Below are positions 1 to 64,000 of a DNA stretch of 64,000 nucleotides, piece by piece. The notes beneath the pieces were generated by a model, which was not told where the DNA came from, searched no databases, and worked only from the letters and a program-made list of their open reading frames with translations. The stretch is from Halorussus gelatinilyticus (GTDB lineage: Archaea; Halobacteriota; Halobacteria; Halobacteriales; Haladaptataceae). Made by a program: the position numbers and the translations under genes. Numbering within the stretch: position 1 is the stretch's first letter; every line of letters starts with the position of its first letter. The DNA is taken from positions 186,001 through 250,000 of the forward strand of contig NZ_CP096658.1 of NCBI RefSeq assembly GCF_023238445.1, in the 5' to 3' direction.

Positions 1-481
<481 letters not shown>

Positions 482-589
482 TCTTGGCGGCAAATATTCG
501 GGTGGGATACCTCATTCTGTCGGTTCCTTCCGGCAAGAGCGGGCGGCTCGTCCACGCTGGCGAGCGGTTGGGTTGACGAGTCTCGGCCC

Positions 590-1249
590 TCACTCGCCGA
601 CGATTCGTCGCATCACACTCGCCTCGGCCTTCCGCAGGAGGTTCGAGGCGGTGCTCTCCGCGCAGTCGAGTTCGTCGGCCACGTCGGCCAGCGACGCCTC
701 ACGGGGGACTTCGTAGTAGCCGAGCCGCGCCGCCACGGACGCCGCCTCGAACTGCCGGTCGGTCAGGCCGCCCGCGACGGTGCCGTGCCTGCGGTCGTAG
801 TCGCCGACCTCCTCGACGTCCGCGGCGATACGCTCGGGCAACTCGTCGAGCAGGCTCCGCAGGTCCTCTGGCGCACCGATGAGCGTGAACCGCATGTGGC
901 CCTCGCCGGTGTACTCGATGGGCGGCACGACGAGCAACTGCCGCCGGGCGAACACCGACCGGAAGTCGGTGTCGGTCTCGCGGGTCTCCTGATGGACGTA
1001 GGCGTAGAACGAGCGCGAGTCGATGGGGACCAGCGTGTACTCGGGAATCGAGTCCACCTCAGCGATGGCCGTCCGGTAGGGGTCGAGGTCGCCCTCGACG
1101 TAGAACAGCAGGTACTCGACGCTCGCCTCGCGGAGGATGTTCCACGCCAGCAACTCCTCGCGGGCCACCGCCGGGGAGTCGGCGATGAAGTTCTGCATCG
1201 GGTGGCGCGTCTCCCGCGGTTGCCGGAGAGTGAGCGTGAGGTACTTCAC
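590..1249 (-). CDS. HTH_10 (bacterio-opsin activator-type) transcriptional regulator
   Basis: 219 residues from a GTG start that gives the usual haloarchaeal opening 'KYLTLTLRQPRETRHPM'. The N-terminal 150 residues form the ligand/sensor-like domain seen in Bat-type regulators. The C-terminus (about residues 155-210, 'LTDRQFEAASVAARLGYYE' then 'SLADVADELDCAESTASNLL') is a clear HTH_10 DNA-binding domain. It is divergent from the P450 gene with 81 bp between starts, so control of that gene is a reasonable inference. A much longer ORF in the same frame covers the whole P450 antisense; it is a high-GC artefact and this internal start is preferred. Confidence 0.85.
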   Translation of the reverse strand: MKYLTLTLRQPRETRHPMQNFIADSPAVAREELLAWNILREASVEYLLFYVEGDLDPYRTAIAEVDSIPEYTLVPIDSRSFYAYVHQETRETDTDFRSVFARRQLLVVPPIEYTGEGHMRFTLIGAPEDLRSLLDELPERIAADVEEVGDYDRRHGTVAGGLTDRQFEAASVAARLGYYEVPREASLADVADELDCAESTASNLLRKAEASVMRRIVGE

Positions 1250-1330
1250 GGACGAACTTCCCCCGGCGCATAAAAAAGAGCTAGTGACTTCGACGGAATT
1301 CCTATCGACGGCCCGGCCCAACCATCTGGT

Positions 1331-2722
1331 ATGACCCACTCGGATTCGTCGGAGACGGACGCGTCCGCGGCGGAGTCCATCGCGGACGCGACCGCCCGCG
1401 ACCCCGACGGGAACCCCACCCTCCGCGACCCGCCGAAACTCGACGCGCCGCCGCTGGTCGGCAACACCCTCCAGTTCGCCCGCGACCCGTTCGGGTTCTA
1501 CGACCGCCTCGCCGCGCGCGACGAGGCGGTCCGGTACGAGGTCGCCAGACAGGAGTTCTGCACGGTCTTCGAACCGGCGTACGTCCAGCGGATTCTGGTC
1601 GAGGACGACGAGAAGTTCGTGAAGGCCGAGATGTTCCAAGAGGCCGCGGCGGGATTCGCCGAGCAGGGCCTGCTCCTGACCGAGGGCGAGGTCTGGCGCG
1701 ACCAGCGCGTCCGCATCCAACCCGCGTTCACGCCCGAGAAGATTCGGAGCTACACCGACGCGATGGTCCGGTACGCCGAGCAGTCGGGCGACCGACTCGC
1801 CGACGGCGAGGTGGTGAACGTCGAGGACGCGATGTCGGAGTTGACGCTCAAGATTCTGGCCAAGTCGCTGTTCGACGTGGACGTGGCGGGCCGCCGCGAG
1901 GTGGTCCGGGAGGCCGCCGCCGCGCTGAACGCTCGGGGCGACGCCGGCGGCGCGTCGGCGTTCCTCCCCGACTGGGTGCCGACGCCGAAGAACCGCCGGT
2001 TCGAGCGCGCGATGGCCGACTTCGAGGCGATGGTGGACGACCTCATCGCGGAGCGCAGAGCCGGCGGCGCGGACGGCGACGACTCGCCCGACGACCTGCT
2101 CTCCATCCTGTTGACCGCCGAGGGACCGGACGGGACGACGATGGACGACGCGGTGGTCCGCGACCAGATGGTGACGTTCCTGTTCGCGGGCCACGAGACC
2201 ACCGCGCTCGCGCTGACCTACGCGTGGCACCTGCTCGGACGCAACCCCGACGCGCTCGAACGACTGCGCGCGGAACTCGACGCCGAGTTGGGCGACCGGC
2301 GCGCGACGATGGCCGACCTGCCCGCGCTCGACTACACCGAGCGGGTCGTCGAGGAGGCCCTGCGCCTCTTCCCGCCGGCGTACGTCCTCTTCCGGGAACC
2401 GACTGAGGACGTGCAGTTGGGTCCCTACCGTGTCCGGGAGGGAACCGCGATGACGATTCCTATCTTCGAGATTCACCGCGACGAGCGGTTCTACGACGCG
2501 CCCGACGAGTTCCGACCCGAGCGCTGGACCGAGGCGTTCGAGGCCGACCTGCCGGAGTACGCCTACCTCCCGTTCGGCGGCGGCCCGCGCCACTGCATCG
2601 GGATGCGCTTCGCCATGACCGAACTCCAACTCGTGCTGGCGACGCTGGTCCGCGAGGTCGTCTTCGACCCGACCTACGACGGCGACCCCGGACCTCTCGA
2701 TGGCGGCGACGATGCGCCCTGA
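1331..2722 (+). CDS. Cytochrome P450
   Basis: 463 residues, normal P450 length. Seen: the I-helix oxygen-activation motif FAGHETTALAL near residue 285, the K-helix ExxR in 'EEALRLFPP' near residue 341, and the haem-binding loop 'FGGGPRHCIGMRFA' with the axial Cys near residue 421. No N-terminal membrane anchor: the start is a short acidic Ser/Asp-rich stretch, so it is a soluble class I type enzyme needing a ferredoxin partner, which is not encoded nearby. The substrate is unknown. It stands divergent to an HTH_10 regulator. Confidence 0.95.
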   Translation: MTHSDSSETDASAAESIADATARDPDGNPTLRDPPKLDAPPLVGNTLQFARDPFGFYDRLAARDEAVRYEVARQEFCTVFEPAYVQRILVEDDEKFVKAEMFQEAAAGFAEQGLLLTEGEVWRDQRVRIQPAFTPEKIRSYTDAMVRYAEQSGDRLADGEVVNVEDAMSELTLKILAKSLFDVDVAGRREVVREAAAALNARGDAGGASAFLPDWVPTPKNRRFERAMADFEAMVDDLIAERRAGGADGDDSPDDLLSILLTAEGPDGTTMDDAVVRDQMVTFLFAGHETTALALTYAWHLLGRNPDALERLRAELDAELGDRRATMADLPALDYTERVVEEALRLFPPAYVLFREPTEDVQLGPYRVREGTAMTIPIFEIHRDERFYDAPDEFRPERWTEAFEADLPEYAYLPFGGGPRHCIGMRFAMTELQLVLATLVREVVFDPTYDGDPGPLDGGDDAP

Positions 2723-3053
2723 CCAGCCGATGACGATGCGCGTCCGGAGACGAGATTGACCCGCGGTAACACGCCTCGCCAAGGTTTACGTTCCGCCCCG
2801 CTGACGCTTCGACCGTGACGCGACCGACTCCACCCCGAACTGGCCCGAATCACGGACCGGCGACCGGTCTCGCCGGGTGGAGTCCCGACCCCCGCTGACG
2901 CGGCGTTGGGGTGAAACCCGGCGGTTTCGACTCCTCTCGACTCGATTTTCGACTATCAGCGACAGCAACTCACAGGATACGACCGATGCACGACCGCGTG
3001 ACACGAAGCCGACGAACCGCCACCGAATCGACCGCCGACGCGGGGGCCGAGCG
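2723..3053. other. Intergenic region, no convincing gene
   Basis: 331 bp between the P450 stop and the methyltransferase ATG. A TATA-like TTTACG lies near 2785 and an ORF on the plus strand runs into the methyltransferase from 2877, but this extension is Arg-rich and unlike the acidic proteome, so it is probably not translated. A 72-codon minus-strand ORF here is likewise basic and unconvincing. Confidence 0.5.
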
Positions 3054-3989
3054 ATGAGCGACGAGGAGGGCGAGCGCGACGCCGAGGACGCTACCGCCGC
3101 AGAGCGCGACCGCGACGCCGACTTGGACCCCGAACGCTACTACGACGAGTTCGGCGAGGGCGAGTGGGAGCGCCTCGACCGCGACCCCGTGACCCGGATG
3201 GAGTTCGAGAACACGACCGACTATCTGGCCGAATACCTGCCCGAGGCGGAGGCGCGCGCCGCCGAGGCGGCGCGCGACGACGCGGCAGACGCCGACCCCG
3301 TCCGCGTCCTCGACGCGGGCGGCGCGGCGGGCCGATACGCCTGCTGGCTCGCGGAACGCGGCTACGACGTGACGCTCGTGGACCTCTCGGCCGCGCAGGT
3401 CGAGTTGGCCCGCGAGAAGGCCGCCGAGCGGGGCGTCGCCGAGCGCGTCACCGCCGAACGGGGCGACGTGCGCGACCTCCGGTTCGCGGACGATGCCTTC
3501 GACGCGGTGTGCTGTCTCGGCGGTCCCCTGAGCCACGTCGTGGACGACGACGAGCGCGCGACCGCGATGGCCGAACTCCGGCGCGTCGCCGTCCCCGGAG
3601 CCCCTGTCTTCGTCTCGGTCATCGGCCGATTCGCCATGCTCCGTGACATCCTGAAGTTCACGCTCGACGACTCCCACGGCCTGCTCGCGCCCGTCGCCGC
3701 CGACGGCGACTACACCGCCGAGCGCGTCGCTCAACTCGCCGACGGCGAGGGCTGGGCCGAGTGCCACGGTTTCCGCGCCGACGAGTTCGAGCGCGAACTG
3801 GAGGCCGCCGGGTTCGTGGTCGAGAAACTGGTCGGTCTGGAGAACGTCGCCGCGCGGATGAAACGCGAGTTGGCCGACGCCGACGACGAGGCCGTCGAAT
3901 CCGTGCGCGAGGTGGTGCGGATGCTCCGCGAGGACCGGACCGCCGCGGACTGCTCGGAACACATGCTGGCGGTCTGTCGGGTCGAATAG
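3054..3989 (+). CDS. Class I SAM-dependent methyltransferase
   Basis: 311 residues. The SAM-binding motif I appears as VRVLDAGGAAGRYACWLAERG (about residues 83-103), followed by the acidic end of beta-2 'DVTLVDLS' and motif 'GDVRDLRFADDAFDAVCCLG', which matches the Methyltransf_11/25 fold. The first 35 residues are very acidic. The ATG at 3054 is chosen because upstream in-frame sequence is Arg-rich. No substrate can be proposed. A T-tract follows the stop and the next gene is convergent. Confidence 0.85.
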   Translation: MSDEEGERDAEDATAAERDRDADLDPERYYDEFGEGEWERLDRDPVTRMEFENTTDYLAEYLPEAEARAAEAARDDAADADPVRVLDAGGAAGRYACWLAERGYDVTLVDLSAAQVELAREKAAERGVAERVTAERGDVRDLRFADDAFDAVCCLGGPLSHVVDDDERATAMAELRRVAVPGAPVFVSVIGRFAMLRDILKFTLDDSHGLLAPVAADGDYTAERVAQLADGEGWAECHGFRADEFERELEAAGFVVEKLVGLENVAARMKRELADADDEAVESVREVVRMLREDRTAADCSEHMLAVCRVE

Positions 3990-3995
3990 TCTCTC

Positions 3996-4002
3996 GTTTT
4001 TC
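3996..4002 (+). terminator. T-tract terminator after methyltransferase
   Basis: A run of T residues starts 6 nt after the methyltransferase stop. Archaeal transcription commonly ends at such U-rich tracts. Confidence 0.45.
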
Positions 4003-4139
4003 GCTCGTCGGTGGCTTTCGTTTCGAGGGTTTCCGTCTCCTCGGTGTGGGATAGTCGGAACACGACGAGAACAGCGACACAGGAAGTCGGAAAGAACGTT
4101 TAGAAAGCCCCCACCCGACGGTGGTCTGTCGCACCGAGT

Positions 4140-4161
4140 GCCCGCGGCTGGAGTCGCGGGC
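4140..4161. repeat. Strong hairpin between convergent genes
   Basis: Inverted repeat with arms GCCCGCGGCT and AGTCGCGGGC (one G-T pair) and a 2-nt loop, followed by an A+T-rich tract (4168-4225). It sits between two convergent genes, so a bidirectional terminator is the simplest reading. A 'gctggagtc'-type loop also resembles terminal hairpins of IS200/IS605-like elements in haloarchaea, but no transposase is present. Confidence 0.5.
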
Positions 4162-4244
4162 GCGTTGATAGGAAAATATGAATGTTTACAAAGAAAACGA
4201 AAATCTGCCTTAGAAACAGATAGAGATGTCTCGCCGGCGCGCGC

Positions 4245-5438
4245 TCAGTTCGTGGATACGATGTCGATGACGTCCCGACTGTCGAGTTGCGTATTCGCGC
4301 CGACCTGCCGGTTGCTCCGGCAGTCGATGCCGTGGAGGAATCCCTCGCCGAGGTCCGAGTGGATGTGGTGGGCGAAGTCCTCGGCGGTCGCGCCCTCCGG
4401 CAGGAGGAAGCAGTCGGGTAGGACCTCCCCGTTCTCGTTGCCCAGTCCGTTCGCGCCGCCGGGGAAGACCGGCACGAGGCCCAGTTCGTCGAACAGCGCC
4501 CCTTCGAGCGCGCGCTGGACGCCGGTGCCGTCGAACTCCGTGACGAACTCCTCGATGGCTTCCAGCCCTTCGCGCTGGTCGCCCGACACGTCGCCGACGA
4601 TTTCGAAGTCGCCGTCGCCGGGGCGGTACTCGACCGCGCCCTGTTCGTCGGCCTGCTTCAGGGCTTTCTCGGCGTGCGCGGAGACCGGCACGACCGTCAG
4701 ATGCTCGTAGGCGGGGTCGCTGGTAATCTCCTCGAAGTTCGCTCGGGCCTCGGGCGTGTCCATCTTGTTCGCGGCGACGACCATCGGCTTGGTCGTCTTG
4801 CGAATCTCGCGGGCCAGTTCCTCGCGGTCGGTCTCGTCCCACTCGGCGGGGTCCAGCGACAGGCCGAGCGAGAGGATTTCCCGCTTTATCTCGTCTTTGT
4901 TCGTCCGGAACGCGCTCATCTGCTCGGCCAACTCGACCTCGATGTCGTCCTCGTTACCGTCGTAGCCGCTCTCGTAGCGGTCGATGCCCTTCTCCAGCAC
5001 TTCGAGGTACCACATGTCGAGTTCGTTTTCGAGGAAGTCGATGTCCTCGCGGGGGTCGTGGCCCTCCGTCGGTTCGCCCTCGATGTCCGTCTTCCCGGAG
5101 AAGTCCACGACGTGGACCAGCACGTCGGCCTCGTTCAGGTCGGTCAGGAACTGGTTACCCAGTCCCGCACCCTCGTGGGCACCGGGAATCAGGCCCGCGA
5201 CGTCCACTAGTTTCGTCGGGACGAACCGGGTCCCGTCGTCGCAGTAGCCGACGTTCGGCGTACACTCCTCGTCGAACTCCGGCGCGGCGCACTCGACGCG
5301 GACGTACGCCTCGCCCACCGCGGGGTCGATGGTCGTGAAGGGGTAGGCCCCTTCCGGCACGTCGTTCATCGTCGCGGCGTTGAAGAACGTGGACTTGCCG
5401 ACCGAGGGCTTGCCCACGAGACCGATTTTGTAACTCAT
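4245..5438 (-). CDS. Obg-family GTPase, archaeal YchF/OLA1-like, with TGS domain
   Basis: 397 residues. G1 is GKPSVGKS at residues 8-15, G3 lies in 'LVDVAGLIPGAHEGAGLG', and G4 is NKMD in 'VVAANKMD'. Bacterial YchF and OLA1 carry a changed G4 and prefer ATP; the canonical NKxD here argues for GTP. The last 80 residues form a TGS domain ending in 'GANTQLDSRDVIDIV'. The family binds ribosomes and is linked to translation and stress. A reversed TATA box lies 27 bp ahead of the ATG, so the mRNA is probably leaderless. Confidence 0.92.
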   Translation of the reverse strand: MSYKIGLVGKPSVGKSTFFNAATMNDVPEGAYPFTTIDPAVGEAYVRVECAAPEFDEECTPNVGYCDDGTRFVPTKLVDVAGLIPGAHEGAGLGNQFLTDLNEADVLVHVVDFSGKTDIEGEPTEGHDPREDIDFLENELDMWYLEVLEKGIDRYESGYDGNEDDIEVELAEQMSAFRTNKDEIKREILSLGLSLDPAEWDETDREELAREIRKTTKPMVVAANKMDTPEARANFEEITSDPAYEHLTVVPVSAHAEKALKQADEQGAVEYRPGDGDFEIVGDVSGDQREGLEAIEEFVTEFDGTGVQRALEGALFDELGLVPVFPGGANGLGNENGEVLPDCFLLPEGATAEDFAHHIHSDLGEGFLHGIDCRSNRQVGANTQLDSRDVIDIVSTN

Positions 5439-5460
5439 TGAGTCGGTGTGGCGGTTCTGC

Positions 5461-5470
5461 GGATATAAGG
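5461..5470 (-). promoter_or_regulatory. TATA box for YchF-like gene
   Basis: Read on the minus strand this is CCTTATATCC, centred about 27 bp upstream of the ATG at 5438, the expected place for a leaderless archaeal promoter. Confidence 0.6.
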
Positions 5471-5647
5471 CCTGCTAATGGCGGTATCGACCGCTACGGA
5501 TTCTCACGGTACCCCGTGGCACGCGCACGTCCGGCCCCGTCCGTCTCGGTTCGAATCCGGTTCTCACGTCCGACCGGTTTTTTGTCGGCGGGCGTCGTAT
5601 CGCTGTGCGATGATTCTGCAACCGCCACCGACGCCGGAGCGGAGTCG

Positions 5648-6979
5648 ATGGACCTGAGCGGTCGCGTCGCCGAAACCGTCGAGTCGTCAGCGGGACACGC
5701 CTCGTTTCTCGGTCAGTGGGCGCTCTACCGCGCAATCGAGGATTTGGACCCGCCGCGCGACGAGACGCTCTGGGTCTTCGGCGCGCAGGGCGGCGCGGCG
5801 TTCGCGGACAACGCCAAGTACCTCTTCCTCCACGTCGCGGCCGAACGCCCCGATATTCGACCGGTCTGGCTCTCGAAGGACCCCGAAGTCGTCCGCGAAC
5901 TCCAGCGAGCGGGCTTCGAGGCGTACCGCTGTTACTCGCCGCGGGGGCTCCTGCTGACGCTCCGGGCGGGCGTCGTCTTCCTGACGCAGGGCCACCGAGA
6001 CCTCGCCATGCCAGCGACGGCGGGCGCGTTCGCCGTCCTGCTCTGGCACGGGGTGCCGCTCAAGCGCATCTCGTGGGACGCCGGGTTCCGCGAGTTACCG
6101 AAACCGCTCCGGCGCGCCCACGCCGACATGGCCGACGAGTTCGACCTGCTGACGGTGCCCGGCGAGGGCGTCGCCGACCAGTTCGCCTCTGGCCTCCGCA
6201 TCGACCGCGAGCGAATGGCGCTGACGGGCTACCCCCGAAACGACGCGCTCTTCGGCGCGATTCCCGGCGAGACGGTCGGGATGGACGGCGCGGCGCTCGA
6301 CCGAATACGGGACCTCGCCGACGGGCAAAAGCTGGTCTTCTATCTGCCGACGTTCCGGGAGTGGACCGACGAGTCGGTCGCCGACCGCCTCGACCTCCCG
6401 GCGCTCGATTCGTTTCTCGCCGAGCGCGACGCGACGCTCGTCGCGAAGACCCACCCGCGCGACAGCCTCGACCTGCCCGACGGTCTCTCGCACGTCGTCG
6501 CCCTCCCGGAAGCGACCGACGTCTACCCCTTCCTCCGGTACGCCGACGCGCTCGTCACCGACTACTCGTCGGTCTACTTCGACTACCTCCTGCTCGACCG
6601 GCCGGTGGTCTTCTACGCCTACGACCGCGACGAGTACCGCGCCCGCCGGGGGTTCTACTTCGACTACGAGTCGGTCGCGCCCGGCCCGGTCGCCGACTCG
6701 TTCGAGGACTTGCTCGCGGGTCTCGACGGTGCGCTCGACCCGACCGCGGACTCGTACGCGAACGCTCGCGCGGCGGTCCGCGCGCAACTCCTCGGGGGCG
6801 ACCCGGCCGTTCCGGAATCGACGGACGCGAGCGGGGTCGGCGAGTCGCGGGTCGTCGCCGACTGCGCGCCCGCCGCTCCGCGCTCGGCCGCGGTCGTCTC
6901 CGCCGTCCGTCGGCGACTCGCCGCGTCAGCGACGGACGAAGAAAAACCGCGGGAGAGCGCCCGGATACGTAATCTATAG
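5648..6979 (+). CDS. CDP-glycerol glycerophosphotransferase family protein (TagF-like)
   Basis: 443 residues from the ATG at 5648. The TagF/TagB catalytic domain is nearly complete: WHGVPLKRISWD (HG-P-K motif), GYPRNDALF, 'VFYLPTFREW', 'KTHP', 'DVYPFLRYADALVTDYSS' and RGFYFDYES. In teichoic acid synthesis this family transfers glycerol- or ribitol-phosphate from CDP-alcohols to a growing polymer on the inner face of the membrane. No membrane segment is visible, as in TagF. The C-terminal 75 residues are low complexity. The neighbours (glycerophosphodiesterase, LicC-like cytidylyltransferase) fit a polyol-phosphate pathway. Longer upstream starts in frame are possible but the extension is Arg-rich. 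Confidence 0.87.
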   Translation: MDLSGRVAETVESSAGHASFLGQWALYRAIEDLDPPRDETLWVFGAQGGAAFADNAKYLFLHVAAERPDIRPVWLSKDPEVVRELQRAGFEAYRCYSPRGLLLTLRAGVVFLTQGHRDLAMPATAGAFAVLLWHGVPLKRISWDAGFRELPKPLRRAHADMADEFDLLTVPGEGVADQFASGLRIDRERMALTGYPRNDALFGAIPGETVGMDGAALDRIRDLADGQKLVFYLPTFREWTDESVADRLDLPALDSFLAERDATLVAKTHPRDSLDLPDGLSHVVALPEATDVYPFLRYADALVTDYSSVYFDYLLLDRPVVFYAYDRDEYRARRGFYFDYESVAPGPVADSFEDLLAGLDGALDPTADSYANARAAVRAQLLGGDPAVPESTDASGVGESRVVADCAPAAPRSAAVVSAVRRRLAASATDEEKPRESARIRNL

Positions 6980-7011
6980 CGGACTCTATCGATTCGGTTG
7001 CGGTCGCCAGC

Positions 7012-7021
7012 AATATTTATA
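7012..7021 (+). promoter_or_regulatory. TATA box upstream of glycerophosphodiesterase gene
   Basis: AATATTTATA, the most A+T-rich stretch of this intergenic region. It implies a start near 7040 and a leader of about 75 nt, longer than at most genes in this window. Confidence 0.5.
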
Positions 7022-7113
7022 CCCGATGAGAAAGCTTCAAGTTCGCCTCGGCGAAACCCCCGGCTAAGGGTGGCAGTAACGCCTCCGCGGACAACGAGGC
7101 GCTCGAACTCAAT

Positions 7114-7998
7114 ATGGTACAAACGAGCGGAACGACAGGGCAGGACGCGCCGAATCGGGCCGACGTATCGCTCATCGCCCACCGCGGGTTCGCGGGGGTC
7201 TACCCCGAGAACACGGTCGCCGCGGTCGAACAGGCGGCGTCGGGCGTCGCCGTGGGCGCGAGTCCGGAGATGGTCGAAATCGACGTGATGCCGACCGCGG
7301 ACGGCGAAATCGTCACGTTCCACGACTCGGACCTCGGCCGGGTGACGGACGCACCGGCCGACCTCGCCGACCGGAAAGTCTGGGAGACGCCGTACGAGAC
7401 GCTCGCCGAGTTAGACGTCCTCGGGACCGGCGAGCGGGTCCCCACGCTCGAGGAGATTCTCGACGCCCTCCCCGCCGACGTGGGCGTCAACGTCGAGTTC
7501 AAGAATCCGGGGTCGGCCGACGTGCGCCCCCGCGAGAACCTCCCGCCGGAGGCCCGCGACGAACAGCGCGAACTCTGGCAGGAGTTCGCCGAGGACGTTC
7601 TCGACGCGCTCTCGGCGACCGACCACGAGGTGCTGGTCTCGTCGTTCGCGGAGGGCGCGCTCGCGGCGGTCCGCGAGGCCGACCCGTCGGTCCCCGTCGC
7701 GGCGGTGTTCGCCGACTCCATCGCCGACGGGATGGAGATCGCCCGCCGGTACGACTGCGAGGCGGTCCATCCGCCGTGGAACGCCATCGCCGACACCACG
7801 CTGTTCAACGCCGAGTACGGGACGCTCGGACCGTTCGAGGACATCGACGTCGTGGAACTCGCCCACGAGGAGGGCCGCGAGGTCAACGCGTGGACCGTCG
7901 AACGCTGGTACGAGGCCGACCGACTCCGACGGGCGGGCGTGGACGGCGTCATCGCCGACTACCCCGGCGTCCTCCAGTTCGGCGGCGCGGCCGACTGA
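7114..7998 (+). CDS. Glycerophosphodiester phosphodiesterase (GDPD family)
   Basis: 294 residues with the GDPD signature: 'LIAHRGFAGVYPENT' (catalytic His-Arg at residues 23-24), 'EIDVMPTADGEIVTFHD' (metal ligands and second catalytic His), 'NVEFKNPG' and a C-terminal 'VNAWTVE'. The family hydrolyses glycerophosphodiesters to glycerol phosphate and an alcohol. No signal peptide is seen, so action is cytoplasmic. It lies between the TagF-like gene and the cytidylyltransferase-phosphatase fusion, all in the same direction, suggesting recycling or trimming of glycerophosphate-type products. Confidence 0.9.
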   Translation: MVQTSGTTGQDAPNRADVSLIAHRGFAGVYPENTVAAVEQAASGVAVGASPEMVEIDVMPTADGEIVTFHDSDLGRVTDAPADLADRKVWETPYETLAELDVLGTGERVPTLEEILDALPADVGVNVEFKNPGSADVRPRENLPPEARDEQRELWQEFAEDVLDALSATDHEVLVSSFAEGALAAVREADPSVPVAAVFADSIADGMEIARRYDCEAVHPPWNAIADTTLFNAEYGTLGPFEDIDVVELAHEEGREVNAWTVERWYEADRLRRAGVDGVIADYPGVLQFGGAAD

Positions 7999-8090
7999 CG
8001 CCGCCCGCGCCGAACTACCTGACACCGCACCGAGACGCGGCCGGCAAGGTTAAGAACGTCTGCGTTGGCTACTGGTCCGGTGAATTATCT

Positions 8091-9710
8091 GTGAAGGGGG
8101 TAATCTTAGCGGCCGGTATCGGGTCTCGACTCCGACCGCTCACGCTTCAGAAGCCGAAGTCTTGCATCGAAGTGGACGGGACGCCGATTCTCGCGCACCA
8201 ACTCCGGGCCTACGCCGACGCCGGCGTGACAGACGTGACCGTCGTCGCGGGCTATCTGGCCGACGACGTGCGGGCGCTCTGCGAGGCGGTCGGCGAGGCC
8301 CGGCCGGAACTCGACGTGACCGTCCGCGAGAGCGAGGTGTTCGCCAACACCGACAACATGTATTCGCTGTATCTGACCCGCGAGGACGTCGCGGGCGAGC
8401 CGTTCGTCCTGACCAACGGCGACGTGGTGTTCGAACCGGAACTGCTCGAAGACCTGCTGGACGCGCCGGCCGGGAGCGCCGTCGCCACCGACGCCGAGAC
8501 CTTCTCCGAGGAGGCGATGAAGGTGACGGTCGGCGACGACCGCGTGACCCACATCGCCAAGGACGTAGCCGAGGACGTCGCCTACGGCGTCTCGACCGAC
8601 GCGTATCGCTTCTCGGCGGACTTCTCCGAGATGCTGTTCGAGGAACTGACCCGGACCATCGAGCGCGAGGGCGACTACGGCGACTGGACCGAGGCCGCCA
8701 TCGACCGCCTCGTCGGTGACCGCGACCACGACGTCGGCGTCGCGGACGTGTCCGGGCGTCGCTGGGTCGAAATCGACGACTTCGAGGACCTCCGGACCGC
8801 CGACCGGCGGTTCGCCTCGCTGTCGTCCCTCGGCGAGAAGGAGGCGATTTTCTTCGACCTGGACGGGACCGTCTATCTGGACGACGACCTCGTGGAGGGG
8901 GCCGACGAACTCGTCGCGTCGCTCCGCGAGGCGGGCGTGGACGTCTACTTCCTGACGAACAACTCCTCGAAGTGGAAGGACGACTACGCCGACCGCCTCT
9001 CGAACCTCGGGATTCCGGCCGTTCCCGAGGACGTGCTCCTCTCGACGGACGGGGTTCTCCAGCACCTCCGGCGCACCGACCCGGACGGGGTGTTCGTCCT
9101 CGGCACCGAGACGATGGCCGACGCGCTGGCCGACCACGGCGTCGATGTCGTGACCGACCCCGAACCGGGCGAGGACGCGCCCGACACCGTCGTCGTCGGC
9201 TTCGACACCGAACTCACCTACGAGAAGGCCCGGAAGGCGACCCTCGCAATCCGGGACGGCGCGACGTTCCTGCTGGCCCACCCCGACACGGTCTGCCCGA
9301 CCGCGGAGGGATTCGTGCCGGACTGCGGTGCCATCGGCGCGATGATAGAGACCGCGACCGACCGGTCCCCGGCCCGCGTCTTCGGCAAGCCCAACGCCGA
9401 GATGGTCGCGCCCATTCTCGACGCCGAAGGGTACGCGCCCGAGGCGGTCGCCGTGGTCGGCGACCGACTGGAGACCGACGTGCGACTCGCCGAGAACGTC
9501 GGCTGCGAGTCGGTCTGCGTGCTGTCGGGCGACGCGACCCGCGAGGAGGTCGAGGCGAGCGACCGGTCGCCGACGATGGTCGCGCCCTCGGTCGCCGCGC
9601 TCCGCGAGTTCGTCGCGCCGACCCCGGAACGCGAGTCCGGCGAGCGCGTTTCCTCCGGAGACGAACCGGTCGCGTCGCCGGACGGCGGGGAGGAACCGAC
9701 CGGTGAGTGA
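8091..9710 (+). CDS. Fusion: LicC-like nucleotidyltransferase + HAD-IIA (NagD-like) phosphatase
   Basis: 539 residues in one frame. Residues 1-245 are a nucleotidyltransferase: GVILAAGIGSRLRPLT, 'KPKSCIEVDGTPI', 'FANTDNMYSLYL', 'VLTNGDVVF' and 'WVEIDDFEDL'; the 'NMYSLYL' and 'EIDDFEDL' pieces resemble choline/alcohol-phosphate cytidylyltransferases (LicC) rather than hexose enzymes. Residues 250-500 are a HAD-IIA phosphatase: FFDLDGTVYLD (motif I), 'FLTNNSSK' (II), 'FGKPNAEM' (III Lys) and 'VVGDRLETDVRLAEN' (IV). An acidic low-complexity tail follows. Inference: one domain makes or removes a phosphorylated alcohol, the other activates it with CTP. The GTG start opens exactly at the NTase motif. 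The stop overlaps the next gene by 8 nt. Confidence 0.88.
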   Translation: MKGVILAAGIGSRLRPLTLQKPKSCIEVDGTPILAHQLRAYADAGVTDVTVVAGYLADDVRALCEAVGEARPELDVTVRESEVFANTDNMYSLYLTREDVAGEPFVLTNGDVVFEPELLEDLLDAPAGSAVATDAETFSEEAMKVTVGDDRVTHIAKDVAEDVAYGVSTDAYRFSADFSEMLFEELTRTIEREGDYGDWTEAAIDRLVGDRDHDVGVADVSGRRWVEIDDFEDLRTADRRFASLSSLGEKEAIFFDLDGTVYLDDDLVEGADELVASLREAGVDVYFLTNNSSKWKDDYADRLSNLGIPAVPEDVLLSTDGVLQHLRRTDPDGVFVLGTETMADALADHGVDVVTDPEPGEDAPDTVVVGFDTELTYEKARKATLAIRDGATFLLAHPDTVCPTAEGFVPDCGAIGAMIETATDRSPARVFGKPNAEMVAPILDAEGYAPEAVAVVGDRLETDVRLAENVGCESVCVLSGDATREEVEASDRSPTMVAPSVAALREFVAPTPERESGERVSSGDEPVASPDGGEEPTGE

Positions 9711-10521
9711 GGGCGAGCGGCGCGACGACGCCGACCCGCGCACCGTCCGCCGCGGGTACGTCACCCAGACCCACACCGGCGCAGTGCCGTGGGACGACGC
9801 GCTCCGCGCGGCGTCACGAATCGGGTTCGACTTCGCGGAACTGTACCTCGACGGCGCGACCGAGCGCACCCGAATCGACCCGAACGCGGTCGGGTCGCTG
9901 GCGGCCGAGGCGGACCTCGACCTGCTGGTCCACCTCCCGTTCGTAGACCTCGAAATCGGGTCGCCCCGCGACCCCGTTCGCGAGGGGTCGCTCTCCGAAC
10001 AGCGCGCCTGCATCGAAGTTGCCAGCGAGATGGGTGCCGAGAAGGCGGTCCTCCACGCCGGAACCAGCGCCCGGCCGCCCGAGTGGGAACTGGACGAAAT
10101 CGCGCCCCACCTGCTGGACTCCGTCCGAGTTCTGGACCGGTTCGCGGCCGACCGCGACGTGGAAATCTGCGTCGAGAACCTGCCGGGCGTCCCGTTCACG
10201 GTCCACCACCTCGACCGCGTGTTCGCCGAGACCGAGGCCAGCGCGACCTTCGACACGGGCCACGCCCGCGTTGACGGACTGGACGCCGAGGAGATGGCCG
10301 ACTTTCTGGACGCTCACGGCGACCGAGTCTCGCACGTTCACGTCAACGACGCCCGCGAGGACGCCGACGAACACGTCCCCACGGGGTCGGGGACCACCGA
10401 CTTCGAGACCGCGCTGGCACCCCTGCGCGAGGGCTGGACGGGCACGGTCTCGGTCGAGGTCTACACCTTCGACTTCGACTATCTGGAACTCAGCGCCGAG
10501 AAGTTGGACGAGTTCCTCTGA
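9703..10521 (+). CDS. Sugar phosphate isomerase/epimerase (AP endonuclease 2-type TIM barrel)
   Basis: 272 residues starting with GTG inside the end of the fusion gene, so translation is probably coupled. Features of the xylose isomerase-like TIM barrel: 'GFDFAELYLD', 'LVHLPF', 'AVLHAG', 'ICVENLPG', 'ATFDTGHA', 'SHVHVNDA' and 'VSVEVYTFD', with the Glu/Asp/His/Glu metal ligands at strand ends. The family isomerises or epimerises sugars and polyols. Tight linkage suggests that it supplies or converts the alcohol used by the upstream nucleotidyltransferase; this is inference. Confidence 0.85.
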   Translation: MSEGERRDDADPRTVRRGYVTQTHTGAVPWDDALRAASRIGFDFAELYLDGATERTRIDPNAVGSLAAEADLDLLVHLPFVDLEIGSPRDPVREGSLSEQRACIEVASEMGAEKAVLHAGTSARPPEWELDEIAPHLLDSVRVLDRFAADRDVEICVENLPGVPFTVHHLDRVFAETEASATFDTGHARVDGLDAEEMADFLDAHGDRVSHVHVNDAREDADEHVPTGSGTTDFETALAPLREGWTGTVSVEVYTFDFDYLELSAEKLDEFL

Positions 10522-10560
10522 GTCTCCGGTTTTATCCCCGCCGGTCGCGTAGCCGCTTCC

Positions 10561-11520
10561 ATGCGAGCAGTTCGCTACCACGAGCAGGGCGGCCCGGACG
10601 TACTGACGGTCGAAGACGTCGAGCGACCCGACCCCGGCGATGGCGAGGTTCGCGTCGAGGTCCGAGCGGCGGGCGTCAACCCGGTGGACACCTACTTCCG
10701 GGAGGGGAGCTACGACCCGCCGGAACTCCCGATGATTCCGGGGTCGGACTTCGCGGGCGTCGTGGACGCGGTGGGCGACGGGGTGACCGACTTCGCGGAG
10801 GGCGACCGCGTGTTCGGCACCGGACTCGGCAACGACCGGCAGGGGACCTACGCCGAGTTCGCCGTCGCGCCGACCGACCGCGTGGCCCGACTGCCCGACG
10901 GCGCGGACTTCGCCGCGGGCGCGGCGGTCGCGCTGGTCGGCGTGACCGCGTGGCGCGCGCTGGTGGACCACGCCGGACTCGACCCGGCCGAGACCTGCCT
11001 GATTCACGGCGGGTCGGGCGGCGTCGGCCACGTCGCGGTCCAACTCGCCGATTCGATGGGCGCACGGGTCGTCACGACCGCCTCCGAGGAGTACCACGCG
11101 CAACTCGAAGAACTGGGCGCGGACGCCCCGGTCGAGTACGACCGCGAGGACCTCGCCGACGTCGTTGTCGAGGCGGCGGGCCGCCCGGACGTAATCTTGG
11201 ACCACCGCCTCGACCAGTACCTCGACTTCGACGCCGAGGTCGGCACGCAAGGGGTCCGGGTCGTCGGCATCGGCAACACGGAGCCAGCGGCCGGATTCGA
11301 GAACGTCGCGGCGGCCCGCGGCAAGGAGATGGAACTCCGTCTGATGAGCATGTTCAATACGCCCGACATGGCCGCCGTCCTGCGAAAGCTGGCGCGACTC
11401 CTCGAAGCCGGGGACCTCGAACCGCGGGTCTCGAAGACCTACGACCTCGACCACGCCGCCGACGCCCAGAAGGCGGTCCTGCGCAACAGTTTCCTCGGCA
11501 AACTAGTGATAGAGCCGTGA
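10561..11520 (+). CDS. Quinone oxidoreductase-like MDR family dehydrogenase
   Basis: 319 residues. N-terminal GroES-like domain ('MRAVRYHEQGGPDVL', 'VRAAGVNPVDTYFREG') and a Rossmann domain with 'LIHGGSGGVGHVAVQLA' near residue 146. Zinc ligands of true alcohol dehydrogenases are missing, so it belongs to the zinc-free NADPH:quinone reductase (QOR) branch. It starts 39 bp after the isomerase gene and might be cotranscribed, but its role in that cluster is unclear. Confidence 0.88.
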   Translation: MRAVRYHEQGGPDVLTVEDVERPDPGDGEVRVEVRAAGVNPVDTYFREGSYDPPELPMIPGSDFAGVVDAVGDGVTDFAEGDRVFGTGLGNDRQGTYAEFAVAPTDRVARLPDGADFAAGAAVALVGVTAWRALVDHAGLDPAETCLIHGGSGGVGHVAVQLADSMGARVVTTASEEYHAQLEELGADAPVEYDREDLADVVVEAAGRPDVILDHRLDQYLDFDAEVGTQGVRVVGIGNTEPAAGFENVAAARGKEMELRLMSMFNTPDMAAVLRKLARLLEAGDLEPRVSKTYDLDHAADAQKAVLRNSFLGKLVIEP

Positions 11521-11604
11521 CTTCGCGAGAATCGGTCTCGCGGGGAACCGTCCGCCCGACTCGAATCCTCAACGCTTTTGTCGGACGACCGAAATCGGCC
11601 GGGC

Positions 11605-11799
11605 ATGAGTCCCCGACGGTGCCCCGACTGCGACCTCCCCCTCGAAGAAGTCCAGTACGACACGAACGCGGGCCGAAACAAGATTCGGCTCAACTACCGC
11701 GACGGCGGTATCCTGAGCAAACTCGGCGTGACGAGCAACACCTACGCGTACGCCTACGTCTGCCCGGAGTGCGGACTGGTCCGGTTCTACGCCGAGTAG
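11605..11799 (+). CDS. Small zinc-ribbon protein
   Basis: 64 residues with two Cys pairs, CPDC at residues 5-8 and CPEC near residue 55, ending 'CGLVRFYAE'. The middle 'NKIRLNYRDGGILSKLGV' is well conserved-looking. A zinc-ribbon fold is inferred from the knuckles; partner or function is unknown. The ATG at 11605 is preferred to an upstream TTG. A related gene follows 139 bp downstream. Confidence 0.75.
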   Translation: MSPRRCPDCDLPLEEVQYDTNAGRNKIRLNYRDGGILSKLGVTSNTYAYAYVCPECGLVRFYAE

Positions 11800-11938
11800 T
11801 CGGGCCGCCGCCCGCCTGCGCCGACATCTCGTGCCGACCTCCTGCGCCGACATCTCGCGCTGACTTGCCCGCGCCGGACAGTCGCTCGGTTGAACGTCGT
11901 CCGACATGTTTTTCGTGTGACCCTGTGAACCACCGCGT

Positions 11939-12139
11939 ATGAGTGTAGACGCGCACTGTCCGGACTGCGACGTCGCACTGGAGGAAGCCGACCTCTTCAC
12001 CGGACAGGGAGAGTTCCGAGTCCGGACCGAGGCCGAGAGCGACGACGTACTGGCCGCCGTCGGCGTGACGAAGGCGTTGGACGTGACGCCGCGTCGGTGC
12101 CCCGACTGCGGACTGGTGCGCCTGTACGCCGCGGAGTGA
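11939..12139 (+). CDS. Small zinc-ribbon protein, paralogue of the preceding one
   Basis: 66 residues with CPDC near the start and CPDC near residue 57, ending 'CGLVRLYAAE'. The closing motif and spacing match the preceding small protein, but the middle differs and is more acidic, so this is an old duplication. Function unknown; many such haloarchaeal microproteins bind zinc and are thought to mediate interactions. Confidence 0.75.
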   Translation: MSVDAHCPDCDVALEEADLFTGQGEFRVRTEAESDDVLAAVGVTKALDVTPRRCPDCGLVRLYAAE

Positions 12140-12169
12140 ACTGTCGGGGGAGCGCCCGTCCGACGCTCC

Positions 12170-12586
12170 TCAGAGGATTTTGGCGTCGTCGATGACGATT
12201 CTGTACACTCGCCCGACGTCGAAGGTGTCGTCGTAGCCGTTCCCGGTGTGGCCCTCGACGCGGTATCGGCCGTTACCGAGAGCGGAGACGACGTCGTTGT
12301 TCGTCTCCGCGCCGCGCCACTGCTCCGGATGCCCGACGCCGCGGACCGGTCCGTCGGCGACGAAGTGGTAGTCGAAACCGATGTGTTCGGCTGCCCACAC
12401 CTGAAACCGGTGGTTGTACGCGCCGTCGGTCGCCGCTCGATTCACGCCGTCCGCCGCGCCTCGACCCTCGTCCGGCTCCGTCGCCCCGCTCGTCGTCCCG
12501 GTGAGGAGGGGAACTGCCAGCGCCCCCTGCCCGAATCGTTTGAGAACCGTTCGCCGTTCCGTGGTGTCTTCGGCATCCCTAGTCAT
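12170..12586 (-). CDS. Tat-exported protein of unknown function
   Basis: 138 residues. The N-terminus holds a twin-arginine signal, ERRTVLKRFGQGALAVPLL, followed by Ala/Thr/Gly, typical of haloarchaeal Tat substrates. The mature part has an aromatic/His-rich segment 'YNHRFQVWAAEHIGFDYHF' and 'GNGRYRVEGHTGNGYDD', which could be a small beta domain. No lipobox Cys is seen. Not recognised as a known family. The ATG overlaps a perfect palindrome that may be an operator. Confidence 0.7.
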   Translation of the reverse strand: MTRDAEDTTERRTVLKRFGQGALAVPLLTGTTSGATEPDEGRGAADGVNRAATDGAYNHRFQVWAAEHIGFDYHFVADGPVRGVGHPEQWRGAETNNDVVSALGNGRYRVEGHTGNGYDDTFDVGRVYRIVIDDAKIL

Positions 12587-12597
12587 GTGTTAACACA
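12586..12597. promoter_or_regulatory. Palindromic operator-like site TGTGTTAACACA
   Basis: Perfect 12-bp palindrome at the start codon of the Tat-exported protein. A half site (TTAACAC) recurs near 12626-12632. Binding by a dimeric repressor at this position would block the start of the minus-strand gene. Confidence 0.4.
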
Positions 12598-12966
12598 CGT
12601 CGTTAGAGAAGGGCTGCCGAAAGTATTAACACCCGCTATCGTCCAAGTCGGCACTTCGCTTATATACGACGCCGAACTCGGAACCGGCGTCACGAAACCA
12701 CGTCGTTACTCTCGGGTGGAGAACACGACCGCTCTTCGAGTTAGCGGGTGGATACTCTCGCCGGACCGGTTCCCGCTTCCGGTATCGCTCGTTGTTTCAC
12801 GGCCAATGACAGATTGTCCGATTCGAACGGCGATAGGGTTCAAGACAGTCGAGGCGTAGCGTCGTCCGGTTGCCGAACCGCCTTCCGTCCCGATTTCCGG
12901 ACGACTGCGCCTACCGATTCCGATACTACTAACTCTCGCACGCGGGAAGTATCGAGCGAGTCCAGA
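12587..12966. other. Divergent intergenic region with promoters, no gene seen
   Basis: 380 bp between the Tat-exported protein and sucC. It contains the palindrome at the left end, a reversed TTAATA box near 12625-12630 for the minus-strand gene, and a strong TTATATAC box at 12660-12667 on the plus strand. A 47-codon run at the end of a plus-strand ORF (to 12859) has no recognisable features. sucC probably has a leader of up to 270 nt or a second promoter closer in. Confidence 0.5.
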
Positions 12967-14112
12967 ATGAGATTACACGAGTATCAGGCGAAGCGGGTCT
13001 TCGCCGACGCAGGGATTCCGACGCCGGACGCGACGCTGGCGTCGTCGGTAGACGAGGTAGTCGAGGCGGCCGAGGACATCGGCTACCCCGTCGCCGTGAA
13101 GGCACAGGTACACGTCGGGGGCCGCGGGAAGGCCGGCGGCATCAAGCTCGCCGAGAGCCGCGAGGAGGCCGAGCAGGTCGCCGACGAGATTCTCGGGATG
13201 GACCTCAAGGGCTACCACGTCGAGCGCGTGCTGGTCGAAGAGGCCGTGGACTTCGTGAACGAACTCTACGTCGGCGTGACGATGGACCGCGGCGAGGGCA
13301 AGCCCGTGGCGATGGTCTCTACCAAGGGCGGCGTCAACATCGAGGAGGTCGCCGAGGAGGACCCCGACGCCATCGCTCGTGAACACGTGGACCCGGCGTT
13401 CGGGATGCACCCCTATCAGGCCCGGAAGGTCGTCTACGACGCGGGCGTCCCCCGCGAACTCGCTAACGACGTGGCGAGCGTCCTCCAGACGATGTACCAG
13501 CTCTGGGACGACCGCGACGCCAGCGAGGTCGAGATCAACCCGCTGATGGTCACGGCGGACGACGAAATCGTCGCGGCCGACGCCGTGATGAACATCGACG
13601 ACGACGCCCTGTTCCGCCAGCAGGAACTCGCCGACATGGAAGAGGAGACCTTCGAGGACGACCTCGAACGCAAGGCCGGCGAGTACGGCTTCGACTACGT
13701 TCGACTCTCGGGTAACGTCGGCATCATCGGCAACGGTGCCGGACTCGTGATGACGACGCTCGACCTCGTGGACTACTACGGCGGCGAACCCGCCAACTTC
13801 CTCGACATCGGGGGCGGCGCGAAGGCCGAGCGCGTGGCCAACGCCCTCGACATGGTGTTCTCCGACGAGAACGTCGATGCCGTGGTCTTCAACATCTTCG
13901 GCGGCATCACCCGCGGTGACGAGGTGGCCAAGGGCATCAACGACGCGCTCGAACAGTTCGACGAGATTCCCAAGCCCGTGGTCGTCCGCCTCGCCGGTAC
14001 CAACGCCGCAGAGGGCCGCGAGATTCTGAACGACGACCTCGTCACGGTCGAGGAGACCCTCGAAGACGCGGTTCAACGCACGGTCGAATACTCCGAGGAG
14101 GAAGCACAATGA
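12967..14112 (+). CDS. sucC: Succinate-CoA ligase (ADP-forming) subunit beta
   Basis: 381 residues, full length. Begins '[20 protein letters not shown]' and has the ATP-grasp features '[15 protein letters not shown]', 'NPLMV' (metal site in 'VEINPLMV') and the CoA-ligase part '[14 protein letters not shown]' and '[16 protein letters not shown]'. With SucD it interconverts succinyl-CoA and succinate in the citric acid cycle, making ATP or GTP. It overlaps sucD by 4 nt (ATGA). Confidence 0.97.
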
Positions 14113-14978
14113 GCGTTCTAGTCGATTCCGACACCAGAGTCGTCGTACAGGGCATCACCGGCGGGGAAGGCAAGTTCCACGCCGAGCAGATGATGGACTA
14201 CGGCACCAACGTCGTGGCCGGCGCGGTGCCGGGCAAGGGCGGCCAAGAGGTCGACGGCGTGCCCGTCTACGACACCGTCCACGAGGCGGCCCGCGAGGAG
14301 GACGCCGACGCCTCGGTCGTCTTCGTCCCGCCCGCGTTCGCGGGCGACGCCGTCTTCGAGGCGCTCGACGCGCCGCTCGACCTCGTGGTCGCAATCACGG
14401 AGGGCATCCCCACGCAGGATATGGCGAAGGTCAACAAGCGCCTCTCCGAGGTCGATACCCGACTCATCGGTCCGAACTGTCCGGGCATCATCACCCCCGG
14501 CGAGTCGAAGCTGGGTATCCTGCCGGGCAACATCTTCGAGTCGGGCGACGTCGGTCTCGTCTCCCGGTCGGGCACCCTCACCTATCAGGTCGTCTCGAAC
14601 TTAACCGACCGCGGCATCGGCCAGACCACCGCCATCGGCATCGGCGGCGACCCCATCATCGGCACGGACTTCATCGACGCGCTCGAACTGTTCGAGAACG
14701 ACCCCGACACGAAGGCGGTCGTCATGTGCGGCGAAATCGGCGGCGAGGACGAGGAGGAGGCCGCTCAGTTCATCGCCGAGAACATGGACACGCCGGTCGC
14801 GGGCTTCATCGCGGGCCGGACCGCACCGCCGGGCAAGCGCATGGGCCACGCCGGAGCCATCGTCTCCGGTAGCGGCACCGGCACCGCCCAGAGCAAGATC
14901 GACGCGCTGAACGACGCCGGCGTCCCGGTTGGCGACACGCCGAACGAAGTCGCGGACCACATCGAAGACTTCCTGTAG
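14109..14978 (+). CDS. sucD: Succinate-CoA ligase (ADP-forming) subunit alpha
   Basis: 289 residues, full length. CoA-binding Rossmann start '[17 protein letters not shown]', '[10 protein letters not shown]', '[12 protein letters not shown]' and '[12 protein letters not shown]', then the phosphohistidine segment '[20 protein letters not shown]'-like with the active His in 'MGHAGA'. Forms the catalytic pair with SucC, to which it is translationally coupled. A T-rich stretch at 15007-15017 follows. Confidence 0.97.
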
Positions 14979-15078
14979 CGCAGTCTCCTTCCCGTTCGAG
15001 CCGTCTCTTTTCGTCTCCCGAGTCTCCGAAATCCGCCGGGGGCACAGCACTTACCCGTCCTACGCTCCAATATAACGT

Positions 15079-15321
15079 GTGAAGACACCCAACCCCCTGC
15101 GGTCGGCCGCGGACGAGCGAGACGACGTGACTATCGCTCACCGAGAGTACGACGACGGGAACGTCGTCGTCGTCGATTTCGGACCCGGCGTCGAGGTGTC
15201 GGTGGACTTCCTCGGCGATTTGGCCATCGTCGTTGCCGGAAACCGTCAGTTCGAGTTCGAGATGCCCGCGGGAGCGACCGAAGTGACGACCAACGGCGGA
15301 CTCCTCCTCATCAGAGAGTAG
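15079..15321 (+). CDS. Hsp20-like small protein (DUF7127-type), paralogue of the CDC48 partner
   Basis: 80 residues, beta-rich: 'DDVTIAHREYDDGNVVVVDF', 'VEVSVDFLGDLAIVVAG', 'QFEFEMP' and a closing 'TTNGGLLLI'. The whole length aligns by eye with the 81-residue protein encoded just before cdc48 at 39205, including the 'ERDDV' and 'TNGxL.I' ends. The fold looks like an alpha-crystallin (Hsp20) domain. GTG start. A TATA-like box lies unusually close (15071-15075), so a start further in is possible, but the N-terminus to 15079 is shared by the paralogue. Confidence 0.75.
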   Translation: MKTPNPLRSAADERDDVTIAHREYDDGNVVVVDFGPGVEVSVDFLGDLAIVVAGNRQFEFEMPAGATEVTTNGGLLLIRE

Positions 15322-15347
15322 CGTCGCTCGCGGTCGAGCGAGACTCG

Positions 15348-16034
15348 TCAGGTCGACCCCGCCGTCGAATCCGACCGCTCTGACTCGCCGAGCGACCCCG
15401 ACTTTTCCGACGCCGGCGGTGAACCCGATACCTCCGACCCCGGCGGCGAATCCGGCCGGTCGGCCGGGTTCGCCGCCGATTCGGCCTTCTTCGTCCACTT
15501 CTCTTCGACCGAACTGTTGCCGAGTACCACCGTGTCGCCGCCTTCGACTTCGAGGCGGGTCTTCCGGAGGTCGATCTGCCTGACGACGCCGGTCACGTCG
15601 CCGACGACCACCGTGTCGCCCGGATTGAAGTCCGCGTCGCGCAGGAGGTACACCCCGGCAACCGTGTCGGCTATCATGTCCGAGAGGGCGTAGCTGACGC
15701 CCAGCGCGACGAACCCCGCGGCAGTCCCGAGACTCGCCGCGATTTCGCCCATCCCCAGAATCTTCAGGAGCGTGAGCGCGGCCCCGAACCACAGGAAGAC
15801 GCCCACGACGGCCGTGAACAGGTCCGCGACGAGTCGCTCGGAGTAGAGTCGCCCGAGCGCCGACCCGACGACGCGCAGCGCGACCCGAATCCCCGCGTAG
15901 GCCACCACGAGAAAGAGGACGGCCGTCAGGAATCGCGGAATCGCGTCCACGAGTCCGGCCCGGAGTTCCGCGAGCGTTTCGGTGGCGACCCCGGCTAACT
16001 GACCGGTCTGGGACACTCTCATGCCGCTTACCAT
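15348..16034 (-). CDS. Small-conductance mechanosensitive channel-like protein (MscS family)
   Basis: About 228 residues (start ATG at 16034; 16022 also possible). Three hydrophobic segments: 'FLTAVLFLVVAYAGIRVAL', 'LFTAVVGVFLWFGAALTLL' and 'GTAAGFVALGVSYALSDMIA' (pore helix), then the MscS beta domain 'FNPGDTVVVGDVTGVVRQ' and 'VVLGNSSV'. The usual C-terminal alpha/beta cage domain is missing; instead there is a Ser/Pro/Gly/Glu-rich tail of 55 residues. It probably acts in osmotic down-shock release. Divergent from hisH. Confidence 0.85.
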   Translation of the reverse strand: MVSGMRVSQTGQLAGVATETLAELRAGLVDAIPRFLTAVLFLVVAYAGIRVALRVVGSALGRLYSERLVADLFTAVVGVFLWFGAALTLLKILGMGEIAASLGTAAGFVALGVSYALSDMIADTVAGVYLLRDADFNPGDTVVVGDVTGVVRQIDLRKTRLEVEGGDTVVLGNSSVEEKWTKKAESAANPADRPDSPPGSEVSGSPPASEKSGSLGESERSDSTAGST

Positions 16035-16112
16035 TTGGGCCAGAGACAAGAAGCCTCGGACAGTCCTACCGGAACGGGAAAGGTCCAATACCTCCCGGTC
16101 CCACGTTCCCAT

Positions 16113-16763
16113 GTGAACGTCACCATCGTCGATTACGGCGTGGGCAACCTCCGGAGCCTCAGACGGGGCTTGGAGCGCGCCGACGCCGACGTAGCAGTGA
16201 CCGACGACCCCGAGGTAATCGCCGACGCCGAGGCCATCGTCCTCCCCGGCGTGGGCGCGTTCGAGGAGTGTATGCGCAACTCCGCGCCGTTCCACGACGT
16301 GTTGCGCGAAGCCGCCGAAGACACCCCGATTATGGGCATCTGCGTCGGTCTCCAGTTACTCTTCACCGAGAGCGAAGAGGGCGCGCCGGCGGGCGAAACC
16401 GTCGAGGGACTCGACCTGATTCCCGGCCGCGTCGAGCGCCTCCCCCGCGAGGAAGTCAAAGTCCCCCAGATGGGCTGGAACGAGGTTTCGGTCGAGCGCG
16501 ACCACCCTCTCGCAGCGGGCATCGAAGACGGCGATTACGCCTACTTCGTCCACTCGTACTGCGCGGCCGCGGACGACCACACCGTCGCGGCCTGCGACTA
16601 CGGATTCGACTTCGCCGCGGTCGCGGCCAACGACGCGGGCAACGTGATGGGCACGCAGTTCCACCCCGAGAAGAGCGGTGAGACCGGTCTGCGCATCCTC
16701 CAGAACTTCGTTGACTACGCCGAGCGGTATCGGGAACCGCCCGCCGGGACCGCGGCGGACTGA
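16113..16763 (+). CDS. hisH: Imidazole glycerol phosphate synthase, glutamine amidotransferase subunit
   Basis: 216 residues from a GTG start that gives the family's N-terminus 'VTIVDYGVGNLRSL'. Class I glutamine amidotransferase triad: Cys in 'GICVGLQLLF', His and Glu in 'GTQFHPEKSG'. Works with HisF to form imidazole glycerol phosphate and AICAR in histidine synthesis. No other his genes are adjacent, as is common in haloarchaea, where the pathway is scattered. Confidence 0.96.
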   Translation: MNVTIVDYGVGNLRSLRRGLERADADVAVTDDPEVIADAEAIVLPGVGAFEECMRNSAPFHDVLREAAEDTPIMGICVGLQLLFTESEEGAPAGETVEGLDLIPGRVERLPREEVKVPQMGWNEVSVERDHPLAAGIEDGDYAYFVHSYCAAADDHTVAACDYGFDFAAVAANDAGNVMGTQFHPEKSGETGLRILQNFVDYAERYREPPAGTAAD

Positions 16764-16803
16764 CGGGGACGAAAATTAGGGAACGAAAACGCGACCGGCG
16801 GAG

Positions 16804-17151
16804 TTACCGGTTCAGTTCGCCGAGACAGCCCTGACAGTACCTCGCGCCCGCCATGTTCGACACGCCGCACGTCGAGCAGGTGAACTCGTCGGCCGTCGGC
16901 ACGGCGACGGGGGCGGCGTCCGCACCGTTCGAACCGCGGTCTCCGCCGTGACCGTCGGCGCGAATCGGTCCCTTGTCCAGCGCCTCGGCGGCCGCGCTCG
17001 ACACGTCCTGTGGCGTGTCGTCGCGCTCGGCGAGCGCCAGCAGGAGCGCGTCGTCGCGCATCTTCTCCAGTCCGCGCATCAGACCCAGAAACAGGAGCGT
17101 CGGCGCGGTTATCACGAAGCAGGCCATCAGTAGTCGGAGGGCGAGGTTCAT
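16804..17151 (-). CDS. Membrane-anchored zinc-ribbon protein
   Basis: 115 residues. One N-terminal transmembrane segment (about residues 5-27, 'LLMACFVITAPTLLFLGLM'), a charged linker, then a C-terminal zinc ribbon with CxxC...CxxC in 'CSTCGVSNMAGARYCQGC'. Typical haloarchaeal small membrane protein of unknown function. Converges with hisH (40 bp between stops). Confidence 0.75.
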   Translation of the reverse strand: MNLALRLLMACFVITAPTLLFLGLMRGLEKMRDDALLLALAERDDTPQDVSSAAAEALDKGPIRADGHGGDRGSNGADAAPVAVPTADEFTCSTCGVSNMAGARYCQGCLGELNR

Positions 17152-17379
17152 ACTCGACTGCCACGAGCGAGCCTATTTAATTGTGCCGGTTATTTGAAGC
17201 CCTGTGGCTCGCTATCGAATCTCCGGTCGCGTTCGGCTTCGTTCCTCGTGTTCGACTCCGTCTCTTCGCGTTCGACTCCGTCTCCTCGCGTTCGCGGAGC
17301 GTCGCCGACGTAGCGCGCCGGTTCCGGTCGGTCAGCACCCCGAAGAAGTCGTCGGGAAACGGTTCGTCGGCGGACGGTC

Positions 17380-17616
17380 TCAGTGGTTCGATTCGAGGTT
17401 TACGAAAGCGTCGTCGTCGGCGGTGAGCCACGAAGACATGCGCTCCATCCCGGAGACGCCAGCGGGATAGACGGTCCGTCGGTCCGGTCGGTCCTCGTAC
17501 TCGACGACGACGGAGCGCAGTTCGACGTCCGGCCGGCCGTCGCGGGCGTCGGTCTCGAAATTCGCGGGGTGGTCTCGGTCGGTCCGTGTGTCGAGGGTGT
17601 CAGGGTCCGTGCTCAT
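17380..17616 (-). CDS. Small conserved-looking haloarchaeal protein (DUF7511-like)
   Basis: 78 residues. C-terminal half 'VEYEDRPDRRTVYPAGVSGM' followed by 'SSWLTADDDAFVNLES' matches what I recall of a short haloarchaeal family without known function. The N-terminal 35 residues are acidic and variable. ATG at 17616 is chosen because upstream codons are Arg-rich. A CTTAAC box lies about 37 bp upstream on the minus strand. Confidence 0.65.
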   Translation of the reverse strand: MSTDPDTLDTRTDRDHPANFETDARDGRPDVELRSVVVEYEDRPDRRTVYPAGVSGMERMSSWLTADDDAFVNLESNH

Positions 17617-17919
17617 GATACTCCGGCCGCGTCTCCGACTGCGACCCGACCGGGTTAAGTGTTTTCTATGAGCCATATATATACGTTAGTTCGAATCTGA
17701 ACGGTGGGTAACCCGCTTGAACCGGTCCCGACCGTCGAGCGTCCACCGGCCCGTGTGTCTCACGATTCCACCCCTCGTGATACCCCCTCGCATCCGCTTC
17801 CGTAAGGTAGTTTTCAGTCCCGTGTCAACGGAGTATCGAGTTCCGGAGACGTCTCGGCGCGAGTACCTCTCGCTCGCCGGATACTCTCTCTGAGAGACAT
17901 CTCTCGGAACAGGATAACG

Positions 17920-18582
17920 ATGACAGGCACGACACGAACGGTCCTCGTTGCGGGACTCGTGGCGCTCGCGGTGTTCACCGGAGCGGCGCTTGCGACCCCC
18001 GGAACGACGACCACGACTACGACAACGGACGAACAGGCGAACGAAACTGCCTCCGTATCGATGCCCGACCAGCACTTCGAGGGCGACACCGTGACCATCG
18101 AGAGCGTCACGCTGCCCGACGGCGGGTTCGCGGTCATCTACAACCAGAGCGGCAAGCGAATCGGCCACACCGACTACCTCAACGCAAGCGAACACGAGAA
18201 CCTCACCGTCTCGCTGGACGCGACGGTCGAGAAGCCGCAGGTGCTGGTCGTCACCGCGTTCCGCAACAACGGGAGCCAGAACTTCAGCGCGACCGCGGAC
18301 AAGGTTCCTTACGTAGACGAGGCCGGCGCGAACGTCACCGACACCAGCTACGTCTACTTCCAGAAGCGCGGCGAACGCACGACTACCGAGGAGACGACCG
18401 CGGACTCCGCCTCCGAGGACACCACCGCGGAGAGCGAGCAGACGACCGACGAGTCGGCCATGTCCGACGACACCACCGCGGAGACGACCACCGACTCCAG
18501 CGGCGGCGTCCCCGGCTTCGGCGTCTCGACCGCGCTGGTCGCGCTCGTCGCGGCCGCGTTCGTCGGCCTGCGTCGGCGCTGA
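17920..18582 (+). CDS. Secreted PGF-CTERM surface protein
   Basis: 220 residues. N-terminal Sec-type signal ('VLVAGLVALAVFTGAALA'), Thr-rich stretch, a beta-rich domain from residue 45 to 150 with several N-glycosylation sequons (NET, NQS, NAS, NLT, NNGS, NFS, NVT), then a Thr/Ser/Glu-rich linker and the C-terminal sorting signal 'GGVPGFGVSTALVALVAAAF' followed by GLRRR. This PGF-CTERM tripartite signal is processed by archaeosortase ArtA and the protein is lipid-anchored at the surface. The middle resembles DUF7282. A double T-tract follows the stop. Confidence 0.9.
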   Translation: MTGTTRTVLVAGLVALAVFTGAALATPGTTTTTTTTDEQANETASVSMPDQHFEGDTVTIESVTLPDGGFAVIYNQSGKRIGHTDYLNASEHENLTVSLDATVEKPQVLVVTAFRNNGSQNFSATADKVPYVDEAGANVTDTSYVYFQKRGERTTTEETTADSASEDTTAESEQTTDESAMSDDTTAETTTDSSGGVPGFGVSTALVALVAAAFVGLRRR

Positions 18583-18590
18583 AATCTCGG

Positions 18591-18607
18591 TTTTTGCTTT
18601 CTTTTTC
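18591..18607 (+). terminator. T-tract terminator after PGF-CTERM gene
   Basis: TTTTTGCTTTCTTTTT begins 9 nt after the stop codon; the densest T run in this part of the window. Confidence 0.6.
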
Positions 18608-18711
18608 CCGTCCGGATTCGACTCCTCGCAGCGGACCGTAGAGCGACTGTCGCGCCTCCGACGGCACTCGACGGGCGAACGTTTTTCTCGCGGTCGTGAG
18701 TACCGGCGATC

Positions 18712-19008
18712 ATGAGTCGAGAGATCGAGCGGGAAATCCGTCTCGTGGAGTACGACGACGGCGAGTGGTCGGCGACCGACGAGGACGCCGACGTCACCGT
18801 CTACCGCCACGCGTGGGAAGACGCCGTCCTCCAGTTGGACCTCGAAACCGGGACTTCGCCTATCGACGAGGCGGAACTGGACGAGCAAACGGCGGAAGAA
18901 CTCGAAGCGGCCGTACAGGACGTTTTATCGGATACCGAGGAAATCGAAGCCGCGTTGGAGGACATCGACGAGAGCGAGTTAGACGACGATTCCGAATACA
19001 CGGTGTAG
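18712..19008 (+). CDS. Acidic hypothetical protein
   Basis: 98 residues. N-terminal 40 residues alternate charged and hydrophobic ('REIRLVEYDDGEWSATDED'), suggesting beta strands; the C-terminal half is a very acidic helical region ('EELEAAVQDVLSDTEEIEAA'). Not recognised. The high D/E content and normal codon use support a real gene. Confidence 0.6.
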   Translation: MSREIEREIRLVEYDDGEWSATDEDADVTVYRHAWEDAVLQLDLETGTSPIDEAELDEQTAEELEAAVQDVLSDTEEIEAALEDIDESELDDDSEYTV

Positions 19009-19055
19009 TGTTCGACGGCGACTCGCGTACTCGCGGTGTAGTTCGCAGGAAAGTA

Positions 19056-19077
19056 TGGGTCGGGACGGATTGCGAAC
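19056..19077. repeat. Diverged partial copy of the tRNA-Val 3' end
   Basis: TGGGTCGGGACGGATTGCGAAC matches the tRNA-Val gene end at 19210-19230 with one substitution and one inserted base. It lies 154 bp from the real copy. Such truncated 3' tRNA copies are left by integrative elements that use the tRNA as attachment site, or by local duplication. Confidence 0.5.
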
Positions 19078-19209
19078 TTCGCCGAGACGGTCCGGGCGTG
19101 CGGCGCTTCGCGCCGTTCCGGGCGTGCGACTCGTCTGGTTCGAATCCTTCGGCAACCCATTCGACGGCGCAGGCTCCTCGCTACGCTCGTCGCGTTGCGC
19201 CGTCAGAAG

Positions 19210-19284
19210 TGGGTCGGGGCGGATTCGAACCGCCGACCTGCTCCGTGTGAAGGAGCTGTCATAACCGGACTAGACTACCGACCC
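19210..19284 (-). tRNA. tRNA-Val (anticodon CAC)
   Basis: 75 nt cloverleaf on the minus strand: acceptor GGGTCGG/CCGACCC with discriminator A, anticodon stem GCTCC/GGAGC with loop TTCACAC (anticodon CAC), T arm GGCGG-TTCGAAT-CCGCC. No intron, and CCA is not encoded. Confidence 0.95.
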
Positions 19285-19386
19285 GTGCGTCCAAGTCTTC
19301 CGCCTTCCCGGACTTAAGGCTTACTTTACGGTCGGAAACGCGACTGCCGTCGGGGAGTCTCCCCGCGGCCCGGCGCGACGACGGCG

Positions 19387-19620
19387 TCAGACTCGTTCGC
19401 GGACCTTGCGCACCGCACGCCGGGCGCGGGCGGCGGCCTCGTCCTCGGTCGCTTTCAGTTCCGCTTGCCACCGCTGGACGCGAGTCGTCGGCGTCTGCTC
19501 GCGGCCCGTGGCCTTCCGGACTCGTCGCTCGGCCGGTGTCAGTTCCTCGCGGACGCCGCGAGTGAGGTGTTTGCCCGCGCGCTTGCCGTAGTACCACGCG
19601 TCTTCGAAATGTTTGTTCAT
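19387..19620 (-). CDS. Small basic/helical haloarchaeal protein
   Basis: 77 residues, mostly helical: 'NKHFEDAWYYGKRAGKHL' then 'GVREELTPAERRVRKATGRE' and a charged coiled-coil-like C-terminus. Unusually basic for this proteome. It looks like a conserved haloarchaeal DUF (DUF7553-like), function unknown. A reversed GATATA box lies at 19655-19660. Confidence 0.65.
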   Translation of the reverse strand: MNKHFEDAWYYGKRAGKHLTRGVREELTPAERRVRKATGREQTPTTRVQRWQAELKATEDEAAARARRAVRKVRERV

Positions 19621-19895
19621 GTCTCACGCACCATTATGTTCTTACGAGAAGGACAGATATAGCTCTTCCCCTCGCCGGGATACCGCGATGTCCGTCGTCG
19701 GTCGTGTGGGAAGGAGAGCGCCGGAAGTAGTGGGACGGTAGTTTCGGGTCGAAGACGAACCGCGACAGCAAAACTGCACAGCACTGCAACTGCACGGCAC
19801 GCTATCGCCGACGCCTATCGTACCGCGACCGCAACGGCACCGCACTGCGACTGCACTGCCACCGCACGCAGACCGCGCCCCGTGCCTCCCCGCTT

Positions 19896-19937
19896 GCGCT
19901 CTCGGCCGCGCTCGTGGTCCTGCACGGCCGAGAGCGC
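19896..19937. repeat. Perfect 13-bp inverted repeat, 16-nt loop
   Basis: Arms GCGCTCTCGGCCG and CGGCCGAGAGCGC. Could be a terminator-like hairpin, a structured RNA or an end of a mini-element. It is closely followed by direct repeats GTGGCCTGCGAAGATG (19948 and 19974). Confidence 0.6.
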
Positions 19938-20053
19938 GGCGCATCCCGTGGCCTGCGAAGATGCGCACCTCCGGTGGCCTGCGAAGATGTGCGCTTCCCG
20001 AGCGAGCGCCGTCCCGTCGTTTCCGTCTCGGTGGCGGCGCGTGTCAAAAACTG

Positions 20054-20059
20054 TTTATC
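20054..20059 (+). promoter_or_regulatory. TATA box for the MBL hydrolase gene
   Basis: TTTATC centred 26 bp upstream of the ATG at 20082, implying a leaderless mRNA. Confidence 0.6.
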
Positions 20060-20081
20060 GGCAGGCGGCCACAGTGTCGGT

Positions 20082-21086
20082 ATGTTCACGCGGTTCTCGA
20101 TACCGACGCCGTTTCAGGTCGGCCCGGTCAACGCCTACCTCGCGGGCCGGACGCTCATCGACCCCGGACCGGGGAGCGAAGAGGCGTGGGCCGCCCTGCT
20201 GGACGAACTCGAATCCCACGACATGGGACCGACCGACGTGGAGCAGGTGCTGGTGACCCATCCTCACCCCGACCACTTCGGACTCGCCGAGCGACTCAGC
20301 GAGGCGGGCGCGCGGGTCCTCGCCAGCCCCACCACCGCGGAGATTATCGCGGACTTCGAGGCCCGACTCGACTACGAGCAGTCGTTCTTCGTGGACTTCT
20401 TCGAGCGCCACGGGATGGCGCGCTCGACCGCCCAGACCATCACCGACCTGCCGGAAGTGTTTCTCGACGTCGCGCCCGGCGTCGAGACCGACGCGACGCT
20501 CGACGACGGCGAGACGGTCGAGGTCGCGGGAACCGCGCTCACCGCCGAGGCCGTGCAGGGTCACGCGCCCGGTGAGACGATTTTCACATACGAGACCGAC
20601 GAGGGCGAGCGCGCTATCGTCGGCGACCACGTCCTCCCCGACATCACGCCCAACCCGTTGCTCCAACCGCCCGCCGAGGAGGGCGGCGAGCTACCCACCG
20701 GTTCGGAATCCTCGTCGGGCTGGAGTTCCGACGGCGGCGAGCGACCGCGCGTCCTCCCGGCGTTCAACCGCTCGCTGGCGAACCTCCGCGAGCGCGACTT
20801 CGACCGATTCCTGCCGGGCCACCGCGAGGAGATTACGGCCCCCGGCGAGCGCATCGACGAAATTCTCGCGGCCCACGAGGAGCGCACCGAGAACGTCCGC
20901 GAAATCGTGGCGGGCGGCCCGACCACCGCGGTCGAGGTGATGGAGGAACTCTTCTCCGACCTCCCCGCGACAGAGTACTTCTCCGGGATGAGCGAGGCGG
21001 TCGGCCACCTCGACGTGCTGGACGAGCGCGGTGAGGTCGGGTCGCGCGAGCAGGGCGGCGTCGTCGTCTGGGAGGTGACGGAGTGA
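20082..21086 (+). CDS. MBL-fold metallo-hydrolase (glyoxalase II/LACTB2-like)
   Basis: 334 residues. Metallo-beta-lactamase motif THPHPDHFG near residue 60, 'VQGHAPGE' with a third-site His and 'IVGDHVLPDI' with the bridging Asp/His. The C-terminal 90 residues ('LPGHREEITAPGERIDEIL') and a terminal winged-helix-like part resemble LACTB2 and hydroxyacylglutathione hydrolase relatives. The substrate is unknown, perhaps a thioester. Its last codons overlap the next gene by 4 nt (GTGA), so the two are cotranslated. Confidence 0.87.
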   Translation: MFTRFSIPTPFQVGPVNAYLAGRTLIDPGPGSEEAWAALLDELESHDMGPTDVEQVLVTHPHPDHFGLAERLSEAGARVLASPTTAEIIADFEARLDYEQSFFVDFFERHGMARSTAQTITDLPEVFLDVAPGVETDATLDDGETVEVAGTALTAEAVQGHAPGETIFTYETDEGERAIVGDHVLPDITPNPLLQPPAEEGGELPTGSESSSGWSSDGGERPRVLPAFNRSLANLRERDFDRFLPGHREEITAPGERIDEILAAHEERTENVREIVAGGPTTAVEVMEELFSDLPATEYFSGMSEAVGHLDVLDERGEVGSREQGGVVVWEVTE

Positions 21087-22855
21087 ACCACCTCCAGTCG
21101 GCCGCGCTCGGCGACGAGGACGCCGATTTGGTCGTCACGGGCGGTCGCGTCTGTTTGTCCGAGAAAGGCGAGTTCCAGTCGCGCGACGTGGTAATCGTGG
21201 ACGACCGCGTCGCCGCGCTCCCCGAGGACGCCTCGCCCGTCATCGGCGACGACACCCGCGTCATCACCGCGACGAACCGCGTCGTCACGCCGGGCTTCGT
21301 TGACGCTCACACCCACCTCGACCTCCACCAGACGTTCGAGAACGCCTACCACTACGCCGTCGAGGGCGGCACCACCACGGTCGTCTCGGAGGTCACGGGC
21401 TACGGCCCGGCGTTCGGCGCGGAGGGCGTCGAGCAGTTCCTCGCGGCCACCTCGTACCTCCCGGTCCGGGTCCGCGCCGTGGTCCCGCCCCAACCCCTGC
21501 TGGACACCTTCGAACCCCGCCGGGCGGACGACGAGGAGGCCGAGGCCCTCGCGGACCTGCTGGCGGACGACCGCGTGGTCGGCGTCGGCGAGACCGACTG
21601 GATTCACGCGGTCGGCCGGGACACGCCCGCAGAACTGCTCTACGAGCGCGCCGACGCCGAGGACAAGACCGTCTCGGGCCACGCCGCCGGCTGTTCGGGC
21701 GAGAAGTTCTCGGCGTTCGCGACCATCATCGACGACGACCACGAGGCAATCTCGGGCGAAGACATCGTGGAGCGCGTCGAGAACGGGGTCCACGCCATCG
21801 GGCGCTACGGCTCGATTCGGGACGACGTGGACGCTATCGGCGACGCCTACCCCGAGGTCCCGACCGCGGAACTCTCGCTCTCGACCGACGGGATGTGGCC
21901 CCGCGAACTCATCGGCGAGGGCTACATGGACGTGGTCGTCCGCCGGGCCATCGAGGAGGGCGTCGAACCCGCCGACGCGATTCGGATGGCGACGCTCAAC
22001 CCGGCGCGCCACTTCGGACTGGCAGAAGAGGGCGTCGGCTCCCTCTCGCCGGGGAGCGTCGCGGACGTGGTCCTCATCGACGACTTGGACGAGGTGAACG
22101 TCACGACGGTCGTCAGCGGCGGCGAAGTCGTCTACAACAAGGGCGAGTCGAAGGTCGCGCCCCGGACCCACGAGTACCCCGACCACTTCTACGACTCGGT
22201 GAACGTCTCGACCGACCCCGAGCAGTTCCGAGTACCCGCCGACGTCGCGGGCGGCGGTGGTGAGGGCGTCGGCGACGACGCCGACGCCCGACCGGGCGAG
22301 GTCCGAGCGGTCGAGTACCAGCAGGGCCTGCTGTCGGACGAGACGACCGTCGTCCCGCCGGTCGAAGGCGACGAACTGCTCGCGGACCCAGCGGCCGGAA
22401 TCCTGAAGGCGACCCTGCTCGACCGCCACCCGAAGGGTGATGGCACCGGTTTCACCGGTTTCGTCACCGGTCTCGGTATCGACTCGGGCGCGGTCGCGAC
22501 CACGCTGGTCTGGGAGACCACGGGCGTCCTCGCGATCGGCGCGGACGACGAGGCGATGCGCACCGCGGTCGAACACGTCAAGGAGATGGGCGGCGGGTGG
22601 GCCGTCGTGGACGACGGAGACGTCATCGCGGAACTCCCGACGCGCGTCGCAGGCGTCTGCTCGGACCTCGAAGTCGAGGAGACGGCGAAGCTCTACGACG
22701 CCGTCGAGTCGAGCCTCCGGCGACTCGGCGCGGACGTGGACCGGCCGATGCTCGCGGTCCAGACCATGACGTTCCCCGGCGTCCCGAAACTCAAGTTCTC
22801 CTTCTCTGGCTACGCCGACATCCTGAACCGGGAAATCGTCGGGCTGACTCCCTGA
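21083..22855 (+). CDS. Adenine deaminase-like amidohydrolase
   Basis: 590 residues, the length of adenine deaminase (AdeC). Amidohydrolase core: 'VVTGGRVCLSEKGEFQSRDV', the HxH metal motif in 'PGFVDAHTHLDLHQ', 'DGMWPRELI' and 'MATLNPARHFGL'. The C-terminal 200 residues ('QQGLLSDETTVVPP', 'GITGFV'-type 'GTGFTGFVTGLG', 'TMTFPGVPKLK') match the adenine deaminase C-terminal domain. However the family's HIESS and DPHEI motifs are replaced here, so adenine may not be the substrate. GTG start overlapping the MBL gene. Confidence 0.8.
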   Translation: MNHLQSAALGDEDADLVVTGGRVCLSEKGEFQSRDVVIVDDRVAALPEDASPVIGDDTRVITATNRVVTPGFVDAHTHLDLHQTFENAYHYAVEGGTTTVVSEVTGYGPAFGAEGVEQFLAATSYLPVRVRAVVPPQPLLDTFEPRRADDEEAEALADLLADDRVVGVGETDWIHAVGRDTPAELLYERADAEDKTVSGHAAGCSGEKFSAFATIIDDDHEAISGEDIVERVENGVHAIGRYGSIRDDVDAIGDAYPEVPTAELSLSTDGMWPRELIGEGYMDVVVRRAIEEGVEPADAIRMATLNPARHFGLAEEGVGSLSPGSVADVVLIDDLDEVNVTTVVSGGEVVYNKGESKVAPRTHEYPDHFYDSVNVSTDPEQFRVPADVAGGGGEGVGDDADARPGEVRAVEYQQGLLSDETTVVPPVEGDELLADPAAGILKATLLDRHPKGDGTGFTGFVTGLGIDSGAVATTLVWETTGVLAIGADDEAMRTAVEHVKEMGGGWAVVDDGDVIAELPTRVAGVCSDLEVEETAKLYDAVESSLRRLGADVDRPMLAVQTMTFPGVPKLKFSFSGYADILNREIVGLTP

Positions 22856-22893
22856 AAATCGGAGTTCTGATTGCTCTCGCTCTCGCGGCTCTC

Positions 22894-23184
22894 TCAGTCC
22901 TCCAGCATCTCCTCTTCGGCACTGGACTCTCCGTCTCCGCTCCCGCCCTCCGGCGTCCGAGCCTCCGCAGTGCCTTCCTGCTCGTCGCGTCGCCCCTCGG
23001 GATGCTCCCGGATGGTCCGAATCTGCTCGTAAGGGAAGAAGTTCCGACCGGCCTCGCGGGCCAGCCAGACGCCGGTGTCGTAGAACTCCAGTTCGTGGCC
23101 CGGAACCGGAGACGTGACCTCTCGTTTCCCACCCTGTTCGCCGTGTCGCTGGACGAGGTACACGGAGTAGATACTCTCGGGCAT
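22894..23184 (-). CDS. Small conserved-looking acidic protein
   Basis: 96 residues. The first 60 form a compact beta-rich part: 'ESIYSVYLVQRHGEQGGKRE', 'ELEFYDTGVWLAREAGRNFF' and 'YEQIRTIREH'. The last 35 are an acidic tail. No family recognised. Convergent with the adenine deaminase-like gene. Confidence 0.6.
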   Translation of the reverse strand: MPESIYSVYLVQRHGEQGGKREVTSPVPGHELEFYDTGVWLAREAGRNFFPYEQIRTIREHPEGRRDEQEGTAEARTPEGGSGDGESSAEEEMLED

Positions 23185-23277
23185 CGCAGCGGAGGTACGC
23201 CGCAGAAGTCGATAAGTGTGTGGGATGGTATCAGTGGCCAGTTCACTTATGCCCGCGTCCGTCGCACTCCCGCCACT

Positions 23278-24153
23278 ATGTCCCAGACCGTCCTCGTGAC
23301 CGGCGCGACCGGAACCCAAGGCGGCGCGGTCGCCGACCACCTACTGTCGGGCGACCACGGCGAGTTCGCGGTCCACGCGCTGACCCGCCACCCAGAGAGC
23401 GCCCCGGCACACGACCTCGCGGAGCGCGGGGCCGAGGTGGTGCAGGGCGACCTGTCCGAGAAGAACACCCTCCGACCCATCGTCGAAGAGGTAGACGCCG
23501 TGTTCGGCGTGACGAACTTCTGGGAACACGGCTACGACGACGAGATCGAACAGGGCACGAACCTCGTGGAAGTCGCCGACGAGGTCGGCGTGGACCACTT
23601 CGTGTTCAGTTCGGTCGGCGGCGCGGAGCGCGACACCGGCATCCCACACTTCGACTCGAAGTGGGAGATAGAGGAACTCGTCCGCGACCTCGACCTGCCC
23701 GCGACGGTGGTTCGCCCGGTCTTCTTCATGCAGAACTTCGAGGCGGCGCGCGAGGACATCGAGAACGGAACGCTGGCGAACGCCCTCGCGGAGGGCGTCT
23801 CGCTCCAGATGGTGGCCCCCGACGACATCGGCGGGTTCGTCGCCGAGGCGTTCGCGGACCCCGACCGGTACGTCGGCGAGAGCTACGAACTCGCCGGCGA
23901 CGAACACACCCTCGAAAGCGCGGCCGACGTCTTCTCGGAGGTGTTGGACCGCGAGGTCGAAGCGGTCCACGTCCCCCTCGACGAGTTCCGCGAGCAGATG
24001 GGCGAGGAGTACGCCGTCATGTTCGAGTGGTTCAACGAAGCGGGCTACGAGGCCGACATCGAGGCACTCCGGGCCGACCACGACGTCGAGTTCACCGACC
24101 TCGAAACCTACCTCCGCGGACACGGCTGGGGGTCCGCGGACCGCTCCGACTGA
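23278..24153 (+). CDS. NmrA/HSCARG-like NAD(P)-binding protein
   Basis: 291 residues. Rossmann start 'VLVTGATGTQGGAVADHLL', 'GDLSEKNTL', 'VFGVTNFWEHG', 'FVFSSVGGAERDTGIPHFDS', and the atypical SDR active-site remnant in 'ATVVRPVFFMQNF'. NmrA-type proteins sense NADP+/NADPH or act as NAD(P)H-dependent reductases; the Tyr of classic SDRs is not obvious. Function here is uncertain. Confidence 0.85.
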   Translation: MSQTVLVTGATGTQGGAVADHLLSGDHGEFAVHALTRHPESAPAHDLAERGAEVVQGDLSEKNTLRPIVEEVDAVFGVTNFWEHGYDDEIEQGTNLVEVADEVGVDHFVFSSVGGAERDTGIPHFDSKWEIEELVRDLDLPATVVRPVFFMQNFEAAREDIENGTLANALAEGVSLQMVAPDDIGGFVAEAFADPDRYVGESYELAGDEHTLESAADVFSEVLDREVEAVHVPLDEFREQMGEEYAVMFEWFNEAGYEADIEALRADHDVEFTDLETYLRGHGWGSADRSD

Positions 24154-24175
24154 GCGACCGCGACGGCCGAACCGC

Positions 24176-24487
24176 TCACCGCGACCGGAGCCGCGAGAGC
24201 CGACTGCCGCCGCCGGCCTCCGCCTCGGCGTCGGCGGTCCGCTGCGCGCGCCGCCGCTGGAGTCGGTTGTACACCACGCCCGCGCCGACGACGAGCGCCA
24301 TGACGGCCAGCGACCGGAGCTTCGGCTTGATGCCCGGTCGCTCGCGCTCGCCGCCGCCGTCCGTGGTCACGGACTCCCCGCCGGACCCGAGCGAGAACGT
24401 TCGAGAGCGCGACTCCTCGCCGTCGCTTCCGCGGTCCATCGACCAACTGAACTCCGAATCGTGAAAGTGGATTTCGAGAATTCCCAT
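24176..24487 (-). CDS. Single-pass membrane protein of unknown function
   Basis: 103 residues. An N-terminal soluble part starting 'MGILEIHFHDSEFSWSM', an acidic/Gly linker, then one transmembrane helix ('SLAVMALVVGAGVVYNRL') and a basic C-terminal tail ('QRRRAQRT'), which by the positive-inside rule puts the tail in the cytoplasm. Not recognised. Confidence 0.65.
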   Translation of the reverse strand: MGILEIHFHDSEFSWSMDRGSDGEESRSRTFSLGSGGESVTTDGGGERERPGIKPKLRSLAVMALVVGAGVVYNRLQRRRAQRTADAEAEAGGGSRLSRLRSR

Positions 24488-24588
24488 GCCACGGAGTTTC
24501 GCCGAGCGCGACCTTAGCGGTTGGGGCGGAGGGTCCAACCCGTCGCCGAGTCGTGACGTTCATTAGCACGAACCGACTCGTCGGAGGT

Positions 24589-25653
24589 ATGGACGAGCGA
24601 CACCGCGAATTTCTCGACGACTTGCTCACGACTCCGAGCCCGTCCGGTTTCGAGGCCGACGTGCAACGGGTGTGGGTCGAGTACGTCTCGGAGTTCGCCG
24701 ACGAGGTACGAACCGACGAGTACGGGAACGCAGTAGCGATTGTAGAGGGTAGTGACCCCGCAGTCGCGTTCACCGGGCACGCCGACGAAATCGGCCTGAT
24801 GGTAAACAGCGTGGACGACGAGGGCTTCGTCCGCATCTCGCGGGTCGGCGGCACCGACCGCACGGTGACGAAGGGCCAACACGTCGAAATTCACACCGAC
24901 GACGGTATCGTCCGGGGCGTCGTCGGCCAGACCGCCATCCACCTCCGGGACCCCGAGGACGAGGAGTTGGAGGACGTGACCGAACAGCACGTGGACGTCG
25001 GCGCCGAGAGCGAGGCCGAGGCCCGCGAACTCGTGGACGTGGGCGACCCCATCACCTTCGACACGCCGGTCAGCGAGCTGGAGGGCACCCGGATGGCCGC
25101 CCGCGGGATGGACAACCGCGTCGGCATCTGGGTCGCGGCGGAGGCCGCCCGGCGCGCCGCAGAGTCGGACGTCGACGCGACGGTCTACGCGGTCAGTACG
25201 GTTCAGGAGGAGTTGGGCAAACAGGGCGCGAAGATGGTCGGGTTCGACCTGCCGGTGGACGCCGCGCTCGCGGTGGACGTGACCCACGCGGTCGATTCGC
25301 CAGACATCGCCGACGAGAAGGACCAGCACGGTGAGGTCGAGTTGGGCGCTGGCCCGGTCGTCGCCCGCGGGTCCTCGAACCACCCCGAGGTCGTCCGGAC
25401 CGTCCGAGAGGCCGCCGACGAGCGCGACCTGCCCCTCCAGTTGCAGGCCGCCGGACGCTCGACCGGCACCGACGCCGACGCCTTCTACACCTCGCAGGGC
25501 GGCATCCCGTCGCTGAACGTCGGCCTGCCGAACCGCTACATGCACACCCCCGTCGAGGTCATCGACACCGAGGACTTGGACGCCGCGACCGACCTGCTGG
25601 CGGCGTTCGCGGCGGAGTCGTCGGGCCGTGAATCCTTCTCAGTCGATATCTAA
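24589..25653 (+). CDS. M42 family aminopeptidase (tetrahedral TET/glutamyl aminopeptidase-like)
   Basis: 354 residues from the ATG at 24589. Metal and catalytic residues are seen in 'FTGHADEIGLM' (His), 'ARGMDNRVG' (bridging Asp), 'TVQEELGKQGA' (catalytic Glu pair), 'AVDVTHA' (Asp) and 'NRYMHTPVEV' (His). The family forms dodecameric dizinc or dicobalt aminopeptidases that digest peptides released by the proteasome. An in-frame ATG 12 codons earlier exists but the family start fits 24589. Confidence 0.92.
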   Translation: MDERHREFLDDLLTTPSPSGFEADVQRVWVEYVSEFADEVRTDEYGNAVAIVEGSDPAVAFTGHADEIGLMVNSVDDEGFVRISRVGGTDRTVTKGQHVEIHTDDGIVRGVVGQTAIHLRDPEDEELEDVTEQHVDVGAESEAEARELVDVGDPITFDTPVSELEGTRMAARGMDNRVGIWVAAEAARRAAESDVDATVYAVSTVQEELGKQGAKMVGFDLPVDAALAVDVTHAVDSPDIADEKDQHGEVELGAGPVVARGSSNHPEVVRTVREAADERDLPLQLQAAGRSTGTDADAFYTSQGGIPSLNVGLPNRYMHTPVEVIDTEDLDAATDLLAAFAAESSGRESFSVDI

Positions 25654-25793
25654 ACGACGCTCCGGCGCCCCCTCCGATAGATAAAGTATTTTATACTATA
25701 TGAAGTTCAATTTACGATTTGTGTGATAATTCGGGGATATAGCTTCGAATATGATATATACCCCCTCTCGAAACGTTGGCGTGAATATCACAG
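25654..25793 (+). promoter_or_regulatory. A+T-rich promoter region of the transducer gene
   Basis: 140 bp of unusually low GC with several overlapping TATA-like words (TATTTTATACTATAT at 25687-25701 and GATATATA at 25753-25760). The last one lies about 37 bp upstream of the ATG at 25794. The richness in boxes suggests strong or multi-factor control. Confidence 0.5.
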
Positions 25794-27110
25794 ATGGCTG
25801 TCAACGACACCTCTGAACAATTCGGACCGAGTACCCACACCGACGCGGGCGACTTCTGGCGAGGCGCGTTCGAACAACTCGTCGAACAGTTACCCGAACC
25901 AGCGTTCGTCGTGGACGACACCGGACACATCACGCGTTGGAACTCCGCCGTCGTGGAGATGACGGGGTATCCGTCCGAGGAGGTCGTCGGGAAGCACGCC
26001 TACGACGTCTTCGGGACCGAGGGGGAGGACGAGACGCTGGCCGAGACGGTGATTCGGACCGGCGGGGTCGTCCGGGAGGAGACGATTCGCTCGGCGGCGA
26101 CCGCCGACGGTGACCGGGCCCACGCCCGAGCGCTCGGCGTCCCCGTCACCGCACCCGACGGCGAAGTCGTCGGCGCGGTGGAGGTTCTCAACCGCGTCAC
26201 CGCGCTCGTCGAACAGCGCGAGACGATTCGGGACCTCCAGCAGCAGATGACCGACGAGGTCGAGACGGCGGTGAGCGAACTCCGCGACTCGACCGCAGAC
26301 GTCTCCGAGGACTCCCAGGAGGTCAGCGACCTCGCGCGCGAGCAGGAGACCAACCTCCAGCAGGTGCAGTCCGAGGTGTCGTCGCTGAGCGCGACGGTCG
26401 AAGAGATCGCGTCGAGCGCCGACGAGGTGAGCAAGCAGAGCGCCGAGGCGAAGGCGTCCGCCGAGGAGTCCGCCGAGAGCGCCGAGCGAACACTCGAAAC
26501 CGTCGACGAAGTCGCCGAGAAGTCCGAGGAGGTCGTCGCCGACGCCCAGAGCCTCGAAGAGCGCGTGGACGAAATCGACGAGGTGGTCGAGGTCATCGAC
26601 GACATCGCCGAGCAGACCAACCTCCTCGCGCTGAATGCCAACATCGAAGCGGCGCGGTCGGACGGAAGCGGCGACGGGTTCGCCGTCGTGGCGAACGAGA
26701 TAAAGGAACTCGCCGAGGAGTCGAAAGACCGGGTGGACGAGATAGAGTCGATGGTCGAGGACGTGCGGGAGACGACCCACGACACGGTCGAGAAGATATC
26801 GGAGAACGACGAGCAACTCGACGAGGCCGCCGCCGACATCCGGTCGGTCGTCGAGAACCAGCAGGACATCGTGGCGGCCGTCCAGCAGACCGATACCGGC
26901 GTCAGCGAGATCGCCGACACCACGGAGGAACAGGCCGCGAGCGCCGAAGAGATAGCGAGCATGACCGACACGGTGGTCGGACAGGCCGGTGACGTGTCCG
27001 ACGCCGTCGAGGGAATCGCGGCCGCAAACGAGGAGCAGACCATGATGGTCCGGAACATCGACGAGAGCATCGAGTCGCTCGAAGCGTCCATCGAGGACGT
27101 GATGGAGTAG
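25794..27110 (+). CDS. Soluble PAS-domain methyl-accepting chemotaxis transducer (Htr-type)
   Basis: 438 residues. A PAS domain (about residues 25-140: 'QLPEPAFVVDDTGHITRWN', 'EVVGKHAYDVFG') is joined directly to an MCP signalling coiled coil. The hairpin tip is 'IDDIAEQTNLLALNANIEAA', then 'GFAVVANEIKELAEESK'. There is no transmembrane segment and no HAMP domain, so it is a cytoplasmic sensor, likely for redox, a chromophore or a small ligand. It would signal through CheW/CheA, which are not encoded here. Confidence 0.93.
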   Translation: MAVNDTSEQFGPSTHTDAGDFWRGAFEQLVEQLPEPAFVVDDTGHITRWNSAVVEMTGYPSEEVVGKHAYDVFGTEGEDETLAETVIRTGGVVREETIRSAATADGDRAHARALGVPVTAPDGEVVGAVEVLNRVTALVEQRETIRDLQQQMTDEVETAVSELRDSTADVSEDSQEVSDLAREQETNLQQVQSEVSSLSATVEEIASSADEVSKQSAEAKASAEESAESAERTLETVDEVAEKSEEVVADAQSLEERVDEIDEVVEVIDDIAEQTNLLALNANIEAARSDGSGDGFAVVANEIKELAEESKDRVDEIESMVEDVRETTHDTVEKISENDEQLDEAAADIRSVVENQQDIVAAVQQTDTGVSEIADTTEEQAASAEEIASMTDTVVGQAGDVSDAVEGIAAANEEQTMMVRNIDESIESLEASIEDVME

Positions 27111-27188
27111 GCCCACGACCGGACCGACGAACGGACAGGCGGTAGTCACGGGGCAACGATTTACGTTCGACCCCGCGTATCCCGACGT

Positions 27189-28427
27189 GTGAGAGTTCCC
27201 TACGGCGACACCGCCATCGACGTGTCCCTTCCAGACTGCGACGTGACGGTCGCCGAACCGCCCGACGGCAACCCGGTGGACCCCCGCGAGGACGCCGCGC
27301 GAGCGATGGCCGACCCGCACGGGCCGCCGCTCCGCGAACGCGTGGACGCCGACGACGAGGTGGCGATCGTCGTGACCGACGTGACCCGCGCGACGCCCGA
27401 CGACGTGCTGGTGGACCTGCTGGTCTCGGCACTCCGCGAGGCGGGCGTAGAGCGCGACCGAATCTCCGTCGTCGTCGGCCTCGGACTCCACCGGCCGATG
27501 ACCGACGAGGAGTTGCGCACGGCGCTCGGCGAGTACGCCGACCTCGCGCAGAACCACGACGCGGAAGCGGCCCGCGTCGTCGGCGAAGTCGAAGGCCCGG
27601 ACGGAGACGTCGTGCCCGTGGAACTCAACCCGACCGTCGCCGCGGCCGACGCCGTGGTCTCGACCGGGATGGTCGAACCCCACCAGTACGCGGGGTTCTC
27701 CGGCGGTGCCAAGACCGTCGCCATCGGCGCTGGCGGCGAGTCGCTCATCCGGTACACGCACGGTCCCGAGATGCTCGCCCGAGAGGGCGTCCGACTCGGC
27801 CGCGTGGACGGGAATCCGTTCCGCGCGACGCTGGACGAGGCGGGCGACGTGATAGGCGTGGACTTCTGTCTGAACGTCACGCACGGCCCGGCCGGGATTC
27901 TGGGCGCGAGCGCTGGCGACCACCGCGAGGTGGTCCGTGACCTTGCAGAGCTATGCAAAGACAATATTTCTGTTTCTCTAAGCGACACGTACGATGCCGT
28001 CGTCGCTGGCGTCGGCGCGCCGAAGGACGCGAACCTCTATCAGGCGACGCGGGCCGCGACGTACCTCGCGTTGGGCGATTACGACCCGCTCCGCTCCGGC
28101 GGTCGAATCGTCGTGCCCGCGCGCTTGCAGGAGGGCGCGGGCGAGGGCACGGGCGAGAGGCGCTTCTACGACTGGCTCAGCGGTGCCGAGAGCGCGGACG
28201 CCCTCTACGACGAGATGCGTCGGGGCTACGACCCCGGCGCACAGCGCGCGTTCGTCGTGGCTCGGGTCCTCCGGGAGTACGACTGCTACGTCACCGACAG
28301 CGAGTCGCCCGCGGTCGTCGAGGAGTGTCTGATGCACGCCCGCGAATCGGTCGCCGACGCCGTGGAACCGGGAAGCGACGTGCTGGTGGTTCCGGACGCG
28401 CTCGACACGTTGCTCGAAAGAGCGTAA
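27189..28427 (+). CDS. LarA-like nickel-pincer-dependent racemase/epimerase family protein (DUF2088)
   Basis: 412 residues from GTG. Conserved features of LarA: 'AIVVTDVTRATPD', 'VGLGLHRPMTDEEL' (His), 'NHDAEA', 'STGMVEPHQYAGFSGGAKTV' (His plus the Lys that binds the pincer cofactor), 'THGPEM' (His) and 'GAPKDANLYQATRA'. LarA racemises lactate; homologues act on other 2-hydroxy acids. No LarB/C/E cofactor genes are nearby. A stretch of about 45 bp (27941-27985) uses codons foreign to the rest of the gene. Confidence 0.85.
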   Translation: MRVPYGDTAIDVSLPDCDVTVAEPPDGNPVDPREDAARAMADPHGPPLRERVDADDEVAIVVTDVTRATPDDVLVDLLVSALREAGVERDRISVVVGLGLHRPMTDEELRTALGEYADLAQNHDAEAARVVGEVEGPDGDVVPVELNPTVAAADAVVSTGMVEPHQYAGFSGGAKTVAIGAGGESLIRYTHGPEMLAREGVRLGRVDGNPFRATLDEAGDVIGVDFCLNVTHGPAGILGASAGDHREVVRDLAELCKDNISVSLSDTYDAVVAGVGAPKDANLYQATRAATYLALGDYDPLRSGGRIVVPARLQEGAGEGTGERRFYDWLSGAESADALYDEMRRGYDPGAQRAFVVARVLREYDCYVTDSESPAVVEECLMHARESVADAVEPGSDVLVVPDALDTLLERA

Positions 28428-28436
28428 GTCGTCGGC

Positions 28437-28604
28437 TTAGACCGACGATGCGTCGTTCTCCCCGAAGTAGACGTACCCGAGAGAGAGTAGTCCGACTCCC
28501 ATCAGCACGAAGTACAGCAGGTTCCCGTACTCGAAGCCGCTGAAGTAGACGCCCGACGCGACGAGCGCGGCGGTGGCGGCTAGTGCGAGGGCGGTGGTGT
28601 TCAT
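28437..28604 (-). CDS. 55-residue membrane microprotein
   Basis: Short ORF of 55 residues with two hydrophobic segments, 'ALALAATAALVASGVYF' and 'LLYFVLMGVGLLSLGYVYF', and an acidic end 'GENDASSV'. A reversed TTAAGA-type box lies about 30-36 bp upstream of its ATG. It is below the usual size cutoff but has normal codon use and fills an otherwise empty gap. Function unknown. Confidence 0.65.
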   Translation of the reverse strand: MNTTALALAATAALVASGVYFSGFEYGNLLYFVLMGVGLLSLGYVYFGENDASSV

Positions 28605-28709
28605 GATTGCTCCGGTTGTTGAACGCCCAACGTGTTAAGATGAGGTGTTGCGGTCGATGCAGGTAGGACGGGAGTAGCCCGCCGCGCCGCACGTCGAGAC
28701 CAGACGGAG

Positions 28710-31484
28710 CTATTCGACCGCCGACGCGCCTCCGGCGTCCTGATACTCGCCGCCGATGTCGTCCAGCACGCGGTCGTGGAACTCCTGTAAGACGGCGCTC
28801 TCGTCTTCGGCCAGCACCACGTCGCTGGCCATCAGCGTGGCGAGACCGAACGCCCGCGGCGTCGGCGTGTCCACGCGGTGTTGGGTCACCGTCACGTCGC
28901 CCGACTGCACGTCGGCGAGCACGTCCTCGATGGCCGAGACCGCGAGTTTGTCCTCGATTATCTCGCGGTAGGTCTCCTCGATGACCGCGAAGTCCTCCAG
29001 TCCCTCGGCGAACCCCAACAGCATCTCGCTGGAGACCTGCTGTTCGCTCGCGGACTTCTCGTAGCCCTTGTACCGCTTGAGAATCATCAGCGACCGCGTG
29101 GCGTTGATGCGGAAGTACCGCTGGAGGAGTTCGGTCCCGTCGAGCGCGGCCCGGAGGTCGCTCCGGACCTCCCCGGGGTCGACGTCGCGCAGAATCTCGG
29201 CCACGTCCACCTTGCGGTTCAGCGGCATCGAAATCGTGAACCCGTGGTCGGCGACCGCGACCGAGACGTTGGTGTTGGCGGCGTTGGCGCATCGGTAGGC
29301 GACGACCCGCGAGAGGCCGTCGTTGAACTTCCGGCCGTAGTTCGAGTGGACGTAGTAGTGGCGCTCGTACTCGTCGCGGTCGAGTTCGACCTCGACCGCG
29401 AGTCGCCGGTCGGTGCTGACGCTCTCGGGACCGGCGTAGCGAATCTGTTCGTCGAACATCCGGGCGATGGCCCGGACGCTGTTCTCGTCCAGCGGGAACT
29501 CCCTGAGCCACACTCGGACCGCGGGCTTCCCGCGCTTCTCGAAGCGTTCGAGCAGGTCGCCCTGGAACTCCAGAATCGACCGACCGAGGTCGTACGACAG
29601 CGGCAGACGCTCGGAGAACCACGAGGGCACGGTCGGCCGGGCGCTCGTCCGGTCGGCGTACACCTTCGAACCTCTGCGGTACTGGAACTCGAAGTTCTGG
29701 CCCCCGAGGACGAACACGTCGCCCTTCTCGAGGGTGTCCAGATACGACTCGTCGAGGTCGCCGACCCACTCGTTGTCGCCGCGGGTGAACACGTCGCAGG
29801 TGAACGAGTCCGGAATCGTGCCGATGTTGGTCATGTAGATGACCCGGGCCAACTTGCCGCGCTTGCCTATCAGGGGTTCGCCCACGTCGAACTCGGGGTA
29901 GTGGTACTCGCCGTCGGGCGGGTCGTTCTCGTCGCGCCAGATTTTGGCGTAGACGTTCTTGTCCTCCAGTCCCTCGTAGTCCGAGGTCAGGTAGCGGAAC
30001 AGCGTCTCGAACTGGTCGTCCGAGAAGTTCCGGTAGGGGTAGGCCCGCCGGAGCGTCTCGCGGACCTCCCGCTCCGGGCGCACGTCGTTGATTGCCATCC
30101 CGTAGACGTGCTGTGCGGCCACGTCGTAGGCCTCCTCGGGGACGAACACGCGGTCCACGAACCCCTCCTCGGCCTTCTTGAGCATCACGGCGCACTCCAC
30201 GAGTTCGTCGCGGTCGAGCGCGACGACCCGGCCCGCGACGGTCTGGCCGAGTTGGTGGCCCGCGCGCCCGACGCGCTGGAGCAGGGAGGCCACCGATTTG
30301 GGGGACCCGACCTGCACCACGAGGTCGATGTGGGGCATGTCGATGCCGAGTTCCAGACTCGTGGAGGTCGTCACCACGTCGAGGCTCCCGTCCTTCAGGT
30401 CCGCCTCGATGGACTGGCGGGCCTCCTTCGAGAGACTGCCGTGGTGGCACCCGGAGTTGTCTTCGTCGTACGCCGCGAACCGCTCGCGGAGGTTGTGGAG
30501 GACGCGCTCGGCCCCCGACCGGGTGTTCGTGAAGACGAGTGTGTTGGTGTGGTCCTGTATCAGGCCGTGGAGTTGGTCGTAGAACCGCTCGTTGACCACG
30601 TCCCGGGGCGTGTCGATGAGGTCGTCGGTCGGACACTGCAACTCGATATCGAACTCCCGGACGAACCGCGTGTCCACGATTTCGCGGTCTCGGACGGTCA
30701 CCTCTCGCGCGTCTCCGTCCGCTCCGTCGTCCGACCGCTCGCATCCGACGAGGAAGTCAGCGATGTCCGAGAGCGGTTCGACCGTCGCCGAGCATCCGAT
30801 TCGCGTCGGCGAGGACTCGACCATGTTCTCCAGTCGCTCCAGACTCAGCGCGAGGTGGGTGCCCCGCTTGCCGTCGGCGAGACTGTGAATCTCGTCCACG
30901 ACGACGTACTCGACGGACTCCAGTTTCTGCTTGAACTTCGGGGAGTTGAGCAGGATAGCCAGCGTCTCGGGCGTCGTGTTGAGGATGTGGGGCGTCTCCT
31001 CCAGCATCTTCCGGCGGGCCGCGTCGTCGGTGTCCCCGTGCCGGATGGCGTGGCGGACCGAGGGGTCGCCGTCCATCTTCTCGGCGATGCCCGAAAGCGG
31101 CACCTCCAGATTCCGGTGGATGTCGTTGGCCAGCGACTTGAGCGGCGAGACGTAGAGGCAGTAGACCGAGTTGTCCAGGCCCTCGTCCCACTCGCGTTCT
31201 CTCCGGAACAACTCGTTCAGAATCGCGGTGAACGCCGAGAGGGTCTTGCCCGACCCCGTCGGCGACGCGACGAGCGCGTTGGTTCCCTCGTTGATGAGCG
31301 GAATCGCCTCCTTCTGCGGGGGCGTGAACAGGCCGCCGTTGTCGGGGACGTACTCGCCGAACTGTTCGACCCACCACTCCCGGACCTCGGGTTCCAGCGA
31401 TTCGAGGACGGCGGCGTCGTCCACCTCGACAGAATCGGCGTCGAAGTCGAAATCCCCGCGCGCCAACAGGTCGCGCGCTCCCAT
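28710..31484 (-). CDS. Lhr-type large ATP-dependent helicase
   Basis: 924 residues. Superfamily 2 motifs: Q-motif region 'LFTPPQKEAIPLI', motif I 'VASPTGSGKTLSAF', motif II 'VVVDEIHSLADGKRGTH' (DEIH), motif III 'GCSATVEPL', motif IV 'LVFTNTRSGAERVLHNL', motif V 'TTSTSLELGIDMPHIDLVVQ' and motif VI 'QRVGRAGHQLG'. A long C-terminal region with 'YFRINATRSLMILKRYKG' is typical of Lhr proteins, which translocate on ssDNA and are implicated in repair or recombination. Start ATG at 31484 has a TATA box 27 bp upstream. Confidence 0.92.
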   Translation of the reverse strand: MGARDLLARGDFDFDADSVEVDDAAVLESLEPEVREWWVEQFGEYVPDNGGLFTPPQKEAIPLINEGTNALVASPTGSGKTLSAFTAILNELFRREREWDEGLDNSVYCLYVSPLKSLANDIHRNLEVPLSGIAEKMDGDPSVRHAIRHGDTDDAARRKMLEETPHILNTTPETLAILLNSPKFKQKLESVEYVVVDEIHSLADGKRGTHLALSLERLENMVESSPTRIGCSATVEPLSDIADFLVGCERSDDGADGDAREVTVRDREIVDTRFVREFDIELQCPTDDLIDTPRDVVNERFYDQLHGLIQDHTNTLVFTNTRSGAERVLHNLRERFAAYDEDNSGCHHGSLSKEARQSIEADLKDGSLDVVTTSTSLELGIDMPHIDLVVQVGSPKSVASLLQRVGRAGHQLGQTVAGRVVALDRDELVECAVMLKKAEEGFVDRVFVPEEAYDVAAQHVYGMAINDVRPEREVRETLRRAYPYRNFSDDQFETLFRYLTSDYEGLEDKNVYAKIWRDENDPPDGEYHYPEFDVGEPLIGKRGKLARVIYMTNIGTIPDSFTCDVFTRGDNEWVGDLDESYLDTLEKGDVFVLGGQNFEFQYRRGSKVYADRTSARPTVPSWFSERLPLSYDLGRSILEFQGDLLERFEKRGKPAVRVWLREFPLDENSVRAIARMFDEQIRYAGPESVSTDRRLAVEVELDRDEYERHYYVHSNYGRKFNDGLSRVVAYRCANAANTNVSVAVADHGFTISMPLNRKVDVAEILRDVDPGEVRSDLRAALDGTELLQRYFRINATRSLMILKRYKGYEKSASEQQVSSEMLLGFAEGLEDFAVIEETYREIIEDKLAVSAIEDVLADVQSGDVTVTQHRVDTPTPRAFGLATLMASDVVLAEDESAVLQEFHDRVLDDIGGEYQDAGGASAVE

Positions 31485-31924
31485 CTTGGCGGTTCGTTGG
31501 GGCCGTGTGCTTAAGACGGTTTGGCCACCGGAGCGAAAGTGAAACTGGACGTGACGAGCGGTCTCCGACAGTTCGACGCCCTCCGGCGCGCCGACGACTC
31601 TCGGGAAGTCTCCGCGATTCACCACTGCGTCCCGGCGAGTTCGATGGACGCCGGCACGGCCACCGAGCAGATTCCGCTATCGTCTCCTTTTAAGCCTTTG
31701 GCACCCAGTGGAAGTATAAATCGGTCCGTTGAATCCATTACTGTACGGTTAGCCCGAATTTAACCAGAGCAGTTCTAAAATAGTCTGGTGGTCAGCCTGC
31801 GGCCCCGCCGACTCGACCAGTACCTGTCGATTCGGCGCGTCCCGGCCGGAAGCGAGGCCGGTGAAATCCCCGAGCGGAGCCGGTACCCAAAGCCATTAAC
31901 AGCGTTCGGCCCCGCGAATCGAAC
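31485..31924. other. Divergent intergenic region, promoters only
   Basis: 440 bp between the helicase and the MBL hydrolase. A CTTAAG box (31510-31515) serves the helicase. Further right are A+T-rich patches 'CTTTTAAGCC' (31687-31696), 'GAATTTAACC' (31755-31764) and 'TTCTAAAATAG' (31771-31781). An 80-codon plus-strand ORF (31521-31763) lacks acidic composition and is not believed. 'AGCCATTAACAG' near 31891-31902 is about 29 bp upstream of the MBL start and may be its TATA box. Confidence 0.5.
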
Positions 31925-32668
31925 ATGCAGGTCACGTTTCTGGGCACCGGAAGCGCGATGCCGACCGGCGAGCGGTATCAGACCGGCCTCGTCGTCGAGG
32001 ACGAGGAGGCGGACCGACGCGTCCTCGTGGACTGCGGGAGCGGCGTCCTCCACCGCCTCCAGCAGTCGGGCGTGGGCTACGAGAACGTCTCGACGGTCCT
32101 CCTGACACACCACCACCTCGACCACGTCGCCGACCTCCTCCCCCTGCTCAAAGCGAGGTGGCTCGCGGGCGAGGAACATCTCGAAGTCGTCGGCCCCTCG
32201 GGCACGAAGTCGCTGGTGGACGACCTGCTCGACGTCCACGACTACCTGAAGGGTCGCGTGGACCTGCAGGTGCGCGAGGTCGGTGCCCACGAGTTCGAGG
32301 TCGCCGGGTTCGACGTGGAGGGGTACGAGACCCGACACTCGCTGCCCTGTCTGGCGTACCGATTCGGCGATTCGTTCACCTACAGCGGCGACAGCGAGGC
32401 GTTTACCGGCCTCGCTAACTTCGCCGACGGGTGCGACGTACTGGCACACGACTGCTCGTTCCCGGACGACGTGGACGTGGACAACCACCCCACCCCGACC
32501 CAGTTGGGCGAGGCGTTGGCAGCCTCGGAGACCGATATCGGCCGCGTGTTCCTGACTCACCTCTACCCGCACACGGAGGGCCGCCACGAGGAGATGCTGA
32601 AGTCGATCGAGGCGGTGTACGACGGCGACGTGAGGTTTGCAGATGATTTGCGGACTGTCGAGTTGTAG
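31925..32668 (+). CDS. MBL-fold metallo-hydrolase (RNase Z/phosphodiesterase-like)
   Basis: 247 residues. 'VTFLGTGSAMPTGERYQTG' start, then the metal motif THHHLDHVADL, 'FTYSGDSEAF', 'VLAHDCSFPDD' and 'VFLTHLYPHTEG'. This resembles RNase Z-type or Pho-like cyclic phosphodiesterase MBL proteins but is shorter than tRNase Z. The substrate is unknown. The 3' end forms half of an inverted repeat that continues past the stop. Confidence 0.88.
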   Translation: MQVTFLGTGSAMPTGERYQTGLVVEDEEADRRVLVDCGSGVLHRLQQSGVGYENVSTVLLTHHHLDHVADLLPLLKARWLAGEEHLEVVGPSGTKSLVDDLLDVHDYLKGRVDLQVREVGAHEFEVAGFDVEGYETRHSLPCLAYRFGDSFTYSGDSEAFTGLANFADGCDVLAHDCSFPDDVDVDNHPTPTQLGEALAASETDIGRVFLTHLYPHTEGRHEEMLKSIEAVYDGDVRFADDLRTVEL

Positions 32669-32692
32669 AACGAGACGCATCCGCAAATCATC
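32642..32692. repeat. 13-bp inverted repeat across the MBL stop codon
   Basis: Arms GATGATTTGCGGA (32642-32654, inside the coding end) and TCCGCAAATCATC (32680-32692), 25 nt apart. In addition the 14-mer TTGCGGACTGTCGA occurs at 32648 and again at 32706. Could form a terminator between the convergent MBL and flavin oxidoreductase genes. Confidence 0.7.
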
Positions 32693-32736
32693 AGCGTAGG
32701 ACCGCTTGCGGACTGTCGAACTGTAAACTCAGTTCT

Positions 32737-33846
32737 TCACTCCGACTCGGCCGGTACCTCGGCGTCGCCGATGGTCGCGTCCGGTTGGAGTATCTCGCCG
32801 AAGTCGAACTCGTCGGGCGCGCGTCCCTCGGCGACGCGGTTCGGCCAGTCCGGGTTCGCGAGCGCGCTGGTCGCCTGCGCCACGAGGTCGGCCCCGTGGG
32901 ACTCGACGGCCCGCGTCGCCGCCTCGGGGTCGCCGAGACCGCCGTTGGCGATGACGGGGACGGTCGCGTACTCGTCGGCCAACTCCGCGAGCGTCGGACC
33001 CGAATCGAACGCCGGCGTGGTGATGTCCTCCTCAGTGACGTGGAGGAAGTCCGCGCCCGCCTCGTCGAGCGCGCCGAAGACTACCTCGGCGTCGTCCTCG
33101 CCGCCGGACCATCGGTAGTCGGGGTCGTTGACCTTGCTCTGGGAGATACGGACCCCGACGACGAACTCCTCGGGGACCGCGTCCTGCACCGCCTCGACGA
33201 CCTCGGTGTGGTACCGCACTCGGTTCTCGACGGAACCGCCGTACTCGTCGTCGCGTTCGTTCGTGTACTCGGTCAGGAACTGGTCGAGGAGGTAGCCGTT
33301 CGCGCCGTGGATTTCGACGCCGTCGAACCCGGCCTCGTCGGCCCGCCGGGCGGCCTCGACGAACCCCTCCCGCGCCTCGTCCATCTCGGCCTTCGTCATC
33401 TCCTTCGGGGCGGCGAACTCGCCGCTTCCGCCGTAGAGTTCCAACTGTTCGCCCTTCGGTTCGACGGCGGACGGACCGACCGACTCCTCGACGTACCGAT
33501 TGCCCTGCGAGAGCGCCCCGGCGTGCATGAGTTGCGCGAAGATGGGCGCGCCCTCGTCGTGAACCGCGTCGGTGACTTCCCGCCACGCTTCGACGTGAGA
33601 CTCGTTGGCGAGTCCGGGTTGGTCGTCGTACCCCTGGCTGTAGGCCTCGTCGGGGTACGTTCCCTCGGTGACGAGGAACGAGAAACCGCCGCGTGCGAAC
33701 TTCACGTAGTACCGTTTCATCTGCTCGGTGGCGCGGCCGTCGGCGGTCGCGCTCGTTCGCGTCATCGGCGCTAACCCGACCCGGTTGTCGAGGTGGACAC
33801 CGTCGAGGTCGAACGCATCGAATAGAACGTCGTACTCGTTTTCCAT
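32737..33846 (-). CDS. Old yellow enzyme family NADH:flavin oxidoreductase
   Basis: 369 residues. FMN-binding TIM barrel: 'LDNRVGLAPMTRTSAT', 'PIFAQLMHAGALSQG', the active-site segment 'VEIHGANGYLLDQFLTEYTN' followed by RDDEYGGS, and 'VIANGGLGDPE'. The family reduces activated C=C bonds of enals or enones with NAD(P)H. Unlike dienoyl-CoA reductase it lacks the C-terminal FAD and Fe-S domains. A TATA box lies 25-32 bp upstream of the ATG. Confidence 0.93.
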   Translation of the reverse strand: MENEYDVLFDAFDLDGVHLDNRVGLAPMTRTSATADGRATEQMKRYYVKFARGGFSFLVTEGTYPDEAYSQGYDDQPGLANESHVEAWREVTDAVHDEGAPIFAQLMHAGALSQGNRYVEESVGPSAVEPKGEQLELYGGSGEFAAPKEMTKAEMDEAREGFVEAARRADEAGFDGVEIHGANGYLLDQFLTEYTNERDDEYGGSVENRVRYHTEVVEAVQDAVPEEFVVGVRISQSKVNDPDYRWSGGEDDAEVVFGALDEAGADFLHVTEEDITTPAFDSGPTLAELADEYATVPVIANGGLGDPEAATRAVESHGADLVAQATSALANPDWPNRVAEGRAPDEFDFGEILQPDATIGDAEVPAESE

Positions 33847-33870
33847 GGATACGTTCGTAGCGCCGGGTCA

Positions 33871-33878
33871 CGTTTAAC
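33871..33878 (-). promoter_or_regulatory. TATA box for the old yellow enzyme gene
   Basis: On the minus strand GTTAAACG, centred about 28 bp upstream of the ATG at 33846; leaderless layout. Confidence 0.6.
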
Positions 33879-34028
33879 GCTTTTGTACCCTATTTGCAAC
33901 ACTATTCGGCCATTTCGGTTGAGTCTCACTAACAAAGTACCGCTAATGGTGGTGGAACGTTCCGTGCTTGGCTAAAAGCGTATCGGGAATGTTGCTCAGA
34001 ATAGGCAAAACCGCGGCCTTTCTCTCCA

Positions 34029-34036
34029 CTTAAAGA
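34029..34036 (+). promoter_or_regulatory. TATA box for the DJ-1/PfpI gene
   Basis: CTTAAAGA centred 27 bp upstream of the GTG start at 34059; this supports that start. Confidence 0.6.
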
Positions 34037-34058
34037 TGCCGCGACCCAACGAACGACC

Positions 34059-34757
34059 GTGACATCAGCACTGTTTGTCGTCACCGAGGAAGGGTACTGG
34101 GGCGAGGAGTGCGTCGAACCGCTTCGGACACTCGACGAGGAAGGCTTCGACGTTACCGTCGCCACGCCCAGCGGTTCGAAGCCGGTCCTCGACGAGACGT
34201 CTGTCGATACCGACAACCCGCTCGTCGACGAGGAGACTGCCGAGCGGGTCCGAGAGGCCCACGAGAACGACGAGCGACTGAACGACCCGATTCCGCTGGC
34301 GGCGGCGAGCGCCGACGACCACGACGTCGTCGTGTTCCCCGGCGGACACGGAACGATGTGGGACGTGAATCAGGACGGCCACGCGCGAAAACTGCTGTCG
34401 GACGCGGTCGAGGGCGACGACGGCAAGGCGCTGGTCGTCTGTCACGCGGTCGGACTTCTCGGGTTCGGTCGGAACGCGGACGGCGAGTTCATCGCCGACG
34501 GTCGCGACGTGACCGGGTTCCCTAACGCGTTCGAGGAGGACATCGTGGACGACAACGACGTGATGGCGAACGGTCGGAAACTCCCCTACTGGGTCGAAGA
34601 CGAGGTGAAGGCCGCGGGCGGCAACTGGGACGCGGAACTCGACGCCGACGAGAGCGTCACCGTGGACGGCGACCTCATCACGGCCCGCGGTCCGGCGTCC
34701 TCGCGCGCCGCGGCCGCGACGCTGCTCGAAGAACTCGGCGTCCGACAGACCGCGTAA
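34059..34757 (+). CDS. DJ-1/PfpI family protein (class I glutamine amidotransferase-like)
   Basis: 232 residues from GTG. Conserved 'EEGYWGEECVEPL' (Glu partner), 'VVVFPGGHGTMWDV' and the nucleophile elbow 'ALVVCHAVGLL' with Cys-His. The size and 'HGTMWD' fit the Hsp31/YhbO-like branch with glyoxalase III, deglycase or chaperone activities reported. It likely protects against reactive carbonyls. Confidence 0.9.
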   Translation: MTSALFVVTEEGYWGEECVEPLRTLDEEGFDVTVATPSGSKPVLDETSVDTDNPLVDEETAERVREAHENDERLNDPIPLAAASADDHDVVVFPGGHGTMWDVNQDGHARKLLSDAVEGDDGKALVVCHAVGLLGFGRNADGEFIADGRDVTGFPNAFEEDIVDDNDVMANGRKLPYWVEDEVKAAGGNWDAELDADESVTVDGDLITARGPASSRAAAATLLEELGVRQTA

Positions 34758-34935
34758 GCTCCGTTCTCTGCAGTTTCAGCGTCTTTCGACCGAAGCGCAC
34801 AGGTTCCCCTGTCGCGCCACCGAACCGGGGCTCTCGTGGCCTCCGTCTTTCCATCAAAGTGTCGTTCACGCCCGCAGCGACTCGCGGTAAGTTCGCGAGG
34901 GGCCGCAGGTCTGATACGAGGACGAGCGTTACCGA

Positions 34936-35745
34936 GTGGACGTGACCGACAACTCGACGACTCCGCAGGCGTTGAACCGATTCTCGCTCGCCGGGAAGAC
35001 AGCCGTCGTGACCGGCGGGTCCAGCGGCATCGGTCGAGCTATCACCGAACTGTTCGCTGCCGACGGGGCGGACGTGGTGGCGTGTTCACGGACGCTGGCC
35101 GACGTCGAGGCCGTCGCCGACGAAATCGCCGAGAGCGACCGCCCCGGCGAGGTCCACCCCGTCGAGTGCGACGTGACCGACCGCGAGGACGTGGAAGCAC
35201 TCGCGGAGGCGGCGAACGACGCGTTCGGTAGCGTGGACGTACTGGTGAACAACGCGGGCGGCGCGGGCGGCGAACCCTTCGACGAGGTGACGCCGGAGGC
35301 GTGGCGACAGGTGCTGGACGTGAACCTCACCGGGACGTACAACTGCACGCGGGTGTTCGGCGACGCTCTGAAGGAGTCGGGCGGGTCGGTCGTCAACATC
35401 GGCAGCATGGCGGGACAGTACGGCGTCTCCGGGATGACGCCCTACAGCGCGGCGAAGTCGGCCGTCTCGACGTTCACTCGGGCGCTGGCCGCAGAGTGGG
35501 ACGCGGAGGGCGTCCGCCTCAACGCGGTCGCGCCGGGGTTCGTCGGCACGGACAAGGTGCGGGACAACCTCGGCGTGGACCGCGAGATAGACCGCTCGCG
35601 ACCGGACCGGAACATCGGGACGCCCGGCGAAGTCGCGGACCTCGTGCGCTTCCTCGCGAGTCCGGCGTCGTCGTTCGTGGACGGCGAGACCGTCGAAATC
35701 ACGGGGAGTCCGCTGGTCTACGGCCCCGGCGAACTCGCCGAGTAG
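34936..35745 (+). CDS. Short-chain dehydrogenase/reductase (SDR)
   Basis: 269 residues. Classic SDR: cofactor motif 'VVTGGSSGIGRAI' (TGxxxGxG), 'CDVTDRED', 'LVNNAGGAG' (NNAG), catalytic Ser in 'VNIGSMAGQYG' and YxxxK in 'MTPYSAAKSAV'. 'VVACSRT' with Arg after beta-2 suggests NADP. The substrate is unknown. GTG start at 34936; a second GTG six bases later is possible. A Cys-rich small protein and a BKACE enzyme follow. Confidence 0.9.
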   Translation: MDVTDNSTTPQALNRFSLAGKTAVVTGGSSGIGRAITELFAADGADVVACSRTLADVEAVADEIAESDRPGEVHPVECDVTDREDVEALAEAANDAFGSVDVLVNNAGGAGGEPFDEVTPEAWRQVLDVNLTGTYNCTRVFGDALKESGGSVVNIGSMAGQYGVSGMTPYSAAKSAVSTFTRALAAEWDAEGVRLNAVAPGFVGTDKVRDNLGVDREIDRSRPDRNIGTPGEVADLVRFLASPASSFVDGETVEITGSPLVYGPGELAE

Positions 35746-35839
35746 CGCCGGAACCGGGCCGCGACGGACCACCGGGCGACTCCCGGCGATTCCGGCCGCG
35801 CGCCGAACTGTTTTACGCCGACGCGCCGTCGGGTCGGCC

Positions 35840-36061
35840 ATGACCGACGGGTGTCCGTATCTGGAGTACCGAGCGCTCTCCGAGGCGGGCCGAGCGGAGT
35901 CGCGTGCCTACTGCACCGCGGCCGACGAGTTCGTCCAACCGATGCGCGCCGACATCTGCAACGACCGCTACGACCTCGACCACGAGACCGACTGCGAGAT
36001 CTACCGCGAGGCCGAGGGCCTGTCCGAGGGAGTCGAAGGTGAGGGCGCGGGAGGCGACTGA
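35840..36061 (+). CDS. Small Cys-rich haloarchaeal protein
   Basis: 73 residues with four cysteines, 'GCPYLEYR', 'SRAYCTAA', 'RADICNDRYDLDHETDCEI', a pattern suggesting a zinc or iron-sulfur knuckle. Acidic Gly/Glu tail. The stop is 2 nt before the BKACE start, so they are almost surely cotranscribed. No family function is known to me. Confidence 0.75.
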   Translation: MTDGCPYLEYRALSEAGRAESRAYCTAADEFVQPMRADICNDRYDLDHETDCEIYREAEGLSEGVEGEGAGGD

Positions 36062-36063
36062 GG

Positions 36064-36903
36064 ATGGCCTACGACGACTACCTCGACGGAGAGAAGGTCA
36101 TCATCACCGCGGCGCTCACGGGCGGCGTCCACGGCAAGGAGGCCAACCCGAACCTGCCCGAGACGCCCGCGGAAATCGGGCGGGCGGCCGCGGAGTGCGA
36201 GGAAGCGGGTGCGGCCGTCGTCCACCTCCACGCGCGCCGACCGAGCGGCGAGCGCTCCTTCGACCGCGAGCGGTTTCAGGCAATCACCGACGAGGTGCGC
36301 TCGCGGACGAACCTCGTCGTCCAGCACTCGACCGGCGGGACCGGCGCACCGCTCGACGCGCGCCGCCAGTCGCTCCGGACAGACCCGCCGCCGGAGATGG
36401 CCAGCCTCGACATGGGACCGCTGAACCGCTACCGCCACCTAACCAGCGAGAACACCCGCGGGACCATCGACGCGCTCTACGACGAGATGGCCGAGAAGGG
36501 AATCAAGCCAGAGATGGAGGTGTTCAACGACGGCCACCTCAACGAGGTCCGGGACCTGCTGGAGCGCCGGGACGTGGCGGAACCGGTGTACGCGACGCTC
36601 ATCTTCGGCGGCGGCACGACCGCACCGCCCTCGCCCCGGAACCTGCTGAACGCCGCCGACCACCTACCCGACGGCACGCTGTTCAACACGCTCGGATTCG
36701 GTCGCCACCAGCTCCCGCTCACCACGATGGGAATCCTGCTCGGCGGGCACGTCCGCGTCGGACTGGAGGACAACGTGTACTACGACCGGGGCGAACTCGC
36801 CGAGAGCAACGCCCAACTGGTCGCCCGGACCGCCGACCTCGCCCGGACGTTGGGCCGCGAGCCGGCGACCCCCGACGAGGCGCGCGAGATTCTCGGTATC
36901 TAA
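36064..36903 (+). CDS. BKACE family beta-keto acid cleavage enzyme (DUF849)
   Basis: 279 residues. 'VIITAALTGGVHGKEANPNL' N-terminus, zinc-binding 'AVVHLHARRPSGERSF', 'NLVVQHSTGG', 'EVFNDGHLNEV' and 'GHVRVGLEDNVYY' define the 3-keto-5-aminohexanoate cleavage (Kce-like) family. These TIM-barrel Zn enzymes split a beta-keto acid with acetyl-CoA into acetoacetate and an acyl-CoA. The actual keto acid is not predictable. It sits in a short run of genes with the SDR and the Cys-rich protein. Confidence 0.92.
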   Translation: MAYDDYLDGEKVIITAALTGGVHGKEANPNLPETPAEIGRAAAECEEAGAAVVHLHARRPSGERSFDRERFQAITDEVRSRTNLVVQHSTGGTGAPLDARRQSLRTDPPPEMASLDMGPLNRYRHLTSENTRGTIDALYDEMAEKGIKPEMEVFNDGHLNEVRDLLERRDVAEPVYATLIFGGGTTAPPSPRNLLNAADHLPDGTLFNTLGFGRHQLPLTTMGILLGGHVRVGLEDNVYYDRGELAESNAQLVARTADLARTLGREPATPDEAREILGI

Positions 36904-36981
36904 ATAGGTAGGTTACGTTCGCGTCACCTGCTTACCCCTCCGTCCGACAAGGCTCAAGGTCGCTGTGGGGCTAGGGACGGT

Positions 36982-37461
36982 ATGACCGACTCGGAGACGC
37001 CGCCGCTCACGGACATCAACCACGTCACGAACATCTGCACCGACATGGACCGCACGCAGGAGTTCTACGAGGACGTGCTGGGCTTCTACACCGTCAAGAT
37101 GACCGAGAACTACGACGACCCCGGCACGCCCCACTACTACTTCTCGCCGACGCCGGAGGGCGAACCCGGCACCGTCGTCAGCTACTTCGAGTATCCCAAC
37201 TCCAGAGGGAATCCCGGTCCGGGCGCGTCCCACCACTTCGCGCTGGGCGTCGAGGACGAGGCGACCCTGCGCGAGTGGCGCGACTACCTCCAGTCGAAGG
37301 GCGTCCGCGTCTCGCAGGTGCGCGACCGAACCTACTTCGAGAGCATCTACCTCTCGGACCCCGACGGCCTGACCATCGAAATCTGTACCGAGGGACCGGG
37401 CTTCGGCGTGGACGAGGAGACGCCGGGAAGCGAGTTCGTGGAGGCCCCGGAGCAGCGATGA
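36982..37461 (+). CDS. VOC family dioxygenase/glyoxalase-like protein (MhqO-like)
   Basis: 159 residues, a single vicinal-oxygen-chelate unit with metal ligands in 'DINHVTNICTDM' (His), 'GASHHFALGVED' (His) and 'GLTIEICTEG' (Glu). Ring-cleaving dioxygenases of the MhqO type have two such units, so this is a half-size form that may dimerise. It overlaps the downstream hydrolase gene by 4 nt, and the dioxygenase-hydrolase pairing resembles the MhqO/MhqD quinone-resistance pair of Bacillus. Confidence 0.85.
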   Translation: MTDSETPPLTDINHVTNICTDMDRTQEFYEDVLGFYTVKMTENYDDPGTPHYYFSPTPEGEPGTVVSYFEYPNSRGNPGPGASHHFALGVEDEATLREWRDYLQSKGVRVSQVRDRTYFESIYLSDPDGLTIEICTEGPGFGVDEETPGSEFVEAPEQR

Positions 37462-38135
37462 CCGCGAACCGCAACCCCCACGCCGGCGAGTCGGACCCCC
37501 ACGAGGGCCAACCGGTCGCCACCGCCGGCGAGGAACTCTCGACGGCCGACGCCGCGGTCGTCTTCGTCCACGGCCGCGGCGCGACCGCCGAGGGCATGCT
37601 GGAGATGGCCAGCGAGTTCGACGCCGAAGGCGTCGCGTACCTCGCGCCGCAGGCCCGCGGCCGGACGTGGTATCCCCACTCGTTCCTCGAAGATATCGAG
37701 CGCAACGAACCCAGTCTCTCGTCGGCGCTCGATTTCTTGGGCGACGTTCGCCAGCGAGTCCTCGACGCCGGTATCCCGGCCGACCGAACCTGCTTCGTCG
37801 GCTTCTCGCAGGGTGCCTGTCTGTCCAGCGAGTTCGTCGCCCGGAACCCGACGTGTTACGGCGGACTCGCGGTCCTGAGCGGTGGGTTGATCGGTCCGGA
37901 GGGGACGCCCCGCGACTACGACGGCGACCTGGACGGGACGCCGGTGTTTCTGGGCTGTGGCGACCGCGACCCCCACATCCCGGTCGAGCGCGTCCACGAG
38001 ACCCGCGACGCACTGTCGGCGTTGGACGGCGACGTGACCGAACGCATCTACGAGGGGATGAGCCACGGCATCAATCAGGAAGAGATGGAGTACGTCCGGA
38101 ATCTGGTCGAAGAGGCCGTTTCGGGGTCCGAGTAG
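37458..38135 (+). CDS. Phospholipase/carboxylesterase-type alpha/beta hydrolase (MhqD-like)
   Basis: 225 residues. 'VVFVHGRGATAEGMLEMASE' oxyanion region, nucleophile elbow 'CFVGFSQGACLSSEF' (Ser), acid in 'LGCGDRDPHIPV' (Asp) and 'YEGMSHGINQEE' (His). The family covers small serine esterases. Translational coupling with the VOC gene suggests that they act in sequence on an aromatic or quinone-derived compound. Confidence 0.88.
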   Translation: MTANRNPHAGESDPHEGQPVATAGEELSTADAAVVFVHGRGATAEGMLEMASEFDAEGVAYLAPQARGRTWYPHSFLEDIERNEPSLSSALDFLGDVRQRVLDAGIPADRTCFVGFSQGACLSSEFVARNPTCYGGLAVLSGGLIGPEGTPRDYDGDLDGTPVFLGCGDRDPHIPVERVHETRDALSALDGDVTERIYEGMSHGINQEEMEYVRNLVEEAVSGSE

Positions 38136-38255
38136 TCGATTTTTAGCCGGTGTGATTTCTCGGAGTGATTCCGAAAACGAACGGATGAGAGCGGTCGAGA
38201 CGGGGAGCTAGCTTCAGGCAGAAGAAGCGCCAAACCGTCGCGTTCCGCCCGTCCG

Positions 38256-39035
38256 TCAGATTCCGGCGTCGTCCAGAAATTCCCGGAGCGCGGCGTTGAA
38301 CCCCTCCGGTTCCTCCAGCATGGCGAGGTGGGCCGCGCCCCGGACCTCACGGTACCGGGCGTCGGGAATCGCCTCGGCGAGCGACTCGTGGTACGCCGGC
38401 GGGGTGAGGTGGTCGTGTTCGCCGACGAGCGCGAGCGTCGGGACGTCGATTTCGTCGAGGTCCGCGCGCACGTCGAAGACGTGGCAGGTCTCGAAGTCCC
38501 GGCGGGTCACGCGCCGGCCGACCGCCCGCATCGCCTCGGTCGAGTGCTGGACGTACCGCGAGTCGGCGTCGTGGAAGAGTCGGTCCTCGCCGTGGAGGAA
38601 CTCGACCGCGCGCTCGAAGTCCGAGTCGAGCCACTGGCGCAGGTCGTCCAGCACGGGGAGTTTCGCGCCCGTGCCCGCGAGGACGAGACCGTCGAAGTCG
38701 TGGTCGCGCTCGATCGCGAGTTGGAGCGCCACCGCGCCGCCCAGCGAGTTGCCGACGAGGATTTGCGCGTCGGTCTCGTCGGCGACCGCCAGCACGTCGT
38801 CGGCGTAGGCCGAGAGCGTCTCCCAACCGGGGTCGGCGTCGAAGTCGTCGGAGTCGCCGTGGCCGCTCAGGTCGAGCGCGACGACCGGTCGATGACTCGC
38901 CAGTCGGCCGAGTTGCCCCTTCCAGACCTCGTGGTTGCCGCCGGAACCGTGGACGCAGAGGAGCGGCGACCCCTCGCCGCCGCGGTCGGCCACCCGGTAG
39001 GCCGTGGTCCGTCCGTGGTGCGTGACCCGTTGCAT
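38256..39035 (-). CDS. Alpha/beta hydrolase fold protein
   Basis: 259 residues from the ATG at 39035. 'LLCVHGSGGNHEVWKGQL' (HGxxx oxyanion), 'VALDLSGHGDSDD', nucleophile 'ILVGNSLGGAVAL' (Ser), acid 'ALVGEHDHLTPP' (Asp) and 'GAAHLAMLEEPEGFN' (His). Complete catalytic triad; esterase, lipase or dienelactone-type activity are all possible. Convergent with the preceding hydrolase. Confidence 0.88.
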   Translation of the reverse strand: MQRVTHHGRTTAYRVADRGGEGSPLLCVHGSGGNHEVWKGQLGRLASHRPVVALDLSGHGDSDDFDADPGWETLSAYADDVLAVADETDAQILVGNSLGGAVALQLAIERDHDFDGLVLAGTGAKLPVLDDLRQWLDSDFERAVEFLHGEDRLFHDADSRYVQHSTEAMRAVGRRVTRRDFETCHVFDVRADLDEIDVPTLALVGEHDHLTPPAYHESLAEAIPDARYREVRGAAHLAMLEEPEGFNAALREFLDDAGI

Positions 39036-39165
39036 GCAACGGGATTCGGGAGCGCGGGACAAAACACCCCCGGTCTCTCTCGGTGCCGGAGGAGACAGGA
39101 CCTGAACCGCAATTCAGTCCTCAGAGGGCCACCCCGACGCAGTACTGCGATTTTTCAGGGAAAGA

Positions 39166-39175
39166 CTTAAGTATA
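39166..39175 (+). promoter_or_regulatory. TATA box for the Hsp20-like/CDC48 operon
   Basis: CTTAAGTATA centred about 34 bp upstream of the ATG at 39205; the only clear box ahead of the two-gene unit. Confidence 0.6.
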
Positions 39176-39204
39176 TGAGTCGCTAACTTTGGGTTAGGAT
39201 TAGA

Positions 39205-39450
39205 ATGACATTGAAGCACATCACCGAACGTGACGACGTGTTCGCCCGGAGCTACGAGTACGAAGACGGCGAGGTCCTCGCGGCCGACCTCGGCGTCGCC
39301 GGCAACGCGTCCGTGGACGTTCTGGACGACACGGCCATCGTCGTCTTCGAGGGCGAGGACGGTCCCGAGCAGGTCGAGTTCCAACTGCCCGAAGAGGGGG
39401 CGGAAGCGTTTATCACCAACGGCGTCCTCACTATCGAGGTGGGACTATGA
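39205..39450 (+). CDS. Hsp20-like small protein (DUF7127-type) in operon with cdc48
   Basis: 81 residues with alternating beta strands: '[20 protein letters not shown]', '[18 protein letters not shown]', 'QVEFQLP' and '[13 protein letters not shown]', the pattern of an alpha-crystallin domain. Its ATGA stop/start overlap with the CDC48-type ATPase gene strongly suggests equal synthesis and a direct partnership, for example as an adaptor or holdase handing over clients. A paralogue lies at 15079. Confidence 0.8.
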
Positions 39451-41711
39451 AGCTCACCGTCAAGCCGTTGAAACAGAAGGACGCCGGGCGCGGACTGGCG
39501 GCGGTAGACCGCCAGTCGATGCACGAACTCGACGTCGAAAACGGCGACTACATCGTCATCGAGGGGAAGAATCAGGGTCGGGCGGTAGCCCGCGTCTGGC
39601 CGGGCTACCCCGAAGACGAGGGACGGGGCATCGTCCGCATCGACGGCCAGTTGCGTCAGGAGGCCGGCGTCGGCATCGACGACAAGGTGACTATCGAGAA
39701 GGCCGACGTGAAACCCGCCAACTCCGTCACCATCGCGCTCCCGCAGAACCTCCAGATTCGGGGCGACATCACGCCTCACATCCGGGACAAGCTGAGCGGA
39801 CAAGCCATCACGCAGGGCCAGAACGTGCCGTTCGGCTTCGGACTGATGGGAATGGGGTCGGGCCAGTCCATCCCGCTCAAGGTCGCTAGCACCGACCCCG
39901 ACGGGACGGTCGTCGTGACCGACTCGACCACGATAAACATCAGCGAGCGCGCCGCCGAGGAGATCGCGCAGGGCGCGAGCGGCGGTCCCGAGGGCACGCC
40001 GAGCGTGACCTACGAGGACATCGGCGGTCTCGAAGGCGAGCTGGAGCAGGTCCGGGAGATGATCGAACTCCCGATGCGCCACCCCGAGCTGTTCAGCCGG
40101 TTGGGCATCGACCCGCCGAAGGGCGTCCTGCTCCACGGGCCGCCCGGCACGGGCAAGACCCTGATGGCGAAGGCCGTCGCCAACGAGATCGACGCGCACT
40201 TCCAGACCATCTCGGGCCCCGAAATCATGAGCAAGTACTACGGGGAGTCCGAGGAGAAGCTCCGCGAGGTCTTCGAGGACGCCGAGCAGAACGCTCCGGC
40301 CATCATCTTCATCGACGAGCTGGACTCCATCGCGCCCAAGCGCGAGGAGGCCGGCGGCGACGTGGAACGCCGCGTCGTGGCCCAACTGCTCTCGCTGATG
40401 GATGGTCTCGAAGAGCGCGGTGAGGTCACCGTCATCGCGGCCACGAACCGTGTGGACGCCATCGACCCGGCGCTCCGGCGTCCCGGCCGCTTCGACCGCG
40501 AAATCGACATCGGCGTGCCGGACCGCGAGGGGCGGCTCGAAATCATGCAGGTCCACACCCGCGGGATGCCGCTCGCGGACGGCGTGGACCTCGAAGCGTA
40601 CGCCGACAACACCCACGGCTTCGTCGGCGCGGACTTAGAGAGTCTCGCCAAGGAGGGCGCGATGAACGCGCTCCGGCGCATCCGTCCCGAGATCGACCTC
40701 GAAGAGGACGAGATTCCGGCCGACGTGCTCGACTCGCTGCAGGTGACCGAGCGCGACCTCAAGGAGGCGCTGAAGGGCATCGAACCCTCGGCGCTCCGCG
40801 AGGTGTTCGTCGAGGTCCCCGACGTGACGTGGGACCAAGTCGGCGGCTTGGAGGACACCAAAGAGCGCCTCCGGGAGACCATCCAGTGGCCGCTGGACTA
40901 CCCCGAAGTGTTCGAGTCCCTCGACATGGAGGCCGCCAAGGGCGTGCTGATGTACGGCCCGCCCGGCACGGGCAAGACCCTGATGGCGAAGGCCGTCGCC
41001 AACGAGAGCGACAGCAACTTCATCTCGATCAAGGGTCCCGAACTGCTGAGCAAGTGGGTCGGCGAGTCCGAGAAGGGCGTCCGCGAAGTGTTCAGCAAGG
41101 CCCGCGAGAACGCCCCGACGGTGGTGTTCTTCGACGAGATAGACTCCATCGCGACCGAGCGCGGAAGCGGCGGCGGCGGTGGCACGCAGGTCAGCGAGCG
41201 CGTCGTCTCCCAACTCCTGACCGAGTTGGACGGCCTCGAAGAACTCGAGGACGTCGTGGTCATCGCCACCTCGAACCGCCCGGACCTCATCGACAGCGCG
41301 CTGTTGCGCCCCGGTCGTCTGGACCGCCACGTCCACGTGCCGGTGCCCGACGAGGAGGCTCGCAAGGCCATCTTCGAGGTCCACACCCGGAACAAGCCCG
41401 TGGCCGACGACGTGGACCTCGACTGGCTCGCCAGCGAGACCGAGGGCTACGTCGGCGCGGACATCGAAGCCGTCACCCGCGAGGCGTCGATGGCCGCCAG
41501 TCGGGAGTTCATCCACAGCGTGGACCCCGAGGAAATCGGCGAGAGCGTCGGCAACGTCCGCATCAGCAAGGAGCACTTCGAGCAGGCGCTCGACGAGGTG
41601 ACCCCCAGCGTCACCGATAAGACCAAGGAGCGCTACGAGGAGATCGAAGAGCAGTTCGACTCCGCGGAACCCGCCCAAGAGAAGGACCAGTTGGGTCGGA
41701 CGTTCCAATGA
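39447..41711 (+). CDS. CDC48/VAT family AAA+ ATPase
   Basis: 754 residues. N-terminal double-psi barrel domain (1-190: '[17 protein letters not shown]', '[15 protein letters not shown]'), then two AAA modules. D1: Walker A 'GPPGTGKT' near residue 231, Walker B '[16 protein letters not shown]', '[13 protein letters not shown]'. D2: Walker A 'GPPGTGKT' near 506, Walker B '[15 protein letters not shown]', '[12 protein letters not shown]'. Unfoldase that threads proteins through its hexamer pore and feeds the proteasome. It ends 'QLGRTFQ'. A nested hairpin follows the stop directly. Confidence 0.97.
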
Positions 41712-41714
41712 AAC

Positions 41715-41760
41715 TTTTGCTGCGGTCGAGCGCGCCGTAGGCGCGCTCTCCCTAGCAAAA
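41715..41760 (+). terminator. Nested hairpin after cdc48
   Basis: Outer arms TTTTGCT (41715) and AGCAAAA (41754), inner 9-bp stem GAGCGCGCC/GGCGCGCTC with a 3-nt loop (41728-41748). It begins 4 nt after the cdc48 stop, so it most likely ends that transcript. Confidence 0.65.
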
Positions 41761-41791
41761 CGTTCATGAAAAATGCTGCGTCACCCCCTCA

Positions 41792-41814
41792 CTCACGCGC
41801 CTCCGGCGCGTGAG
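41792..41814. repeat. Perfect 10-bp stem hairpin
   Basis: CTCACGCGCC-TCC-GGCGCGTGAG, with a 3-nt loop. Part of the hairpin series after cdc48. Confidence 0.65.
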
Positions 41815-41850
41815 TTCGAGGGACTCCTTGGTCCGCTCGCTCGTCACGTC

Positions 41851-41871
41851 GCGCGGCGCGAAGCGCCGCGC
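41851..41871. repeat. Perfect 9-bp stem hairpin
   Basis: GCGCGGCGC-GAA-GCGCCGCGC. Third hairpin of the series after cdc48, again with a 3-nt loop. Confidence 0.65.
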
Positions 41872-42160
41872 AGTCGTTCCTCGCTCGCGGTCGATTGCGG
41901 TGTACTCCGGTGGAACGGTCGCCGGTCGTTCGTCCGTCGAATGGCTCACGAAGTTCGTCCGTCGAACGGTTCACCGAGCGTTCGCCGGTCGTCCGCGCCA
42001 CCGAGCGCGATTCAGAGCCGATTTTTGCAGTGCCGCTTTCTTCATCGAAGGAACATCTGTAATCCGTAGAACAATATTCTTCTATTCTAAAGAAATCTAG
42101 AGGTGGCCAAAGGCCGTCGCTCCGGATTCGATAGTTCCTGTAAAAATCGCCGCCCGCCCG

Positions 42161-43147
42161 CTACTCCAGTTCCTCGGCCGCGCCGCGTTCCACGAGCGGG
42201 GCGGCGTTGGCCTCGGGCAGCGTCACCACGTCCTCGCTCGCGAGGTCGTAGGTGCGCTCGTCCACGCCGAGTATCTCGCCCACGTCGTCGGTGACCCGGA
42301 CCGTCGTGCGCTCGTCCAGTCCGGCCAGCGGGTCGTTGTCAGCGTCGGAGTCCGACACTGACGCCGCACTCGCGGACACGTCACCGCCGGTCGCGCTCGC
42401 CGGACCGGAGGTCGAGTCGCCGCTCGCCGAGTCGGCGGCCGAATCGCCGCCCGCCGGACCGCCGTCCGGACCGTCCGCGACGGCGGCCGCCTCCGCCCCG
42501 GCCGGCCGCTGACCGTCGGCGTCCGAGTCGCTGGCCGCGGGCGTCGAACCGCTCGCGGCGGCGGTCCCGTCGCTCGCGCTCTCGCCACCCATCACGTCCG
42601 CGGCGCTCACGTCCTCGCCCGACGCGTCCGCGGCGGGCGCGTCGCCGGGGTCGGACGCGGCGTTCGGGCCGGCGGTTTCATCGGCCGTGTGCTGGGCGGC
42701 GGGGTCGGCCGCGCCCTCGGCGGGCGTCGGCGTCGGTTCGGAGCCGGCGGGGTCGTCGGCTTCGCCCGCCAGCACGTCCAGCACGTCCTGTTTGTTCGAC
42801 TCGATGCGTTCGACCAGTCCCTCGAAAAGGTCCTGCTCCTCGCTGGTCAGACCCTCCTCGTCGGCGGCCATCCCCGCCGCGGCGAGGCTCGCGCGCTTGA
42901 CGATTTTTCCGACGCGGCGCTCGTAGATCGCCTCCACGACGTCCTCGGCGGTCTTTATCTCGTCGGTCAGGCGGTTCACGTCTGGGTCGTCGAACGGACT
43001 GTCCGCGCTCTCGGCCGCCCGGTCGCGCTGGTCTTTCAGGTCGGCGATGTAATCGCCCACGTCCGCGTAGAACGACTCGCGCAGGTGTTGGAGGCTGTCC
43101 TTCGACCGCTCCTTGCTCTGTACCGTGCGGAGTTCGTCCAGATTCAT
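42161..43147 (-). CDS. GINS complex subunit (Gins51/Gins15-type)
   Basis: 328 residues. Helical A-domain (1-130: 'MNLDELRTVQSKERSKDSL', 'VGDYIADLKDQRD', 'KIVKRASLAAAG', 'LTSEEQDLFEGLV'), a 140-residue Ala/Ser/Asp/Gly low-complexity linker, and a small beta-rich B-domain at the end ('TTVRVTDDVGEILGVDERTY'). This A-to-B order is that of Gins51 (Sld5/Psf1-like). GINS joins MCM and GAN/RecJ in the replicative helicase. It lies 142 bp downstream of priS, a known archaeal linkage. Confidence 0.87.
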   Translation of the reverse strand: MNLDELRTVQSKERSKDSLQHLRESFYADVGDYIADLKDQRDRAAESADSPFDDPDVNRLTDEIKTAEDVVEAIYERRVGKIVKRASLAAAGMAADEEGLTSEEQDLFEGLVERIESNKQDVLDVLAGEADDPAGSEPTPTPAEGAADPAAQHTADETAGPNAASDPGDAPAADASGEDVSAADVMGGESASDGTAAASGSTPAASDSDADGQRPAGAEAAAVADGPDGGPAGGDSAADSASGDSTSGPASATGGDVSASAASVSDSDADNDPLAGLDERTTVRVTDDVGEILGVDERTYDLASEDVVTLPEANAAPLVERGAAEELE

Positions 43148-43291
43148 CGTCGTCCTGTCATGGTCTTCGTGTCTCGTTCGTCGGGCGCGTCGGGTCGTTC
43201 GGTCGGCGGGCCGTTCGTCGCGTGGCCGGTCGGATGGCGTCTCCGTGGGGCGGTTTCGTTGCGCGCTCGTCGCGCGTCGGTCGGTCGCCCG

Positions 43292-44449
43292 TCATTCGCG
43301 GCCCTTCTCCGCGCGGCCGCGGGCCATCAGGAAGACGGCCACGTGTTCCGGAAGCGATACGTCGCCGGCCGAGAGGGTAAAGCTTTCGTCGCCGAGTTCG
43401 ACCGGGCCGGGGTCGGTCACCTCGACCGCGATCTCGTTGCCGGCGAACGTCTCGGGAACCGGGTCCACGAGCGGGTCGAAGTCGGCCACCTCCTCGCGGG
43501 GAATCCGGGTCACTTCGAGACCGGTGCCGCCGTGGAGGCTCCCCGGCAGGCGGATGAGTCGCCGGAGGTCGGTGGTCACGGGTTCGTCGATGGCGGCCGA
43601 CTGCGCTTCGACGACCGACCGGGTGATGACCTTCGCCAACTGGCGGATGCCCGGCCCGCCGCGCTCGATGTTCCCGCTCTCTAACTTCTCGTAGTCCTCC
43701 GAGACCGCTCCGAGGATGGTCTTCGCGCGGCCGTCGCCGATGCGGTCGAACTCCTTGAGGCGGTCGAGGGCGTCCTCCTCGTCCAGTTCCAGCAGTTCGT
43801 CGGCGAGCGCGAGCAGTTCCCGGTGGACGCGGCGGCCCCACCCGCCGTCCTTCTTGAGGACGCGCCGGGTCGCGGTGCCGCCCATCTCGGTGCGCTGGAT
43901 GGCGTCGAGTTCGATGCCGTCGCCGCGGATGTAGTCCACGATTTCGCGGCGCTCGTCCCGGTCGAGTCCCCGGATGCCATCGTCGCGGACGTGGACGTGG
44001 TACCCCCGGCCGCCCGAGAAGACGACCGTCAGGTCCTCGAAGCCGAAGTCGTCGGCCAGCAGGTCGATGAGGTTCTCGACTTCCGCCTTCCCCGCGGCGA
44101 GCATCTCGCCGTACGAGTCGCGCTGCGGGTCCACGCCGGTCAGGTGGTCGGCGTCGATGTCGAACACCAAGTCGGAGTCGCGCCACCCCTTCTCCTCCAT
44201 GTCGTCCGCGCCGGGGTCGTCGTAGCGCCCGGCCGAGAAGTAGACGTGGCGCGGACGCTCGCGCCGGAGGAAGTCCCCGAGTTCACCCAACTCCAGCAGC
44301 GACTGGTGGCGGACCATCGTCGTCGGCCCGTGAGTCCACGGGATGTAGCCCCACTCGCGGAACTGCGGGTCCGGCGGGGGCGTGAGGTCCGTGGCCCGGT
44401 AGTGGTCGCGGAAGCGACCACGGAGGTATCTCAGGGTGCGCTCTTCCAT
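43292..44449 (-). CDS. priS: DNA primase small (catalytic) subunit
   Basis: 385 residues. Catalytic metal site 'LVFDIDADHLTGVD' (DxD) near residue 95, 'VVFSGGRGYHVHVRDDG' (SGRGxH) near residue 145, and 'DLRRLIRLPGSLHGGTGL' near residue 295, all diagnostic of archaeo-eukaryotic primase PriS. It makes RNA/DNA primers with PriL, which is not in the window. A leaderless-type TATA box lies upstream (44477-44484). Confidence 0.96.
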   Translation of the reverse strand: MEERTLRYLRGRFRDHYRATDLTPPPDPQFREWGYIPWTHGPTTMVRHQSLLELGELGDFLRRERPRHVYFSAGRYDDPGADDMEEKGWRDSDLVFDIDADHLTGVDPQRDSYGEMLAAGKAEVENLIDLLADDFGFEDLTVVFSGGRGYHVHVRDDGIRGLDRDERREIVDYIRGDGIELDAIQRTEMGGTATRRVLKKDGGWGRRVHRELLALADELLELDEEDALDRLKEFDRIGDGRAKTILGAVSEDYEKLESGNIERGGPGIRQLAKVITRSVVEAQSAAIDEPVTTDLRRLIRLPGSLHGGTGLEVTRIPREEVADFDPLVDPVPETFAGNEIAVEVTDPGPVELGDESFTLSAGDVSLPEHVAVFLMARGRAEKGRE

Positions 44450-44476
44450 GCTGTCGGGCTATGCTCGGGGCGCGAT

Positions 44477-44484
44477 GTTAAGAT
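44477..44484 (-). promoter_or_regulatory. TATA box for priS
   Basis: On the minus strand CTTAACA-type sequence centred about 31 bp upstream of the ATG at 44449. Confidence 0.5.
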
Positions 44485-44684
44485 TGTCTATCGCGCTCTC
44501 GGGGAGTTAGTTCGACGATAGATGTCGTTTGGTAGTTTCGCGTAGCGGGACGCTGATTTACCGGTAGTTGAAAACACGGTTTGGTTATTCAGGGCAACTC
44601 CCGAAACTGGCGAGGCTGACTCGGTGAGTAGGCCTGCGAAGTTATCGCACAAGATTCATTTCTCTGCGCTTATCCTCGACAGCT

Positions 44685-44957
44685 ATGGACCGGACAACGG
44701 TACTGGCTATCGGGTTATTCGCTCTTGCTTGGGCAATCATAATCTACCAATCACGGAAAGAAGACTGGAGTGTGAGCCGGACGGTCGGGATGCTCGTTTT
44801 TCTCGGTGGTGGAACTGCTGGCGTGTTTCTCGACAACTTCTTCTCCGCTGGGTCGTCGCTCCTTCCGTGGATAGAACCGATTGCCGCCGTGATTATGCTC
44901 GTCGGACTGTTCATTGCGTGGATTGGGAAACGCGGTGAGGACAAACGTTCAGCCTAA
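44685..44957 (+). CDS. Small three-helix membrane protein in a lower-GC patch
   Basis: 90 residues with three hydrophobic segments: 'VLAIGLFALAWAIIIYQ', 'TVGMLVFLGGGTAGVFL' and 'WIEPIAAVIMLVGLFIAWIG', ending 'KRGEDKRSA'. Codon use is less GC3-biased than in neighbouring genes (many T- and A-ending codons), and the flanks 44480-45060 share this. It may be a recent arrival. No function recognised. Confidence 0.7.
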   Translation: MDRTTVLAIGLFALAWAIIIYQSRKEDWSVSRTVGMLVFLGGGTAGVFLDNFFSAGSSLLPWIEPIAAVIMLVGLFIAWIGKRGEDKRSA

Positions 44958-45188
44958 CTGTGTAAAAAGGAAGTCTGTACTGAACGAGAGTTGCTTCACC
45001 TGAACTACCGGCTGTATCAGGACATACTCTGGATAAAAGAATTGGTAACTACTGTTACCGGAGAAGCGCGAGCCGCAGGAAACAGAGAGGCCGTGAACCG
45101 CAGGGCGTTCGCCGGGTGTCGGATGGCTCCCGCGGGGCGGTCGACCGGTACGCTCGGGTCGAGAACTCCCCCGACGAGGGGCCGGCGT

Positions 45189-46115
45189 TCAGACCGGGAG
45201 CGCGGGACCGAGGACCGCCACCACGACCAGCGCGACCGCGAGCAGCGACGCGCCGTGGACTACCGCGGACTCCGCGAGCGGGGAGAGCGGGACGCCGAAC
45301 CTGTCGGCCGATGCGCGGAGCGCCAGCGCCAGCACCCGCCCGCCGTCGAACACCGAGACGGGGAGCGCGTTCAGCAGGGCGAAGTTCGCGTTCAGGAGCG
45401 CGAGCCAGAACGCGAGGTTCGTCAGGACGCCGAGCGAGGCAACCGTCGCGGCCGTCGGCGGCGACCCGCCGGTCAGCGCCCACCCGAAGTAGGTCAGGTA
45501 GGCGGAGAGGGGCGACCCGGCCGAGAGCGGCGACGCGAGGACCGCGAGCGCGACTACCGCGACCACCACGTTGTGGAACGCGCCGACGGCGTACATCCGG
45601 AGTTTCGTCCGGACCGACGCGTCGTCGATGGTCTCGTCGGGCAGGACGTACGCCGCGAGCGGGAGGACGCCGAACAGGAGCGCGACGCCCCACTCCGTGA
45701 CCGCGACGTTCGCCCGGCGACAGACCAGCGCGTGGCCCGCCTCGTGGACCACGGTGGCGACGACCAGTCCGGCGACGACGTACGGCGCGGCCGCGAGCGG
45801 CATGAACTCGTTGACGCCCGGTAGCGCGACCGTGTTCACCGGGTCGTTGAGCGCCGTGGCCCGCGTCCGGCCGAGCGCCTGCCGTGCCGCGCCGGCGACC
45901 AGTGCCATCCCGCCGACCTGTAACGTGAGCAGGGTGGCGACCCCGGCGTCGGCCCACCGGTCCCACGCCGGCCGACTCGCCAGCGCGTCGAACCGGTCGG
46001 CGCTCGCCGTCGAGAAGAGATAGAGCGTCAGAAATCCGACCTTCACCGGTCCGGGGAGCGCGTCGTTGACCCGCGCTTCGAGCGCGTCGAGGCGCGCGCG
46101 GAGCGAAGCTATCAC
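45189..46115 (-). CDS. Site-2-type intramembrane metalloprotease (M50)
   Basis: 308 residues from a GTG start. Several transmembrane segments. The zinc motif is 'VVHEAGHALVCRR' (HExxH) and the third ligand motif is 'NALPVSVFDGGRVLAL' (the LDG/FDG motif). 'VGAFHNVVVAVVAL' between them matches the S2P layout. The family cuts membrane proteins such as anti-sigma factors or regulators; targets here are unknown. An alternative upstream ATG would add 23 residues. Confidence 0.88.
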   Translation of the reverse strand: MIASLRARLDALEARVNDALPGPVKVGFLTLYLFSTASADRFDALASRPAWDRWADAGVATLLTLQVGGMALVAGAARQALGRTRATALNDPVNTVALPGVNEFMPLAAAPYVVAGLVVATVVHEAGHALVCRRANVAVTEWGVALLFGVLPLAAYVLPDETIDDASVRTKLRMYAVGAFHNVVVAVVALAVLASPLSAGSPLSAYLTYFGWALTGGSPPTAATVASLGVLTNLAFWLALLNANFALLNALPVSVFDGGRVLALALRASADRFGVPLSPLAESAVVHGASLLAVALVVVAVLGPALPV

Positions 46116-46260
46116 GACTCGGACCGCTCGCGCCACCGACAAAGCTGTTCCGGGCGTCGCTACGAGCGCCCCGCGACGGGGCACCGGGCCTTCGAGGCGG
46201 GGGCAGGACGCGCCCCGAGGCCGGGTGCGCCCCGAGACGAGCGCGCACCGCCCGCCGCCG

Positions 46261-46749
46261 TCATCCGCGCATGAACTCCGAGAGCTTCTCGGTGAGACTG
46301 CTGCTCTTGCCGAGTTTCAGGTAGTAGGCGTCGCCACCGTCCTCGTAGTAGTTGTCGATGTGGCGCGCCACCTCGAAGCCGAGGTGCTCGTAGAATCCGA
46401 GCGCGTTCTCGTTGCTCGCTCGCGCGTGACAGGTGATGGTATCGTGTTCCTCCGCGACCTGTCCCACGAGTCGCTTGCCGACGCCTTCGCCGCGGAACTC
46501 GGGCGAGACGGCCAGAAAGAGGATGTAGCCGTCGCGCCGGACCGCCGCGAACCCCATGAGTCGCTCGTCGCCGCCTTCCTTGCTCAGCAGGAGGTAGACC
46601 GTCGAGCGCCGGTAGGCGTCGGTGAAAAAGCCCTTGCGCTGTTTGAGCACGTCCTCGTCGTGGCGGATGCGCTCTTTGAGTTTCCACGCCGCCTCGACGT
46701 AGCTGTCGTCGCCGGGGCGAGCGGTTTCGGTATCGACGTTGACGCTCAC
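46261..46749 (-). CDS. GNAT family N-acetyltransferase
   Basis: 162 residues from a GTG start that has a TATA box (46773-46780) 27 bp upstream. GNAT motif A: 'ILFLAVSPEFRGEGVGKRLV' with the R/Q-x-x-G-x-G/A acetyl-CoA loop (RGEGVG); then 'CHARASNENALGFYEHLGFE' (motif B). Preferred substrate unknown; protein N-terminal or small-molecule acetylation are both possible. Confidence 0.88.
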   Translation of the reverse strand: MSVNVDTETARPGDDSYVEAAWKLKERIRHDEDVLKQRKGFFTDAYRRSTVYLLLSKEGGDERLMGFAAVRRDGYILFLAVSPEFRGEGVGKRLVGQVAEEHDTITCHARASNENALGFYEHLGFEVARHIDNYYEDGGDAYYLKLGKSSSLTEKLSEFMRG

Positions 46750-46772
46750 TAGTCTGGCGTAAGCCCGTGGGC

Positions 46773-46780
46773 AATATAAT
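46773..46780 (-). promoter_or_regulatory. TATA box for the GNAT gene
   Basis: AATATAAT on the plus strand (ATTATATT on the minus), centred 27 bp before the GTG at 46749. Together with the GTG it indicates a leaderless transcript. Confidence 0.6.
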
Positions 46781-46928
46781 TCCACCGCCCTTGGCACGCG
46801 GTGGCGTCCGACTCGCGCCGAGAGACGCGTTGGGAGGCCGTTTTCGACTTCCGATTCGTCGGTGCGAGGCGACCGTCCGCGCGCGGAAACCGGCGGGAAC
46901 TATCCGGCGCGGCGTCGTCGCCTCGGAC

Positions 46929-47342
46929 ATGAGCTACGAACTCCGCGACCACACCGCCGACGTGGCGGTGGCGGCGACCGGACCGACCCTCGCGGCGGTC
47001 TTCGCCGCCGCGGGCGACGGGATGGCGGGCGCGATGTGCGACGAGATTCCCGCCGATGCCGGCGAGCGATTCGACTTCGAGGTCACGGCTGAGAACCGCG
47101 AAGCCCTCCTGTTCGACTACCTCGACCGACTCATCTACGAGCGCGACGTGCGGGCGGTCCTCCCGGTGGACAACGAGGTCGAGATTCGGGGGGACGGCGA
47201 GGAGTTCGTCGTGACCGGGAGCGCCCGCGGTGTCCCGCTCGCCGACGTCTCGGCGCGCGAAATCAAGGCCGTCACCTACTCCGACATGGAACTGGTCGAG
47301 ACGGACGACGGGTGGCGAGCCTACGTCGTCCTCGATGTATGA
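46929..47342 (+). CDS. Archease, RtcB cofactor
   Basis: 137 residues, the typical size. 'MSYELRDHTADVAVAATGPT' with the conserved His-Asp near the N-terminus, 'LFDYLDRLIYERDV', 'GVPLADVSAREIKAVTYSDM' and 'GWRAYVVLDV' (closing motif). Archease helps load and turn over guanylate on the RNA ligase RtcB. RtcB is encoded 1.1 kb downstream with one gene between them, all co-directional. Confidence 0.93.
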   Translation: MSYELRDHTADVAVAATGPTLAAVFAAAGDGMAGAMCDEIPADAGERFDFEVTAENREALLFDYLDRLIYERDVRAVLPVDNEVEIRGDGEEFVVTGSARGVPLADVSAREIKAVTYSDMELVETDDGWRAYVVLDV

Positions 47343-47375
47343 ACACTTACGGCGCGACGCGACTTTCGTGGACGC

Positions 47376-48485
47376 ATGAACTGGCGACGAGTGACACCGC
47401 TGGTCGTGCTGACGACGCTCCTCTCCGTTTCCGGGACCGCGAGCGCTCACGTCCGCTACGTCGTGGACAGCGCCGAAGACGTGGTGAGCGGGCTCCGATT
47501 CCTCATCGACGTACTCTCTGACCCGTTCAACGCCGCGCTGGTCGGCGGCGGCGCGCTCGGCGTCGCCGTCGCCGCGCTCGCGTACCTCCGGTTCCGGCCC
47601 GCAGCCCGCGACCTCGCGGTCCTGCGCGGGACGCTGTCGGGCTACGACGACCTCGTGCCGTGGATGCTCAGGCTCTCGGTGGGCCTTCCGCTGGTCGGCG
47701 CTGGCTTCGCGGGCTACTTCTTCACGCCGCTCGTGACCGCCGACCTACGGGTGCTACAGGTCGCGGTCGGCTTCCTCCTGCTGTTCGGACTAGCAACCCG
47801 CGTCGTGGCGCTAGTCGGCCTGCTGGCGTATCTTGCGGGGCTGGTCGCCGAACCGGCGCTCCTGTTGTCCGGCGAGTACGTCGGCGGCTTTCTGGCCATC
47901 GCGCTGCTCGGCGGCGGCCGACCGAGCGCCGACCACATGCTCCAGCGGATCGCCGAGGACGAGCGGACGCTGTACGGTCGATTCGACCCGGTTCACCGCG
48001 CGGCGTCGTGGCTACACGCCCGGACCGACCCCTATCGGGAGTACGCGCCGACGCTGGTTCGGCTGGCGCTCGGGTTCAACTTCTTCTATCTGGGGTTCAC
48101 CCAGAAGCTGTTCGCGCCCGGCCCGGCGCTCGCGGTGGTCGAGAAGTACGACCTCACGGCGGTCGTGCCGGTGGACCCGGGGCTGTGGGTGGTCGGGGCG
48201 GGACTCACCGAGATGGCCGTCGGGGTCGCGCTGTTCGTCGGCCTCTTCACTCGCGCGACGGCGGCGACGGCGTTCACGATGCTGACGCTCACGCTGTTCG
48301 GACTGCCAGACGACCCGGTGCTGGCTCACGTGACCCTCTTCGGGATGGTGTCGATGCTGTTCATCACGGGGTCGGGACCGCTCGCGGCCGACGAGCGACT
48401 TCGGGCGGCCGCGTTTGGTGACGGGTCACGCACGGGGGCGGATGGCGAAACGTCTTCGGCGTCCGGGCCGAACCAACGGGTATGA
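47376..48485 (+). CDS. DoxX-like multi-pass membrane protein
   Basis: 369 residues. A signal-like N-terminus ('PLVVLTTLLSVSGTASAHV') is followed by about eight hydrophobic helices. Two DoxX-type units can be seen, each with the pattern 'RLSVGLPLVGAGFAGYFF' or 'RLALGFNFFYLGFTQKLFA' and 'GLTEMAVGVALFVGLFTRAT'. DoxX proteins are linked to redox and respiratory roles. It starts 33 bp after archease and overlaps rtcB by 4 nt (ATGA), so it is in the same operon. Why it sits between RNA-ligase genes is unclear. Confidence 0.82.
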   Translation: MNWRRVTPLVVLTTLLSVSGTASAHVRYVVDSAEDVVSGLRFLIDVLSDPFNAALVGGGALGVAVAALAYLRFRPAARDLAVLRGTLSGYDDLVPWMLRLSVGLPLVGAGFAGYFFTPLVTADLRVLQVAVGFLLLFGLATRVVALVGLLAYLAGLVAEPALLLSGEYVGGFLAIALLGGGRPSADHMLQRIAEDERTLYGRFDPVHRAASWLHARTDPYREYAPTLVRLALGFNFFYLGFTQKLFAPGPALAVVEKYDLTAVVPVDPGLWVVGAGLTEMAVGVALFVGLFTRATAATAFTMLTLTLFGLPDDPVLAHVTLFGMVSMLFITGSGPLAADERLRAAAFGDGSRTGADGETSSASGPNQRV

Positions 48486-49960
48486 CCAGCGACGACGCAG
48501 GAGAGACCTACGACGCGGGCGAGGTCACGCTCCACAAGGTCCGTGACTACGTCTGGGAGATTCCGAAGGAGGGCGACATGCGCGTCCCGGCGCGCGTGCT
48601 CGCCAGCGAGACCCTGCTCGACCAGATAGCCGACGACAAAACCCTCGAACAGCTCAAAAACTCGACCCATCTGCCGGGCGTCCGGAAGCACAACGTCTGC
48701 ATGCCCGACGGCCATCAGGGGTACGGCTTCCCGGTCGGCGGCGTGGCCGGCATCGACGCCGAGGAGGGCTGTATCTCACCGGGAGCGGTCGGCTACGATA
48801 TCAACTGCGGCGTCCGGATGATGAAGACCGACCTCACCTACGAGGATGTGCAGGGCCGCGAGGAGGAACTGCTCGACGCCCTGTTCGCCAACGTTCCGTC
48901 GGGACTCGGCGGCGGCGGTATCGTCGAAGGCGACATGGACGCCGTGGAAGCCATCCTCGACCGCGGGATGGAGTGGGCGCTCGAAGAGGGCTGGGCCGTC
49001 GAAGAGGACCTCGCGCACTGCGAGGACGAGGGCGTGCGCCACGATTCGGACCCCGCGAAGGTCTCCCAGAAGGCCAAGGACCGCGGGAAGAACCAGATCG
49101 GGAGCCTCGGGTCGGGCAACCACTTCCTCGAAGTCCAGCGCGTGACCGACACGTACCTCGACGACGTGGCCGACGCCTACGGACTGGAGGAGGGCCAAAT
49201 CGTCGTCCTCATCCACTGCGGGAGCCGCGGGTTGGGCCATCAGGTCTGCACCGACTACCTCCGAGACATCGAGAAGGCCCACGCCGGACTGCTCGACCAG
49301 TTGCCCGACAAGGAACTCGCCGCCGCGCCAGCGGGGAGCCACCTCGCGGAGGACTACTACGACGCGATGTGCGCCTGCATCAACTTCGCGTGGGTGAACC
49401 GCCAACTCATCATGCATCGCACGCGCCAGGTGTTCGAGAAGGTCTTCGACTCCGAGTGGGAGTCGCTGGGCATGGACCTGCTGTACGACGTGGCCCACAA
49501 CATCGCCAAGAAGGAGACGCATACGGTCGAAGACGGCGAGGAAAGAGAGTTGTTCGTCCACCGGAAGGGCGCGACCAGAGCCTTCCCCGCGGGCCACGAG
49601 GAGGTCCCCGGCGCGTACCTCGACGTGGGCCAGCCCATCATCATCCCCGGCAGCATGGGCGCGGGGAGCTACGTCCTCCGGGGCGGCGAGGAGTCGATGG
49701 ACCAGACGTTCGGTTCGACGGCCCACGGCGCGGGCCGGACGATGAGTCGGACGCAGGCCAAGAAGGACTACTGGGGCGGCGACGTGCAGGACGAACTCGA
49801 ACAGGAACACATCTACGTCAAGGCCCAGAGCGGTGCCACGGTCGCCGAGGAAGCGCCGGGCGTCTACAAGGACGTGGACGAAGTCGTCCGGGTCTCGGAC
49901 GCGCTGGGCATCGGCGACAAGGTGGCGCGGACGTTCCCCGTCTGTAACATCAAGGGGTAG
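48482..49960 (+). CDS. rtcB: tRNA-splicing RNA ligase RtcB
   Basis: 492 residues. 'CMPDGHQGYGFPVGGVAGID' with the Mn-binding His, 'GAVGYDINCGVRMMKTDL' with the metal-binding Cys, 'SLGSGNHFLEVQ', 'LIHCGSRGLGHQVC', and the guanylylation-site region 'TAHGAGRTMSRTQA' (His). It joins RNA 2',3'-cyclic phosphate or 3'-phosphate ends to 5'-OH ends with GTP, as needed for tRNA intron splicing. No intein is visible. Operon with archease. Confidence 0.96.
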   Translation: MTSDDAGETYDAGEVTLHKVRDYVWEIPKEGDMRVPARVLASETLLDQIADDKTLEQLKNSTHLPGVRKHNVCMPDGHQGYGFPVGGVAGIDAEEGCISPGAVGYDINCGVRMMKTDLTYEDVQGREEELLDALFANVPSGLGGGGIVEGDMDAVEAILDRGMEWALEEGWAVEEDLAHCEDEGVRHDSDPAKVSQKAKDRGKNQIGSLGSGNHFLEVQRVTDTYLDDVADAYGLEEGQIVVLIHCGSRGLGHQVCTDYLRDIEKAHAGLLDQLPDKELAAAPAGSHLAEDYYDAMCACINFAWVNRQLIMHRTRQVFEKVFDSEWESLGMDLLYDVAHNIAKKETHTVEDGEERELFVHRKGATRAFPAGHEEVPGAYLDVGQPIIIPGSMGAGSYVLRGGEESMDQTFGSTAHGAGRTMSRTQAKKDYWGGDVQDELEQEHIYVKAQSGATVAEEAPGVYKDVDEVVRVSDALGIGDKVARTFPVCNIKG

Positions 49961-50006
49961 CGCGGACCCCCGAAGTTGATACGTCCACCCGCCGATTTAC
50001 TGAGCG

Positions 50007-50261
50007 ATGGCCCTCTTCGAAGCAATTGTAATCTTCCTCGTCGGGTTCGTCTCGGGCACCGTCGTCCGGTGGTTCGCGGGCCTCGCCGCAATCGTCGCGC
50101 TCGTCCTCGTTGTCCTCGGGGTCACGACGCCCGAAATAGGACTGATAAACCAAATCATCGACCAGTACTACCTCGGTAACGAACTGCTGTTCATCTCCGG
50201 GTTCCTGTTCGGCATCGACGCCGAGCGGACCACGGAGGTCGTCGCCGAGCGGCGGGAGTGA
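50007..50261 (+). CDS. Small membrane protein
   Basis: 84 residues with two or three hydrophobic stretches: 'FEAIVIFLVGFVSGTVV', 'FAGLAAIVALVLVVLGV' and a weaker 'LLFISGFLFGIDA', and a charged end. Not recognised. It starts 46 bp after rtcB and could be cotranscribed. Confidence 0.7.
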   Translation: MALFEAIVIFLVGFVSGTVVRWFAGLAAIVALVLVVLGVTTPEIGLINQIIDQYYLGNELLFISGFLFGIDAERTTEVVAERRE

Positions 50262-50408
50262 CACTCAGTAGCGGCAGTGACCGGCGACCCCGAGCGAATA
50301 CTACCGGCGGCCGAGAGGGAGGTGAGCAGGTCGAGTCCGGAGGGCACCTTCGAAGCGAGGCGGTACCGCAAGAAGAGAACCCTGGTTCGATTTCAGTTCT
50401 CGCCGACT

Positions 50409-50421
50409 CCATAAGTTATGG
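50409..50421. promoter_or_regulatory. Perfect palindrome CCATAAGTTATGG
   Basis: 13-bp palindrome in the A+T-rich region ahead of the 69-residue membrane protein gene, followed by a second inverted pair AAATCCA (50433) / TGGATTT (50457). Likely binding site of a dimeric regulator. Confidence 0.4.
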
Positions 50422-50494
50422 ATATTATTTTCAAATCCATCGTGTTTCTAACCATGTGGATTTATGTACCTATGACGCGTAGTATGAAGTACAC

Positions 50495-50704
50495 ATGAAC
50501 TACTACGACCTCATCCTCGGCCTGATTCCGCTCACTCTCCTCGGTCTCACCGCCCTTCTCACGACCGTCGGCGTTGGTCTCACGGCCGCCGTCCCGGTCG
50601 CTGGCGCGGTTTCCGTCGGGATGATCGGTCACGCGATGTTCGTCCGGACCCCGACCGACGCGCTCGGGACCGACGCCGCCGCGACTTCGGCCGTCAACCA
50701 GTAA
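50495..50704 (+). CDS. 69-residue membrane microprotein
   Basis: 69 residues with two hydrophobic segments: 'LILGLIPLTLLGLTALLTTV' and 'AAVPVAGAVSVGMIGHAMF', then a polar tail 'TPTDALGTDAAATSAVNQ'. An A+T-rich promoter region with GGATTTATG lies just upstream (50458-50466) and T-tracts follow. No function recognised; such small proteins are common in haloarchaea. Confidence 0.7.
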   Translation: MNYYDLILGLIPLTLLGLTALLTTVGVGLTAAVPVAGAVSVGMIGHAMFVRTPTDALGTDAAATSAVNQ

Positions 50705-50720
50705 TCGACTGGCCGTTCTC

Positions 50721-50746
50721 TCGCTTTTCCTCTCGACTTTTCTTCC
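50721..50746 (+). terminator. T-rich terminator
   Basis: Two T runs (CTTTTCC and CTTTTCTTCC) start 16 nt after the stop of the membrane microprotein. Confidence 0.5.
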
Positions 50747-50870
50747 CCACTCTTCCTCGGTGTGTTCTCGCACGTCGCTCTCGTTCCTCCCACCGGTCCG
50801 ACTACTTCGACGCACGTCGGCCGCCCGTCTGACGAATTTATTTGTGTCCGTGCTTCGGTGGATTCTCAAT

Positions 50871-51071
50871 ATGCATCAGGACCACCTCGACATGGAGTCG
50901 GTCACGCTCGAACTCTCCGAGGAGGAACTCGACGCTATCGACGACATCGCGTTCGCCGACCACCGGGACAACCGCGAGGCGGCGATACGCGAACTCCTCG
51001 ACAGGTGGATCAAAGAGCGCGAAAAGCCGGAATCCGAAGACTCGGACCCCGAGGCGGACTCCGGAGAGTGA
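50871..51071 (+). CDS. Ribbon-helix-helix (CopG-like) DNA-binding protein
   Basis: 66 residues. 'ESVTLELSEEELDAIDDIAF' gives the beta strand and first helix, and 'DNREAAIRELLDRWIKEREK' the second helix of an RHH fold; an acidic tail follows. Probably a dimeric repressor-type regulator. A TTTATT box lies about 32 bp upstream of the ATG, supporting this start over longer forms. Target genes are unknown. Confidence 0.78.
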   Translation: MHQDHLDMESVTLELSEEELDAIDDIAFADHRDNREAAIRELLDRWIKEREKPESEDSDPEADSGE

Positions 51072-51083
51072 GCCCGGCGAGAG

Positions 51084-51437
51084 CTACGGGTTGAAGTCGA
51101 ATCGGGGGCCGTCGTCCTCCTCGGGGTCCTCCGCGCCGGGTATCGTCGGACCGTCCACCGTCGGGGGAACGAACGACCGGTCTTCGGGGTCTACCTCCTC
51201 GCCGTCCTCGTACTTCACGAAGCTCAGGTAGTACACCTCGCCGCATCCCTCGCCGTCGGTTTCCTCGGCCCCGCAGACGAGTTCCACGCCGTCGGCGTCT
51301 TCGAAATCGTCGTAGGCGTCGGCGTACTCCCACCCGTCGAGCGGGTCGGGCGTCACGCACTTGTCGGCGAGGTAGCCCTCGCGTTCGAGAGCGGCGATGG
51401 CTCCGCATCGCGGGCAGTAGTATCGGACTTCGGTCAT
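51084..51437 (-). CDS. Zinc-binding acidic protein
   Basis: 117 residues. N-terminal knuckle 'RYYCPRCGAIAALEREGYLA' with CPRC, and further Cys at 'ADKCVTPD', 'LVCGAEE' and 'GEGCGEVYYL', enough for one or two zinc sites. The C-terminus is very acidic and Pro-rich. Not recognised as a known family, though it appears conserved in style. Confidence 0.7.
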   Translation of the reverse strand: MTEVRYYCPRCGAIAALEREGYLADKCVTPDPLDGWEYADAYDDFEDADGVELVCGAEETDGEGCGEVYYLSFVKYEDGEEVDPEDRSFVPPTVDGPTIPGAEDPEEDDGPRFDFNP

Positions 51438-51719
51438 GGGAGACCGTTGGCGGGGCGGCTACTTTCGACTATCGCCGAGGAGCGTTCGATGTGTCTCGTC
51501 TGGTCTCGCGGACCCGCGTCGAACGAGTAGGGAAGCGAACTGTAGCCGACACGAAGGAGTCTCCCACACCGGCCAGCGCACGCCGGAGTGAAGGGGGCAG
51601 TACAGCGAACCCGGAAACAGAAGCGGCGACCCCGCGAAGGCCTCCGGTTTCCGACCGCGAATCCGCGTCTGGTGCGTCGAGAAGCAAGACCTTTGGCGCG
51701 CGCCGGAGACCCTTCGTGT

Positions 51720-52571
51720 ATGATAGACGAGACGGTCGAGGAGATTCGGGAGATGCAGACCCACAGCTCCTCCGTCGTCGCCGTGAAGGCCGCCCGCGCG
51801 CTGGAGGACCTCCGCGAGCGCGAGTTCGCCTCGGTCGAGGACTTCGAGCGCGACCTCGAACGCAACTCGTCGGCGCTCCGTCGCGCCAACCCCTCCCACG
51901 CTTCGCTGGTGACGACCCAGCGCGCCATCGTCTCGATGGTCGAGGACGCCGACGCGGGAACCGTCGAGGAGGCCAAGGCGGCGCTCGACGGCGCGGTCGA
52001 TAGGGTGGTCGAGCAGGTCGAGACCGCCAAGCGCCGGGCCGCCCAGAACGCGATGGACTTCGTGGAGGACGGCGCGACCATCATGACGCACGACTACTCC
52101 TCGACGGTGCTGGAGGCCATCGAGCGGGCGGTCTCCGACGGGCGCTACCTGACGGTGTACGTCACCGAGGCGCGGCCGCGCTACCTCGGTCGCAAGACCG
52201 CCCGCGCACTCGCGGAGATGGACCGCGTGGACGCCCACCTCGTCGTGGACGGGGCCTGCGGTCACTACCTGCCCGAGTGCGACCGCGTGCTGTTGGGCAT
52301 GGACTGCATCGTCGAGGACACCCTCTACAACCGCATCGGCACCTTCCCGTTGGCCGCGACCGCGGACAGCGTGGACGTTCCGGTCACGGTGGTCGGCTCC
52401 TCGGCAAAGCTGGTCGGCGAGGGCTTCCGGTTCGAGAACGACTTCCGGTCGCCCAGCGAGGTGCTGCTGGAACCCGCGGAGGGCTTCTCGGTGGAGAACC
52501 CGGCCTACGACGCGACGCCGACCGACCTGCTCGATTCGGTCGTCACCGACGAGGGCGTCCGGGAGTTCTGA
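51720..52571 (+). CDS. eIF-2B alpha/beta/delta-like protein (not a clear R15P isomerase)
   Basis: 283 residues. Helical N-terminal half ('VKAARALEDLREREF', 'LRRANPSHASLVTTQRAIV') and a Rossmann-like C-terminal half ('TVYVTEARPRYLGRKTARAL', 'LLGMDCIVEDTLYNRIGTFP'), the fold shared by eIF-2B subunits, methylthioribose-1-phosphate isomerase and ribose-1,5-bisphosphate isomerase. In the active-site loop this protein has 'IMTHDYSSTV' where R15P isomerase has a Cys (THCHS type), so isomerase activity is doubtful. The acid in 'LLGMD' is kept. Confidence 0.85.
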   Translation: MIDETVEEIREMQTHSSSVVAVKAARALEDLREREFASVEDFERDLERNSSALRRANPSHASLVTTQRAIVSMVEDADAGTVEEAKAALDGAVDRVVEQVETAKRRAAQNAMDFVEDGATIMTHDYSSTVLEAIERAVSDGRYLTVYVTEARPRYLGRKTARALAEMDRVDAHLVVDGACGHYLPECDRVLLGMDCIVEDTLYNRIGTFPLAATADSVDVPVTVVGSSAKLVGEGFRFENDFRSPSEVLLEPAEGFSVENPAYDATPTDLLDSVVTDEGVREF

Positions 52572-52614
52572 GGAGCCAGCAGGCCGAAGGGTCCGGACGC
52601 AGTAGCTTCCGCCG

Positions 52615-53070
52615 ATGGACCCGAGAAGCCGACTCGCGCACAACCTCACCGCCGAGTCGGAGGCCTACGGCTACACCCTCACCATCTGGGGGTCGGGCGC
52701 GATGCTCATTTACAAGGTCCAGACGCCCGACCTGTTTCACATCCTCCTGCTGGCGTTCGGTGCGATTCTGGGGTTCGCGGTCCTCGGGGCGTTCGCCTTC
52801 CAAGAGATGGTCCGGGAACCCGCCGAAGACGACACCCCGCTGGTCGTCACCTCGATGGTCCACGTCTTCTCGACGCTCGGCAATCTGGTCGTGGGCTACG
52901 TGCTGGTCCGGTTCGTCGTGACCCACTCGACGCCGGGGTGGCTGGCCTTCCCGCTCGTGGGGTTTCAGGCGACGTTCCTCTACAACGTCTTGCTCCTGCT
53001 GGAGGACTTCCTCTCCGAGCGGTTCGTGAAGGAGACCCGGTTCGGCGAGGACTTGGAAGAATCGGACTGA
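52615..53070 (+). CDS. Four-helix membrane protein
   Basis: 151 residues with four hydrophobic segments: 'TIWGSGAMLIYKV', 'LFHILLLAFGAILGFAVLG', 'VHVFSTLGNLVVGYVLV' and 'WLAFPLVGFQATFLYNVLL'. The N-terminus 'MDPRSRLAHNLTAESEAYGY' and the C-terminus are cytoplasmic-looking and charged. Not recognised. It starts 43 bp after the eIF-2B-like gene. Confidence 0.75.
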   Translation: MDPRSRLAHNLTAESEAYGYTLTIWGSGAMLIYKVQTPDLFHILLLAFGAILGFAVLGAFAFQEMVREPAEDDTPLVVTSMVHVFSTLGNLVVGYVLVRFVVTHSTPGWLAFPLVGFQATFLYNVLLLLEDFLSERFVKETRFGEDLEESD

Positions 53071-53081
53071 GAGGCGAGCGA

Positions 53082-54224
53082 CTACTCCACCGCGACCCAC
53101 TCGCCGCGCTCGTCGCTCTCCTGAATCGCCGCGAGGGCGCGCTGGACCGCCAGCCCGTCGTCGAAGTCGGGATGATACTCGTCCCCGGAGTCGATAGCCG
53201 ACAGGAACTCGTAGTTCTCGTGGACGAAGGTGTGTTCCCACCCGAGGACGTGGCCCGGCGGCCACCAGTGTTCGACGTAGGGGTCATCGGCGTCCGTGAC
53301 CAGAATCGTCTCGTAGCCCCGGTTGCCGTCGCGCAGGACCTCCAACTCGTTGAGGCGTTCGAGCGAGAACTTGAGGCTCCCCTCCGAGCCGTGAATCTCG
53401 ATGGCGTGGTCGTTCTTGTGCCCGTTGGCGAACCGCGAGGCCTCGAAGGTCGCCATCACGCCGCCTTCCAGTTCCGCTTGCGCGGAGTAGGCGTCGTCGA
53501 CCGTGACCTCGCGCGTCTCGCGTTCGGCGGTTTCACCGCCTTCCCGAGACTTCTCCGGAGTCTCGCTATCCTCCACCGGGCGCTCGTCCACGAAGGTCCG
53601 GCAGTGGCCCGAGACGCGTTCGAGGTCGCCGACGAGGAAGCGCGCGAGGTCGATGGTGTGCGCGCCGAGGTCGCCCAAGGCCCCGCTCCCGGCCATCTCC
53701 TCGCTGTTGCGCCACGACCACGGGGCCTCGGGGTCCACCAGCCAGTCCTGCAGGTAGCGCCCGCGGAAGTGGTGAATCTCGCCGAGTTCGCCGTCCTCGA
53801 TGAGGTTCTTGGCGTACCGGAGCGCCGGAACGAACCGGTAGTTGAACGCCGTCGCGGTCGGGACGCCCGCGGACTCGGCGGCCTCGGCCATGCGCTCGGC
53901 GCTTTCGAGGTCGTTGGCCAGCGGTTTCTCCGAGAGGACGGGGGTGCCGGCTTCCAGCGCGGCGATGGACGGCTCGGCGTGGACGTGGTTCGGCCCGAGG
54001 TTGTAGAAGGCGTCTACCTCGTCTACGACGTCCGCCCAGTCGGTCGCGGTGGTCTCGAACCCGAGGCGGTCGGCCGCGTCCGCGAGCGCCGCCTCGTCGC
54101 GGCCGACGAGGACGTGGCGCTCCACGTCCGGGGCGTCCGGGAAGAACATCGGGAGCCGAGCCAGCGCGTTCGCGTGGGCTTTGCCCATGAATCGGTAGCC
54201 GAGAACTCCGACTTTGAGAGTCAT
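53082..54224 (-). CDS. Gfo/Idh/MocA family NAD(P)-dependent oxidoreductase
   Basis: 380 residues. N-terminal Rossmann 'KVGVLGYRFMGKAHANALAR' and the signature 'VLSEKPLANDLESAERM' (EKP with catalytic Lys), then 'ATAFNYRFVPALRYAKNLI' and the C-terminal beta-sheet domain ('HHFRGRYLQDWLVDPEAPW', 'GDLGAHTIDLARFLVG' with His). These enzymes oxidise or reduce sugars and cyclitols such as inositol. A second sugar gene, a TIM-barrel isomerase, lies 1.1 kb to the right on the same strand. Confidence 0.93.
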   Translation of the reverse strand: MTLKVGVLGYRFMGKAHANALARLPMFFPDAPDVERHVLVGRDEAALADAADRLGFETTATDWADVVDEVDAFYNLGPNHVHAEPSIAALEAGTPVLSEKPLANDLESAERMAEAAESAGVPTATAFNYRFVPALRYAKNLIEDGELGEIHHFRGRYLQDWLVDPEAPWSWRNSEEMAGSGALGDLGAHTIDLARFLVGDLERVSGHCRTFVDERPVEDSETPEKSREGGETAERETREVTVDDAYSAQAELEGGVMATFEASRFANGHKNDHAIEIHGSEGSLKFSLERLNELEVLRDGNRGYETILVTDADDPYVEHWWPPGHVLGWEHTFVHENYEFLSAIDSGDEYHPDFDDGLAVQRALAAIQESDERGEWVAVE

Positions 54225-54316
54225 ATCGTCGCAGGTCTACTCGGCGAAGGTGCTTAGTGTTTCAGGAGACGGCGAGGCTTCGTCTGCCGTAGGCCGAAGA
54301 GCGAAGCGGCGGTGGT

Positions 54317-54700
54317 TCAGTCGTCGGTCTCCTCGGCCAACACCGACCGCAGCGCCGACGCGAGTTCCTTGAACCGGTCCATCTCCATCGCGTCGGTGGT
54401 CACGAACGCGCCGCGGTCGCCGACGATGACCCGCGTCAGGTAGCCGTGGTCGAACACGCGCATCGTGAACTGGTACGGGCCGAGTTCGGTCTCCTCGTAC
54501 AGCGTCTGGGAGCGGAATCCGAGTCGCTCGTTGTCGGCGAATCCCACGAGGTCGGCGTCGGATTCGAGGTCCTCGCGGAGGTAGAGCTGTTCCTCGTCGT
54601 CCTCGGTGAAGTACGTCACGCTCCGGAGTTCGTCGCCGACGGTCGTTCGACAGGTGCTGACTAGCTGGTCGGCGAGGTCGTCCGAGACTGTTTCCCCCAT
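54317..54700 (-). CDS. Conserved-looking haloarchaeal protein (DUF7522-like)
   Basis: 127 residues, alternating strands and helices: 'LVSTCRTTVGDELRSVTYF', 'LYLREDLESDADLVGFADNE', 'QFTMRVFDHGYLTRVIVGDR' and 'VTTDAMEMDRFKELASALR'. Resembles a common haloarchaeal DUF thought to be a sensor-like fold. No function known. Confidence 0.72.
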   Translation of the reverse strand: MGETVSDDLADQLVSTCRTTVGDELRSVTYFTEDDEEQLYLREDLESDADLVGFADNERLGFRSQTLYEETELGPYQFTMRVFDHGYLTRVIVGDRGAFVTTDAMEMDRFKELASALRSVLAEETDD

Positions 54701-54850
54701 AGCCTCCTCGTCAACCCACAGCAGGAAAAGTGCTAGTGGCGGTCGCCGGGATTCGGGAATCGGCGAGCGGGGACGTCGGTCCGGAGAACGAACGCGCGGA
54801 GACGACGGAACCGTCGGTTTTTTCTCCGTCCTCCGGGTTCCGAGAATCCC

Positions 54851-55342
54851 ATGGCCGGGACAGACGACGCCGCCGAGACGAACGACGACGCCATCAGAGT
54901 CACCGCGCGCGGCGTCGTCACCCGCGAGGAGGACGACGGCCGTCGGGGAGACGGCGACAGCGACGAGGAGCTACTGGTCGAGCGCGAGCGCGACCCCGCG
55001 GGCGAGGCCTTCTATCGACCGCTCGGGGGTGGCGTCGAGTTCGGCGAACACAGCCGGGACGCGCTCCGGCGAGAGTTCCGCGAGGAGCTGGGCGTCGAAC
55101 TCGCGGCGATTTCGTCGCTCGGGACCTACGAGGACGTGTTCACCGTCGCGGGCGAGACCCAACACGAGGTCTGGCGGCTCTACGAGGCCGACATCGCGGC
55201 GTCGTGGCCCTACGAGGAGGACGCCTTCACCGCGACCGAACCCGAGACCGGCGAGGAGATAGCGTGCGTCTGGAAGTCGGTCGGCGAGTTGGAAGGAGAC
55301 GGCGAGACGTTCTATCCCGCGGCGGCGCTGTCGGACCTGTAA
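54851..55342 (+). CDS. Nudix hydrolase
   Basis: 163 residues. A Nudix box is present in 'GGGVEFGEHSRDALRREFRE' followed by ELGVEL (pattern Gx5Ex7REUxEExGU). N-terminal acidic extension of about 40 residues. Hydrolyses a nucleoside diphosphate linked to another moiety; specificity is unknown. Its stop abuts the stop of the convergent isomerase gene with no spacer. Confidence 0.9.
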   Translation: MAGTDDAAETNDDAIRVTARGVVTREEDDGRRGDGDSDEELLVERERDPAGEAFYRPLGGGVEFGEHSRDALRREFREELGVELAAISSLGTYEDVFTVAGETQHEVWRLYEADIAASWPYEEDAFTATEPETGEEIACVWKSVGELEGDGETFYPAAALSDL

Positions 55343-56311
55343 TCAGGCCCAGTGAACTTCGCCGGGTTGCTCGCGGAACACCGCGCGCTGGAGCATGGCG
55401 ACCGCTTTTTCGAGGCCCTCGTTGGAACTGGTCAGCGAGTCCTCGTGTTCGATGGACAGAGCACCGTCGTAGCCGACCATCCGGAGCGTGCTCACGATGT
55501 CCTTCCAGTGTCCTTCGCCGTGGCCGTACCCCACGGAGCGGAACAGCCACGAGCGGTCGGCCTCCTCGTCGTAGGGCGTCGTGTCGAGAACGCCCTTCGT
55601 CCGGGCTTGGGCCTCGTAGACCTTAGTGTCCTTCGCGTGGAAGTGATGGATGGCGTCGCGTTCCCCGAGCAGGCGGATGGCGTCGGTGACGTCGATACCC
55701 TGCCAGTAGAGGTGCGAGGGGTCGAAGTTCGCGCCGATGCGCTCGCTGGTCTCCTCGCGTAACCGGAGCATCCCCGACGGTTCGTACACCAGCATGTTGG
55801 GGTGCATCTCGATGGCTACATCGACGCCGTGGTCGGCGGCGTGGTCGGCGACGTCCGACCAGTAGGGGATGGCGACCTCCTCCCACTGGTACTCGTGGGC
55901 TTCGGCATGTTCGCCGGGCCACGGCGCGGTTATCCAGTTGGGTGTCTCGTCGTTCGGACTCCCCGCCGGAAGCCCCGAGAAACACGTGACCGTGTTCACG
56001 TCCAACTGGTCGGCGAGTTCGATGGCTTCCCGCAACTCGACGTCGGCCTGCTCGGCGGTCTCGTCGTCGGGGTGGAGCGGATTGTTGTGCGTGGCCAGCG
56101 CCGAGATGCGCATCTCGTACTCGTCCAGCAGGTCGAAGAGGTGGTTCTGGGCCTCGTCGTCGTCCAGATACTCCTCGCGCGGCAGGTGGGTGTCGCCGGG
56201 GTGGCCCCCGACGCCGGGTTCGATGGCGTCCACGCCGATTCCGTGGAGGTACGCCATCGCGTCGTCCAGCGACTGCCCGTACAGCGGTGGTGTGTGAACG
56301 CCGATGTCCAT
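55343..56311 (-). CDS. Sugar phosphate isomerase/epimerase (IolE/IolI-type TIM barrel)
   Basis: 322 residues starting 'MDIGVHTPPLYGQSLDDAMA'. TIM-barrel features: 'VDAIEPGVGGHPGD', 'ALATHNNPLHPDD', 'VTCFSGLPAG', 'VDVAIEMHPNMLVY' (Glu), 'ANFDPSHLYWQG' (Asp/His), 'HHFHAKDTKVYEA' (His) and 'LSIEHEDSL' (Glu). Longer than most AP_endonuc_2 isomerases because of insertions. With the Gfo/Idh/MocA gene nearby, a role in cyclitol or sugar catabolism is likely. Confidence 0.9.
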   Translation of the reverse strand: MDIGVHTPPLYGQSLDDAMAYLHGIGVDAIEPGVGGHPGDTHLPREEYLDDDEAQNHLFDLLDEYEMRISALATHNNPLHPDDETAEQADVELREAIELADQLDVNTVTCFSGLPAGSPNDETPNWITAPWPGEHAEAHEYQWEEVAIPYWSDVADHAADHGVDVAIEMHPNMLVYEPSGMLRLREETSERIGANFDPSHLYWQGIDVTDAIRLLGERDAIHHFHAKDTKVYEAQARTKGVLDTTPYDEEADRSWLFRSVGYGHGEGHWKDIVSTLRMVGYDGALSIEHEDSLTSSNEGLEKAVAMLQRAVFREQPGEVHWA

Positions 56312-56427
56312 ACGTCGTCCACCACGGATGGATTGAATAAGATTGTGGGACCGCGACGGCAGCAGCGGTCCCGAGAACTGCCCCGAGTCCGCGCTTGTCC
56401 GAGTCCTCCCTTCGCCCCCGAGACGCG

Positions 56428-56928
56428 CTACTCTTCGGCCAACTGCACGTCGAGGCGCTCCTCCAGCGCCTCGATGAGCGCGCCGCCGACGTTGGCCTGA
56501 TTCGCCCGGCCCTGCTCGACCGCCAGCAGGTCGTTCTCGGCCACGTCCAGTTCGTCGGCGAGTTCGCCGCGCTGGAGTCCCTCGTCCCGTCTGGCCTGTT
56601 CGACCGTCTCGCCGTAATTCGAGACCAGATACGGGAGCGGGTCGTCGTCGTAGTTGGTGCCCTCCTCCTCCCAGTGGCGCGAGTCGCCGTCGTAGACGCC
56701 GCTGGCCTTCGCGGTGTTCTGGGCGGCCTTGCGCTTGCGCTCGCGCTCGTCGTCGCCGCCGGAGTCGGTCTGCTGGTTGTCGTTGTGCGAGGAGGCACAG
56801 TCCGAGCAGACCTGCAACAGCGCACCGGCCACGTTGGCCTCGGTCAGCGAGTCGCTCGACGTGCCACAGAGTTCGCACGAGCCGCCGCCACCACTGCCGG
56901 ACGACCCGCCGGTCGAATATTTAGCCAT
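56428..56928 (-). CDS. MBF1-like transcription factor (zinc ribbon + HTH)
   Basis: 166 residues. After a Gly/Ser-rich start, a zinc ribbon 'CELCGTSSDSL ... LQVCSDCASSH' (CxxC twice), a charged linker with KRK, and a C-terminal helix-turn-helix of the Cro/C1 type ('YGETVEQARRDEGLQRGELA', then 'LAVEQGRANQA'). This domain order is that of archaeal multiprotein bridging factor 1, linked to ribosomes and transcription. ATG at 56928 is inside a larger frame that is not believed. Confidence 0.88.
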   Translation of the reverse strand: MAKYSTGGSSGSGGGGSCELCGTSSDSLTEANVAGALLQVCSDCASSHNDNQQTDSGGDDERERKRKAAQNTAKASGVYDGDSRHWEEEGTNYDDDPLPYLVSNYGETVEQARRDEGLQRGELADELDVAENDLLAVEQGRANQANVGGALIEALEERLDVQLAEE

Positions 56929-57044
56929 ATGGAATCCAGTAGGGACACGAAGCATTTGAATACCCCGCTTGCCGGTCGGAACGACCGGTCGGCGGACCGG
57001 CAGGCCCAAACACTCTTTTCGGTGTGGTAACAATAAACAGGACA

Positions 57045-57569
57045 ATGGCGGACGACTCGACCGACGACCCGAACGACGCCGAAGACTCGCCGGACGCCGG
57101 GGATTCGCCGGACGTCGAGAACTCGCCGGCCGCCGAGGACCCGGACGGCGCGGCGGAGTCCGACGAGGCCGCGGCCTCGGCGCTGGTCGATACGGTGTTC
57201 GGTGCAATTTCGAGCGACCGCCGCCGCTACGCGCTTTACTACCTCCGCAACCGAGGGAAGACCGACGTCGAGACGCTGGCGACGGTCGTCGCGGGGTGGA
57301 CGAGTACGCTCGGGGACCCGACCGCGGTGGTGACGCCCGACGACCGCGAGCGCGTCCGAATCGCGCTCCACCACACGCACTTGCCGCGACTCGAACGCGA
57401 GGGGTTCGTCCGGTACGACCGCGAGACGGGGACGGTCGAACTCGCCGACGTGCCGGAACTGCTCGACACCGTACTGGCGCGCTCGCTCGACCAGCGACGA
57501 CGCGGGGTCGGCCCGCGGGCGACCGACGACTCCGACTGGAACGACTCTCGGACCGATGACGCTCCGTGA
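57045..57569 (+). CDS. Winged-helix regulator (DUF7344-type)
   Basis: 174 residues. A 45-residue acidic low-complexity start (Asp/Ser/Pro) is followed by a winged helix: 'SALVDTVFGAISSDRRRYAL' and YYLRNRG, 'DVETLATVVAGW' and 'LHHTHLPRLEREGFVRYDRE'. This is the common haloarchaeal DUF7344 HTH family. It overlaps the DICT-domain gene by 14 nt, so the pair is one functional unit. Confidence 0.83.
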   Translation: MADDSTDDPNDAEDSPDAGDSPDVENSPAAEDPDGAAESDEAAASALVDTVFGAISSDRRRYALYYLRNRGKTDVETLATVVAGWTSTLGDPTAVVTPDDRERVRIALHHTHLPRLEREGFVRYDRETGTVELADVPELLDTVLARSLDQRRRGVGPRATDDSDWNDSRTDDAP

Positions 57570-58260
57570 CTTCCTCGACGGGGTCGCCTCGTCGCGCCGG
57601 ACCGTCACGATGTTCGCACCCCGGCCCTGCGAGTCCGTCGAGACGTACTTCGAGAGTCGAAACGTGACCGTCGAGTACGAACCGATTCCCGACGACGGCA
57701 CCGACGGGTTCGTCGTCCTGAGCGTGGACGGCGAGTTCGTCGGGAGCGCGGGCGTCGCCGCGGTCCGCCACCTCGTCTCGCCGAGCGCGGCCGACCTCGA
57801 ACCGGGTGCGAACGAGGCGGTTCGCGCGGCGATGGACCTGCTCGCCGAGACCACCTTCGTTGCGTTCGAGCGTCGGCAACTGCTCGCGGCCAGCCGGGAA
57901 ATCGAGGACCGCGCTTACCGGGTCGGCCACGGGACGCTCCGGGCGGGATTCCAGTCGGCCCGCGCGTTGGCCGCCCAGCGCGACGCGTACGCGACCTTGG
58001 CTACCGAGACGCTGCTGGACGTCCACATCTACGGTCGCCTCGACTGGGAACCGGACGTGCCGGGCGCGACGGTTCACGCCGAAGCGCCGGGCGAAATCGG
58101 CGCGTTCTGGTTCGTCGTCTTCGACGGCGGCGACGCCGACCGGCAGGCCTGCGCGCTCCTCGCCGAGGAGTTCGAACCGGGGACGTTCCGCGGCTTCTGG
58201 ACCTACGACCCGGAACTGGTCGGAGAGGTCGGCGCGTATCTCGCGGCGACCTACGGGTGA
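57556..58260 (+). CDS. DICT sensory domain protein
   Basis: 234 residues. 'MTLRDFLDGVASSRRTVTMF' and 'FESRNVTVEYEPIPDDGTDG', 'LSVDGEFVGSAGVAAVRHLV', 'RQLLAASREIEDRAYRVGHG' match haloarchaeal DICT-type proteins, which are proposed sensors associated with diguanylate cyclases, circadian-type and light-related two-component systems. Overlap with the upstream HTH gene suggests that it sets that regulator's activity. Confidence 0.78.
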   Translation: MTLRDFLDGVASSRRTVTMFAPRPCESVETYFESRNVTVEYEPIPDDGTDGFVVLSVDGEFVGSAGVAAVRHLVSPSAADLEPGANEAVRAAMDLLAETTFVAFERRQLLAASREIEDRAYRVGHGTLRAGFQSARALAAQRDAYATLATETLLDVHIYGRLDWEPDVPGATVHAEAPGEIGAFWFVVFDGGDADRQACALLAEEFEPGTFRGFWTYDPELVGEVGAYLAATYG

Positions 58261-58317
58261 CCGTGCGAACGTTCGGAATCGACAGACCGAACTACCGACC
58301 GACCCCACCACGAGACG

Positions 58318-58719
58318 ATGAGCGACTACTCGTTTACCCACGACGTAGACGTTCGCTACCGCGACCTCGACCCGATGGGTCACGTGAACAACGGGGTCTA
58401 CGCGAGTTACCTCGAACAGGCCCGCATAGCGTACTTCGAACAGGTGCTGGACGTGCCGTTGCGCGACATCGAGTCCGTCCTCGCCAGCCTCGAACTCGAC
58501 TTCCGGCGACCGGTCGAGATGGACCACGACGTGACCGTCGCCATGCGCGTGCCCGAAATCGGCGAGTCGTCGCTCCCGATGGAGTACGAAGTGCGCGCCG
58601 ACGGCGCGGTCGCGGCCACCGGCGAGACGGTGCAGGTCGCCGTCGAGAGGGAGACCAAGTCCTCGCGGCCGATTCCGGAGTCGTGGCGCGAGAACATCCG
58701 GGAGTTCGAAGGACTGTAA
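58318..58719 (+). CDS. Hot-dog fold acyl-CoA thioesterase (4HBT-like)
   Basis: 133 residues, the normal length for this family. The catalytic loop 'VRYRDLDPMGHVNNGVYASY' has the conserved Asp and 'HVNN'. Then 'LASLELDFRRPVEMDHDVTV' and 'YEVRADGAVAATGETVQV' complete the hot-dog sheet. Cleaves acyl-CoA thioesters; specificity unknown. Confidence 0.92.
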   Translation: MSDYSFTHDVDVRYRDLDPMGHVNNGVYASYLEQARIAYFEQVLDVPLRDIESVLASLELDFRRPVEMDHDVTVAMRVPEIGESSLPMEYEVRADGAVAATGETVQVAVERETKSSRPIPESWRENIREFEGL

Positions 58720-59045
58720 CCGGGGCTTTCCGAAACGCGTGAACCGTTCGGACCGCGACGACACCGTTCATCGGTCGCGTTTGTGGCCGGGGATTCGGCT
58801 CGAGCGTGAACCGTCGTCACCGTTTATTCGCCTCTCGGTGGAACCGCCGCGTAGTGAACGACTTCGACCGAAGGCACGCCGCCCGCTCCGCCACCGACCG
58901 TGACGTTCCGTCCGAGCGTGAGGCGCTTTCCGACCGCGACGACACCGCCTGCGACCCTCTCGTTTCCGGACTCCTGCCACGCGACTACGCCGGTCGAGGC
59001 GCGAGGTTCGTTCGGCGTTCGAATCGCCAGCGCGAGGAGACGAGG

Positions 59046-59216
59046 ATGTACCGGGCGCTCGCGGTGGAAATCGAAGGTGAACCGACGACGCTTCTCGTCG
59101 GCCCGCAGGCCAGCGTCTCGCCGACGCGGGCGTACCGCATCGTGGCGGTCCGGGGCGTCCGGTCGGGCCGACTGGTGACGGTCAGATTCCGCCCGACGCG
59201 CTCGCCGACGAAGTGA
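59046..59216 (+). CDS. Small hypothetical protein
   Basis: 56 residues, 'MYRALAVEIEGEPTTLLVGP', 'TRAYRIVAVRGVRSGRLVTV', followed by a basic end. The upstream part of the ORF (from 58806) is Arg-rich and not believed. The internal ATG gives a beta-rich small protein; the evidence is weak and it could be non-coding. Confidence 0.35.
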   Translation: MYRALAVEIEGEPTTLLVGPQASVSPTRAYRIVAVRGVRSGRLVTVRFRPTRSPTK

Positions 59217-59314
59217 GGACTCCGGAGGTCGGGAGTCACGTCGATTGTTTGGAAGGACGGCAGCGCGTAGCTCTCGCTCGGGAGTTAGCGTCCGAAGGAA
59301 TTGTGCGTGGGTGC

Positions 59315-59398
59315 AGTCCCAAGGGACTCCACCTGCATCGTCCTCGGCGGTTACACCGCCTCGGTACGTGGCAGAGCCACGGTACGTGGCAGAGCCAC
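59315..59398. repeat. Cluster of four short hairpins, two of them in an 18-bp tandem repeat
   Basis: AGTCCC-AA-GGGACT (59315-59328), GGCGGT-TAC-ACCGCC (59346-59360), then two tandem copies of GGTACGTGGCAGAGCCAC (59363-59380 and 59381-59398), each folding as GTGGC-AGA-GCCAC. They end 10 bp from the 3' end of the tRNA-Leu gene. Confidence 0.75.
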
Positions 59399-59407
59399 GC
59401 TATGCGA

Positions 59408-59492
<85 letters not shown>

Positions 59493-59664
59493 TCGCGGTG
59501 TCTTTCTCTGCACTCAGACGTAGTAGCCAAGCGAATAAAATGCCTTTCGTTTCGACTGCGGGGAAGACAGGAACCCGCACGGCGCGCCGTGTTCGAGATT
59601 TCCGGGCTTCGACGCGGCGGCGGACACGGCAAGGCGTATGACGGACCGCTCCTAACGTCCGGAC

Positions 59665-60222
59665 ATGCAACGACTCGTCGAGCGGCACGTCCCCGCAGTG
59701 ACCGGGGTCCTGACCGTCGTCTCGCTCGCGCTGGTGTTCGCGGCGGCGCTCCGCGTCGTGCCCGCGGGCGCACTCCCCCGTGCGCCCGACGCCGTGCTGT
59801 CGGCCATCCCGCATCTCAACGCCGTCATCAGCGTCGTCGCGTTCGGCGTCGTCGGCGCGTCGTGGCGGGCGATTCGCCGAGGGAACGTCGAGCGTCACCG
59901 GACGGGGATGCTGGCGGGCGTGGTCCTCTTCGCGGCGTTTCTGGTCATGTACCTCTACCGGGTCGCGCTCCTCGGCCCGACCGAGTTCGCGGGTCCCGCG
60001 GTGGTCGAGCGGTTCGTCTACTACCCGGTGCTGGCGATTCACATCCTGCTCGCGGTGGTCTGCATCCCGCTGCTGTACTACGTCCTGCTCCTCGGGCTAA
60101 CGCGGCCCGTCTCGGAACTGTCGGCGACGAACCACCCCAAGGTCGGGCGCGTCGCGGCCTCGCTGTGGATGACCTCGTTCGCGCTCGGCGTGATGGTCTA
60201 TCTCATGCTGTACCTGTTCTGA
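59665..60222 (+). CDS. DUF420 family membrane protein (CtaM-like)
   Basis: 185 residues with five hydrophobic helices. DUF420 landmarks: 'SAIPHLNAVISVVAFGVV' (His), 'ERHRTGMLAGVVLFAAFLVM' (His), 'VLAIHILLAVVCIPLLYYVL' (His) and 'NHPKVGRVAASLWMTSFALG' (His). The Staphylococcus CtaM member is needed for assembly of a haem-copper oxidase. A role in terminal oxidase maturation is possible here. Confidence 0.85.
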   Translation: MQRLVERHVPAVTGVLTVVSLALVFAAALRVVPAGALPRAPDAVLSAIPHLNAVISVVAFGVVGASWRAIRRGNVERHRTGMLAGVVLFAAFLVMYLYRVALLGPTEFAGPAVVERFVYYPVLAIHILLAVVCIPLLYYVLLLGLTRPVSELSATNHPKVGRVAASLWMTSFALGVMVYLMLYLF

Positions 60223-60244
60223 TTTCCCGGCCCCCGAAATCGCC

Positions 60245-60517
60245 TCACTCGTCGCCGTACGTCTCCAACAGGACTTCCCACGTGTCGCGACTCTCGTGGT
60301 ACTCGCTGGCGACGATGCGACCGTCCCGTCCGATTTCGAGCGCGTGCCTCGGTTCGCGGAGTTGCACCCATCTGAGTTCGGGCGGGGTCCCGTCGGCCGA
60401 CTCCTCGTCGCCCGACGCCGCGGAATCGGACGGCGCGGCGTCCGATTCCGCGACGCTCCCCTCGGTGGTCCCCTCGCCTGTCGCCGGCCGGTCTCGCTGA
60501 TCGTGACCGTAAGCCAT
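60245..60517 (-). CDS. Small hypothetical protein
   Basis: 90 residues. The N-terminal half is Ser/Ala/Asp/Glu low complexity; the C-terminal half 'PELRWVQLREPRHALEIGRD' and 'SEYHESRDTWEVLLETYGDE' is compact and likely folded. No family recognised. Confidence 0.55.
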   Translation of the reverse strand: MAYGHDQRDRPATGEGTTEGSVAESDAAPSDSAASGDEESADGTPPELRWVQLREPRHALEIGRDGRIVASEYHESRDTWEVLLETYGDE

Positions 60518-60543
60518 CCTCGTCTCCGACGGTCCGGCGGAGA

Positions 60544-61041
60544 TTAACTGTTACGTCCGAGCGGGTCGTCCTCGTCCGAGTCGTCGTTCTCGCCTGCGTC
60601 GCCGGTCCCGAGGGAGTCGTCGCCGCCCAGTTCGTCGTCACTGGTCCGGTCGTCGCTCTCGTCCGAGTCGTCGGGTTCGCCGCCTGTCACGTCGATGCTG
60701 ACGCTCTCGGAGCGACTCGCGGACTCGGTCGTGGTACTGCGCTCGTCGCCGCCACCGCTCCCGCCGAGGAGCCTCGTCCGGAGGTCGTCGGCGACCGACT
60801 CGACTTGGTCGCGGAGCGTGCTGACCTCCTCCTCGAACTGTTCGACGGTCCGCTCGACGTGGTAGACCCGCGAGGCGGGGATGCGGCGCACGAGGTCGCG
60901 CCCGCGGTCGTCCTCGCCGGTCTTGAGTATCCAGTGGTCCTGAAAGTAGGCGACGTGTTCGTTCTGGACCGTCTGGGATTCGGCCTCGCCGTCCGGTCCC
61001 TCGTACACGATAGTCGCCTCTCCGAGGTCTTCTTCGACCAT
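60544..61041 (-). CDS. Acidic coiled-coil hypothetical protein
   Basis: 165 residues. N-terminal beta-rich region ('LGEATIVYEGPDGEAESQTV', 'EHVAYFQDHWILKTGED'), an arginine-rich helix and coiled coil ('VYHVERTVEQFEEEVSTLRD') and a 65-residue acidic Ser/Asp tail. The N-terminal domain may be a small binding module. It lies 76 bp downstream of a metzincin-like gene on the same strand. Confidence 0.65.
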   Translation of the reverse strand: MVEEDLGEATIVYEGPDGEAESQTVQNEHVAYFQDHWILKTGEDDRGRDLVRRIPASRVYHVERTVEQFEEEVSTLRDQVESVADDLRTRLLGGSGGGDERSTTTESASRSESVSIDVTGGEPDDSDESDDRTSDDELGGDDSLGTGDAGENDDSDEDDPLGRNS

Positions 61042-61117
61042 GGGCGAATCGTCGGCTTCGAGACGGGTACCAACTGTGGCCGAGAGGGCGAGCAGTTCCG
61101 GCGGTTCGAGGCTCCCG

Positions 61118-61846
61118 TCACCGAATCTGGATGTGCTCGCGGGCGCAGTCGGCGAAGTAGAGGTGGTCGCGCTTGGGGTACCTCTCCGGGCGCGGGTCGT
61201 TCCGTTCGCCGCAGAGATTGACCCCACCGCCGCCGTGTCCCATCGGCGTCCGGTTCCACGACTTCGTCCCCTCGTCGACCCACGTGCGGCCCCAACTGCG
61301 CTCGTGACCGCCCGCGTGGAGGTTGTGCCCGAGTTCGTGGAGGGTGCCGTAGACGCAGTGACGCGGGTCGTCGGGAGCCACCCACTCGGCCATGTCGGCG
61401 TCCTCGGTGAGCGTCCCGGCGGGCGCGACGGCCGCCCGTTTCCCGAGTTTCGAGATGCCACCGCCCGCGCGGTCGGTGAGCAGGAGGTTCGAGTCCTTCC
61501 GGACGTGCGGAGTGCGCTCGTCGGCGAGTCGCTCCGACCACTGGTCGAGCTGGCGGCGCTTGTTCTCCCGGTCGGGTCTCGACGGCGCGATATCTTGGAC
61601 CGGCGGGAGGTCCCACGTCACGCGATACGGGACGCCGAGTCGCTCGAACGCCCGCTCGACGTACTTCGCGACCTGCTCCTCGGGGTGGCCCTTCGCCCGC
61701 TTCGAGAGGTCGCCGGTCTGACGGACGGACACCTCGACGGTCGGTCGTGCGGAGGACGGTTGCGCGGAGTCGGTCGGCGTCGCCGAATCGCCCGGTCGCG
61801 GGGAGTCGCTCGGCGTCGGCACGTTCGAGAACTCTTTGACTCTCAC
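61118..61846 (-). CDS. Metzincin-like zinc metalloprotease homologue
   Basis: 242 residues from a GTG start. Zinc motif 'LHELGHNLHAGGHERSWGRT' (HExxHxxGxxH) and a Met-turn 'NRTPMGHGGGGV' further on, a layout of metzincins. The N-terminal 35 residues are Ser/Pro/Thr-rich with no signal peptide, so it appears cytoplasmic; a pre-domain 'VEVSVRQTGDLSKRAKGHPE' follows. Odd for a protease with this motif. Not matched to a known subfamily. Confidence 0.7.
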   Translation of the reverse strand: MRVKEFSNVPTPSDSPRPGDSATPTDSAQPSSARPTVEVSVRQTGDLSKRAKGHPEEQVAKYVERAFERLGVPYRVTWDLPPVQDIAPSRPDRENKRRQLDQWSERLADERTPHVRKDSNLLLTDRAGGGISKLGKRAAVAPAGTLTEDADMAEWVAPDDPRHCVYGTLHELGHNLHAGGHERSWGRTWVDEGTKSWNRTPMGHGGGGVNLCGERNDPRPERYPKRDHLYFADCAREHIQIR

Positions 61847-61937
61847 GGGGTGACTCCGTGACTCGGAAGCTTAGGCACTCTGGCCGGGCATCGAGACTGC
61901 CGAGCGGCTTTTCCCTCAGGCGACCGTCAGCCGCCCC

Positions 61938-62573
61938 GTGGAGACCCATCGCATCCCGGCGAAGAGCGCCGGCGCGTTCGCTGTCGAGGCCGACGCGTCG
62001 TTCTCGGTCGTCACCCCGGAGCCGAGACAGGTCGCCGACTTGGTCGCGTTCGTCCGCGGGAACCCCGCCGAAGCGTTCGCCCAGTCGTACACGCGAGACC
62101 TCAACGGTCGCCTCCGCATCTCGACCGGCGACGCCCTCTACACTACTGCTGGCCGCGAACTACTGACGATAACCGACGACGACTGTGGCGTCCACGACAT
62201 CATGTTCGGCCCCTGCACCGAGTGGATGCTCACCGACCGGCCGACCGACGAGGGGTACCAGAACGAACCCGGCGGCTGTCGGGAGAACCTCGCGCTCGCG
62301 CTCGACGCATACGGACTGGACACCGCCGTCCCGAACACAATGAACGTGTTCCAGCGCTCGACGGTCACCGACCAAGTCCACTTCGACGTGCGCGAGAGTC
62401 CGGCGTCGGCCGGCGACGCGGTGACGTTCCGGGCAGAGCGCGACGCCGTCGTCGCGGTGTCGGCCTGCTCGGCGAAGGGCGTCGCCAGCGGGACGACGCT
62501 GACGCCCATCGACGTGGCCGTGTCCGACGGGACCGAGGTCTCGCTCGCCTCCGTCCACGACGACCGTCCGTGA
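61938..62573 (+). CDS. DUF1989 (urea carboxylase-associated) family protein
   Basis: 211 residues. 'ETHRIPAKSAGAFAVEADAS' start, 'TITDDDCGVHDIMFGPCTEW' and 'CRENLALALDAYGLDT', 'NVFQRSTVTDQVHFDVRESP', 'SACSAKGVASGTTLTPIDVA' are the conserved blocks. In bacteria the family lies beside urea carboxylase or amine catabolism genes. Those partners are missing here, so the role is open. GTG start. Confidence 0.85.
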   Translation: METHRIPAKSAGAFAVEADASFSVVTPEPRQVADLVAFVRGNPAEAFAQSYTRDLNGRLRISTGDALYTTAGRELLTITDDDCGVHDIMFGPCTEWMLTDRPTDEGYQNEPGGCRENLALALDAYGLDTAVPNTMNVFQRSTVTDQVHFDVRESPASAGDAVTFRAERDAVVAVSACSAKGVASGTTLTPIDVAVSDGTEVSLASVHDDRP

Positions 62574-62672
62574 CGGTCCCCGCCCTCCCTCCAGACGAAT
62601 TACCTGCATCGTGTCACCGTATATCACCGAGGCCACCGCGCTTAACTGCGCGAAATCCAAGGTAGAGCCAGA

Positions 62673-63416
62673 ATGAAGGGTCCTACCACTCGAACGCGAA
62701 TCGAGTCCGCCATCCGCGAGAACGACCTCGCGGCGTGGAAGGCCGAACGCTACCGGGCGTTCCACCGGACTATGACCGACGAGGAGGCCCCGTTCCCGTG
62801 CTACTTCGCGGTCGACGCCCACCGTGACGGCGATTTGCGTTACCTGTTCGCACCCTCCGCGACCACCGAGACCGGGAAATCGGTCGTGGCCGACGGTCTC
62901 GCCCGATACCTCGACGGCGCGCGGGGTATCGCCGATATCACCGCACTCGCTGCCTTCTTCGAGTCGCCGGACGGAGACCTCTCGGTCGCCGACTACCGCG
63001 AACGCGTCTGGGACCTCCTCGCCGCGCTCCGCCGGAACGACCCGGAGCCGTGGCCGGACGACGTGCCGGCCGACCCCGACGACCCCGAGTGGGAGTTCTG
63101 TTACGCGGGCGAGCCGATGTTCGTCGTCGCTCGGGCACCGGCCTACGACCGGCGACACAGTCGTCACGCGCCCCACGGACTGGAACTCACCGTCCAGCCG
63201 AGATGGGTGTTCGACGGCCTCGGCAGCGACACGGAGGCCGGTCAGCAAGCGCGTGCGGTCATCCGGGAGCGACTGGATGAGTACGACAACGTGCCGCGCC
63301 ATCCCGCCATCGGTGACTACGGCGACCCGGACACCAGAGAGTGGAAACAGTACGTCCTCTCGGACGACAACGACGAGACGTTCGAGGAGTTCCCCGTGGA
63401 CAATTGGGACACCTGA
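62673..63416 (+). CDS. YqcI/YcgG family protein
   Basis: 247 residues. Conserved blocks: 'APFPCYFAVDAHRDGDLRYL', 'LARYLDGARGIADITALAAF', 'WEFCYAGEPMFVVARAPAYD', 'LELTVQPRWVFDGLG' and 'VPRHPAIGDYGDPDTREWKQ'. Size and motifs fit the YqcI/YcgG family, which is found in bacteria and archaea and has no established function. It begins 99 bp after the DUF1989 gene. Confidence 0.85.
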   Translation: MKGPTTRTRIESAIRENDLAAWKAERYRAFHRTMTDEEAPFPCYFAVDAHRDGDLRYLFAPSATTETGKSVVADGLARYLDGARGIADITALAAFFESPDGDLSVADYRERVWDLLAALRRNDPEPWPDDVPADPDDPEWEFCYAGEPMFVVARAPAYDRRHSRHAPHGLELTVQPRWVFDGLGSDTEAGQQARAVIRERLDEYDNVPRHPAIGDYGDPDTREWKQYVLSDDNDETFEEFPVDNWDT

Positions 63417-63456
63417 ACTGGCCGGTCGGACGCGATCGAGGGGAGAACGAGCGGGT

Positions 63457-64000
63457 TCAGTCGTCGGCTTGCGCGGGCGTGCCGACCTCGGGCCGGGAGA
63501 CGTCGCGGTCGGTCTCCTCGCCCTCGATGTCGTAGGGGTACTCGCCGGTGACACAGCCCATGCAGAGGTCCGCCCCGCTGGTGTCGAGCGCGTCGGCGAC
63601 CGCCTCCGTCGAGAGGTACGCGAGGCTGTCTGCCTCGATCGCCTCTCGAATCTCCTCGACGGACTTGTCCGCGGCGATGAGTTCCTCGCGGGTCGCCATG
63701 TCGATGCCCATGTAGCAGGGCGCGACGATGGGCGGGGCACCGACGCGCATGTGGACCTCCTCCGCGCCGCAGTCCTTGAGCAGGGCGACGAGTTGGGTCG
63801 AGGTGGTCCCGCGGACTATGGAGTCGTCGATGATGGTGACGGTCTTGCCCTCGACGGTGGACTTGATGGGGTTGAGTTTGAGGCGGACCGCGCGCTCGCG
63901 TTCGTCCTGTGTCGGCATGATGAACGTCCGGCCGACGTAGCGGTTCTTCATCAGGCCCTCGGCGAACTCGACGCCGGCACCGTCCTCGTGTTCGTCGTCC
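63457..64000 (-). CDS. purF: Amidophosphoribosyltransferase, C-terminal part
   Basis: 181 residues are visible; the N-terminal glutaminase domain lies beyond the right edge. The PRPP-binding loop 'VTIIDDSIVRGTTS' is unmistakable, preceded by 'NRYVGRTFIMPTQDERERAV' and followed by 'HMRVGAPPIVAPCYMGIDMA' and 'LCMGCVTGEYPYD'. The enzyme makes phosphoribosylamine from PRPP and glutamine, the first step of purine synthesis. Confidence 0.95.
   Translation of the reverse strand, partial: DDEHEDGAGVEFAEGLMKNRYVGRTFIMPTQDERERAVRLKLNPIKSTVEGKTVTIIDDSIVRGTTSTQLVALLKDCGAEEVHMRVGAPPIVAPCYMGIDMATREELIAADKSVEEIREAIEADSLAYLSTEAVADALDTSGADLCMGCVTGEYPYDIEGEETDRDVSRPEVGTPAQADD

Follow-up and report, generated by a model that had tools for sequence, protein, structure and literature searches.

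What do four neighbouring genes on the Halorussus chromosome do together: do they make a CDP-activated polyol phosphate and attach it to the cell surface, as a sequence-only reading had suggested, or do they serve another kind of phosphoester metabolism? The genes are four co-directional ORFs at positions 5648–10521 of the window, that is, the whole analysed stretch of 64,000 nucleotides, on the forward strand (Table 1). The ORF calls reproduce exactly the arrangement described earlier, including the 8-nt overlap (9703–9710) of the fusion and TIM-barrel genes. If the GDPD gene has its own promoter, TagF may be transcribed separately from the other three genes.

The cluster is surrounded by ychF, sucCD and other housekeeping genes, not by a glycan island. 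Within the cluster itself there is no glycosyltransferase, flippase or polymerase; since glycosyltransferases are lacking, a teichoic-acid-like polymer stays a putative reading. The four-gene core contains no reductase either. A reductase was considered as a fifth core member and rejected: once the window's own family is left, the SDR genes near several clusters prove to be paralogues with no close relationship.

Table 1. Genes, domains and a candidate promoter of the cluster (window coordinates)
Feature	Position	Strand	Details
TagF/TarF-like glycerophosphotransferase (PF04464)	5648..6979	+	ATG, 443 aa; HGVPLK, YPRND, PTFR, KTHP, TDYSS motifs
TTTATA-like sequence 5' of the GDPD gene	7014..7022	+	possible separate promoter; by-eye reading, sequence only
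Cytosolic-type GDPD (glycerophosphodiester phosphodiesterase, PF03009)	7114..7998	+	ATG, 294 aa; AHRG, EID, HD motifs
NTase-HAD fusion	8091..9710	+	GTG, 539 aa; LicC-like NTase ~1-245 and HAD-IIA (NagD-type) phosphatase ~250-510
NTase domain of the fusion	8091..8840	+	LAAGIGSRLRPLT...PK, NGDVVF, VEID motifs; predicted CTP:alcohol-phosphate cytidylyltransferase
HAD-IIA phosphatase domain of the fusion	8841..9710	+	DLDGT, NNSS, GKPN, GDRLETD motifs
AP-endonuclease-2/xylose-isomerase-like TIM barrel (PF01261)	9703..10521	+	GTG, 272 aa; nine EndoIV-type metal ligands; predicted metal phosphodiesterase
Zinc-ADH/quinone oxidoreductase-like gene	10561..11520	+	adjoins the cluster in most Halorussus and the sister genus; outside the core

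The fusion protein and its TagF-like partner

The fusion matches PF12804/PF00483 and PF13344/PF13242, far over the cut-offs. For the NTase domain, phmmer places LicC first (1jyk, 8e-18), and PntC, IPCT and LicC lead the Foldseek ranking, obtained with a structure model whose NTase half is usable and whose HAD half is too poor (pLDDT about 30). The VEID motif aligns with the EID segment of LicC. The domain thus resembles cytidylyltransferases (LicC, IPCT and PntC, its best relatives by sequence and fold) more closely than hexose-1-phosphate enzymes, and both rankings disfavour the thymidylyl- or guanylyltransferase of the latter kind that had been named as the alternative. The NCBIfam models do not clearly separate UTP users from CTP users: archaeal GlmU 77, AglF 74 and IPCT 67 bits. 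As GlmU and AglF score slightly above IPCT, CTP and an alcohol phosphate are predicted substrates only. The domain differs from LicC, IPCT and PntC in that it is joined to a HAD-IIA phosphatase and has TagF as its genetic partner, and choline and phosphonate genes are absent nearby. Rhizobial relatives of the domain adjoin PEP mutase and a CDP-alcohol transferase.

The HAD domain scores 132.8 bits with TIGR01460 (cut-off 100.15) and retains HAD motifs I–IV. It shares these motifs and this model with other HAD-IIA phosphatases (NagD, TM1742, PH1952, glycerol-3-phosphate and phosphoglycolate phosphatases), but here it sits behind an NTase. Among bacterial plasmid records, none spans 80% of the length of the fusion.

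The TagF-like protein matches PF04464 with 210 bits, the Pfam gathering cut-off being 22.1. Alignment to 3l7i with the pattern HGxPLK, YPRND, PT[FW]R, xxH, TDYSS places the whole motif set (HGVPLK 134–139, YPRND 195–199, PTFR 234–237, KTHP 267–270, TDYSS 304–308), so that the catalytic motifs, earlier called near-complete, are in fact complete. The protein scores far below the NCBIfam equivalog cut-offs for TarF (101.1 vs 550 bits), TarL (72.1 vs 1000) and TarB (45.7 vs 500). It has the fold family and catalytic motifs in common with the poly(glycerol/ribitol phosphate) transferases TagF, TarF and TarL (3l7i, 8va1) and the TagF-like capsule polymerases Cps3D and Bcs3. Unlike these, it is a stand-alone archaeal protein of 443 aa whose donor apparently comes from a LicC-like NTase, not from TagD or TarI. 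Characterised TagF-type transferases use CDP-glycerol or CDP-ribitol as donors.

The rest of the genome is consistent with this supply of the donor. The wall teichoic acid pathway has dedicated synthases for CDP-glycerol (TagD) or CDP-ribitol (TarI/IspD-type). Here the TagD model gives 31.7 bits (cut-off 165.4), and PEP mutase yields no match at E 0.001. There is no convincing full-length TarI or IspD in the genome: the best IspD match reaches 29.8 bits (cut-off 27) but covers 52 of 221 positions, and is taken as a short match to an NTase sub-domain. Hence, in this genome, the most plausible source of the TagF donor is the NTase domain. Glycerol kinase is present. Phosphonate activation by the PntC pathway was considered and rejected, as PEP mutase is not found in the genome.

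The TIM-barrel protein and the GDPD

The fourth protein had been described as a polyol/sugar isomerase. This is a family-level label: PF01261, matched with 108 bits, includes isomerases. All listed NCBIfam isomerase and epimerase models score far below their cut-offs, and the protein carries nine EndoIV-type ligands (H77, H118, E158, D184, H187, H213, D222, H224, E252), invariant in the sampled orthologs. Eight of the nine lie within the alignment to M. tuberculosis EndoIV, whereas E252 was placed by position. The order agrees with the EndoIV metal-ligand set H, H, E, DxxH, H, DxH, E (PMC13113976). Comparison of folds yields Z scores of about 24 for epimerases and 21.1 for T. thermophilus EndoIV, all of them TIM barrels, the model having pLDDT below 50 at residues 83–95 and 221–228, the latter segment with two of the ligands.

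The best NCBIfam match is CbiR with 84.5 bits (cut-off 105 not reached), and the deoxyribonuclease IV model gives 43.9 bits (cut-off 244 not reached). Set beside the PF01261 metal phosphodiesterases Endonuclease IV and CbiR, the protein matches all nine EndoIV ligands but stays under both equivalog cut-offs, and its cluster lacks cobamide and repair genes. A role in cobamide remodelling was rejected given the CbiR score, no cobamide genes being recognised among the annotated neighbours. The isomerase label is probably wrong, and the sequence points to a predicted EndoIV/CbiR-type metal phosphodiesterase. This makes an isomerase step producing the polyol doubtful. It also changes the composition of the cluster, which becomes one writer (NTase and TagF) with three phosphoester hydrolases (GDPD, HAD-IIA and the EndoIV-like protein).

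The GDPD scores 126.7 bits with PF03009 (cut-off 23.6), and the catalytic residues HR, ExD and H are all present. It is of the cytosolic type and shows no hydrophobic segment at the N-terminus.

Conservation of the cluster in the Halobacteriales

Of the 30 fusion-bearing genomes in the Halobacteriales survey, 21 have all four genes inside a stretch of about 10 kb, the gene order being shuffled. One family (f5) has the order APE2-TagF-GDPD-fusion, and in another (f6) GDPD is flipped, yet the genes remain neighbours. Hence the expectation that the four genes stay together holds in these neighbourhoods. TagF is present in all 30 fusion-bearing genomes, compared to 54 of 195 surveyed genomes overall. 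The fused NTases fall into a single clade (100/99), and their TagF partners do likewise in 28 of the 29 cases sampled (96/95); the sequences suggest co-diversification of the two clades. The grouping of the four genes is not due to chance, as its conservation extends far beyond chance expectation and across several haloarchaeal families.

The pairing of NTase with TagF is wider than the cluster. In at least 43 of the 54 TagF genomes an NTase lies within about 3 kb of TagF, beside or overlapping it. In other haloarchaeal families TagF-like genes stand beside or overlap stand-alone NTases, some in glycan clusters with glycosyltransferase and ABC-transporter genes, and some of these pairs lack all the hydrolases of the cluster. 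The pair also occurs on a bacterial plasmid. A scan of genome contigs with TagF alone gave only seven loci: five in Halorussus, one in Halohasta and one in a Halobacteriales MAG. Haloferax volcanii does not figure among the control genomes with a PF04464 signal. The openly available papers covered by the search do not report on TagF in haloarchaea or on CDP-glycerol pathways there. A methanogen TagF carries the annotation teichoic acid biosynthesis; as archaeal TagF-like proteins are already annotated in this way, the mere presence of TagF is not new.

Function of the cluster and alternative readings

With moderate confidence, we describe the cluster as a "write and remove" module for phosphodiesters that depends on a CDP-alcohol. 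Its probable product is a small alcohol activated with CDP, with glycerol phosphate as the leading candidate, which would then be attached to a second molecule in a manner resembling bacterial teichoic acid synthesis. As structure and gene partnership suggest, the LicC-like domain would join CTP and the small alcohol phosphate into a CDP-alcohol. The TagF-like enzyme, judging by its motifs, would then move the alcohol phosphate from CDP to an acceptor hydroxyl, creating a phosphodiester; candidate acceptors are a glycan, a lipid headgroup or a small solute. At the level of families, GDPD and the EndoIV-like metal enzyme may cleave phosphodiesters, and HAD-IIA a small phosphate ester, so the three could take such phosphates off again. 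Acting together, they would keep the product in check, recycle or remodel it, or else provide the precursor. Here we infer the identity of the polyol, the acceptor and the surface location. Against this description count the lack of a glycosyltransferase, flippase or polymerase in the cluster and the NCBIfam scores of the NTase domain. In addition, the fused phosphatase would compete for the substrate of the NTase unless it acts elsewhere, and another lineage has a related fusion, its NTase signature altered, with no TagF nearby.

The sequence-only reading, a CDP-polyol made via an isomerase step and used for teichoic-acid-like decoration of a surface glycan, lipid or S-layer protein, is partly retained: gene linkage and the cytidylyltransferase-like NTase agree with a CDP-polyol locus, but the EndoIV-type ligands of the fourth protein do not agree with the isomerase step. 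We regard the complete version as unlikely. It draws on the TagF family and its NTase donor pairing, on the glycan islands of other haloarchaea, and on the family and top fold match of the TIM-barrel protein, while the failed isomerase and epimerase cut-offs, the core devoid of reductase and glycosyltransferase, and the housekeeping surroundings speak against it. Still less probable is a mainly catabolic or salvage cluster, in which GDPD and the EndoIV-like enzyme free glycerol phosphate, HAD dephosphorylates it, and NTase and TagF store or detoxify. Three of five catalytic units do count as phosphoester hydrolases, judged by either their family or their active site, and the possible separate promoter before GDPD is consistent with such a role; however, both the tight evolutionary pairing of NTase with TagF and the pairs lacking these hydrolases in other families would be left unexplained. 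Finally, the group activated by the NTase and transferred by TagF might be a phosphonate or phosphocholine instead of a polyol phosphate. The solved structures closest to the domain include LicC and PntC, and the rhizobial neighbourhoods fit, but given the genome lacking a PEP mutase match and a transferase of the type whose characterised members take CDP-glycerol or CDP-ribitol, we assign this possibility the lowest probability.

A possible parallel to the cluster is seen in pneumococci. For the CDP-2-glycerol genes gtp1-gtp2-gtp3 of serotype 23F, with wchX, one locus is listed as having a nucleotidyltransferase, a "phosphotransferase" and a glycerol-phosphate transferase (PMC3493582). The enzyme set is similar by its gene descriptions, whereas the pneumococcal locus, unlike the haloarchaeal one, serves capsule synthesis and includes a dehydrogenase. 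Pneumococcal gtp3 may be HAD-like.

A more specific proposal, which we put forward tentatively as the less likely extension, is a self-contained haloarchaeal cassette for reversible glycerol phosphate decoration of a cell component: the bifunctional cytidylyltransferase-phosphatase would make and limit the CDP-alcohol, TagF would write, and GDPD with a new EndoIV-like phosphodiesterase would erase. Phosphodiester chemistry of the teichoic-acid type is considered a bacterial trait. The cassette, if true, would be the first example of such chemistry, complete with a turnover of its own, in archaea lacking peptidoglycan. For researchers of cell envelopes and lipids, the cluster offers four concrete genes and two enzymes to study. 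The PF01261 fold, whose members are easily mislabelled as isomerases, likely gains a new phosphodiesterase activity. The pairing of TagF with a LicC-like NTase in several haloarchaeal families would show that a separate archaeal route leads to CDP-activated alcohols and to decorations linked by phosphodiester bonds.

Organization and conservation of the cluster

The four co-directional genes recognized in the sequence-only reading lie between ychF and sucCD on a 3.67-Mb Halorussus chromosome, at exactly the positions proposed for them. The spacers from the TagF-like gene through GDPD and the fusion to the TIM-barrel gene are 134, 92 and −8 nt. By eye, a TTTATA-like element is seen about 95 nt upstream of GDPD, and may be a separate promoter.

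Genes of the cluster and its flanks (window coordinates)
Gene	Position	Strand	Remarks
ychF	4245-5438	-	flanks the cluster on one side
TagF-like	5648-6979	+	PF04464, 210 bits; all TagF motifs
GDPD	7114-7998	+	PF03009, 127 bits
NTase-HAD fusion	8091-9710	+	NTP-transferase and HAD-IIA domains (TIGR01460 above cut-off)
PF01261 TIM-barrel protein	9703-10521	+	108 bits; 8-nt overlap with the fusion
quinone-oxidoreductase-like	10561-11520	+	directly 3' of the four genes
sucCD	12967-14978		flanks the cluster on the other side

The quinone-oxidoreductase-like gene adjoins the cluster downstream in most Halorussus and in the sister genus, and is near it in one genome of family f6 (G099). Several Haladaptataceae loci (L072, L073, L079, L043) have, just downstream, an SDR gene and two tandem transporter-like genes (family f16) absent from the window; by sequence, the latter look SNF-type.

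Among 195 Halobacteriales genomes, 54 have TagF-like genes and 30 encode the full-length fusion, all 30 with a TagF-like gene as well. The four genes do stay together: in 21 of the 30 fusion genomes, a stretch of about 10 kb holds all of them. These genomes belong to Halorussus, the sister genus and family f5, whose arrangement also occurs in the Halohasta litorea locus. Four f6 genomes retain TagF, the fusion and GDPD without the fourth gene, three Halorussus genomes have all four genes divided between two places, and the remainder are a fragmented MAG and G162, in which the fusion is unlinked and TagF is divergent. Since order and strand differ between families (TIM-barrel gene-TagF-GDPD-fusion in f5, GDPD flipped in f6), the linkage is more than frozen synteny.

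Two GDPD copies adjoin the TagF-fusion pair in G133 (L054:13352-15290). Family f7 (L059:9806-13757) has TagF and a stand-alone NTase next to ychF. Halorussus has its TagF there too, which suggests that this chromosomal position may be an old, common one.

The TIM-barrel protein

The gene set is confirmed and the earlier pathway reading is supported in part; its polyol/sugar isomerase is re-assigned to a probable phosphodiesterase. The ligand list applied here is that of the three-metal site of CpEndoIV (His75, His115, Glu153, Asp187, His190, His229, Asp237, His239, Glu269; PMC13113976). Alignment with M. tuberculosis endonuclease IV matches eight of the nine (H77, H118, E158, D184, H187, H213, D222, H224); the ninth, E252, is outside this alignment and was placed by position. 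None of the nine varies among ten orthologues taken from the surveyed genomes or within an alignment of five members. The L-ribulose-5-phosphate 3-epimerase that the same search also aligned is missing several of these residues. Whole-fold comparison places epimerases slightly above EndoIV, a ranking that does not tell the two options apart. No NCBIfam isomerase or epimerase model scores above cut-off; the best match, although sub-threshold, is CbiR, a phosphodiesterase of the same superfamily (PMC7733943). Hence, from the ligand set and the model matches, we predict with moderate confidence a metal phosphodiesterase.

TagF and its nucleotidyltransferase partner

The TagF-like protein is a clear PF04464 member, yet far under every NCBIfam Tar equivalog cut-off. 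For the NTase domain, LicC is the best solved-structure match in sequence search, and PntC, IPCT and LicC head the fold search, with RmlA/GalU-type enzymes behind. NCBIfam discriminates less well, since its models for archaeal GlmU and AglF score slightly above IPCT. A cytidylyltransferase is therefore the preferred assignment rather than a proven one.

Maximum-likelihood trees group the fused NTases in a single clade (support 100/99) and likewise unite 28 of the 29 TagF proteins that partner them (96/95), leaving out only that of G162. In other families, stand-alone NTases of two other subfamilies adjoin or overlap TagF, some pairs lying inside glycan islands that also encode glycosyltransferases and ABC transporters. 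At least 43 of the 54 TagF genomes have an NTase of some type within about 3 kb of TagF, and a Solidesulfovibrio plasmid carries the same TagF/phosphocholine-cytidylyltransferase-family pair, the genes overlapping. That the NTase makes the donor of TagF, which we consider very probable, is supported most strongly by this recurrent pairing.

A Halorussus aquaticus plasmid (NZ_CP100401, L089) has a second TagF-NTase pair in a large annotated glycan island, which also contains polysaccharide lyases and genes resembling those for polysialyltransferase and N-acetylneuraminate synthase. The same NTase-HAD fusion in an uncultured lineage belonging to this phylum (L114:6048-7550, L115:1254-2756, L116:7960-9480) has glycan-type genes around it, no TagF nearby, and LAANDNPQLRPLN in place of the NTase signature LAAGxGSRLRPLT; here the NTase half could be inactive or have taken on another role. 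On rhizobial plasmids (L111, L112), LicC-like NTases have PEP mutase and aminotransferase genes as neighbours, together with one gene of CDP-alcohol phosphatidyltransferase type and one resembling asparagine synthase; these clusters probably serve in making a phosphonolipid or in phosphonate modification.

Proposed pathway and its product

The components belong to known families. We found no description of the fusion combined with TagF, GDPD and an EndoIV-like protein in the open literature searched, most subscription journals lying outside it, and the combination appears to be undescribed there.

Gene content, motifs, linkage and co-diversification are direct observations, to which we add three inferred steps. 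The NTase would form a CDP-alcohol from CTP and an alcohol phosphate; TagF would move the alcohol phosphate from it onto an acceptor; GDPD, the EndoIV-like protein and the HAD domain would serve in removal or recycling. The genome has one glycerol kinase, therefore glycerol-3-phosphate is available, and one more GDPD outside the cluster; no PEP mutase was found in it. Since the genome-wide profile search yields no TagD above cut-off and matches IspD/TarI only over short sub-domains, the LicC-like domain stands out as the candidate for activating glycerol-3-phosphate. The chances that the alcohol is glycerol are about even, and an acceptor at the cell surface is a slightly weaker proposition. 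Because the cluster contains no glycosyltransferases and its neighbours are housekeeping genes, the product could equally well be a modified lipid headgroup, a soluble phosphodiester or a modified surface glycan.
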